A stretch of 35,018 nt of DNA from Spirochaetota bacterium. Lineage in GTDB: Bacteria > Spirochaetota > UBA4802 > JAGODF01. The number at the start of each line of letters is the position of its first letter. The stretch's first letter is position 1. Of the stretch, positions 1-35,018 are shown in pieces. The position numbers and the translations under genes were made by a program. The notes beneath the pieces are model-generated. The model was not told the DNA's origin and did no database searches. It saw only the letters and a program-made list of their open reading frames with translations. The DNA is taken from positions 1 to 35,018 of the forward strand of contig JAKQCH010000298.1 in assembly GCA_029573825.1 (NCBI GenBank), read 5' to 3'.

Positions 1-20
1 CTTACCTGGGTTATCGGCAT
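1..20 (-). CDS. Start of a gene downstream of korC (cut by window edge)
   Basis: Only the first codons are present. On the minus strand a strong ribosome binding site (AAGGAG) sits 7 nt before an ATG at 20, and the reading frame begins MPITQV. It follows the korC stop at 65 by 44 nt, so it is probably the next gene of the oxidoreductase operon. The product cannot be identified from six residues. Confidence 0.55.
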
Positions 21-64
21 GGTATAACTCCTTATCAGAATTCTTTATTGCAGCCACTGCACAT

Positions 65-604
65 TCAATCGAACGGGAACCTGCTGTAACCTGCCTGTAC
101 GGCTTGTATGCTGATTTCAATTAGCTTCTTTTTATTATCGAGCATATTTTCGATACTCTTTAATACCGCATCAAGTTTAAGAACATTCGTCAACTTGATG
201 AAACATCCCAGCATAACCATATTCGCAGAACGTTCATTTCCGATTTCGAGGGCGATATCATTCGCCGGAACGGGAAACATATCCACATCCCCCCGGTAGG
301 GCACAGAATCAATCAGACTTGAATTATAAATCATCTGCCCACCCGGTTCAAGGCGGTTTATAAAGGATACCGCAGACGGCTGATTCATTGCGACGACGAA
401 ATCAGGAGATGACGCTACCGGGGAGGCAATTTCCTCGTCGGATATACTTACCGTACAATTTGCAGTTCCTCCCCTCACCGCCGCCCCATAGGATGGCAGA
501 TACACAACATTAAAATCTTCTAACATCGCGGCATTACCAAGGACATTGCCGATTGTCAGAACGCCCTGTCCCCCTGACCCGGCAAACATTATTTTCACTA
601 TCAT
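65..604 (-). CDS. korC: 2-oxoacid:ferredoxin oxidoreductase, gamma subunit
   Basis: A 179-residue gamma subunit of a 2-oxoacid:acceptor oxidoreductase, which with the alpha, beta and ferredoxin-like subunits oxidatively decarboxylates a 2-oxoacid to acyl-CoA and reduces ferredoxin in the cytoplasm. The N-terminus carries the family's glycine-rich signature (FAGSGGQGVLTIGNVLG), followed by the conserved stretch YGAAVRGGTANCTVSIS. The length is typical of the family. A GTG at 613 overlaps the korB stop, but the purine-rich AGAGGG sits 8 nt before the ATG at 604, so 604 is preferred. It is the last complete gene of the operon in this window. The domain assignment is secure. The substrate cannot be read from this subunit. 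Confidence 0.93.
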   Translation of the reverse strand: MIVKIMFAGSGGQGVLTIGNVLGNAAMLEDFNVVYLPSYGAAVRGGTANCTVSISDEEIASPVASSPDFVVAMNQPSAVSFINRLEPGGQMIYNSSLIDSVPYRGDVDMFPVPANDIALEIGNERSANMVMLGCFIKLTNVLKLDAVLKSIENMLDNKKKLIEISIQAVQAGYSRFPFD

Positions 605-609
605 TGACA

Positions 610-1359
610 TCACCCTCTCTTCCGTCTGTCAGCAAGAACTCCCAGAGGAAACTCCTTTGACATAACTTCATCTATCCATTTGTGCGAGGCTATTGATGAC
701 ATTTTCCAGTTCGTTGGACAAGGCGACAGCACCTCAATTATCGAATACCCGAGCCCGTCAACCTGTACCTGAAACGCGGTCCGTATCGCTTTTTTTGTTT
801 TCAGAACTGCCGCGGGACTGTTCACCGCAACTCTTTCCGCATAGGTAACACCGGGAAACTGCGCAACAACATCAGTAATGTGAAGCGGATATCCGTCAAA
901 CTGGGGGTCGCGTCCCCCGGGCGATGTTGTCGTTTTCTGTGTTAACAGCGTTGTTGGCGCCATCTGGCCCCCTGTCATGCCATACACTGCATTATTGATA
1001 AATACAACACAAATATTCTCACCCCGGTTTGCTGAATGAATTGTTTCCGCGGTGCCGATTGCGGAAAGGTCTCCATCCCCCTGATAGGTAAACACAAAAA
1101 GTTCCGGTTTTGCTCTTTTCACACCTGTGGCTATCGCGGTCCCTCTGCCATGGGCGGACTCGATCACATCAATGTCAAAGTATTTGTATGCCAGCACCGC
1201 GCACCCGGCCGGGTTGACACATATCGCACGTTTCCCCAGATCCAGCTCTTCAAGTACTTCCGCAACAAGCCTGTGCACAACACCATGTCCGCACCCGGGG
1301 CAATAGTGCGTTGACACATCTTTCTTATAATATTTCGGCCATTTATTCTTTAATTTCAT
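610..1359 (-). CDS. korB: 2-oxoacid:ferredoxin oxidoreductase, beta (TPP-binding) subunit
   Basis: A 249-residue thiamine-pyrophosphate-binding subunit. Near residue 18 it has the CPGCGHG motif, and in the middle the TPP/Mg motif GDGDLSAIGTAE followed by the downstream Asn in FINNAVYGMTGGQMAPTT. Both are hallmarks of KorB/VorA-type subunits. The start ATG overlaps the alpha-subunit stop (ATGA), with GAAGGG upstream, so the two genes are translationally coupled. The stop in turn overlaps the start region of korC. It acts in the cytosolic alpha-beta-gamma-delta complex with the flanking genes. Confidence 0.95.
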   Translation of the reverse strand: MKLKNKWPKYYKKDVSTHYCPGCGHGVVHRLVAEVLEELDLGKRAICVNPAGCAVLAYKYFDIDVIESAHGRGTAIATGVKRAKPELFVFTYQGDGDLSAIGTAETIHSANRGENICVVFINNAVYGMTGGQMAPTTLLTQKTTTSPGGRDPQFDGYPLHITDVVAQFPGVTYAERVAVNSPAAVLKTKKAIRTAFQVQVDGLGYSIIEVLSPCPTNWKMSSIASHKWIDEVMSKEFPLGVLADRRKRG

Positions 1360-2426
1360 AGGGATCCCTTCTTTTGTTTCTGGTATTCCCGGTACATTAT
1401 GCGGGCAAATTCCACAGGGGTCGGAATAACGCCGCCGGGACGCCCGTGAAAATGGATATCAACACTTCCCTCAACGGCCAGCCTCACATCTTCAACCATC
1501 TGTCCCGTACTCATCTCAAATACAATAAGCTTTCTCACCCGCTGGGCGATATCCTTAATAATTTTTGAAGGAAATGGCCACAGTGTGATTGGCCGTATAA
1601 GACCAACTTTTATCCCGTCTTTTCTGACACGCTTAATCGCCCCCTTGGCAATGCGTGCGGTTGTTCCATAAGCTATTGCGACAACATCAGCATCATCAAC
1701 CATATACGATTCGTAGCTGACCTCGTTCGCCTCGATTTCCTGATACTTCCGGTATAACTTCCAGTTATGCCGCTCCATTTCACTTGTGTCGAGTATCAGG
1801 GAAGCGAGATATCTGCTGTTACCGTTTCCTCTTCCCTTTAAGGCCCATTCCTTTTCCACAGTGTCCTCAATTTTATCCGGAAACACAACGGGCTCCTTCA
1901 TTTGTCCCATCATCCCGTCCCCGAGAATCATTACCGGTGTACGATACTTATCAGCCACGTCAAAGGCTTTTCGCGTTAAATCGGCAATTTCCTGAACGCT
2001 CGCCGGAGCGAATACGGGAGTTCTGTAGTCACCGTGTCCTCCCCCCCTGGTTGCCTGAAAATAATCCCCCTGAGCAGGAGCGATATTCCCGAGACCGGGC
2101 CCTCCCCGCATTACATTAACAATCACCGCCGGAAGTTCAAAGCCCGCTAAAAATGAAATCCCTTCCTGTTTGAGGCTGATACCGGGACTTGATGAGGATG
2201 TCATGGACCGCACTCCTGTTGCAGAAGCACCGATAAGCATATTTATTGCCGCCGTTTCGCTTTCTGACTGAATAAACACCCCTCCGGCATTGCGTATATT
2301 CCCTGCCATGTACTCGCCAAGTTCATTCTGGGGGGTAATCGGATATCCGAAATAGCACTTGCACCCGGCCCTGATTGCAGCTTCGGCAAACGCATGATTT
2401 CCACTCATAAATACTTTATTCACCAT
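1356..2426 (-). CDS. vorB: 2-oxoacid (3-methyl-2-oxobutanoate-type) ferredoxin oxidoreductase, alpha subunit VorB
   Basis: A 356-residue alpha subunit with the pyrimidine-binding domain of pyruvate:ferredoxin oxidoreductases at the N-terminus (EAAIRAGCKCYFGYPITPQN), the ESETAAINM segment around residue 55, and the conserved MTSSSSPGISLKQEG and MRGGPGLGNIAPAQGDYFQ blocks. The C-terminal half is the transketolase C-terminal-like domain. The sequence most resembles proteins named VorB (branched-chain 2-oxoacid), but 2-oxoglutarate (KorA) cannot be excluded by eye. The start overlaps the ferredoxin gene by 11 nt and has GAGGT just upstream. Confidence 0.93.
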   Translation of the reverse strand: MVNKVFMSGNHAFAEAAIRAGCKCYFGYPITPQNELGEYMAGNIRNAGGVFIQSESETAAINMLIGASATGVRSMTSSSSPGISLKQEGISFLAGFELPAVIVNVMRGGPGLGNIAPAQGDYFQATRGGGHGDYRTPVFAPASVQEIADLTRKAFDVADKYRTPVMILGDGMMGQMKEPVVFPDKIEDTVEKEWALKGRGNGNSRYLASLILDTSEMERHNWKLYRKYQEIEANEVSYESYMVDDADVVAIAYGTTARIAKGAIKRVRKDGIKVGLIRPITLWPFPSKIIKDIAQRVRKLIVFEMSTGQMVEDVRLAVEGSVDIHFHGRPGGVIPTPVEFARIMYREYQKQKKGSL

Positions 2427-2634
2427 ACACCTCTATCGCGACTTCAGGGCACACAAGTGTACACATCATACACCCGATACATTCCGCTTCCTCTGAAGGT
2501 TCAGCGTAATGATAGCCCATTTTATTTAAACCGCTTGAAGAGCGCAGTGCTCCATGTTTGCAGTATTCTATGCAGAGATTACACCCCTTGCATAATGATT
2601 CATTTACAACAACTTTACACTGTTTCTTTGCCAT
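2416..2634 (-). CDS. korD: 2[4Fe-4S] ferredoxin-like delta subunit of the 2-oxoacid oxidoreductase
   Basis: A 72-residue protein with two CxxCxxCxxxC-type clusters: CKGCNLCIEYC near residue 15 and CIGCMMCTLVCP near residue 52. These bind two [4Fe-4S] clusters that pass electrons from the TPP subunits to free ferredoxin. The frame is open further upstream to 2703, but the family's usual N-terminus begins at MAKKQCKVVVNESLCKGC, so the ATG at 2634 was chosen. Its Shine-Dalgarno sequence is weak (GGA about 10 nt upstream). It is the first gene of the operon, and its stop lies inside the start of vorB. Confidence 0.92.
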   Translation of the reverse strand: MAKKQCKVVVNESLCKGCNLCIEYCKHGALRSSSGLNKMGYHYAEPSEEAECIGCMMCTLVCPEVAIEVYGE

Positions 2635-2704
2635 TGGATATTTTCCATTAATTTTCAACATTCCTGGGAATCCAGCAGGTATTACACTTTTAGTATAGCA
2701 CAAT

Positions 2705-2734
2705 AATATACGGAATATTTGCCATAATTGTAAA
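2705..2734 (-). promoter_or_regulatory. Putative sigma-70-type promoter of the korD-vorB-korB-korC operon
   Basis: On the minus strand a TTTACA -35 (2729-2734) and a TATATT -10 (2705-2710) are separated by 18 bp, each one mismatch from consensus. The expected start near 2698 gives a leader of about 64 nt before the ATG at 2634. Read by eye in AT-rich DNA, so moderate confidence. Confidence 0.42.
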
Positions 2735-2809
2735 AGTTTATTTATGTTTTGGTTATTACGATTTTTGTCAAAGATTTTTTATTTTTTTCCTTTCCTTATA
2801 GCTTTTTAA

Positions 2810-2838
2810 TTGAATATGCTCACACTGCAGCATATCAT
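2810..2838 (+). promoter_or_regulatory. Putative promoter of rimI
   Basis: A TTGAAT -35 (2810-2815), a 17-bp spacer and a TATCAT -10 (2833-2838) lie about 20 nt before the chosen rimI ATG at 2860. Transcription starting near 2845 would exclude upstream in-frame codons, which supports that start. It is divergent from the oxidoreductase promoter. Confidence 0.42.
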
Positions 2839-2859
2839 ATACGCGAATCATCAGGAACA

Positions 2860-3324
2860 ATGACAGAGAAAGAAATATTCATACGGAAGGCAATCCCCGG
2901 GGACATTATCAGGATATCTGAAATGGAATCCACAATTTTTCATTCCCCATGGAGCATCAGCAGCCTGGAAAAAGAACTTACCGCGTCTTTTTCATTTTTC
3001 CTCGTGGCAGAAACCAGAGACCGTGATATAATCGGGTATATTACAGCCTGGAATATCCACGGGGAAGTCCAGCTCAATCGCATTGCCGTCATTGACAACA
3101 ACAGGAGAACAGGTGTCGGGACAATATTATTTAACGCGCTGCTCAAAGAGTGTGATCCCCATCATCCCGAAAAAATACTTCTTGAGGTTCGCGAATCAAA
3201 CACTTCAGCAAGAAGTTTTTACCGTACATTGGGTTTTATCGAAAATGGCTTCCGGAAAAATTATTATCGTGACGACAATGCTGTCCTGCTTGAATATATC
3301 CCGGTGAAGGGCCAAAAAATGTAA
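2860..3324 (+). CDS. rimI: Ribosomal protein S18 alanine N-acetyltransferase (RimI-type GNAT)
   Basis: A 154-residue GNAT acetyltransferase. The acetyl-CoA-binding motif A is seen as LNRIAVIDNNRRTGVGTILF, followed by the RimI-like LLEVRESNTSARSFYRTLGF and the aromatic/charged tail RKNYYRDDNAVLLEY. RimI acetylates the N-terminal residue of ribosomal protein S18. The frame is open upstream to 2749 with a hydrophobic low-complexity extension. The ATG at 2860 gives the normal RimI length and N-terminus (EIFIRKAIPGDI) and follows AGGA. It leads a plus-strand group with the phosphoesterase fusion and engB. Related GNATs could share these motifs, so the exact substrate is inferred. Confidence 0.85.
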   Translation: MTEKEIFIRKAIPGDIIRISEMESTIFHSPWSISSLEKELTASFSFFLVAETRDRDIIGYITAWNIHGEVQLNRIAVIDNNRRTGVGTILFNALLKECDPHHPEKILLEVRESNTSARSFYRTLGFIENGFRKNYYRDDNAVLLEYIPVKGQKM

Positions 3325-3444
3325 TTGACCGCAGATGAAAGAAATCAGATATATCGTATTGCAAGTATCCAACATCGAATGATTATTTAAAATCCCGCAC
3401 TTTCCTTTTACATTGAATTTTTCACCTGAATGGAGTATCATTGT

Positions 3445-5082
3445 ATGAAAATTATTTACTGCAGCAACCCCCAGGGATCACTATCAAAAATATACACGCT
3501 GTTAAAAGAAACAATTGCGGACATGTATATTATTTCCGGCAATCTTCTCGATACTCCCTTTTACTCCCATGACCTCGCACATGAATATGAAATGCTCCAG
3601 AACACACTCCTGTCGAGAAGAAGCTCCGATGATCCGCAGCCGCTCACTGCGTTCGCTGCATCTTTATCAGCAAACAAAGCAACACCCGCCACACTAAAAA
3701 ATGAAAGTGAGCAATACCTGACACTTACCGCAAGGGCGACTGAAAGCATAAAGAAAAAATATACCATGCTCGAAAAGATATTATCTACAAAACCATACGC
3801 CAGAATTTTTATATTACCCGGACACGATGACATCAATCCTGCTGAAACAGATGTACAGGAGAGAAGCATACATTATACTGCGATTTCAGCTGCCCCCTTT
3901 ACAATTGCAGGTTTAGGAGGAGACAGCTTCCATTCACCATCATTCCCGGAATCACTGTGCCTCTATAATGACACCAGCAAATATGAAGAGGCTGTTCACG
4001 CATTTCTTTCTGAAACACATCCTGATATAATCTTTTCGCACCTCCCTCCCTCCGGTGTTTTTAAAAACTCCCCGCGATCATCCGAATCCCTGAAATTATA
4101 CTGCCGCGACAACGATGTTCTGCTCTGCGTCTCGGGATATGCCCATGATGACTGGGGTCTTATCACTGAGAATGATACCACGTTCATACATGCGCCGTCA
4201 TTCGGTTCTGATATTAACGGCGGTGAACACCACGGTGACGGCGGTTTTTTTTACGAGATTGACATGCCCGATGACAGAATCTCACGCTGCAAACTTCAGA
4301 AACTTGTGAAAGACCGGGTGTATGATATCGCGTCATATTCCATATCGGGAAATACTGTTACAGAATCTATAATTGACAACAACAGATACAATGCCCTGAA
4401 AAATGGGCAGCCATTTGATATCCGCACAGAAAAATACGAACACATTCCCGAGATCAGACGATTTAAGGATATCCGGAACTTTTTCAAAATTTACCAGACA
4501 GAACATACAGAAAAAAAGATTTCACAGCTCGTATCAGCCCTCGAGAAGATGGGTGATGAATTCAGCGATGTCGCGCTCGATCTTGTTGGTTCTGCAAACC
4601 TTGGACTGGCACAAAAAAGTTCAGACCTGGACATGGTACTCTACATTCGAAGCCCGGAAGCGGCATGCTTTGATGAAGAGACAGTGTGCGACCGTTTCGG
4701 CCATGCTGAAGAGCGGATCCGGGAAATTCTGAAGGATGCGGTTGAATTCGAAATAATTGACACCATCAATCTCGATCTGGTCGAGGAGAGCATCCGCGAG
4801 CTTGACTACACCAGCTCGTCCCTGCAGCGTTTTATTGTGTACCGGTCCATGTGCCGGCCGGTTAACTACAGGGTAATTGCTCCCGCAGAGGACCTCCTGA
4901 ACAGCAACATGTCCCTGCGCCGAGAAATTGAGGAAACCATGAGTGAATACCTCCAGGTTTTCGGCACTACCAAGGACACCACAAAGTCCTTTGATAAATA
5001 CCGCATGAGAATCCAGACTTTGGGAGTTGACATTCCTGAAGTACTTGAAAAAAAGATAAGAAATTTTCTCCAGAAGGATTAG
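3445..5082 (+). CDS. Metallophosphoesterase-like domain fused to a nucleotidyltransferase domain
   Basis: A 545-residue two-domain protein. Residues 1 to about 290 follow the layout of calcineurin-like phosphoesterases, but with altered motifs: NPQG where D-x-H-G is usual, SGNLLD for GDxxD, PGHDD for GNHD, then IIFSHLPP and SGYAHDDW for the late His motifs. Residues from about 350 to 480 look like a polymerase-beta-type nucleotidyltransferase: DLVGSANLGLAQKSSDLDMV has the GS and D-x-D features that bind metal and nucleotide. The C-terminus is helical and charged. The ATG at 3445 has GGAG 9 nt upstream and is preferred over the ATG at 3430. It lies between rimI and engB, but no specific function is known to me. 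The phosphoesterase half may be inactive or use a reduced metal site. Confidence 0.78.
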   Translation: MKIIYCSNPQGSLSKIYTLLKETIADMYIISGNLLDTPFYSHDLAHEYEMLQNTLLSRRSSDDPQPLTAFAASLSANKATPATLKNESEQYLTLTARATESIKKKYTMLEKILSTKPYARIFILPGHDDINPAETDVQERSIHYTAISAAPFTIAGLGGDSFHSPSFPESLCLYNDTSKYEEAVHAFLSETHPDIIFSHLPPSGVFKNSPRSSESLKLYCRDNDVLLCVSGYAHDDWGLITENDTTFIHAPSFGSDINGGEHHGDGGFFYEIDMPDDRISRCKLQKLVKDRVYDIASYSISGNTVTESIIDNNRYNALKNGQPFDIRTEKYEHIPEIRRFKDIRNFFKIYQTEHTEKKISQLVSALEKMGDEFSDVALDLVGSANLGLAQKSSDLDMVLYIRSPEAACFDEETVCDRFGHAEERIREILKDAVEFEIIDTINLDLVEESIRELDYTSSSLQRFIVYRSMCRPVNYRVIAPAEDLLNSNMSLRREIEETMSEYLQVFGTTKDTTKSFDKYRMRIQTLGVDIPEVLEKKIRNFLQKD

Positions 5083-5087
5083 CAGTA

Positions 5088-5669
5088 ATGATGAAAATCA
5101 ATAACGCATATTACCTGTTGAGTTCAGTCAAAGCACAGGACTTCCCCGACCTTCCCCACCCGGAATTCGCGTTCCTCGGAAGGTCCAATGTCGGAAAATC
5201 ATCCCTCCTGAATATGGTTACGGGACAGAAAAATCTCTGCCGGGTCGGCCAGAAACCGGGAGTGACGAAGGCAATTAATTTTTTTATTATAAACGAAAAC
5301 CTCGTATTCGCGGACCTGCCGGGGTTCGGCTATTCGAAACTGCCAAAAGATGTTAAGGGAAAATTCCTGCCGCTGATCAACAATTATATTGCCATGAGGA
5401 ATAACCTGAAACTGGTTTTTCTTCTTGTTGATATCCGGCGTGTTCCGGGAGAATATGAACGTGAAATAGTAATACAATGCACCGAACGCCGTGTTCCCGT
5501 TGCGATAATAGCTACCAAATGCGACAAGTTTTCAAACAATCAGCTTAAAAATAATTCCCGGATTATTGCTTCATCCCTTGAGATTGAAACAGATTCAATA
5601 TTCCTTTCTTCGTCAAAATCACGTATGGGAAGAGATGATATTTTAAATCTCATTGAAGACTACCGGTAG
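5088..5669 (+). CDS. engB: Ribosome biogenesis GTP-binding protein YihA/YsxC (EngB)
   Basis: A 193-residue TRAFAC GTPase needed for large ribosomal subunit assembly. The G motifs are in order: G1 GRSNVGKSS at 31-39, the PGVTKAINF switch region near 58, G3 DLPGFGYSK from 76, G4 TKCD at 143-146, and G5 SSSKSRMG near 173. The length fits the family. AAGGA lies 9 nt before the ATG at 5088 (a second ATG follows directly). It starts 5 nt after the phosphoesterase-nucleotidyltransferase gene and is probably cotranscribed with it. Its stop codon lies in a 6-bp palindrome shared with the stop of the convergent lipoprotein gene. Confidence 0.95.
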   Translation: MMKINNAYYLLSSVKAQDFPDLPHPEFAFLGRSNVGKSSLLNMVTGQKNLCRVGQKPGVTKAINFFIINENLVFADLPGFGYSKLPKDVKGKFLPLINNYIAMRNNLKLVFLLVDIRRVPGEYEREIVIQCTERRVPVAIIATKCDKFSNNQLKNNSRIIASSLEIETDSIFLSSSKSRMGRDDILNLIEDYR

Positions 5670-5678
5670 CACTACCGG
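5663..5678. repeat. Palindrome carrying both convergent stop codons
   Basis: CCGGTA, a 4-nt loop and TACCGG form a 6-bp hairpin that contains the engB stop (TAG at 5667-5669) and, on the other strand, the lipoprotein stop (5672-5674). There is no T tract, so it is at best a weak bidirectional terminator. The stop codons are only 2 bp apart. Confidence 0.5.
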
Positions 5679-6139
5679 CCATCCCTCCTGAAACTTTTAA
5701 CGGCATCCACAACGGAATTTCTTTTTCTGTCATAATGCTTTTTCTCTCCGCCTGCTTCAACAATGAAAATATTCTCCCGGTCAACAAAGAGCGCCACCGC
5801 GTAAATATAATCTTCAGCATTATATCGAATGCGGTACTCAGTATACCGGCCCTGCAGGTTTTCCGGCGTGGCGATTTCTTTTACCGACACTTCATGATAA
5901 CCGTTCGATGTAAGGTAGTGCTTCACGGTATCACTCCACATGGCGATATCACCATAGGGCTCATTTTTTATACTGCGGGCCTTTATTCGTATGCTGTCGG
6001 AAGAGACAAATTTTATCAGCTGCTGCTCTTTTTCGAATTTTGCGAATCCTTCAGGTGTCCCCATGGAATACCGTGTTGTCTCGCACGCAACTGATAATAG
6101 AACTGCAATGCCAATCGCAAATAGTATTTTATATTTCAT
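5672..6139 (-). CDS. Small lipoprotein of unknown function
   Basis: A 155-residue protein with a short charged N-terminus, a hydrophobic stretch (ILFAIGIAVLLSVAC) and a lipobox ending at the Cys near residue 19, so it is predicted to be lipidated and membrane-anchored. The mature part is a mixed alpha/beta domain with no motif I recognise. A TTG at 6148 also opens the frame, but the ATG at 6139 gives the normal signal-peptide start. It is the last gene of the minus-strand DUF4349 group (43 nt after the second member to the open frame). It ends against the convergent engB gene. Confidence 0.75.
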   Translation of the reverse strand: MKYKILFAIGIAVLLSVACETTRYSMGTPEGFAKFEKEQQLIKFVSSDSIRIKARSIKNEPYGDIAMWSDTVKHYLTSNGYHEVSVKEIATPENLQGRYTEYRIRYNAEDYIYAVALFVDRENIFIVEAGGEKKHYDRKRNSVVDAVKSFRRDGR

Positions 6140-6191
6140 AATGTCCAACCTGTTGTAAGAAGTCTCTCTTGCATGTACTCATAAGGAATCA

Positions 6192-6797
6192 TCAGAAATC
6201 CTGTATAAGGCTGTGTATACCCATCTTCCGGATCCATTCCCACCGGGTATCGACATTTTTTTTCGTCACCGCACCGGAACTCCTGTTTATATACACCTGT
6301 ATCTCCGGCAGCGCAACCCGGTCCCGGTAATAAAACATCTGCCCTTTGATGCTTTCCACTTCAACAATGACCTTGCCCAGCTCCTGTTCAACCGAAAGCG
6401 TATCCGAAAGCTGTGAACTGCTGAAAATATCTTTCAGATCATGAAGCAATTTCTTTTTTACTTTCAGCTGTGTCTTCAAATCAAGAAGCATTTTTGAAAC
6501 ATCCTGACGGGACTGGTTCTCTTCTGAAACATACCCCATACGTGAAATATCAGCCTTCAACTGAGCCTCTCTTCCCTTTGGGAGCCGCAAATCAATTCGA
6601 TTATTTGAAAAGAACTTCACATATCCGCCATTTCTCTTCGCAAAATCCCGCAAACTTTCAATGACCGCATCGGGATCACCCGCTGTTAATGAATACCTGT
6701 AATTAAAGATTACTTCTGCATCGGAACTGAAAGCTGTTCCCCCGAAGAGCATTATAATAAAAAACAACGATATTCCCAGAAACCCGATTCGTTTCAT
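6192..6797 (-). CDS. Secreted DUF4349-type protein (short paralogue)
   Basis: A 201-residue protein with an N-terminal signal peptide (LGISLFFIIMLFGGTAFS). It continues with the DUF4349 layout: a first beta/alpha unit (AEVIFNYRYSLTAGDPDAVIESL), a second unit ending in IDLRLPKG, a coiled-coil pair (LLDLKTQLKVKKKLLHDLKDI) and a final strand region (VALPEIQVYINRSS). It overlaps the upstream DUF4349 lipoprotein by ATGA, so translation is coupled. Unlike its partner it has no lipobox and no C-terminal extension. DUF4349 is an envelope domain without an agreed biochemical role. A structural partnership of the two proteins is my inference. Confidence 0.75.
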   Translation of the reverse strand: MKRIGFLGISLFFIIMLFGGTAFSSDAEVIFNYRYSLTAGDPDAVIESLRDFAKRNGGYVKFFSNNRIDLRLPKGREAQLKADISRMGYVSEENQSRQDVSKMLLDLKTQLKVKKKLLHDLKDIFSSSQLSDTLSVEQELGKVIVEVESIKGQMFYYRDRVALPEIQVYINRSSGAVTKKNVDTRWEWIRKMGIHSLIQDF

Positions 6798-8011
6798 TTT
6801 TCATACCCCACGGTGCTCAAAAATTTATCAATTGCCGCTTTATTGTTTTTGTAGATATCATCATTGTCAATACGGGTTTCAAAAATTATAATTTTTTTAT
6901 CCGCCATTCCAAAAGCCGCAATATAGCTGGATGAGTCGCTTAATATGATCCGGTATGCATCAAAGTTCAGGCCGTTCTTTCCTTCAACGGTATGACGTCC
7001 CGCAACCTTGTATTTTCTATTTTCGATGTCGATAGCAAACGCTTCATTCCAGAACTTCCTGTCTGCGGGGGGATAATTCTCTACAGTTCCAATACGCATC
7101 GAAACAGTCCGGGAGGGGTTCTGAAAAAGATACGGTCCCCTTCGCTCAAAGAATTCATCTTTCAGCAGAAAGAATCCCTGTGGATTGGTATACGATACGC
7201 CTGCATCGATCTCATATATCGACCGCTGCCCGGGACTCAGCTGCGCAATCCATTTAAAAGGAGATGATATATACTGCCGGGCAGTATCGCGTACAATTGC
7301 TTCAAGATCAAGGGCAATGGTCGATAATGTCGCACGGTCGCGGAGATAGTTGACTTGCACGGTATATGAATCAATGGTTGTGTTGAGCCGTGCAATTTCG
7401 CGCAGCACCTTAACCCGTTCCTTGACCTTATCAACCCGCTTAAGAAGCTGATACAGTCTCTCACGCACCTTTTCTGCAGTCTTCAGACGGAGGCTGATAT
7501 CACTAAACTGCATTGTGACATCAGAGGCTGATACCACTTTGTGAAGAACGGTGCCGAGTTTTTCCACATCTTTCGTTGCTGCATCAAAACTATCCACAGG
7601 GATACGGAGTATGATATTTGCCCTTCGGTATGAATCTGAAGTGTTCACAGCCTGAAGAAAGCCCTTATACCGCTCAACAATGCCCTCAACATCCTTAATC
7701 GTATTTTTCACGCTTTCGACACTGATGCGATACTTTCCGTCATATATGACCATTCGCTGCTGCGCTTCATTTTTCTTTCCGGTAGCGGGAGCATCATCCA
7801 TGGCCGCAGATTCCCTGTCTGCGTCACTATACCTCCTCATGCCGCCGGCAGCCTCCCGCCGTCTTTCCTCTACTGCCGCAGGTGCCCGGTAATAATTCCG
7901 GTCAGATCTTTCTGATGGAGCACCGCCGATAGAACGGCCGGCACAGGCAGAATATACTGCAATTATAACCAGCAGCAGTAACACAGGTAAATGCTTACAC
8001 AATTTCACCAT
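6794..8011 (-). CDS. DUF4349-containing lipoprotein
   Basis: A 405-residue lipoprotein. The signal sequence (LPVLLLLVIIAVYSAC) ends in a lipobox near residue 23. A low-complexity, charged linker follows (about 25-80). The DUF4349 core shows the MVIYDGKYRISVESV strand, the RANIILRIPVDSFDA block, a long coiled coil from SLRLKTAEKVRERLYQLLKR and the strand STIALDLEA. A C-terminal domain of about 150 residues follows, of a type I do not recognise. The ATG at 8011 has AAGGAG at good spacing, whereas the frame's ATG at 8047 has none. A strong promoter lies about 105 nt upstream. It leads the three-gene envelope group. Confidence 0.78.
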   Translation of the reverse strand: MVKLCKHLPVLLLLVIIAVYSACAGRSIGGAPSERSDRNYYRAPAAVEERRREAAGGMRRYSDADRESAAMDDAPATGKKNEAQQRMVIYDGKYRISVESVKNTIKDVEGIVERYKGFLQAVNTSDSYRRANIILRIPVDSFDAATKDVEKLGTVLHKVVSASDVTMQFSDISLRLKTAEKVRERLYQLLKRVDKVKERVKVLREIARLNTTIDSYTVQVNYLRDRATLSTIALDLEAIVRDTARQYISSPFKWIAQLSPGQRSIYEIDAGVSYTNPQGFFLLKDEFFERRGPYLFQNPSRTVSMRIGTVENYPPADRKFWNEAFAIDIENRKYKVAGRHTVEGKNGLNFDAYRIILSDSSSYIAAFGMADKKIIIFETRIDNDDIYKNNKAAIDKFLSTVGYEK

Positions 8012-8115
8012 CGTCAGTATCTCCTTCCATGAATGCAATACCTTCATAAATAAGTGTCTTAATACGGATATCCTAACACGTTTTCATATCGTTGTATTGT
8101 ATCGTTTACAGTAAT

Positions 8116-8144
8116 ACTATATGAAGTTTTATTGAATGCGTCAA
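8116..8144 (-). promoter_or_regulatory. Sigma-70-type promoter of the DUF4349 envelope operon
   Basis: On the minus strand TTGACG (8139-8144), a 17-bp spacer and TATAGT (8116-8121): both hexamers are one mismatch from consensus. The start near 8109 leaves a leader of about 98 nt before the ATG at 8011. It lies after the flagellar cluster end, so the envelope genes do not depend on flagellar transcription. Confidence 0.6.
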
Positions 8145-8236
8145 TTATAATTCGTCATTTTCCGGATTCCTCACCTATCAGTTAAATCACGTGACGGAAA
8201 GAGAACGAAGAGTTAAACAATCATCAATAACGCGGT

Positions 8237-8264
8237 CCGGCTGCGAGGAATTAATAGCAGCCGG
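8237..8264 (-). terminator. Hairpin at the end of the flagellar cluster
   Basis: CCGGCTGC at 8237-8244 pairs perfectly with GCAGCCGG at 8257-8264 around a 12-nt loop, 42 nt after the flbB stop. No good U tract follows on the minus strand (a short TTTT follows on the plus strand), so it may be a weak terminator or a 3' end stabiliser. Confidence 0.4.
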
Positions 8265-8305
8265 CTTTTAAGCGGAGAACTGCGAAAGCTTATTTATCAA
8301 CATCT

Positions 8306-8905
8306 TTAAATCTGTGTCATGAGGTACATAATCCGGCTTGCCTTATTCCCCGGCATCAGGGATATCAGGTAGGAAGTAATACTTGAACGGCCGGCCTCTT
8401 CGGCATTTGAATCGATCTGACGCAGAACATCAATTATAAGAGAGTCCTCCCACTTCACCATGATCTCAACGGCCTTTTGCGGCTGGATACTTTCAATTTT
8501 CTGTGCAAGCACCCGCACATTTTTCGCATAACCCTTATATCTGTTCTTTTCAATGGCAAGCTTTTTCTTTTCCAGTTCAAGACCTTTTTTCATTTCCCGT
8601 AATTTTTCCCGCTCCGCATCAAAAGATTTCTCACCCTCAACAAGCTTGGCCTCCCTGCGGTCCAGCTCCTCAATGCGCTCCTGGAGTTTCACCTTCTGCT
8701 GCTCAAACTCTTCCCTGGCGACAAGGGACGGTTCATCACCCCGTGCTTCAAGAACAGACTCGGGCTCCTGCGAATAAACTCCCCCCAGGGTTCGTGATAT
8801 ATCAATAAGACCTATATGATCAATCCATGCCACAAACACCCCGACTATAAAAACGAGAAGCAGCAGCAAATAAATAACCTTTGATTTATCAGAAACTCTC
8901 GGCAT
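8306..8905 (-). CDS. flbB: Periplasmic-flagellar collar protein FlbB
   Basis: A 199-residue protein with one N-terminal membrane segment (VIYLLLLLVFIVGVFVAWI, about 10-28), a long coiled coil (about 65-130, rich in KLxEREEELDRRE-like heptads) and a MotE/MgtE-N-like C-terminal domain ending near MPGNKASRIMYLMTQI. In spirochaetes FlbB is the base of the flagellar collar that links the periplasmic motor and stator. The order fliG-fliH-fliI-fliJ-flbB matches the Borrelia flgB operon. AAGGAG lies 7 nt before the ATG at 8905. A 146-nt gap with a possible promoter separates it from the transglycosylase gene. The name rests on topology and position more than on direct alignment. Confidence 0.8.
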   Translation of the reverse strand: MPRVSDKSKVIYLLLLLVFIVGVFVAWIDHIGLIDISRTLGGVYSQEPESVLEARGDEPSLVAREEFEQQKVKLQERIEELDRREAKLVEGEKSFDAEREKLREMKKGLELEKKKLAIEKNRYKGYAKNVRVLAQKIESIQPQKAVEIMVKWEDSLIIDVLRQIDSNAEEAGRSSITSYLISLMPGNKASRIMYLMTQI

Positions 8906-8975
8906 ATCCGTACTCCTTGACTAACTCGCTGGTAGAATTGGTTTTCCCAACCGCCGGAAGCGGAAAAGGAAACTC

Positions 8976-9005
8976 ATTATACACATACTGACCGCCGTGA
9001 TGCAA
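8976..9005 (-). promoter_or_regulatory. Possible internal promoter before flbB
   Basis: On the minus strand a perfect TATAAT (8976-8981) lies 18 bp after a poor -35 (TTGCAT, 9000-9005) in the 146-nt gap between the transglycosylase gene and flbB. It would let flbB be expressed apart from the rest of the cluster. Confidence 0.35.
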
Positions 9006-9051
9006 CCGGCAAAAGAAATAAAATTCTGTTTAACAACACCTGTAATACACA

Positions 9052-9657
9052 TTACCGGTTTCGTTGATACGAATCAATCACCCGGTTTACATAATTCTGC
9101 GTTTCCGCATACGGAGGTACCCCGTTATGCCGGTCCACGGCGCCTTCTCCCGCATTGTATGCAGCAAGAGCCTTCCTGAAATCGCCATTATATCTATCCA
9201 GAAGCTGCCTCATAAGCTGGACCCCTCCCCGTACATTCTCCTCCGGTATAAACGGGTTCTCAACCCCCAGCTGACGCGCAGTTGCTGGCATAAGCTGCAT
9301 CAAACCCATTGCGCCCCGCGGAGATACCGCTGAAGGATTATATGACGATTCAGTTTCAATTATCGCGTTCACAAGACCTGCGGGAACCCTGTTCGCATTG
9401 GCATACTCCCTCGCCATGGTCTGTATTTCTTCAATGGACATGTGACGTGCATCCGTGCGGTTGAGCTGCCCTATCGCACCGGACTCCGGAACAGTTCCAT
9501 CATGTTCCCGCACCCGCTGTGAAACCTGTTCTTCAAAACTGCGCCCCTGTGTTTCACGCAGTTGGGCAGACTGCTGATTTTGATTATGTCTCATTGATTT
9601 AAAACGAGACCGGATTTCATTAATCCGCTGCATTACCGCAAACATATCTTCCATCAT
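9052..9657 (-). CDS. Lytic transglycosylase (SLT domain) of the flagellar cluster
   Basis: A 201-residue protein. Residues about 80-198 form a goose-lysozyme-like SLT domain: the catalytic Glu is probably E103 in IIETESSYNP, followed by GAMGLMQLMPATA and AYNAGEGAV. It cleaves peptidoglycan glycan strands. The first 50 residues are polar (MFAVMQRINEIRSRFKSMR) with no Sec signal, so it would need another route out, plausibly the flagellar type III system. GAGGAG is placed 6 nt before ATG-ATG at 9657, and the gene begins 10 nt after the fliJ stop. Its place between fliJ and flbB suggests a dedicated rod-penetration enzyme like the muramidase part of proteobacterial FlgJ. This role is inferred. 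Confidence 0.88.
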   Translation of the reverse strand: MMEDMFAVMQRINEIRSRFKSMRHNQNQQSAQLRETQGRSFEEQVSQRVREHDGTVPESGAIGQLNRTDARHMSIEEIQTMAREYANANRVPAGLVNAIIETESSYNPSAVSPRGAMGLMQLMPATARQLGVENPFIPEENVRGGVQLMRQLLDRYNGDFRKALAAYNAGEGAVDRHNGVPPYAETQNYVNRVIDSYQRNR

Positions 9658-9667
9658 ACAATACTCC

Positions 9668-10129
9668 TCACTGCATGGATTGCAGCATTTTTCTCACATA
9701 TAGTTTCTGGTTCGCGTCATCATTTTCTTTCGCGATTTCCCTGTTCACTTCGTACTGGTACTCCTCCCACTGCCGTTCCTTCAGCCGTTCCACGACTTTC
9801 TTTTCGCGGGATGCCTCAACAAGCTTCAACCGTACACGGCTGATTTCACCTTCCATACTGTCAATCCGGTCCTGCGCTGCATCAATTACCTTGTTGGCAA
9901 AATCAACATATCGCTCGAACATCGCCGATTCAGAATAGGTGAACTTCCCGCTTTTAAGTTTAAAAGTAAATTTTTCTCTCTCAACAGCGATCTTCCGGCG
10001 GTATTCCTCCTGCTTCATCCTCTCCGCATTCTGAATATTGAGCAGGGCTGCAAGTTCATTCTTGACCTCTTTTTCCCTTGTCTCGCGGATATCAAGAAGC
10101 TTCTGCAGTTTGAACTGATATCTCTTCAT
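9668..10129 (-). CDS. fliJ: Flagellar export chaperone FliJ (FlbA of Borrelia)
   Basis: A 153-residue, almost wholly helical coiled-coil protein beginning KRYQFKLQKLLDIRETREKE, the usual FliJ N-terminus. FliJ forms the stalk inside the FliI ATPase ring and works with FliH in flagellar protein export at the cytoplasmic face. It lies 48 nt after fliI. A small inverted repeat (CAATGG / CCATTG) is just before its start and no clear Shine-Dalgarno is visible, so initiation may depend on coupling or on this structure. Low sequence conservation is normal for FliJ. Position makes the call reliable. Confidence 0.88.
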   Translation of the reverse strand: MKRYQFKLQKLLDIRETREKEVKNELAALLNIQNAERMKQEEYRRKIAVEREKFTFKLKSGKFTYSESAMFERYVDFANKVIDAAQDRIDSMEGEISRVRLKLVEASREKKVVERLKERQWEEYQYEVNREIAKENDDANQKLYVRKMLQSMQ

Positions 10130-10177
10130 TGCGCGAAACCAATGGTAAACGCCATTGAACAGTATATACTCATCGTG

Positions 10178-11581
10178 TTATCTCCGAACCGGCGCGAAAT
10201 ACGGGGCCGGCTGCGCGCCCTCGCCTCTCAACGGCGATTTCTCTTCTTTTTTGAAATACTTTATCAGCCGCTGCCGTATTGCACGGAAGCTATCCTGTTC
10301 GTATATTTCCTGCCGGAGAAAAGAATTCAGTTCATCTATCATATCTATAGCAGCATCCACATTGGGATTCGCCCCCCGCGCATAAGCGCCAAGATTGATC
10401 ATATCCTCCGCGTCACGGTATGCCGCAAGCAGTTCACGGAAACGATTCGCCGCCGCCGCATGCTCCTTGTCAATGACGTCTTTCATACACCTCGACAATG
10501 AGCCAAGAACGTCAATCGCGGGGTAATGGTTCCGGTGGGCCATTTTTCGGTCCAGAACAATATGTCCGTCAAGAATACCGCGCACTGCATCTGAAATCGG
10601 CTCGTTCATATCATCCGCTTCAACAAGAATGGTATAAAAACCTGTTATACTGCCTCCCGCTTCCCTGGTCCCGGAACGCTCGAGGAGCCGCGGCAGGAGT
10701 GAGAAGACCGAAGGGGGATATCCCCGTGTCGCAGAAGGCTCACCGATAGCGAGCCCCACTTCACGCTGTGCCATGGCGAAACGCGTTACCGAATCCATCA
10801 GTAAATTCACGTCTTTCCCCTGGTCCCTGAAATATTCAGCAACGGAATGCGCCAGAAACGCGCCCCTGATCCGGACCATAGGGGGCTGGTCCGACGTGGC
10901 TACTATCACCACAGACCGTTTCAGGCCGTCTTTTCCCAGTTCCTTATCGACAAAATCCCTTACCTCTCTGCCCCGCTCACCAATCAGCGCAATCACATTC
11001 ACGTCCGCGTCAGTATAGCGGGCCATCATCGCAAGGAGCGTTGATTTACCGACTCCCGAACCAGAAAATATGCCAAGCCGCTGACCACGTCCCGGTGTAA
11101 TAAGCCCGTCAATAGCCCGTATCCCCACAGAGAGCGGTTTGGTGATAATGCTCCTTTGAAGCGGATTGATCGGTTCCGCCTGAACCGGATATCTTTTTTT
11201 GGTGTAGATATCACCCTTTCCATCAATGGGAACTCCCGTGCCGGAAACAACTCTTCCCAGCATCTCCTCACCAACCGCAACAGTCATGGAAGAGCCCGCA
11301 TCAACCACTTCAGCGCCGGACACTATCCCCTTCATATCGCCAATGGGCATGAGGATAACACGGTTCCTGTTGAATCCCACCACCTCAGCGTACAGATAGT
11401 CTCCCTTATCCCGTCTGATCTTGCAGAGCTCGCCGTATTTCACCGCCGGCCCCAGTGACTCAATTGTCAGCCCCACGATCCGCTCCACCCTGCCCGTGAG
11501 CCTGACAGTATCGGTATCAGATATAATATCCCTGTACTTTGAAAGGACGTCGATGTTTTCGTGGGGAAGTATCCGTACCAT
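10178..11581 (-). CDS. fliI: Flagellar export ATPase FliI
   Basis: A 467-residue F1-beta-like ATPase that drives flagellar type III export. The Walker A motif is GSGVGKST (in GIFSGSGVGKSTLLAMMAR, near 174), Walker B is VNLLMDSVTR near 261, and the export-ATPase-typical GEPSATRGYPPSVFSLLPRLLERSG is split across the next lines. It is about 25 residues longer than many FliI proteins because of a basic/proline C-terminal tail. It starts 16 nt after the fliH stop. The Shine-Dalgarno is not clear. Confidence 0.96.
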   Translation of the reverse strand: MVRILPHENIDVLSKYRDIISDTDTVRLTGRVERIVGLTIESLGPAVKYGELCKIRRDKGDYLYAEVVGFNRNRVILMPIGDMKGIVSGAEVVDAGSSMTVAVGEEMLGRVVSGTGVPIDGKGDIYTKKRYPVQAEPINPLQRSIITKPLSVGIRAIDGLITPGRGQRLGIFSGSGVGKSTLLAMMARYTDADVNVIALIGERGREVRDFVDKELGKDGLKRSVVIVATSDQPPMVRIRGAFLAHSVAEYFRDQGKDVNLLMDSVTRFAMAQREVGLAIGEPSATRGYPPSVFSLLPRLLERSGTREAGGSITGFYTILVEADDMNEPISDAVRGILDGHIVLDRKMAHRNHYPAIDVLGSLSRCMKDVIDKEHAAAANRFRELLAAYRDAEDMINLGAYARGANPNVDAAIDMIDELNSFLRQEIYEQDSFRAIRQRLIKYFKKEEKSPLRGEGAQPAPYFAPVRR

Positions 11582-11597
11582 AATTCAACCGGAACAC

Positions 11598-12524
11598 CTA
11601 CATGGTGCTGGAGTTCCTTATTGCCTCTTCTATCGTATCAAGCTGTGTTGAAATTCTTGCGTCAATCGCGCCGACATCTGTCTCAATGATACAGCCGCCG
11701 CGGTCAATCCGTGAATCTTCATAAATGTTTACTTTTTTCAGTGATTCCATCATCTTAATCAATTCATCTTTGTGCGCAGTTGTCATATCAAGGTCCGCAA
11801 AGTTAACACGGATATCAATCCGGTCACGGTCCTTCACACGGCGTATGGCTTCTTTTATATTGTTTATTACGACTTCCCTGCGTTCAACGATTTCATCCTT
11901 GATAACCTTTCGTGCGATCATCAGTATCATCTCAGTCATCATCTTCTCCGATGACTTGATAATCTCATCACGTATATCGACAGCGGTGGAAACAATTGTT
12001 CCGAGACGGTCAATAAGACGCATCACTTCAGCCTGACCTTCCTTATATCCTTCCTCCCGTCCTGCGTCATATCCCTTCTTGTACGCTTCATGTTCTATCT
12101 CGGAAACCTTCAGTTCCGCTTCCTTGATCATCTTTTCAGCTTCGAATTTCGCCCGCTCTATCTCCCTTCCAGAATCAATTTTCAGTTTCTCCATTTCCGC
12201 CTTAATCTGCTCACGGGCATCCTGCAGTTCAGTAAACGCGGCCTTTTTCCCGTCCTCCTCAATCTTTGACGCCCGCTCACGGGATTCATCAAGCATCCGG
12301 CGGACTTCCTCTTCTGTTTCACGGCGGTACCGTTCAAGTTCAGCCTCCATCTCTTCGATGGAAGGTCCCTGATAAACGTCTATGGGATTCCCGGCCTCAT
12401 CAACCTCAAATTCCTTATATTCTTCATCACTGAGGAGGTTCTTCTGATATTTTTCGGGGAGTTCAACCTGCTTCGGCGCACCCGAGGTAAATATTTCTGT
12501 GGGTTTGAAAACAAGCTTAGACAA
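11598..12524 (-). CDS. fliH: Flagellar export regulator FliH
   Basis: A 308-residue FliH: a non-conserved N-terminal segment (about 1-55), a long acidic coiled coil (about 55-160, ELERYRRETEEEVRRMLDES), a YKKGYDAGREEGYKEG transition typical of FliH/YscL/ATPase stators, and a C-terminal domain (RRVKDRDRIDIRVNFADLD) that binds FliI. The start appears to be TTG at 12524, overlapping the fliG stop by 8 nt, with GAGGAG 4 nt upstream. No other start codon lies within the next 50 codons. The overlap implies translational coupling to fliG. Confidence 0.92.
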   Translation of the reverse strand: MSKLVFKPTEIFTSGAPKQVELPEKYQKNLLSDEEYKEFEVDEAGNPIDVYQGPSIEEMEAELERYRRETEEEVRRMLDESRERASKIEEDGKKAAFTELQDAREQIKAEMEKLKIDSGREIERAKFEAEKMIKEAELKVSEIEHEAYKKGYDAGREEGYKEGQAEVMRLIDRLGTIVSTAVDIRDEIIKSSEKMMTEMILMIARKVIKDEIVERREVVINNIKEAIRRVKDRDRIDIRVNFADLDMTTAHKDELIKMMESLKKVNIYEDSRIDRGGCIIETDVGAIDARISTQLDTIEEAIRNSSTM

Positions 12525-13533
12525 TTAACTCCTCCTCGCCGGCACGGGCAACAATTATATCGCCGGCTTCCTCCAGCTTTCGTATTATATTCACGATTTT
12601 CTGCTGTGACTCCTCAACATCACGCAGCCGTATGGGGCCCATGAAGTCCATGTCTTCCCGCAGCAGTGATGCGGCGCGCTTGGACATGTTCCGGTAAATC
12701 TTCTCCTGAACCTCCGCGTCCACTCCTTTCAGCGCCTTTGCGAGATCCTGGCTGTCAACTTCACGCAAAACCTTCTGTATCGATCTGTCGTCAAGAAGCA
12801 CAATATCTTCAAAGACAAACATTCTCTTCTTTATTTCTTCAGCCAGTTCAGGATCTTCCTCTTCAAGGGCTTCAATAATGATCTTTTCAGTTCCCCGGTC
12901 AACATTGTTGAGGACTTCAACAATCGCGTCAATACCCCCTGCTGATGTATAATCTTCACTCGCGAGAGTCGACAGTTTCCTTTCCAGAACGCGCTCGACT
13001 TCACGTAATACATCCGGCGAAGTCCGGTCCATTGTCGCTATCCGTTTTGCGACATCAGCCTGTATCTGATGATTAAGTCCCGAAATTATCTGTGCCCCTT
13101 TTGACGGATCAAGATAGGCAAGAATCAGCGCAATGGTCTGGGGATGCTCTCCCTGAATAAAGTTCAGGAGGTGACTGGGATCAGTTCTCCGGATAAAATC
13201 GAAAGGTCTCACCTGCAGAGAGGATGTGAGCCTGTTAACAATATCAATTGCCTTCTGTGTGCCCAGGGCCCGCTCCAGGACTTCCCTGGCGTAATCGATA
13301 CCGCCGGTGGATATAAATTCCTGGGCCATCATGAGTTCCTGGAACTCCTGCAGCACACGGTCCTTATCCTCAGGTTCGACTTTATCAAGCCTCGCGATTT
13401 CGAAAGTCAGCTGTTCTATTTCATCTTCACGGAGGTGCTTGAAAATCTCAGAGGATACATCTGAGCCAAGGGACACCAGAAAGACGGCAGCTTTCTGCCG
13501 GCCGGTTAACTGAGATTTCTTTGATTGAAGCAT
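12517..13533 (-). CDS. fliG: Flagellar motor switch protein FliG
   Basis: A 338-residue C-ring protein that couples torque and rotor switching. The N-terminal domain (GRQKAAVFLVSLGSDVSSEI) binds FliF. The middle domain has the EHPQT motif (IQGEHPQTIALILAYL near 128). The C-terminal domain shows MFVFEDIVLLDDRSIQKVL and the charged helix that contacts the stator. AGAGGA precedes the ATG at 13533. It is separated from fliF by 289 bp, an unusually long gap for this operon, in which a TTGACA -35 like hexamer occurs at 13801-13806. Confidence 0.97.
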   Translation of the reverse strand: MLQSKKSQLTGRQKAAVFLVSLGSDVSSEIFKHLREDEIEQLTFEIARLDKVEPEDKDRVLQEFQELMMAQEFISTGGIDYAREVLERALGTQKAIDIVNRLTSSLQVRPFDFIRRTDPSHLLNFIQGEHPQTIALILAYLDPSKGAQIISGLNHQIQADVAKRIATMDRTSPDVLREVERVLERKLSTLASEDYTSAGGIDAIVEVLNNVDRGTEKIIIEALEEEDPELAEEIKKRMFVFEDIVLLDDRSIQKVLREVDSQDLAKALKGVDAEVQEKIYRNMSKRAASLLREDMDFMGPIRLRDVEESQQKIVNIIRKLEEAGDIIVARAGEEELIV

Positions 13534-13822
13534 TGCAGTCCTCTTTTACAAAAATTCGCCCGTGTTCTTCCCATGAAATCCACCTGAATACAGCCCCTCC
13601 CTGTACCGCAATAACAATACCACATCCAAATAAATGTTTGATGTACAGCAGCGTTCATGAACAAAACAATATGCGACAGAAAGCTGCATCATCAGACGAC
13701 CACGTAATACTCCTTATTGCATCACGGTGACTTCATATCATTATTTTCGACACATTTCAGCCAGATGCTTCGTTTTTAATTTCATAAAAAAATAACTGAA
13801 TGTCAAATTAATAATAGCACTC

Positions 13823-15523
13823 CTATTCTTCAGCCAGCCATGTTCGAAGTAGCTGCGCAACATCATCCGGACGCTCACGGGCCAGGTTGATGGCATTCTC
13901 CTGGAGCTCAAGGCGTGCTTTTTCCTCCAGAGACAGCTCGATTTCAACACCTTCCTCTTCCGCGGCCCTGAGGGCCGCTTCACGCATACGCTGCTGCTCC
14001 CGGGCAAGTTCCTCTTCCCGGATCCGCCGTCTTCGTGCAAGCTCTTTGCTGATAGCACGATACAGTATAACGCCAAGGAAGAGCGCGAACACCCCGATAA
14101 GAGCGGCAAGCAGCATCCGCCGCAGTTGTGCCTTCCGCTCGTATTCCTCCCGCAGAGACTGCCACTGAGTACTGCGGTCAAACATAATATTCTCAACTGC
14201 CACCTGATCGCCGCGAACTTCGCTGAAATTGATGGCCTTCTTTACGATATTTTCCGCCTGCTTAATTTCCTGCTTAGAAAGTGTTGTCTGAATCGGTCTT
14301 TTTGCAGGATCCAGATCATAGCTCCCGTCAGGCAGTCTCGGCAGGTCCTGGAGACCATCAATAGCGATTGCAACCGATATTCCTGTTATAAAAAAAGGTT
14401 CTCTCTGAATCTTCTTGATACTTTTATTAACCGCATGATTCCGGACATTTTCTTTCTTGTCATATTTTGAAAACTGATCATCGCTCGCCTTATATCCCGG
14501 GGGACGGTTTCCCTCGGTCCCCGCCGGCCCTTCCGGGTTCCAGCCGTGCCCCTGAAAATGCTCCTCGGTGGACTTCTCAGAAACCGTAAGTGACTTCCGC
14601 ACTTTTCTTTCAGAATATGGAGTTGCGGGATTGTCCTTCTCCATTTCAATAGGGCTGTACTCCTCCCGATCCTCACTCACCTTGTCCCAGTTGAAACTCA
14701 TGCTGAGCCGGACAATCTGTATTCGGTCAGCGGAATATATCATCTCAAGGCCTTTCCGGATGTCCTTCAGATAATTAAGCCTGACCCGTTCCTCTATCCG
14801 GTGCCGGTACTGGAGAAGCGTAAATTCCGCTTTCGCCTGGTCAAAGTCATCATCGAAATCTGATATTATCTTCCCGAACTCATCGGTGACAGTAACGTTC
14901 TCAGGCTTTAATCTGACACCCACGGCACGGGAAACCAGATACTGAATACCCTTAATCTCCTTTTTGTTTATCGAATCATAACCTGGAGCTTTATAAATCG
15001 TCACTGCGGCAGTGTAGGAAGAATCCGGTTCCCGGAAAAGCTCATCTTCCGTCATGGCAATTTCGACATCAGCTTTTTCAATATTTTTCAGTGACTGGAT
15101 ATGACGCTTTATCTCATCACGAAGAGCACGCATGTATTTTACATTCAGCTCTTTGTCCGTCTCTGTCCATTTTGAGATATCAAACAGCTTCCATCCCGGT
15201 ATCCCCTTGGGGATAAGGTTCTCCTGGGCGAGGCGGGTCATGATTATGTCTCTTTCGTTAGGACTGACCAGTATAGCGGTTGTACCGGTGGTGGTATAGG
15301 TATAACCCATTTCTTCAAGCTTTTTCGTGACCTGCCCGAAATCGTTCGAACTGAGGTCCGCGAAAAGAACCGATCTCGGCCGTTCGCTTGAGACGGAGAA
15401 AAGCACGATAAAAGCAACCAACACTACACCGATAACAGCACCGATAATTATCTTCTTGGTGGTATCAAGTTTGCCGTATATTTCCTTGAACTGCTCAAAT
15501 AATTTGCTGAAAAATTCTGTCAT
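13823..15523 (-). CDS. fliF: Flagellar MS-ring protein FliF
   Basis: A 566-residue inner membrane ring protein. Membrane segment 1 is IIIGAVIGVVLVAFIVLFSV (about 25-45). The YscJ/FliF domains show the SVLFADLSSNDFGQVTKKL and GIPGWKLFDISKW blocks. Membrane segment 2 is MLLAALIGVFALFLGVILYR (about 468-487). The cytoplasmic tail, which binds FliG, ends NLARERPDDVAQLLRTWLAEE across its last residues. GGGAGG lies 6 nt before the ATG at 15523. Hairpin terminators lie between fliE and this gene, so it probably has its own promoter in the 468-bp upstream gap. Confidence 0.97.
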   Translation of the reverse strand: MTEFFSKLFEQFKEIYGKLDTTKKIIIGAVIGVVLVAFIVLFSVSSERPRSVLFADLSSNDFGQVTKKLEEMGYTYTTTGTTAILVSPNERDIIMTRLAQENLIPKGIPGWKLFDISKWTETDKELNVKYMRALRDEIKRHIQSLKNIEKADVEIAMTEDELFREPDSSYTAAVTIYKAPGYDSINKKEIKGIQYLVSRAVGVRLKPENVTVTDEFGKIISDFDDDFDQAKAEFTLLQYRHRIEERVRLNYLKDIRKGLEMIYSADRIQIVRLSMSFNWDKVSEDREEYSPIEMEKDNPATPYSERKVRKSLTVSEKSTEEHFQGHGWNPEGPAGTEGNRPPGYKASDDQFSKYDKKENVRNHAVNKSIKKIQREPFFITGISVAIAIDGLQDLPRLPDGSYDLDPAKRPIQTTLSKQEIKQAENIVKKAINFSEVRGDQVAVENIMFDRSTQWQSLREEYERKAQLRRMLLAALIGVFALFLGVILYRAISKELARRRRIREEELAREQQRMREAALRAAEEEGVEIELSLEEKARLELQENAINLARERPDDVAQLLRTWLAEE

Positions 15524-15874
15524 ATGTATCCTCCCCTAATGCAGGATCAGGAGTCAATTTGTCAAAGTTCTCCCTTCAGAACTGCGGAAAACTCCCATTC
15601 TCAATGGCCTAAAGTGACATAATACAATATGAATGCAACAAAAAAAAATGTAAACAAAAAAACAATCATTCAGCGAAAAAAGTGACATATAATCCTGTAT
15701 CTTCATCATTTTTTAACATGTTATGACCGGAATAAAACGCTATACAATTACCTTTTAATCATCAGAACGCTATTGAAAACTGCAGTATAATACCCCTTCA
15801 GGCCTGGAATCTCGGTTACTGGCGCGTTTTGATACAATCAGGATATGAATTTCGGGGTTCAGGGAAGTGCATAT
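15524..15874. other. Long AT-rich leader region upstream of fliF
   Basis: No convincing gene is present. On the minus strand the region is rich in T tracts and holds two near-copies of a TATTATGTCAC / TTATATGTCAC element (15614-15624 and about 15682-15692), 68 bp apart, 90 to 160 nt before fliF. A similar element (TATTATGTCGC) lies before flgB. No clear TTGACA/TATAAT pair was found, nor a sigma-28-type GCCGATAA box. Tiny open frames here (22 to 50 codons) lack ribosome binding sites. Confidence 0.5.
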
Positions 15875-15924
15875 AAAAAGGGGATGTCTCAAAACTACCG
15901 GGACGATATTTTCAAGACACCCCC
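15875..15924 (-). terminator. Intrinsic terminator between fliE and fliF
   Basis: On the minus strand a stem of about 15 bp (15909-15924 with 15880-15894, three G-U wobbles) is followed directly by TTTTT. It lies 68 nt past the fliE stop, just after the CGGGTGTTG/CAACACCCG hairpin. It would end or attenuate the flgB-flgC-fliE transcript before fliF. Confidence 0.68.
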
Positions 15925-15945
15925 ACATAAAGCAATTTTCATGTA

Positions 15946-15985
15946 CGGGTGTTGCGACAGTCCGCATCTGCAGTGTCAACACCCG
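15946..15985 (-). terminator. Hairpin directly after fliE
   Basis: CGGGTGTTG (15946-15954) pairs perfectly with CAACACCCG (15977-15985), with a further GACA/TGTC pairing inside. It begins 7 nt after the fliE stop. There is no U tract of its own; with the next hairpin it makes a tandem terminator or a 3' end stabiliser. Confidence 0.55.
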
Positions 15986-15991
15986 CTGATT

Positions 15992-16318
15992 TTACCGAAG
16001 ATTCATAAGATCTCTGAACGCCCGTATTGCTTCATCCCTGATTGATTTTGTAAATGTCATGGCAACTTCCGCTTTCTGCGCTGCAATCATTACCGTATGA
16101 ATGTTCACGGATTCCGGTTCATAGATCATGCGCCGGGTAAGCTCTTCCGACTCCACCTGGAGATTGTTCACCTTCGCCACAGCGCTGTTCAACGCATCCG
16201 CAAATGACCCTGCCACATTATCATCAGGTGATGTTCTTCTCTCATCAGAATAATGGAGAGGGTTGGTTGACTGCATCCTTACAACATGTCCCTGGAAGCC
16301 CGGGTTCTGTATATTCAT
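15992..16318 (-). CDS. fliE: Flagellar hook-basal body protein FliE
   Basis: A 108-residue protein that joins the MS ring to the proximal rod. The C-terminal half is diagnostic: FADALNSAVAKVNNLQ, then SVNIHTVMIAAQKAEVAMTF and TKSIRDEAIRAFRDLMNLR, close to the FliE consensus. The ATG at 16318 has AGGAG 7 nt upstream and is preferred over a GTG at 16324. It begins 18 nt after a 47-residue ORF and ends just before two hairpins. Confidence 0.95.
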   Translation of the reverse strand: MNIQNPGFQGHVVRMQSTNPLHYSDERRTSPDDNVAGSFADALNSAVAKVNNLQVESEELTRRMIYEPESVNIHTVMIAAQKAEVAMTFTKSIRDEAIRAFRDLMNLR

Positions 16319-16336
16319 GATCACACTCCTGAAGCA

Positions 16337-16480
16337 TTATTGATTTCTCAGTTCAACAACGGAAGAAAAATGCATTTCGTTGCCGAAGTCCTTTGTCGCA
16401 TACCTTTTTTTTATCACATCCCTGTAATCTATATCATGGGATATATGCATTTCCATTTTACCTGTTAATTCCTTATACAT
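16337..16480 (-). CDS. Unannotated 47-residue protein between flgC and fliE
   Basis: A small ORF that fills the flgC-fliE gap. It runs from ATG at 16480 to TAA at 16337. A strong GGGAGG ribosome binding site sits about 7 nt before the start, 15 nt after the flgC stop, and its own stop is 18 nt before fliE. The product starts MYKELTGKMEMHISHDIDYR and ends SSVVELRNQ. It is soluble-looking, His/Met/charged, without a membrane segment or signal. I recognise no family. Spacing and a good ribosome binding site in a polycistronic unit support a real gene, but without comparison to relatives its coding status is an inference. Confidence 0.62.
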   Translation of the reverse strand: MYKELTGKMEMHISHDIDYRDVIKKRYATKDFGNEMHFSSVVELRNQ

Positions 16481-16495
16481 ATACGCACCTCCCTT

Positions 16496-16960
16496 TTATG
16501 CTGATATCCTGCCAAGTTCAAGAGCCTTGTTGAACATGGAACGCTCGCTGTTGATGAGCATAATATTTGCCTCATAGGATCTTGATGCAGATATCAGGTC
16601 AGTCATTTCCATTACTACATTCACATTCGGCATTTCCACATATCCTCTTTTCGGGCCGATCTTGATGGCATCCGGGTGATGAGGATCATACACAAGCCTG
16701 AGAGGCGAACTATCCTCTTCAATTTTAACGACACGCACTCCTCTGCCGAGTCCATGCTCAATTCTGTCGGGAACCAGGGGGGATTTATAGTTTGGACGTA
16801 TATTTAACGGGGCGAAAATTGCTCTTTTTCTGCGATACGCTCCTCCCTCAGGGGTCCTTGTGGTTGTGGCATTCGCTATATTGTTACTGATAACATCCAT
16901 CCGCAGCCGCTGTGCCGTAAGCCCTGAAGATGCGATATTAAAGCTTGCAAACATTCCCAT
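16496..16960 (-). CDS. flgC: Flagellar proximal rod protein FlgC
   Basis: A 154-residue rod protein with the N-terminal Flg_bb_rod motif (FNIASSGLTAQRLRMDVISN, then NIANATTTRTPEGGAYRRK), the middle PHHPDAIKIGPKRGYVEMPN stretch, and the C-terminal helix MTDLISASRSYEANIMLIN shared by FlgC proteins. AAGGAGG lies 8 nt before the ATG at 16960, 18 nt after flgB. It is exported by the flagellar type III system and assembles in the periplasmic rod. Confidence 0.97.
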   Translation of the reverse strand: MGMFASFNIASSGLTAQRLRMDVISNNIANATTTRTPEGGAYRRKRAIFAPLNIRPNYKSPLVPDRIEHGLGRGVRVVKIEEDSSPLRLVYDPHHPDAIKIGPKRGYVEMPNVNVVMEMTDLISASRSYEANIMLINSERSMFNKALELGRISA

Positions 16961-16978
16961 ACTGCCCCCTCCTTACTC

Positions 16979-17407
16979 CTATACCGGCCTCATAACTAAT
17001 TTCAGCATTCTCAGATTGCTGCTGATGCTGGTCACATACGTATTGTACCGCATCTGACTCTTTGATGCGTCCACAATTTCCTTCTCTATGTCTACATTAT
17101 TTCCGTCATTTCTCATCGTGGTATTGTAATCGAGATTGATTCTCGGCCGTACGTCACGAATGTTTCTTTCCACATAAAAAGGGATGTGCCGTTCATCAGT
17201 CATTATTGCCGGATACCTGTTGTCCTGCCGGCGGTTATCTTCAACTACTCTCCGCAATTCACTCTCGAAATTCACTTCGCTTCTTTTAAAATGCGGAACA
17301 TCTACATTCGCAATGTTATTTGCGATAACCCTTCTTCTGGTCATCTCCACATCAAGGGACCGCTCAAGAAGATAATTAGTCCGCATCAATCCGCTTTGTT
17401 CAAACAT
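16979..17407 (-). CDS. flgB: Flagellar proximal rod protein FlgB
   Basis: A 142-residue rod protein, the first gene of the cluster. The rod signature appears as LDVEMTRRRVIANNIANVDV, then PHFKRSEVNFESELRRVVED, and a C-terminal helix KEIVDASKSQMRYNTYVTSI. The frame opens at 17455, but AGGAG is 8 nt before the ATG at 17407, which gives the usual N-terminus (MFEQSGLMRTNYLLERSLD). Upstream lies a strong terminator of the receiver gene and a TATTATGTCGC element also seen before fliF. Confidence 0.96.
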   Translation of the reverse strand: MFEQSGLMRTNYLLERSLDVEMTRRRVIANNIANVDVPHFKRSEVNFESELRRVVEDNRRQDNRYPAIMTDERHIPFYVERNIRDVRPRINLDYNTTMRNDGNNVDIEKEIVDASKSQMRYNTYVTSISSNLRMLKLVMRPV

Positions 17408-17477
17408 CCCGCACACTCCTAACAATTCCTTACTAACTACATCGGAATTTTGCAAAAATCCATGAGTACTTTTTTAT

Positions 17478-17488
17478 GCGACATAATA
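17478..17488 (-). promoter_or_regulatory. TATTATGTCGC element before flgB, shared with fliF
   Basis: This 11-bp element on the minus strand, about 70 nt before the flgB ATG, differs by one base from the one at 15614-15624 before fliF. Both lie a short way after a T tract. TATTAT could serve as a -10, but no good -35 is visible at 16-18 bp, so it could instead be an activator site or an alternative-sigma element. Confidence 0.3.
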
Positions 17489-17499
17489 TATTTTGACAT

Positions 17500-17528
17500 A
17501 AAAAAAATCTGCGGCTGGGAACCGCAGA
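17500..17528 (-). terminator. Terminator after the lone receiver gene
   Basis: On the minus strand TCTGCGG (17522-17528) and CCGCAGA (17508-17514) pair around a 7-nt loop and are followed by eight T residues. It separates the receiver gene (stop at 17654) from the flagellar cluster. Confidence 0.85.
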
Positions 17529-17653
17529 CTGTATTCCCCAAAACTATTTTCGGGAAACGTACGGAAATAAATGAAACATGGATCGGCTACATTTTCACAT
17601 AAATAATAAATGATATCATCCCGGCACAACAGTGTTACCCCTCTGCGAGCACT

Positions 17654-18040
17654 TTACAGGCTGATAATCACCCCAAGGGCCTCCTCGAACTCAATTGTCT
17701 TATCAAAAAAATAGTCTGCCCCGAGTTCATCACATTTCTGGCGATATTCATCATCGGTATAATTTGTAAGCATAATACAAACGGTGTCAGGGCTGTTTTC
17801 TTTCACTGACTTAAGGACTCCTATCCCGCTCCCGCTTTTCAGGCCTATATCGATCAGGGAAATGTCCGGTTTCATGTATGATATTTCCTTAATGGCATCC
17901 TCCATCCGCTCAGCCATTCCAATTATCTTCAACTGTCTGTATCCAGAAAGCAGTTCAACGATTTTTCCACGCACCATAAATGAATCTTCGACAATATATA
18001 CAGTTTTTGAAATAATCTGGTTTTTTTCCGCTATTTCCAT
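17654..18040 (-). CDS. Single-domain response regulator (receiver only)
   Basis: A 128-residue CheY-like receiver without an output domain. It has the acidic pair in IVEDSFMV near residue 14, the phospho-acceptor Asp in PDISLIDIGLKSGSG (about 59), Thr in IMLTNYTDD and the Lys in FFDKTIEF. AAGGA lies 7 nt before the ATG at 18040, which is preferred over a TTG at 18046. It has its own promoter about 110 nt upstream and a strong terminator after it. Its partner could be either nearby kinase or the flagellar switch. The sequence does not decide. Confidence 0.88.
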   Translation of the reverse strand: MEIAEKNQIISKTVYIVEDSFMVRGKIVELLSGYRQLKIIGMAERMEDAIKEISYMKPDISLIDIGLKSGSGIGVLKSVKENSPDTVCIMLTNYTDDEYRQKCDELGADYFFDKTIEFEEALGVIISL

Positions 18041-18149
18041 TAACAATTCCTTCTAATGGTATTACCTTTCACTGCCCGTGACCCCGGAAGGGTACCTCAA
18101 TCATTTCCCCGTCATTTCACACGGACATATTCAGTGATTCAATATATTT

Positions 18150-18178
18150 ATGATAGGCATCAGACATCCCGACGTCAA
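18150..18178 (-). promoter_or_regulatory. Sigma-70-type promoter of the lone receiver gene
   Basis: TTGACG (18173-18178), a 17-bp spacer and TATCAT (18150-18155) on the minus strand, each one mismatch from consensus. A start near 18143 gives a leader of about 100 nt. The receiver gene is thus expressed apart from the NarL-type gene upstream. Confidence 0.58.
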
Positions 18179-18287
18179 TACCGGAAATACCTTATTATGC
18201 ATACGAAAATGTCCTTATTCTCTGTAGGTAATAACCTTACTGCGGGTAATCCTTTATCTTACACACGTTCCGGGGGCATATATCATG

Positions 18288-18920
18288 TTAGTCTGCAAGT
18301 TTATTATCAAAACAGTATTTAATCAGTTCGGCATTATTCTTCAGGTTCATTTTCTGAAGTATGCGGTGCCGGTAGGTGCTGATTGTTTTAGCACTGAGAT
18401 AAAGCTCCTGTGCAATTCCCGTTATCGTAGCACCTGATGCAAGCCTGCACAGCACTTCATACTCCCTGTCAGTAAGTCTTTCATGAGGGGCCTTTGACAT
18501 ATTTTCATCAAACTGGTTCGCAAGCTGCTCTGCGATGGAGGAGGTGATGTACTTCCTTCCTGATAGTACTGTTTCAACTGCATGAACAAGCTTGTCGGGC
18601 AGTATTTCCTTTGTGAGATATCCTGCCGCGCCGGACTTAATTGCCCGTATCGCATACTGATCCTCGGAATGGATACTGAGTATTATCACCGGAATTTTCG
18701 GATGCTCAATTCTCAACTGTTTCAGAACCTCGATGCCATTTCTACCGGGCATGGATATATCAAGGAGAATAAGGTCATAATTTTTTTTACGGGTTTTTTC
18801 CAAAAGGTCCTGCCCGTCATCTGCTTCATCAATTTCACAAAGTTCATTGCACCCGCCCAGGATATGAATAATCCCCTTGCGGATAATGACATGGTCATCT
18901 GCGATTATTGCTTTTTTCAT
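18288..18920 (-). CDS. NarL/FixJ-family response regulator
   Basis: A 210-residue regulator: receiver at about 1-120 (DDHVIIRKGI with the acidic pair, phospho-acceptor Asp in DLILLDISMPGRNGIE, and Lys in GYLTKEI) and a LuxR-type HTH at about 145-205 (LTDREYEVLCRLASGATITG, then IAQELYLSAKTISTYRHRI). It is a DNA-binding transcription factor. The pairing with the NarX-type kinase directly upstream (102 nt gap) is typical of NarL/DegU systems. GGAG lies about 10 nt before the start. Confidence 0.93.
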   Translation of the reverse strand: MKKAIIADDHVIIRKGIIHILGGCNELCEIDEADDGQDLLEKTRKKNYDLILLDISMPGRNGIEVLKQLRIEHPKIPVIILSIHSEDQYAIRAIKSGAAGYLTKEILPDKLVHAVETVLSGRKYITSSIAEQLANQFDENMSKAPHERLTDREYEVLCRLASGATITGIAQELYLSAKTISTYRHRILQKMNLKNNAELIKYCFDNKLAD

Positions 18921-19021
18921 ATAAAATAATCTCCGGAATAGTATAATAGAAAAACCTTATTGTCCTGCCCCTATGAACACACAAAACAAGTTCCACAGGA
19001 CATTCCGCCCCGGATTGCGTT

Positions 19022-20464
19022 TTAATCCGTTAAAACATCTTTATCGAGGGGAATCTTAACAACAATCCTGGTGCCCAGGCCGTGAACACCTGTAATTTCA
19101 AAACTGCCTTTAAAAGACCGCACACGTTCACGTATACCGATTAACCCGAATGATTTTGCACTCTCGGATTCCTCGGGTGATATTCCCCGCCCGTTATCGG
19201 AGATTTCAAGGATAAGGATGCGGTTTACACAATTGAGCTCCACATGTACTGCTGATGCCCCGGCATGACGGATAACATTTGTAAGGGATTCCTGAAATAT
19301 CCTGAATAACGCAACACGAAGATCATCGGCAAGGTCATCACAGACTCTTTCGTCAAGAAGGGCTACATCAATCCGCAGAGCAGCCCGCTTTGACGTTTCT
19401 GTTGCAAACCATTTCATGGCGGCAGCAAGACCGAGATCATCGAGAATTCCGGGTCTCAGTTCAGAACAGATTTCCCGGACAGTCATAATACCTTCATCAA
19501 TTATTGATGAAATACCATTAATTTTATCAATAGTCTTTACATCTTCAGAGGATATCCTGTTCTTCAGAAATGACACATCGAACTTCATTGCCGTCAGAAG
19601 ATGCCCCAGATTATCATGAAGATCTCTGGCAATTCTTGCTCTGTCTTTCTCACGGTCTGTTTCAATATGTGCAGTGAGATCAAGGAGCTCCCTGTTATAA
19701 TTTTCAATTCTCTCCTGCGCCGCTCTTTGATCAGTAATATCAATAAGCAGTATTGCAAATGTTCCGCGCAGCGGCTGAAAACAGATAACCGAGAACCAGC
19801 GTTTTAATCTCCCGAGATACCGTTCAAACGTAACAGCTTTTCCTGAATTCTGCACAGTATTTATGTAAATTTCAATTTCATGCCCGTCACTGAAAAGTTC
19901 CGCAGTTGCAGAAAGCACATCCTCCCCCTCTGTGATTTCAAGCATGTTCAGATACGCGTTATTGACTTCCATAACAGACATCCGGCTGGTATACTCATCG
20001 GGACTATCCACAACGTGAAAAAGCCCATATCCGTTGCGCATACTTTCAAACAGCATTCTGTATTTACGTTCATTTTCCACTGTTTTCAGCTCAAGAGCAT
20101 GTTGATGTATTGCAAGCTGTACAGTTGCAGAAACCGCTTCACGGTTGAAGGGCTTCAAAATGAAACCGTAGTGCCGGATATGGGATATCCTCTGCAGTAT
20201 CTCTTCGTCCTTATAACCGGTAATATATATTACCGGTATAGTGTATTCTCTGTTAATATTCTCGGAAAGCGTAATACCGTCAATATCTCCTTCAAGATAT
20301 ATATCCATGAGAATGAGATCAGGCAGGTGCTCTTGTACCGCATCCATGACCTTATCAGCCTGCGCAATTACATCACAGACATTATATCCCTTTTCATTCA
20401 GCAGCTCCTCAAGCTCCCATGAAACAAAAGCCTCATTTTCAATTATCAGTATTTTTTTCTTCAT
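19022..20464 (-). CDS. Receiver-first hybrid histidine kinase (NarX/DegS type)
   Basis: A 480-residue cytosolic kinase. An N-terminal receiver (about 1-120) shows ILIIENEAFV, the phospho-acceptor Asp in LILMDIYLEG and Lys in FILKPFN. A PAS domain spans about 130-255 and a HisKA_3 dimerisation domain follows, with the His in RARIARDLHDNLGHLL (near 290). The HATPase ends with DNGRGISPEE and GTRIVVKIPL. No membrane segment is visible. The frame opens at 20578, but the receiver core begins right after the ATG at 20464, so this start was chosen although its ribosome binding site is weak. It is the likely kinase of the NarL-type regulator that follows. The receiver at its N-terminus means it can be controlled by another kinase. 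Confidence 0.9.
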   Translation of the reverse strand: MKKKILIIENEAFVSWELEELLNEKGYNVCDVIAQADKVMDAVQEHLPDLILMDIYLEGDIDGITLSENINREYTIPVIYITGYKDEEILQRISHIRHYGFILKPFNREAVSATVQLAIHQHALELKTVENERKYRMLFESMRNGYGLFHVVDSPDEYTSRMSVMEVNNAYLNMLEITEGEDVLSATAELFSDGHEIEIYINTVQNSGKAVTFERYLGRLKRWFSVICFQPLRGTFAILLIDITDQRAAQERIENYNRELLDLTAHIETDREKDRARIARDLHDNLGHLLTAMKFDVSFLKNRISSEDVKTIDKINGISSIIDEGIMTVREICSELRPGILDDLGLAAAMKWFATETSKRAALRIDVALLDERVCDDLADDLRVALFRIFQESLTNVIRHAGASAVHVELNCVNRILILEISDNGRGISPEESESAKSFGLIGIRERVRSFKGSFEITGVHGLGTRIVVKIPLDKDVLTD

Positions 20465-20654
20465 TGAGATCGGCCATTTGATGGTTTTATATACCTCATA
20501 AAAATAATAATACCTTATATTTCTCCAGCAATCAACAACTATTAATAATTCAAACAGCGAATCTTTCCCGCTGCTCATTTTAAAAAAAATTCATTTATTG
20601 ATCACCATTTGAAGTCATTATATTTTTTTGTATGGGTCTTACGCATATTCAGTA

Positions 20655-20683
20655 TTAGTATTGCAATATTATCCTTATATAAT
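20655..20683 (+). promoter_or_regulatory. Putative promoter of the four-PAS hybrid kinase
   Basis: A perfect TATAAT (20678-20683) lies 17 bp after a weak -35 (TTAGTA, 20655-20660). The expected start near 20690 gives a leader of about 60 nt to the ATG at 20749. The divergent region is very AT-rich, so chance matches are possible. Confidence 0.38.
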
Positions 20684-20748
20684 ATTAATGATATTATACC
20701 AGTACTGTGATATCATACACTATTCACCGATATAATTCCCAGTGTGTT

Positions 20749-23460
20749 ATGAAAGATAACGAAAAATCAAAAGAAGCCCTCATCAGGGAGAATGCTGAGC
20801 TAAAAAAGAAGCTTGCCGATGCCACTCATGGACTCCATGAAGAGCATTTCAAGGCCCTTGTACAAAATTCCACCGATGTCATTTTTATTCTTTCCCCTGA
20901 GGGCATCTGTACCTATGCCAGCCCCCCGGTGCTTTCGATTCTCGGATACAGACAGGATGAAATAACCGGAAAAGATCTGTTCAGCTATATACATTCCGAT
21001 GACCGCGCAGATACATGGTCCAGGTTCATGAAAGCCGTTGAAGATCCATTACGGACATACTCCGCTGAACTGCGTTTCCAGCATGCGACGGGGAAATGGG
21101 TGTTCCTTGAAACAGTTGCGAACAACCAGCTCAGGAATCCCGCAATAAACGGGATAGTTGTAAATTCGCGTGACATTACTGAACGAATCTGGGCCCTGGA
21201 GGCATATAATGAATCAAAGGAATTCGCGCAGAGTATCATTGACTCCTCAATGGATATTATCATAGCGGTTAACAACGACAGGCAGATCACAGAATTCAAC
21301 CGCGCTGCGCAGGAGGCTTTTGGCTACACAAGAGAGGAAATGCTGGGGAAGCATGTAAATATTCTGTATGCAGATCAGTCAGAAGGGGATACAATTCATA
21401 CAACCACGATCCATGACGGGACCTGCATCAATGAAACCGTCAATATTAAGAAAAACGGCGAAACGTTTCGCGTTCTGCTATCATCATCTATCCTCAGAAA
21501 TCACAGGGGAGAACGTGTCGGCGTAATGGGCGTGTCCCATGATATTACCGATTTCAGGAGGGCCGTTGAGGCGCTCCGGGAAAGTGAAGCCCGCTTCAGG
21601 GCCCTTGCGGAAACAACCTCAGGCGCGATTTTTATCGGAAAAGACGGAAAATTCTTCTATGTTAATCCGGCCACCTGCACACTTTCCGGATTCAGCGAAG
21701 AGGAACTCCTGTCGCTTCATTTCTGGGACGTGGCCCATCCGGACCATCGCGACTGGATCAGGGACATCAGCGGGAAACGTATGATCATGAACAACGTGCC
21801 GTCACAGTATGAACTTAAAGTAATTACAAAAAACGGAGAGACACGGTGGGCGGATGTATCAGCAACAATAATTCAATACAATAATCAACCGGCAGTTCTC
21901 GGAACTGCATTTGATATCACAAATCACAAAAAAAACGAAGAGAATCTGCGCAGAAAGGCGTCAGAACTGCAGGCTATTTTCCAGGTTCAGCCTGATCTGT
22001 TTTTCCGCGTGAAGTCCGACGGAACGATTATTGACTGCAAATCAGGTAAAACGACATCAATTCTCTCATCTCCGGAAAGAATACTGGGAAAAAATATACG
22101 GGATATTTTCCCTGATCCGATCGGCGAAGAGGCGCTGCAGGCAATTCAAAAGGTCGTCGAAACCAGAACTCTTGTTGAGACGATGTACACCAGCAGCACG
22201 AAAACGGGAACCGGCTATTACGAAGCGCGGCTGCTGCCGCTCCATGAAAACGAAGTTATTGCAATTGTCCGTGACATTACCGGCAAGAAGAAAACAGAGG
22301 AGGAGCTCCTCAAAGCGCAGCAGCTTGAATCTATCGGCCTCCTTGCCGGCGGCATTGCACATGACTTCAACAACATATTAGCGGCGGTCCAGGGCAATAT
22401 CTCCCTCGCAAAACTCTATGCTGCGGAAAATGGCCTTATTAGAAGAAAACTTGCCGACTCGGAAAAATCAATTGACCGCGCCAGGGAGCTTACACAGCAG
22501 CTCCTGACCTTTTCCATAGGCGGCGCTCCACTGAAGAAAGTATCATCCATCTACACGCTCCTGAAAGAATCAGTACGTTTTTATCTGAGCGGATCGGAGA
22601 TTAAATGCGTTTTTGATATCCCCTCCCCTCTGTGGCTTGTTGAAATTGATGAAGGTCAGATCAGCCAGGTTATCAACAATATTATCATTAACGCGATACA
22701 CGCAATGCCAAGCGGCGGTGCAATCACCATATCCGCCCGCAATATTCAGCGGGATGACTGTAATGAGAATGACAGGGAGCATAGTTTCCTCATGAAAGAA
22801 GGTGATTATGTGATGATCACTATCACGGACCAGGGCATCGGTATCGACAAAAAACATCTGCCGAAAATATTTGACCCTTACTTCAGCCTGAAGGAAAACG
22901 GAACCGGACTGGGACTTGCCACGTCATACTCCATCATCAAAAAGCACGGGGGATATATTGATGTTTCATCAGAGCCCGGTTCCGGCACCTCCATGTTCAT
23001 ATATCTGCCCGCCACAAAATCCGAGGAAATAATCGAAGTCCGGGACCCGGACACCACAGGATCATTTCCCGGTATTGGAACTGTTATCCTGATGGACGAT
23101 GATGAGAACATACTTGAAATCTGCGGCGAGATGATCCGCAATCTCGGTTATAATATTATATACTCCCGCGACGGCCGTGAGACAATTGACCTCTACACAG
23201 AACACATGGAATACAGGCAGAAAATTGATGCGGTGATCATGGACCTGACCATCCCCGGCGGCATGGGAGGCAAAGAATGCATACAGCGGCTGAGAGAAAT
23301 TGACCCCAAGGTTACTGCGATCGTCTCCAGCGGGTATTCAAATGATCCCGTTATGGCTGATTACCGGGAATACGGGTTCCGGGGCGTTATATCGAAACCC
23401 TACCGCGTGGAAGAGCTCAGCAAAGTACTTTATGAGCTGATAGCCATGCAACGCAACTGA
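20749..23460 (+). CDS. Multi-PAS hybrid sensor histidine kinase with C-terminal receiver
   Basis: A 903-residue soluble hybrid kinase. There are four PAS domains, at about 30-145 (STDVIFILSPEGICTYAS), 155-270 (DIIIAVNNDRQITEFNRAA), 280-395 (GAIFIGKDGKFFYVNPAT) and 405-510 (PDLFFRVKSDGTIIDC). Next come HisKA (His in GLLAGGIAHDFNNILAAVQG, near 528), an HATPase (NAIHAMPSGG, DQGIGIDKKHLPKIFDPYF, GTGLGLATSYSIIKKHGG) and a C-terminal receiver (MDDDENIL, phospho-acceptor Asp in AVIMDLTIPGG, Lys in VISKPYR). No membrane segment, so it senses a cytosolic cue. The GTG at 20707 also opens the frame, but the ATG at 20749 is preferred. No separate output regulator is encoded with it. It is divergent from the receiver-first kinase. 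Confidence 0.93.
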   Translation: MKDNEKSKEALIRENAELKKKLADATHGLHEEHFKALVQNSTDVIFILSPEGICTYASPPVLSILGYRQDEITGKDLFSYIHSDDRADTWSRFMKAVEDPLRTYSAELRFQHATGKWVFLETVANNQLRNPAINGIVVNSRDITERIWALEAYNESKEFAQSIIDSSMDIIIAVNNDRQITEFNRAAQEAFGYTREEMLGKHVNILYADQSEGDTIHTTTIHDGTCINETVNIKKNGETFRVLLSSSILRNHRGERVGVMGVSHDITDFRRAVEALRESEARFRALAETTSGAIFIGKDGKFFYVNPATCTLSGFSEEELLSLHFWDVAHPDHRDWIRDISGKRMIMNNVPSQYELKVITKNGETRWADVSATIIQYNNQPAVLGTAFDITNHKKNEENLRRKASELQAIFQVQPDLFFRVKSDGTIIDCKSGKTTSILSSPERILGKNIRDIFPDPIGEEALQAIQKVVETRTLVETMYTSSTKTGTGYYEARLLPLHENEVIAIVRDITGKKKTEEELLKAQQLESIGLLAGGIAHDFNNILAAVQGNISLAKLYAAENGLIRRKLADSEKSIDRARELTQQLLTFSIGGAPLKKVSSIYTLLKESVRFYLSGSEIKCVFDIPSPLWLVEIDEGQISQVINNIIINAIHAMPSGGAITISARNIQRDDCNENDREHSFLMKEGDYVMITITDQGIGIDKKHLPKIFDPYFSLKENGTGLGLATSYSIIKKHGGYIDVSSEPGSGTSMFIYLPATKSEEIIEVRDPDTTGSFPGIGTVILMDDDENILEICGEMIRNLGYNIIYSRDGRETIDLYTEHMEYRQKIDAVIMDLTIPGGMGGKECIQRLREIDPKVTAIVSSGYSNDPVMADYREYGFRGVISKPYRVEELSKVLYELIAMQRN

Positions 23461-23661
23461 TTTCCCTTACCGCCAAAAAGTATCTCCGAATAGGTGAGTT
23501 AACCGTATAATTGAATTTATTTTCACGGATAATATCCGATACATTAATAAGGGTTCTTTCATACGTCCGGCTTCCGGAACGCAGCGACCCGCAGGCATGA
23601 CAGAACTCATGCCACAGAGCAGATTTGCAGAGAAAAAATTTGAAATTCGGATTCATAATTA

Positions 23662-25206
23662 ATGACTGCTAAAACAAAAATAATATTTTTTGGTGCTGCT
23701 GTAACAATAACTTTTCTCCTGGCGTACTTTTTTATCCGCCCCGGAATGATTGAAAAGGAATATATTGATACTGTCAGCTCAACTGCCAGTAATATCGGCT
23801 GGCTCCTTAACAGCTTTGATAAGGACAAAAACCTGAAGGACCGTGATCTGGCCAGGTTTAAAAAAGCAATTAATGCACGTTTTGGTGAAATCAATTTCCT
23901 TGCCATCGCCGATGCTGAGAGGAAAATTCTCAACCGCACCCTCCTTGACATGTCCAATGAACTGAATTTTTCACTCGTGCAAAATTTTGAAGAAGGTAAA
24001 ATACTGAAAGACCCCGGCATGATTGTCCGCAATCATAACCAGAAAAAGTATTATATATTTTCAAGGCCCGTTAACGGCGGGCATATAATAACCGCATTTC
24101 CTTTCTCTCTTACACGAAAAGTCTATATAAAGTTAATTCTTGAAGTGATTCTCCTTATTCTTTTTTCAATTCTTATTGCCACAATTCTCTATGTCGTGAT
24201 TTACAGAAAAGGGAAAATCAAAGATGACGCGACATACCGCGTTGTCGATATCGGCGCACCGATAAAACATGCTCCGGCAGTTATGGACGACCAGAAGGCA
24301 GCGCAGGAACTTTCAAATTTTGCATCAGAAACCCTCAGCACATACGTGTTTGATCTTTTCAAAGATATCGCCAACACCTACTCTCCCGATATTGTGTCCC
24401 TTTACATTATGAGTAAAGACACTGAATCAATTGCCAAGTCCTTTGAAATGAGGGGTCACAGCTTTCTTAAAATTGATTCAGATGATTTTGATTCAATCGA
24501 AATCGGCAACGAAGTCGGGAGGGAACTTAAAAACGCATCAACGCTGGTGCTTGACAACGGGAAACGTGCAATCCTTCCTGTTATGTATCGAAACTCACTC
24601 CTGGGCGCCCTGGAACTACACCGGGGAATACCATTCAATGGTCCGGAAATTGCTGATGTGAAAACACAACTCGGAAATATTTCCCGCTTCCTCAGCGAAT
24701 ATATCTTCTTTAAAGATGTCGCAATCGATGAACAGACCGGTTTATACAGCAGGGTTTACTTCAACCTGAAACTCCGTGAGCAGGGTAAGCGGGCCGCATC
24801 GGGAAGCAACTATGCGGTAATGATGATTTCACAAATCGGGGATGATACGTTTCTTGACGAAACACAGCATGTTGAACTAATCAGGATTTCCGTTTCAAAA
24901 ATCACCGGGCATCTCAGAGAGGATGACATCCTCTGCCGCATTGAAAACTACATCGCGATCCTGCTCCCCGACATCACGCTTGATGAGTCCATTGACAGAG
25001 CAAATAAAATTACTGCCGCACTTTCCTCCGCGAAGATAAAAATGCTGAAAAACCTGAAAATTACTCCGGTAATACATATCGGCATTGCATCAACTGAAAA
25101 TCTCGGAAAAGATGAAGATATGCTTTCGGCTGCTCACCAGCATCTTGAGCTTGCGAAAAGACGCGGAGAAAGCTACATACAGTATTCACCGGTAAGGAAT
25201 GTGTAG
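23662..25206 (+). CDS. Membrane sensor with GAF and degenerate GGDEF domains
   Basis: A 514-residue protein: membrane segment at about 5-24, an extracytoplasmic sensor region (about 30-150), a second membrane segment (LILEVILLILFSILIATILY, about 158-178), a GAF-like domain (about 215-345, ending GALELHRGIPFNGPEIADVK) and a GGDEF-family domain from IDEQTGLYSRVYFN. In the latter the signature is lost: DDILCRIENYIAILLPD lies where R-x-GGDEF should be, with one residue missing, so cyclase activity is not expected. It could bind c-di-GMP, GTP or a partner. The gene starts 201 nt after the hybrid kinase, without a clear ribosome binding site. Its ATG overlaps the TAA of a 21-codon upstream frame (TAATG). 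Confidence 0.8.
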   Translation: MTAKTKIIFFGAAVTITFLLAYFFIRPGMIEKEYIDTVSSTASNIGWLLNSFDKDKNLKDRDLARFKKAINARFGEINFLAIADAERKILNRTLLDMSNELNFSLVQNFEEGKILKDPGMIVRNHNQKKYYIFSRPVNGGHIITAFPFSLTRKVYIKLILEVILLILFSILIATILYVVIYRKGKIKDDATYRVVDIGAPIKHAPAVMDDQKAAQELSNFASETLSTYVFDLFKDIANTYSPDIVSLYIMSKDTESIAKSFEMRGHSFLKIDSDDFDSIEIGNEVGRELKNASTLVLDNGKRAILPVMYRNSLLGALELHRGIPFNGPEIADVKTQLGNISRFLSEYIFFKDVAIDEQTGLYSRVYFNLKLREQGKRAASGSNYAVMMISQIGDDTFLDETQHVELIRISVSKITGHLREDDILCRIENYIAILLPDITLDESIDRANKITAALSSAKIKMLKNLKITPVIHIGIASTENLGKDEDMLSAAHQHLELAKRRGESYIQYSPVRNV

Positions 25207-25246
25207 CATTCCACTCAAAAGGTAATTGTTTTTCTTTAATCCATAT

Positions 25247-25281
25247 AAAAAAGCAGAAGGCAAAGAGCCTTCTGCTTTTTC
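25247..25281. terminator. Bidirectional terminator between the sensor gene and btuB
   Basis: AAAAAGCAGAAGGC and GCCTTCTGCTTTTT pair perfectly around AAAGA, with A/T tracts on both sides. It serves both convergent genes (stops at 25206 and 25311). Confidence 0.88.
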
Positions 25282-25310
25282 TTTCCATGAAATATTTATA
25301 CTATTCGTAA

Positions 25311-27275
25311 CTAAAATGTTCCCTTCACGCCGCCATAAAATGCCCTTCCCGGCATGCGGTATCCGGCTACTTCCTGGTAGTCCTCATTGACAGCATTCTC
25401 CACCCTTCCGAATACCTGGAAGTTATTGGTGATCTGGTATGATGCAGCGAAGCTCAGGAGGTAGTAATCGTCCATCGTGAGATACTCGGTTGCACCATAC
25501 GGAAGTATGTCCTCATTATACCATGCATCACGACGTTTCCCCACATACTGCACCCCTGCATTGAGATTCAGCCGGTCCATCAGTAGTAAATTTACAAAGA
25601 AACTCCCCTGGTGTTTTGGCCTCCGATTATACCGTTCATCATTATCGTCACGGTCCTCCGCTCGCCTGGTATAGGTATATGTACCATATATCGAAATAAT
25701 ATTAACAGGGACTAGTTTCAGAGACGCTTCGATACCATCGGTAAGATAACGCGCTACGTTAATATATTTAGATGCCGAATCATAACCGATCATGTTTTTA
25801 TACTGCGTGTTAAAATATGCTACATCAACCACGAACCGTCCCCCGAATAGACTTTGCTCAACACCATAATCATAGCTTGTGCTTTCCTCGGGATCAAGGT
25901 CAGCATTCCCGTATGTGGGTGCATAGAGCTGATACAATGACGGTGTACGATAGCCTGTTGCGTAATTTCCCCTTAACCTCGTTTCAACAAACGGCAGCAG
26001 GATGCTTCCCGAAAGCTGATAGGTCACATGCGATCCGTATTCTTCGTGGTCCGATACACGTACACCGGCAACAGCAAAGATCCTTTCAAATAGTTTCAGG
26101 TGATTCTGCGCATATGCCGCCCTTGTAACCATGCTTTTTTCGCCAAACTCTGTTGCACTAGCACCAAATCCATAATAATCTGCATAACTCAAAGTGGAAA
26201 CAGCATCTTTTTCAATTTCTACACCTGTTGTTATCTCATCGATATTGCCGAGATTCAAAATCTGCTGCCACTCCGCATGTTGGTGCATTCCTTCATATAG
26301 TGAATTTGCAAATTTTGGTGTATCATAATCATCAGTATTATCCTGATTTCTCCGAGAAATATTCATGTAATCAGCAGAGAGGGTATGTTTCCAGAATCCA
26401 AAAAATTCCTGACTGTATCCCACGCGCGAAGAAAACTGCCTTGTCCGCTCAACACTGTTTGGATCGTCATAATATGCGCCATCATCAAGGTCGGCTTCAG
26501 CATCTTGGTAGCGCACCGCAAGTTCCAGACGGCCCGTACCAAAGACCTTTCCGCCTATTCGGCTTGAAACTGAAGTGTTCTTATATCCGTCCCGATCATA
26601 ATCCCTTGTCGAACCGGGATACGTCTCCGCTTTGCTTATTCCCCTTATATCCGTCCGGGAAACCGCAAATGAATAGTCTATTTTCTCATCTCCCCCGGAA
26701 TAGCGCATTGATTCCCTGAACGTTCTGAAAGAACCTCCTTCAACGGAAAGTTCAAGCCTCGGTTCACCCTGCCCTCTTTTGGTTATGATATTAATCACAC
26801 CCCCTGTAGCACTTGAACCATAGAGCGTGCTCTGCGCCCCGCGCACAACTTCAATACGTGCGATGTTGTCCGTGGTAAGATGCGCAAAGTCGAAGGCATT
26901 ATCTGGATTGGAAGGATCATTCACCCGAACACCGTCAATCATCACCATAATTTGATTTGATTTAACGCCACGAATGAACACGCTCGATATACCACCAGCA
27001 GCACCGGTACGTGAAACAGAAATCCCCGGCGTTCCCCTCAACGCCTCAACAACAGTTTTCTTTCCCCGCTGCTCCATTTCCTTTTCTGTTACAACAGTAA
27101 TACTTGCACCTGTTTCAAGCCTGCGTATGTCTGTTTTCGTGGCGGTGACGACAACTTCATTCATTGTAAATTGTCCATCACGCTGTTCACTGTCGGCAGC
27201 AGTACCGTTTGCCGGTACAAGAACTGCGGCAATGAGCGCCCAGAAAAACACACATCCTGTAATAAATCCTCTCAT
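25311..27275 (-). CDS. btuB: TonB-dependent outer membrane receptor, BtuB-like
   Basis: A 654-residue outer membrane receptor. It has a signal peptide (ITGCVFFWALIAAVLVPANG), a TonB-box-like stretch (NEVVVTATK), a plug domain (EALRGTPGISVSRTG, SVFIRGVKSNQIMVMIDGVR, IEVVRGAQSTLYGSSATGG) and a beta-barrel ending in the typical terminal Phe (GVKGTF). The frame opens at 27410, but AGGAG lies before the ATG at 27275 and gives a good signal peptide. A cobalamin riboswitch and terminator sit directly upstream, so vitamin B12 or a related corrinoid is the probable substrate. No TonB, ExbBD or BtuCDF gene is in this window. Confidence 0.93.
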   Translation of the reverse strand: MRGFITGCVFFWALIAAVLVPANGTAADSEQRDGQFTMNEVVVTATKTDIRRLETGASITVVTEKEMEQRGKKTVVEALRGTPGISVSRTGAAGGISSVFIRGVKSNQIMVMIDGVRVNDPSNPDNAFDFAHLTTDNIARIEVVRGAQSTLYGSSATGGVINIITKRGQGEPRLELSVEGGSFRTFRESMRYSGGDEKIDYSFAVSRTDIRGISKAETYPGSTRDYDRDGYKNTSVSSRIGGKVFGTGRLELAVRYQDAEADLDDGAYYDDPNSVERTRQFSSRVGYSQEFFGFWKHTLSADYMNISRRNQDNTDDYDTPKFANSLYEGMHQHAEWQQILNLGNIDEITTGVEIEKDAVSTLSYADYYGFGASATEFGEKSMVTRAAYAQNHLKLFERIFAVAGVRVSDHEEYGSHVTYQLSGSILLPFVETRLRGNYATGYRTPSLYQLYAPTYGNADLDPEESTSYDYGVEQSLFGGRFVVDVAYFNTQYKNMIGYDSASKYINVARYLTDGIEASLKLVPVNIISIYGTYTYTRRAEDRDDNDERYNRRPKHQGSFFVNLLLMDRLNLNAGVQYVGKRRDAWYNEDILPYGATEYLTMDDYYLLSFAASYQITNNFQVFGRVENAVNEDYQEVAGYRMPGRAFYGGVKGTF

Positions 27276-27368
27276 GATACATCTCCTGAAATAATTTTTT
27301 TGAATGTGGTAATCCGGACGAGGGTGGCGGGTTGTTGTTCGGTATGGAGAGCAATCCAGTCTCCGCAC

Positions 27369-27393
27369 AAAAAAACACGCCTCCGGGCGTGTT
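27369..27393 (-). terminator. Intrinsic terminator in the btuB leader (riboswitch expression platform)
   Basis: On the minus strand AACACGCC-CGGA-GGCGTGTT forms a perfect 8-bp stem that runs into seven U residues. It lies about 95 nt before the btuB ATG and about 60 nt after the aptamer. It should stop transcription when cobalamin is bound. A second hairpin (GTATCA/TGATAC, 27403-27426) lies between aptamer and terminator. Confidence 0.78.
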
Positions 27394-27444
27394 ATCATTG
27401 TCAGTATCAAAACTTAAAAAATGATACCAACCGATTCCCGTTCC

Positions 27445-27600
27445 TCGAGGATATCCAGTTTTAGGAGTTCCTGACTTATCTGCGTATGCAGAATCACAGT
27501 TGCGGGCCAGCGCGGGATTCTCACCCGGCTTCCTCCAATTGTTCCAGCCTTGCATTCTCACGATTCCAATAATAACCGGAAATACGATTCTATGCGGCTG
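27445..27600 (-). promoter_or_regulatory. Cobalamin riboswitch upstream of btuB
   Basis: On the minus strand the core shows GCCGGGTGAGAATCCCGC, then GCTGGCCCGCAACTGTGA, matching the conserved aptamer segments GGTG-AATCC and CCCGC-ACTGT. The downstream B12-box-like segment AAGTCAGGAACTCC (27464-27477) closes the aptamer. The borders are approximate. It precedes a TonB-dependent receptor and an intrinsic terminator, so high cobalamin should reduce receptor synthesis. Confidence 0.92.
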
Positions 27601-27607
27601 TTGCAGA

Positions 27608-27636
27608 CATATTCCACCGCAGAAAAATATTGTCAA
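27608..27636 (-). promoter_or_regulatory. Putative promoter of the riboswitch-btuB transcript
   Basis: A perfect TTGACA (27631-27636) on the minus strand, 17 bp before a weak AATATG -10 (27608-27613). Transcription would start near 27601, just at the 5' edge of the riboswitch aptamer, which supports the call. Confidence 0.5.
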
Positions 27637-27676
27637 GTAAAATGAATGTTATTTTTCCACAGGTTGATATTACAAA

Positions 27677-27705
27677 ACAGGCCTCCGGCAAAACCGGAGA
27701 CCTGT
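27677..27705. terminator. Terminator after the APC permease gene
   Basis: A 12-bp stem with one G-U wobble (27677-27688 with 27694-27705) and a 5-nt loop; TTTTGT follows on the minus strand and TTCTTT on the plus strand. It isolates the btuB riboswitch from the permease transcript, whose stop is at 27747. Confidence 0.8.
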
Positions 27706-27746
27706 TCTTTCATCAAAAAATATATTTGATATTCTGTTTGCGTTTC

Positions 27747-29108
27747 TTACTTCGAAATCCGCGTGTTGATAAAGTAAAGTGGAATACCTGCGAGAAGGAC
27801 AGCGACTCCTATCGCAGCACCGACTCCGGAATACAATCCGATTTTCGGCAGAAGCATAATATAATTGATTCCGCTCCAGAACATATAAAGCCCGATAAGG
27901 CAGAACAGCAGCGGCGTGAAAGGATAGAGAGGCACGCTGTAAACCCTCGGTGTCGAGGGATCTTTTTTCCGCAGCACAAACACCGAAACTCCCGCAAGAA
28001 AAAAGAAAAACCAGAAAACCGGTGTCGTATATGCCACCATAGTTTCAAAGCCGGTCTTCACATCAATGGCGTTTCCTGTTATTACCAGTGCGATTCCAAT
28101 AACCGCCTGAATCACCAGGGCCATAACCGGCGTTCCCCCTTCTTCATTCCATTTTCCAATAAAACTGAATACCTTGAAGTCACGTCCGAGTGCATAGTTG
28201 CTCCGTGCCCCTGAGATAATAGTGGCATTCATTGTACTCAACACTGCAAAAACCACACAAAATGTCAGGAATGGAACAAATGCCGGTCCAATAGCGTTTT
28301 TCACAAGATCAAGGGCTACATTTCTTGAACTTGCCATACCGCCAAGACCCAGTACGCGCAGATACGACCAATTCACCAGGAGATAGACAATCGTTACCAC
28401 CGTGAGACCAATTACAAGGGAGCGGATAATATTTTTTTCCGGATCCTTAATTTCGGCCGAAACATAGGCCGATTCATTCCATCCACCGTATGCGAGGAGA
28501 ACAAATACCATAGCCATACCCAATCCGGTCATTGTCTGAGTCCCCCCTGAAGCAGGAACGGCAGCTTCCGCGGAGCCTCCAAAACCAATCCCGATCACAA
28601 TCAGTAAACCTGTTACGATAGTCGTGGTAAAAAGGTTCTGTGCCCACTTCCCCTGCTTAATGCCGAAAAGATTGATCACTGTCAATACCACAATCGTCAC
28701 AATCGCATAAATCGATGGCGAATAAACTCCCAGAGAATACACCTCGGACATATAATCACCGATAAAAAAACCGAGAAACGCAATCGAACCTGTCTGGATG
28801 ACCGACATCCTCGCCCATGCAAAGAGAAATGACATACCCCGCCCATAGGCACGGTGTATAAAATAATAGTCTCCCCCGGCATTGGGATACGTCGATGCCA
28901 GCTCCGCATAACATAATGCGCCCACAATTGACATTACTCCCCCGGCAACCCATGTCAGGAGAAATATTGTTTCATTTGCTGAATTCGCAGCAACCATGCC
29001 CGGAAGCTTAAAGATGCCCGATCCCAGTACAATTCCAACTATAATCGCCACGACATCAAACACTGATAGTGTTTTTCGCGGCATAAAACCAGTAGTTCCA
29101 TCACTCAT
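27747..29108 (-). CDS. APC-family amino acid permease
   Basis: A 453-residue inner membrane transporter with about 12 hydrophobic segments. The first helix carries the APC substrate-binding motif (VAIIVGIVLGSGIFKLPG), and the GGWNESAYVSAEIKDPEKNI loop after helix 6 is typical of APC/LAT-type amino acid transporters. It probably imports or exchanges amino acids. The exact substrate is not deducible. The start is ATG at 29108, with GGAG about 11 nt upstream. A terminator-like hairpin lies only 30 nt before the start codon, inside the predicted leader. Confidence 0.9.
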   Translation of the reverse strand: MSDGTTGFMPRKTLSVFDVVAIIVGIVLGSGIFKLPGMVAANSANETIFLLTWVAGGVMSIVGALCYAELASTYPNAGGDYYFIHRAYGRGMSFLFAWARMSVIQTGSIAFLGFFIGDYMSEVYSLGVYSPSIYAIVTIVVLTVINLFGIKQGKWAQNLFTTTIVTGLLIVIGIGFGGSAEAAVPASGGTQTMTGLGMAMVFVLLAYGGWNESAYVSAEIKDPEKNIIRSLVIGLTVVTIVYLLVNWSYLRVLGLGGMASSRNVALDLVKNAIGPAFVPFLTFCVVFAVLSTMNATIISGARSNYALGRDFKVFSFIGKWNEEGGTPVMALVIQAVIGIALVITGNAIDVKTGFETMVAYTTPVFWFFFFLAGVSVFVLRKKDPSTPRVYSVPLYPFTPLLFCLIGLYMFWSGINYIMLLPKIGLYSGVGAAIGVAVLLAGIPLYFINTRISK

Positions 29109-29137
29109 AATATTCCAGTCTCCATATCTTTATCATG

Positions 29138-29171
29138 AAAAATACCCCGCTCCTCACGGCAGCGGGGTATT
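29138..29171 (-). terminator. Terminator-like hairpin in front of the APC permease gene
   Basis: On the minus strand AATACCCCGCT and AGCGGGGTATT pair perfectly (11 bp) around a 9-nt loop and end in a five-U run. It lies 84 nt past the SUMF1-type gene stop and 30 nt before the permease ATG. It can end the upstream transcript or act as an attenuator of the permease. Confidence 0.68.
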
Positions 29172-29199
29172 GTTATGCACTTCTTACAACCGGATGAAA

Positions 29200-29228
29200 A
29201 TTCTATGACAAAACGTATTCACATTCAA
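29200..29228 (-). promoter_or_regulatory. Putative promoter of the APC permease gene
   Basis: TTGAAT (29223-29228), a 17-bp spacer and TAGAAT (29200-29205) on the minus strand. The predicted start near 29193 lies upstream of the terminator-like hairpin, so the hairpin would be part of the permease leader RNA. Confidence 0.48.
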
Positions 29229-29254
29229 CCGTGCAGAATCATTGTCTGGTCCCG

Positions 29255-30127
29255 CTATCGGCCTATTGGTGCTGCGCCGGATTTTGCCATACGGAGTCCC
29301 ACATAATCATACCTCAGGTGCATGGCAAAGTGGTGACGTGCGGTAGTTTTGCAGTACCGGGTACCGAACTGCCATGATCCGCCGCGCATAGTACGCTGAT
29401 ACCGTGCCTGGGCATCTTCCCGTCCGTCAGTTTCAATATAGGGATACCGGTAATACAGTGAACTTGTCCATTCCCACACATTTCCAGCCATATCATAGAT
29501 ACCATAAGGATTAGGAGGGAATGTGCCCACAGGACCCGGAGTTTCTAACCATGTGTCTTTTCCGCCGACACCCCAGAAATTGGAATTATCATGATCAATG
29601 CTTCCGTTGTTTGTGGGATATTCATACTGATGCCCACCGGATGCAACATATTCCCATTCCGCTTCTGTGGGAAGACGAAGATTTGCCCATTCGATATAGC
29701 CGAGAGCTTCATAAAATTTCACTGCGGTTACAGGCAGATCAGGTTTGTTGTAGTCCGGATCGTCCCAGTAACCCGGCTCCGGAAATCCTGTTGCACGGAG
29801 GAATTCACCGTACTGTCTGTTGGTTACTTCATATTTCCCGAACCAGAAACCTTCAACGCGTACTTTATGACGGGGTTTTTCGTCATTATCTCCGTCATTG
29901 CTTCCCATCATAAATTCTCCGCCGGGTATCCAGACAAGGACCGAACCGTCGGATGGATTTGTATATTCATCACCGGCAACCGGCGCACGCCCTGACTCGG
30001 GAGTCCACTGTTTCGCATCGCGTGATCTGTTATCCTTTGAGCATCCTGATACACAATATACGCAGGAGCCTATTACCATGCCCCATATAAGCATGAGCAA
30101 AAACAGATTTTTACCTCGTTTCTTCAT
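29255..30127 (-). CDS. SUMF1/formylglycine-generating-enzyme-family lipoprotein
   Basis: A 290-residue protein. The N-terminus has a signal sequence ending in a lipobox (VYCVSGC), so it is predicted to be a lipoprotein. The FGE-sulfatase domain starts at VWIPGGEFMMGSNDGDN and includes FGKYEVTNRQYGEFL, LRLPTEAEWEYVASGG, YDMAGNVWEWTSS and MRGGSWQFGTRYCKTTARHH. Formylglycine-generating enzymes use two Cys in the last block (SxxC and C about five residues on). Here the first is replaced by Phe (SWQF) and only one Cys is kept, so oxidase activity is doubtful. Many family members act as structural or binding proteins. It is preceded by GAGG and followed by a hairpin terminator. Confidence 0.87.
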   Translation of the reverse strand: MKKRGKNLFLLMLIWGMVIGSCVYCVSGCSKDNRSRDAKQWTPESGRAPVAGDEYTNPSDGSVLVWIPGGEFMMGSNDGDNDEKPRHKVRVEGFWFGKYEVTNRQYGEFLRATGFPEPGYWDDPDYNKPDLPVTAVKFYEALGYIEWANLRLPTEAEWEYVASGGHQYEYPTNNGSIDHDNSNFWGVGGKDTWLETPGPVGTFPPNPYGIYDMAGNVWEWTSSLYYRYPYIETDGREDAQARYQRTMRGGSWQFGTRYCKTTARHHFAMHLRYDYVGLRMAKSGAAPIGR

Positions 30128-30208
30128 GATTTACATCCTCTTTATTCAACGATATTTATAACACATAAAAAAAAGCAGCATCTGCCATATACGGCATACG
30201 ACCATCAT

Positions 30209-30248
30209 AAAAAAACAGAGCCCAATCTGCTGATGCAGATGCGGGCTC
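30209..30248 (-). terminator. Terminator of the exported methyltransferase gene
   Basis: On the minus strand GAGCCC-x-ATCTGC pairs with GCAGAT-x-GGGCTC around ATCA and is followed by TG and seven T residues. It begins about 12 nt after the stop at 30261. A small GCAG/CTGC hairpin with eight T residues (30172-30186) follows, giving a tandem arrangement. Confidence 0.85.
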
Positions 30249-30260
30249 CGGGATTTTCAA

Positions 30261-31445
30261 CTATCGGGTTTTGCGGGCTGTCCAGTTATATGATGCCGCT
30301 CCCCATGTTTTACTCTTTACGGAACCCTCGCCTTTATCGCCGGAGAGGTTTCCGGAAAACACCGCTACGCTTTCACGTCCGAAAAGCGGAACGCGGAAAT
30401 ATACGCTGTTTCCCCATACATAAATCTGGCTTATACGCTCATCACGTCCTTCACCTTTTACATAATATGACGCAACAAGTTTTCTTCCTTTTCTTGCAAG
30501 AGTAAGAACACCGTCAAGAGGAGCACGTCCGCCCTGGAGAGATACTTCCCATGTCCCGTACACATTGGATGCCTCACGTTTCGCGACCCAGATAAATTTT
30601 CCGGAATGAGGTCCACCCTTCCACTCCTGGGTACCGCGGATAACATCGCCATCAGCAACTCCCTTATACTCAACGTTAATGCCCTGGCCTTTATAGTTCA
30701 CACGGGATGTAAAGGAAACATTTTTTCCATCAACGAAAGGATCATCGATAGCAGTATCGCGGCTGCCGTCAAAATTAATGGTTCCCTTAATTCTCTGAAA
30801 CTTCTGCATTATGTTCATACTGCCTGCTACATTCCCTGCAGGGGTTGTAGTTGTCCACTTCCAGCTTCCGCCGAGATGTGCAGGAATCACCCAGTAGGAG
30901 ATTCTGTTATTGCGCGCCTTGGGATGCTGGACAATCTTATCCTGTTTCCAGTCAGTCATGTGGAACGCATGTGCAACACAGCGTGTGCCCGGGCGAAGCT
31001 CCATAAAAAGCTTGGGGCGAACCATGAGATTTACACTGTCAAGCAGATACATGGTAACAACGGTTGCAGGACTCGCGTCCACTTCCATGATATTTCCCTG
31101 TACAAAGCGAATCTTGTCAAGAACACCATAGGCTTTCGCGCGTTCCTGGGCCTCAAGAAGCCTCTGCGGATCCAGGTCAATACCTACCGCACGGGCTGCA
31201 CCGAACTTTCTTGTCGCCATAACAACAATACGTCCATCTCCGCAGCCGAGATCATACAATACATCACCTTTACCGACATTTGCGACACTGAGCATCGATG
31301 ATACTACTGAAGGATGTGTCGGTTCATACGGCACATCTAATTCAGGGCGCATCTTGTCAGAAATGCCGGGAACGATTGTTATAATTATTGAAATAGCAAT
31401 AACGCTTACCAGCAATGATACTTTTATGAATTTCCCTTTAAACAT
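30261..31445 (-). CDS. Membrane-anchored or exported class I methyltransferase with duplicated C-terminal beta module
   Basis: A 394-residue protein. A hydrophobic N-terminus (SLLVSVIAISIIITIVPG) looks like an uncleaved anchor or signal peptide. Residues about 35-200 form a Rossmann methyltransferase: VLYDLGCGDGRIVVMATRKF (SAM motif I), AVGIDLDPQRLLEAQ, then IRFVQGNIMEVD. The preceding VPYEPTHPSVVSSMLSVANV resembles the FAM173/ANTKMT lysine methyltransferase group. Residues about 215-394 hold two similar beta-rich units, each ending in a W-x-A-R/K pattern (FIWVAKR and YNWTARK). The start ATG at 31445 has AAGGAGG, 11 nt upstream. Substrate unknown. A methyltransferase outside the cytoplasm would lack SAM, so an inner-face anchor is more likely. 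Confidence 0.8.
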   Translation of the reverse strand: MFKGKFIKVSLLVSVIAISIIITIVPGISDKMRPELDVPYEPTHPSVVSSMLSVANVGKGDVLYDLGCGDGRIVVMATRKFGAARAVGIDLDPQRLLEAQERAKAYGVLDKIRFVQGNIMEVDASPATVVTMYLLDSVNLMVRPKLFMELRPGTRCVAHAFHMTDWKQDKIVQHPKARNNRISYWVIPAHLGGSWKWTTTTPAGNVAGSMNIMQKFQRIKGTINFDGSRDTAIDDPFVDGKNVSFTSRVNYKGQGINVEYKGVADGDVIRGTQEWKGGPHSGKFIWVAKREASNVYGTWEVSLQGGRAPLDGVLTLARKGRKLVASYYVKGEGRDERISQIYVWGNSVYFRVPLFGRESVAVFSGNLSGDKGEGSVKSKTWGAASYNWTARKTR

Positions 31446-31619
31446 GGAATTTCACGCCTCCTTCTTCATTTTTTTAAAATACACAATCAATATGTTATCT
31501 GATCTAACCGCAAAAACACCATTACCATCTCTCAAATTAAACACCAAAGTCTTAGTATGATATTTCCACGTAATCAGTAAACCGACGAGTCATCACATAT
31601 AATTCTCGAGAAACAGTAT

Positions 31620-32105
31620 TTATCGGATATATTTAAGAATGGCCTGTCCGAATTTTGTCTGCACCCTGTCCCAATCCCTGTTAAAATTTTCTACTGCACT
31701 GGTGAAAGATTCTTTTTCGTATCCCCCAGCTACCCATACTTCAAGGGCAAGGTCAGAATCTCTGTCAATATAATACCGGGTTGCAATGGAAAGCAGATTG
31801 AATGAGTTCACCAGGTTCAAAAAAGCTGCCCTGTTCTGTTTTGCAAACTCGGACCCGGTCCAGTAGGATACAAGAAGCAGTCCGCCGCTTTGCTCTTTGA
31901 TCGAAAAATTCGGGTAGTGCTTCTGTGTCGCACAATAAAGCCTCCTTCCCTCATCCTTGACCACGCACCGGTATCCGAGATAACTCATGTGGTTGGTGAT
32001 CTGGTTCCAGAGAGCGGGGTTGGCTGTAGAAATCCCCTTAATACTGAAACATGCGGCAAGCATTATAAGGACCATCAGGAGTCCTTTTAACTTCCTATCA
32101 AACAT
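31620..32105 (-). CDS. Secreted YbjN-like protein of unknown function
   Basis: A 161-residue protein with an N-terminal signal peptide (GLLMVLIMLAACFSIKGIST). The rest has the layout of YbjN/T3SS-chaperone-like domains: an initial helix (NQITNHMSYLGYRC), paired strands (RRLYCATQKHYPNF, GLLLVSYWTG), a helix with FLNLVNSFNLLSIATRYYID, then LALEVWVAGG and a final helix. The Cys in the hydrophobic stretch makes a lipobox possible but poor. GGAGG is 8 nt before the ATG at 32105. It is separated from the methyltransferase gene by 174 nt and no function can be given. Confidence 0.68.
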   Translation of the reverse strand: MFDRKLKGLLMVLIMLAACFSIKGISTANPALWNQITNHMSYLGYRCVVKDEGRRLYCATQKHYPNFSIKEQSGGLLLVSYWTGSEFAKQNRAAFLNLVNSFNLLSIATRYYIDRDSDLALEVWVAGGYEKESFTSAVENFNRDWDRVQTKFGQAILKYIR

Positions 32106-32419
32106 CGTATAATCCTCCAGGTAGTATTTATATTTGGATATGCAAAATTAACAATCGCGGTTCTGACAACAAACGTGGCTAAACCTAAATATTATTTAGA
32201 ATGTAATGTCAAGAAAAAAACATCCTGCACGTTTTCATTATTATGTCCCAAAGACCCAACCGTGAAAGATGCAGAATTCGTCTGAATCAATCTTTTGGCA
32301 AGCAAATTTCTTCTAATATATACGATAAATATGAATTTTTTCATTTTCGCCCCGAGGGTATGAAGCCAGCCTGCTCTATGAGAGGTGAATAAATCAGGGC
32401 AGGAGTATTTGATACCGTC
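32106..32419. other. 314-bp gap with a possible promoter, a weak terminator and a 50-codon ORF
   Basis: On the minus strand there is a perfect TTGACA (32207-32212) before the YbjN-like gene, but no good -10 (TATTTA at 15 bp, 32186-32191). Just upstream, CATC/GATG and CACG/CGTG segments could pair ahead of seven T residues, a poor terminator for the transglutaminase operon. A 50-codon frame (32344 to 32192) covers the same stretch. Confidence 0.4.
32192..32344 (-). CDS. Possible 50-residue small protein (uncertain)
   Basis: The frame starts MKKFIFIVYIRRNLLAKR and ends VFFLTLHSK, with GGGG about 5 nt before the ATG. It overlaps the T tract and TTGACA that look regulatory, which argues against coding. 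A chance frame of this length is not unlikely in AT-rich DNA. It is listed only because nothing else fills the gap. Confidence 0.2.
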   Translation of the reverse strand: MKKFIFIVYIRRNLLAKRLIQTNSASFTVGSLGHNNENVQDVFFLTLHSK

Positions 32420-33229
32420 TCACCGTAGAATGTACTGCACCGATAAATTCCGGATGGAGGCAACCGCCTTCAGATATGAAAGGGGCATCTCCGTCTGCAG
32501 TGAATGGTAGGAAAGTGCGATATACCGGTTCGGCCGTATGTCCCGGGGCCTGGTGGCATCCACAAGGACCCATTTCCCGTTAACCAGAGCTTCAGCCCAC
32601 ATGTGAAACACGAAAACATCGCGCCTTCCCCCGAAATCGGGTGAAAGCAGCATACCCACAACCGCTCTCGCGGGTATGCCAAGAGCACGGAGCACCGCGA
32701 CGGTCAATACCGCATGTTCAGTACAGTCGCCTGCTCTTCCCCGGTATATCTGCACCGCCCCGAGCATCGGGATGCCGAATATCTTACGGCTGATATGCTG
32801 ATACACAAACGCTGATACCGCCCCGGGCTTATCCCGTGAAGAGAGTAACTTTTTTCTGAGACCCTGAATTTCCGGTGAATTAATGGAAAGGAGGCGCGTG
32901 TTCCTGGTATACTGTTCCGGATTTCCGCTTTCTGTGATACGGTATCGGCCCGACGACACCGTGACAATGGAACCGTTTTCACCGGTACTCCGCGACAGCA
33001 CCTTCTGGTACGGGGTATCCGGAAGCGTAAAACTCTTTTCCGCTGATGCAACACGGTACCGAGAGCATGATTCACCATAGGCTCGCGGTACGGGACCACC
33101 TGCAGGCACAGAGAAAAGTTCGGGATTAAGGGCATCGGCACAAAGTTCCCCCTGCGATAAGGGCTTTGTCATCAACACACAGAGCAGTATCAGCCCCCCG
33201 AAAAAACGCGGCCTGCGGGATTTGATCAT
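32420..33229 (-). CDS. Exported transglutaminase-like protein
   Basis: A 269-residue protein with a signal peptide (FFGGLILLCVLMTKPLSQG). A transglutaminase-core domain (about 120-240) has the Cys in GRAGDCTEHAVLTVAVLRAL, the His in VFHMWAEALVNGKW and the Asp in VLVDATRP, so the catalytic triad is intact. Such bacterial proteins are usually periplasmic cysteine proteases or amidases rather than crosslinking enzymes. The start ATG overlaps the upstream stop (ATGA), so it is coupled to the envelope protein gene. The region before the core (about 30-115) is beta-rich and not recognised. Confidence 0.85.
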   Translation of the reverse strand: MIKSRRPRFFGGLILLCVLMTKPLSQGELCADALNPELFSVPAGGPVPRAYGESCSRYRVASAEKSFTLPDTPYQKVLSRSTGENGSIVTVSSGRYRITESGNPEQYTRNTRLLSINSPEIQGLRKKLLSSRDKPGAVSAFVYQHISRKIFGIPMLGAVQIYRGRAGDCTEHAVLTVAVLRALGIPARAVVGMLLSPDFGGRRDVFVFHMWAEALVNGKWVLVDATRPRDIRPNRYIALSYHSLQTEMPLSYLKAVASIRNLSVQYILR

Positions 33230-33918
33230 TTCCTTTCCAGTTCCACAGTGAGATTCAGCATGTTCAGGACAGCCTTGACGAGGACCCCGTCGCCGTCAAT
33301 ATAGCGGTCAAAGCTTTTGATGTTTTCGATAGTGTCAACAACATGGATACAGGGAAATGTCTCATTGTTCACGGTAATCATCTTTTTCCCCATCACCTTC
33401 GAAGTGAGAAGGATCGGGGTTTCAATTTCGATTGAGGGATCGTAGATATAGACTGCGAGCCTCGTGTTTTCCCGGAAGCCGTTTTTGATCATGGCGGCAA
33501 GAAAGTAATTGCCGTCAAGCACCACGTCGCGGTCCAGCGTAACCGTCGTGACGTCACTGCCCATGGTGAGCTTCACCGTCCTGCCGCTGAATTCAGCCAC
33601 GGTATCAATCGTCTGCACATTGCCGGCCATGATAATCTTATTGTGGGTCTCCAGCTTCTGCGGTTTAAAATCAAGGCTTTCCGTCACCTCCTGCCTTGAC
33701 TCGTTCACCACATGCCCTGCCTTCATCCGCAGCTCGGAAACCGACACATATCTGTTTCCTTCACGGCGGTTCGACATCACCGCGCTCCCCACTTCATTGC
33801 CGTTCAGAAGGAGCCGGTAGGACCAGGTGCCGGTGGGAACCCTTTCCGGCGTCCGGTAGCAGAACAGTGACAGCACAGAAAGCATCAGGACGGAACACAG
33901 CGCTGTTCGCATACGCAT
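33226..33918 (-). CDS. Envelope protein of unknown function coupled to the transglutaminase gene
   Basis: A 230-residue protein. The signal sequence (LCSVLMLSVLSLFC) ends in a possible, relaxed lipobox. The rest is beta-rich: TGTWSYRLLLNGNEVGSAVM, then a repeated strand pattern (VSVSELRMKAGHVVNES, IDTVAEFSGRTVKLTMG), reminiscent of proteins that sit beside exported transglutaminases. GGGAGG 6 nt before the ATG at 33918 fixes the start. The thiL stop TGA is just ahead (TGAAATG). It ends overlapping the transglutaminase start. A functional pair with that enzyme is inferred from coupling only. Confidence 0.78.
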   Translation of the reverse strand: MRMRTALCSVLMLSVLSLFCYRTPERVPTGTWSYRLLLNGNEVGSAVMSNRREGNRYVSVSELRMKAGHVVNESRQEVTESLDFKPQKLETHNKIIMAGNVQTIDTVAEFSGRTVKLTMGSDVTTVTLDRDVVLDGNYFLAAMIKNGFRENTRLAVYIYDPSIEIETPILLTSKVMGKKMITVNNETFPCIHVVDTIENIKSFDRYIDGDGVLVKAVLNMLNLTVELERK

Positions 33919-33919
33919 T

Positions 33920-34918
33920 TCACGCCTCCCTGAAATGGTCATACCCGGCAGTCCCGGCATCGGTTATCTTTCCGTTTTTCTCAATTCTGCATCCGCTGTC
34001 CGTCACTTCCCCGATGAGAGTCACCGGAATAGCGTTGATTACCATCTGCACCGTTTCAGAGAGAAACAGTTCAGACGTGAACAGCAGCTCATACTCTTCG
34101 CCGCTTTTCAGGGCATACGTAATAGGGTCAGAGCCCTTTACTGCGGCATAACGGCGTAAATCGTCTGATACCGGCAGCCTGTCCCCGTACAGCAGGTATC
34201 CTTTCCCGCTCTCCTCCGCGATATGATTGAGGTCGGAAAGCAGCCCGTCGGAGATGTCGATCATCGATGTCGGCCTGAACTGCCCCTTGATATCATAGGC
34301 GATATCATACCGGGCCACAGGCCGTGTATGGCGGTCAACAAGTGACCTCCACCGCTCCTTCTCCTCGCCGGAACCCTGCATAAACACTTCAAGGCCCCCC
34401 TGGGAACTGCCGATGTGGCCGGTGCAGTATATGTAGTTGCCCGCCTGCGCCGTCGAACGGAGTATCGCACCGGAAGGCCCGGCATCACCGTACACCGTTA
34501 TGGAAAGCACCAGCTCTCCGGTCCGGGAGATATCACCCCCCACGATGGGAACTCCCGCCATTTTCGCCGCCTCCGTGAGACCGTCATACACCCGCATGAC
34601 ATATTCCTCGTCTTCGCCGGCAGGAATTCCGCATGACACAAGGGCATACCGGCACTCCCCTCCCATGGCGGCGATGTCAGAGATATTTGCCATCATCGCC
34701 TTGAATCCCGCGTCTTCAGGCTGCGAATAGTCCCTGCGAAAATGAACATTTTCAACGAACATGTCCGTTGAAAGGAGCCCGAAACGGCCCTCCCCTATCC
34801 GGAACACAGCACAGTCGTCACCTATCGACATCAGCAGGTCCTTCGGTTTCGCTGCACCTTTTGACTCGACGCAGTCCCTTATCTTCGCAATGATGTCCCA
34901 TTCACTTTTTATCTTCAT
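33920..34918 (-). CDS. thiL: Thiamine-monophosphate kinase ThiL
   Basis: A 332-residue ATP-dependent kinase that makes thiamine pyrophosphate from thiamine monophosphate in the cytosol. Motifs: SIGDDCAVFRIG, STDMFVENVHFRRDY, AMMANISDIAAMGGEC (Mg-binding Asp), PIVGGDISRTGELVLSITV, and in the C-terminal domain MIDISDGLLSDLNHIAEESG and KSGEEYELLFT. The length is normal. A modest purine-rich AGAGA precedes the ATG at 34918. TPP is also the cofactor of the VorB/KorB complex at the other end of the window, but there is no genetic link. It heads the coupled group with the envelope protein and transglutaminase. Confidence 0.96.
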   Translation of the reverse strand: MKIKSEWDIIAKIRDCVESKGAAKPKDLLMSIGDDCAVFRIGEGRFGLLSTDMFVENVHFRRDYSQPEDAGFKAMMANISDIAAMGGECRYALVSCGIPAGEDEEYVMRVYDGLTEAAKMAGVPIVGGDISRTGELVLSITVYGDAGPSGAILRSTAQAGNYIYCTGHIGSSQGGLEVFMQGSGEEKERWRSLVDRHTRPVARYDIAYDIKGQFRPTSMIDISDGLLSDLNHIAEESGKGYLLYGDRLPVSDDLRRYAAVKGSDPITYALKSGEEYELLFTSELFLSETVQMVINAIPVTLIGEVTDSGCRIEKNGKITDAGTAGYDHFREA

Positions 34919-34961
34919 TGTTCATTCTCTTTATTTTGACACGTCATATCAGTTTCTTTCA

Positions 34962-35018
34962 TCAGCCCTGTACATACCGCCGGTACATATATTCGATACG
35001 GGCCCTGCACCGGTCAAA
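34962..35018 (-). CDS. C-terminal end of an upstream gene (cut by window edge)
   Basis: One minus-strand frame is open from the window edge to a TGA at 34962 and ends with a basic, aromatic tail (RARIEYMYRRYVQG). It stops 43 nt before thiL. It is too short to identify, and another frame in the same stretch is open to 34952, so the assignment is tentative. Confidence 0.3.
   Translation of the reverse strand, partial: FDRCRARIEYMYRRYVQG

Follow-up and report, generated by a model that had tools for sequence, protein, structure and literature searches.

The rod genes flgB, flgC and fliE make up a core flagellar unit. In the window, by which we mean the whole stretch of 35,018 nt analyzed here, an open reading frame of 47 codons lies between flgC and fliE, raising the question of whether this frame, here called X, is a gene and what its product might do. 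A first-pass annotation had described it as filling the gap, with a GGGAGG ribosome binding site in front, and its coordinates and spacings proved exact: in the sequence, 15 nt separate the stop codon of flgC from the ATG of X, and 18 nt the stop codon of X from the ATG of fliE (Table 1). A mechanical ORF list places the fliE start at a GTG (16324); we prefer the ATG at 16318, since upstream of the GTG there is hardly space for a ribosome binding site, and consider this ATG, with AGGAG at the 7-nt spacing, the likeliest start. For flgB we give the ORF as listed, its true start probably being further downstream. As annotated here, X is third in a unit of four genes, flgB-flgC-X-fliE; Pfam confirms flgC and fliE in the window and has no match for X.

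Table 1. Position of X and of its neighbors in the window
Feature	Position	Strand	Evidence and remarks
X, 47-codon gene	16337..16480	-	ATG at 16480, TAA at 16339-16337; homologues at the same position across the order; codon-patterned substitution
Ribosome binding site of X, GGGAGG	16488..16493	-	7 nt before the ATG of X; comparable site before X in relatives
flgC, proximal rod protein gene, directly upstream of X	16496..16960	-	PF06429 (E 9.2e-15), PF00460 (E 2.6e-9)
fliE, directly downstream of X	15992..16318	-	PF02049 (E 1.7e-20); AGGAG 7 nt before the ATG
flgB, first gene of the unit	16979..17455	-	PF00460 (E 3.4e-4); order flgB-flgC-X-fliE in relatives

Simulated gaps of 171 nt with the same composition contained a same-strand ORF of at least 47 codons in 1.6% of cases. 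With this rate of chance ORFs, a single genome is only suggestive, and the coding status of X had to be decided from relatives. A single-sequence search found X in genomes of the same family (E-values 4.6e-9 to 3.9e-7). We fetched flgC loci and read the flgC-fliE gap in 31 of the same order; in 30 of them it contains an ORF 46-58 codons long that is preceded by a Shine-Dalgarno sequence and encodes a common motif, and in the remaining one (L029) it is interrupted by a run of N. A family profile built from the ORFs of these gaps detected one X per genome in 43 of the 46 genomes of the order, which in the genome collection used are also the 46 genomes of the class. The three genomes without X (G016, G028, G032) have no detectable flgC either, suggesting missing sequence. 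X was clear in most of twelve additional loci that we read; among the exceptions, one is cut by a contig end (L185) and one is broken by ambiguous bases (L191). In these assemblies, wherever the site is readable, X is found in the gap in practically all genomes of the order. At one locus (L188, in the small genome G041), the conserved frame, at about 680-850, has no in-frame ATG; an ATT, preceded by a ribosome binding site, is located exactly where the start is expected, and this could reflect the use of a rare start codon, a decaying gene or an assembly error.

A search of 393 Spirochaetota genomes with the family profile yielded no credible homologue outside the order. There were just five matches there, with E-values of 6.6e-4 to 0.0096, and we read them as chance matches, since four contain internal stop codons and one sits in a frame of 563 codons. 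Named relatives were obtained through flgC. Those with X are all metagenome-assembled genomes; in named spirochaetes outside the class, the flgC-fliE gap is mostly shorter than 120 nt, and the longer gaps that we read contained no X-like frame. Given its absence from the rest of the phylum, X appears to have been fixed in the class together with the rod operon. On this evidence, it is an inherited part of the flagellar machinery in one class of uncultured Spirochaetota.

Within the region of X, the two other sense frames are open in one and none of 30 genomes, respectively, and the antisense frames in 5-13 of 30. An overlapping ORF on the plus strand of the window (16286-16468) is therefore not supported. 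In ten close pairs, pN/pS was 0.10-0.46 for X, 0.01-0.08 for flgC and 0.06-0.29 for fliE, pS was similar among the three genes, and in most pairs third-position changes were in excess. This pattern is that of an ordinary coding sequence evolving faster than its neighbors, and indicates that the X protein sequence is under purifying selection. The earlier proposal of a real small protein gene in the gap thus stands: homologous ORFs keep the frame open in relatives, substitutions between them follow the codon pattern, and conservation is evident at the codon level. At the level of sequence, we consider both the coding status and the gene layout of X established.

An alignment of 38 members shows an N-terminal motif, M-x-x-E-x5-E-[IV]-x-[IV]-[ST]-H-[DEN]-[LM]-S, with basic residues after it. 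E4, H15 and S18 each reach at least 90% conservation; X of the window itself has an aspartate in place of S18. The N-terminus is the most conserved part, whereas the C-terminal half shows little conservation and differs in length among members, many of which terminate in S-[KRV]-[IV]-E-x-R. The product had been described as polar and as rich in histidine and methionine. The former holds for the members of the family, which are all polar (GRAVY -0.26 to -1.42), mostly mildly basic, and free of hydrophobic or membrane segments; the latter is not a family property, as only one histidine, that of the [ST]-H-[DEN] motif, is nearly invariant. Two AlphaFold2 models each consist of a lone helix, with a mean pLDDT of 59 and 70 and thus low or modest confidence, and are uninformative about the fold. 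Searches against Pfam, NCBIfam and PDB found nothing that fits the whole family, those against PDB returning only chance matches.

In 21 of 30 members, as read from the junction sequences, the stop codon of X overlaps the start codon of fliE, with junctions such as TAATG, TGATG and ATGA or more extensive overlaps; the final codons of X often contain the ribosome binding site of fliE. There is no overlap in the other nine, which include the member of the window, in whose family 18 to about 94 nt lie between the two genes. Given the overlap, X and FliE should be translated together in most members, though not in all, and co-translation in this majority is likely. FliE of spirochaetes has a shared N-terminal stretch ahead of the usual FliE domain, approximately G-x-x-V-x-[ML]-x-[TS]-[TS]-x-x-x-H (about 16250-16318 in the window), which was not evident in the few Bacillota FliE sequences that we saw.

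The rod of Salmonella begins with FliE, which docks on FliP/FliR and the MS ring, opens the export gate, and contacts FlgB and FlgC; the three proteins act together at the rod base (PMC8546590, PMC12403130). As X is fixed between flgC and fliE and usually overlaps fliE, it would most plausibly work at this docking and gate-opening step. We put at about even odds a reading in which X is a small soluble accessory protein at the base of the flagellum, active during proximal-rod assembly as a partner or aid of FliE or FlgB, and co-translated with FliE in most members. In such a mechanism, X would bind FliE or FlgB, or assist their assembly, at the export gate and MS ring, and the binding element would be the conserved N-terminal segment (a glutamate, then EI-x-[IV]-[ST]-H-[DE]-L-S). 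The suggestion of the first-pass annotation, a rod or export accessory factor, is also our best guess, judging from position, co-inheritance and the overlap with fliE; its other suggestion, a regulator of FliE, is possible by way of translational coupling. A more far-reaching version, which we regard as tentative and rather doubtful, makes X a previously undescribed obligate component of the flagellum base throughout the class, a partner of FliE or FlgB of about 50 residues, active at the opening of the export gate and the start of the rod. Beyond the facts that X encodes a conserved small protein, lies in the rod operon and usually overlaps fliE, this account is what we infer.

To compare possible partners, we correlated distance matrices. 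The distances of X track those of its neighbor genes; with the other genes controlled for, the partial correlation was 0.29 for FlgB (P 0.002), 0.21 for FliF (P 0.03), 0.14 for FliE (P 0.08) and 0.03 for FlgC. FlgB is thus slightly favored and FliE is not singled out, but the test names no partner, since FlgB may simply record the species tree better. That FliE is not singled out counts against the accessory-protein reading, as do the missing overlap with fliE in the window's family and the low or modest confidence of the X models.

Several other explanations have to be weighed against an accessory protein. That X is a functionless open frame produced by chance, at the rate seen in the simulated gaps, is excluded for practical purposes by its conservation across the order and the codon-patterned substitution. 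It is also quite improbable that X is mainly a translational device, in which ribosomes finishing X deliver the synthesis of FliE and the peptide itself matters little. The stop-start overlaps, and a fliE ribosome binding site located within the 3'-terminal part of X, are what such a device would have; yet purifying selection acts on the amino acids, most strongly far from the fliE junction, and nearly a third of the members (9/30), the window's included, have no overlap. We further regard it as unlikely, if somewhat less so, that X is itself exported and is built as a structural element into the proximal rod, or into the junction between FliE and the MS ring, in this class, rather than a cytoplasmic helper. 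Such a role would suit a gene that is fixed in the class and surrounded by genes that all encode exported axial proteins, and a protein most conserved at the N-terminus, where export signals lie. However, neither X nor 30 members match the rod families of FlgB and FlgC in Pfam (PF00460, PF06429), the C-terminal half varies as described, and paired terminal helices of a D0 domain are not evident. Moreover, X carries a defined motif at its N-terminus, whereas no consensus is defined for the N-terminal signal of flagellar type III export (PMC9307174).

The one lead to a known domain comes from three members of a single genus (g13), which match the Rho RNA-binding domain (PF07497) over about 36 residues without gaps (best E-value 2.6e-5), and a genome-wide search with PF07497 returned the same X loci. 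Together with the mild basicity of most members, this could suggest that X, active on RNA or Rho within the flagellar operon, derives from, or works like, a part of this cold-shock-like domain. We consider this highly improbable. The best member scores 24.4 bits, below the curated cut-off of 27 bits, and most X members, including all from other genera, have no match to PF07497. Comparison of the X family profile with Rho domains of the same order gave P-values of 0.21 and, without the matching genus, 0.22, the Rho profile being of low diversity and the comparison therefore not at its strongest, and Rho was absent from the matches of the X profile on PDB chains. Further, H15 and S18, nearly invariant in X, do not correspond to residues of Rho, half of the domain is missing from X, as is the strand with GFGFLR, and the best-matching member is modeled as a helix, with modest confidence. 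The match is confined to one genus and finds no support at the level of the whole family.

Of the proteins with which the proposed accessory protein can be compared, FliE is the nearest at hand: it is encoded in the same operon, usually in an overlapping frame, and both are small proteins tied to the rod base. Yet they are unrelated in sequence, as neither X nor the 30 members match PF02049 in Pfam and hhalign gives a probability of 0.2%. X as a split-off end of FliE or a duplicated FliE N-terminus was rejected, FliE being complete in the genomes read and profile similarity absent. A replacement for a missing rod-binding FlgJ was likewise rejected, as PF10135 is encoded elsewhere in 38 of 39 relatives; it was not detected in the window's own genome, which is incomplete. 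Since relatives have a separate FlgJ-type rod-binding protein, X would be an addition and not a substitute. FlgV, a lineage-variable accessory protein encoded in flagellar superoperons (PMC11607428), resembles X in being the product of a small accessory gene within flagellar operons, outside the enterobacterial set. Unlike X, which has no hydrophobic stretch, it has two transmembrane helices, and its gene occupies another place in the operon (PMC11607428).

Literature searches returned no description of the X gene, and the literature cited here describes no dedicated accessory protein for the gate-opening and rod-start step. The family, its position and its class-wide fixation thus appear to be new; accessory flagellar proteins outside the enterobacterial set were already known, as FlgV illustrates (PMC11607428). 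In this class, a gene that no family library describes has become fixed inside the core rod unit, and conserved small flagellar genes of this kind are overlooked when only long frames are considered. If X acts on FliE, it would point to a controllable step in laying the first layer of the rod on the export gate.

Between fliE and fliF, the window has a spacing of about 470 nt (15524-15991) that looks non-coding and contains inverted repeats; this spacing is about 190-640 nt in relatives of the class and mostly shorter in other spirochaetes. Given its length and non-coding appearance, flgB-flgC-X-fliE may be a transcription unit of its own. Upstream of flgB, three ORFs on the minus strand (17654-20578) look, from their translations, like two response regulators and a sensor kinase, and may control the flagellar genes. 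The window contains no tRNA; its sole Rfam match, far from X, is a cobalamin riboswitch (RF00174, 27447-27584, minus strand, 35.3 bits).
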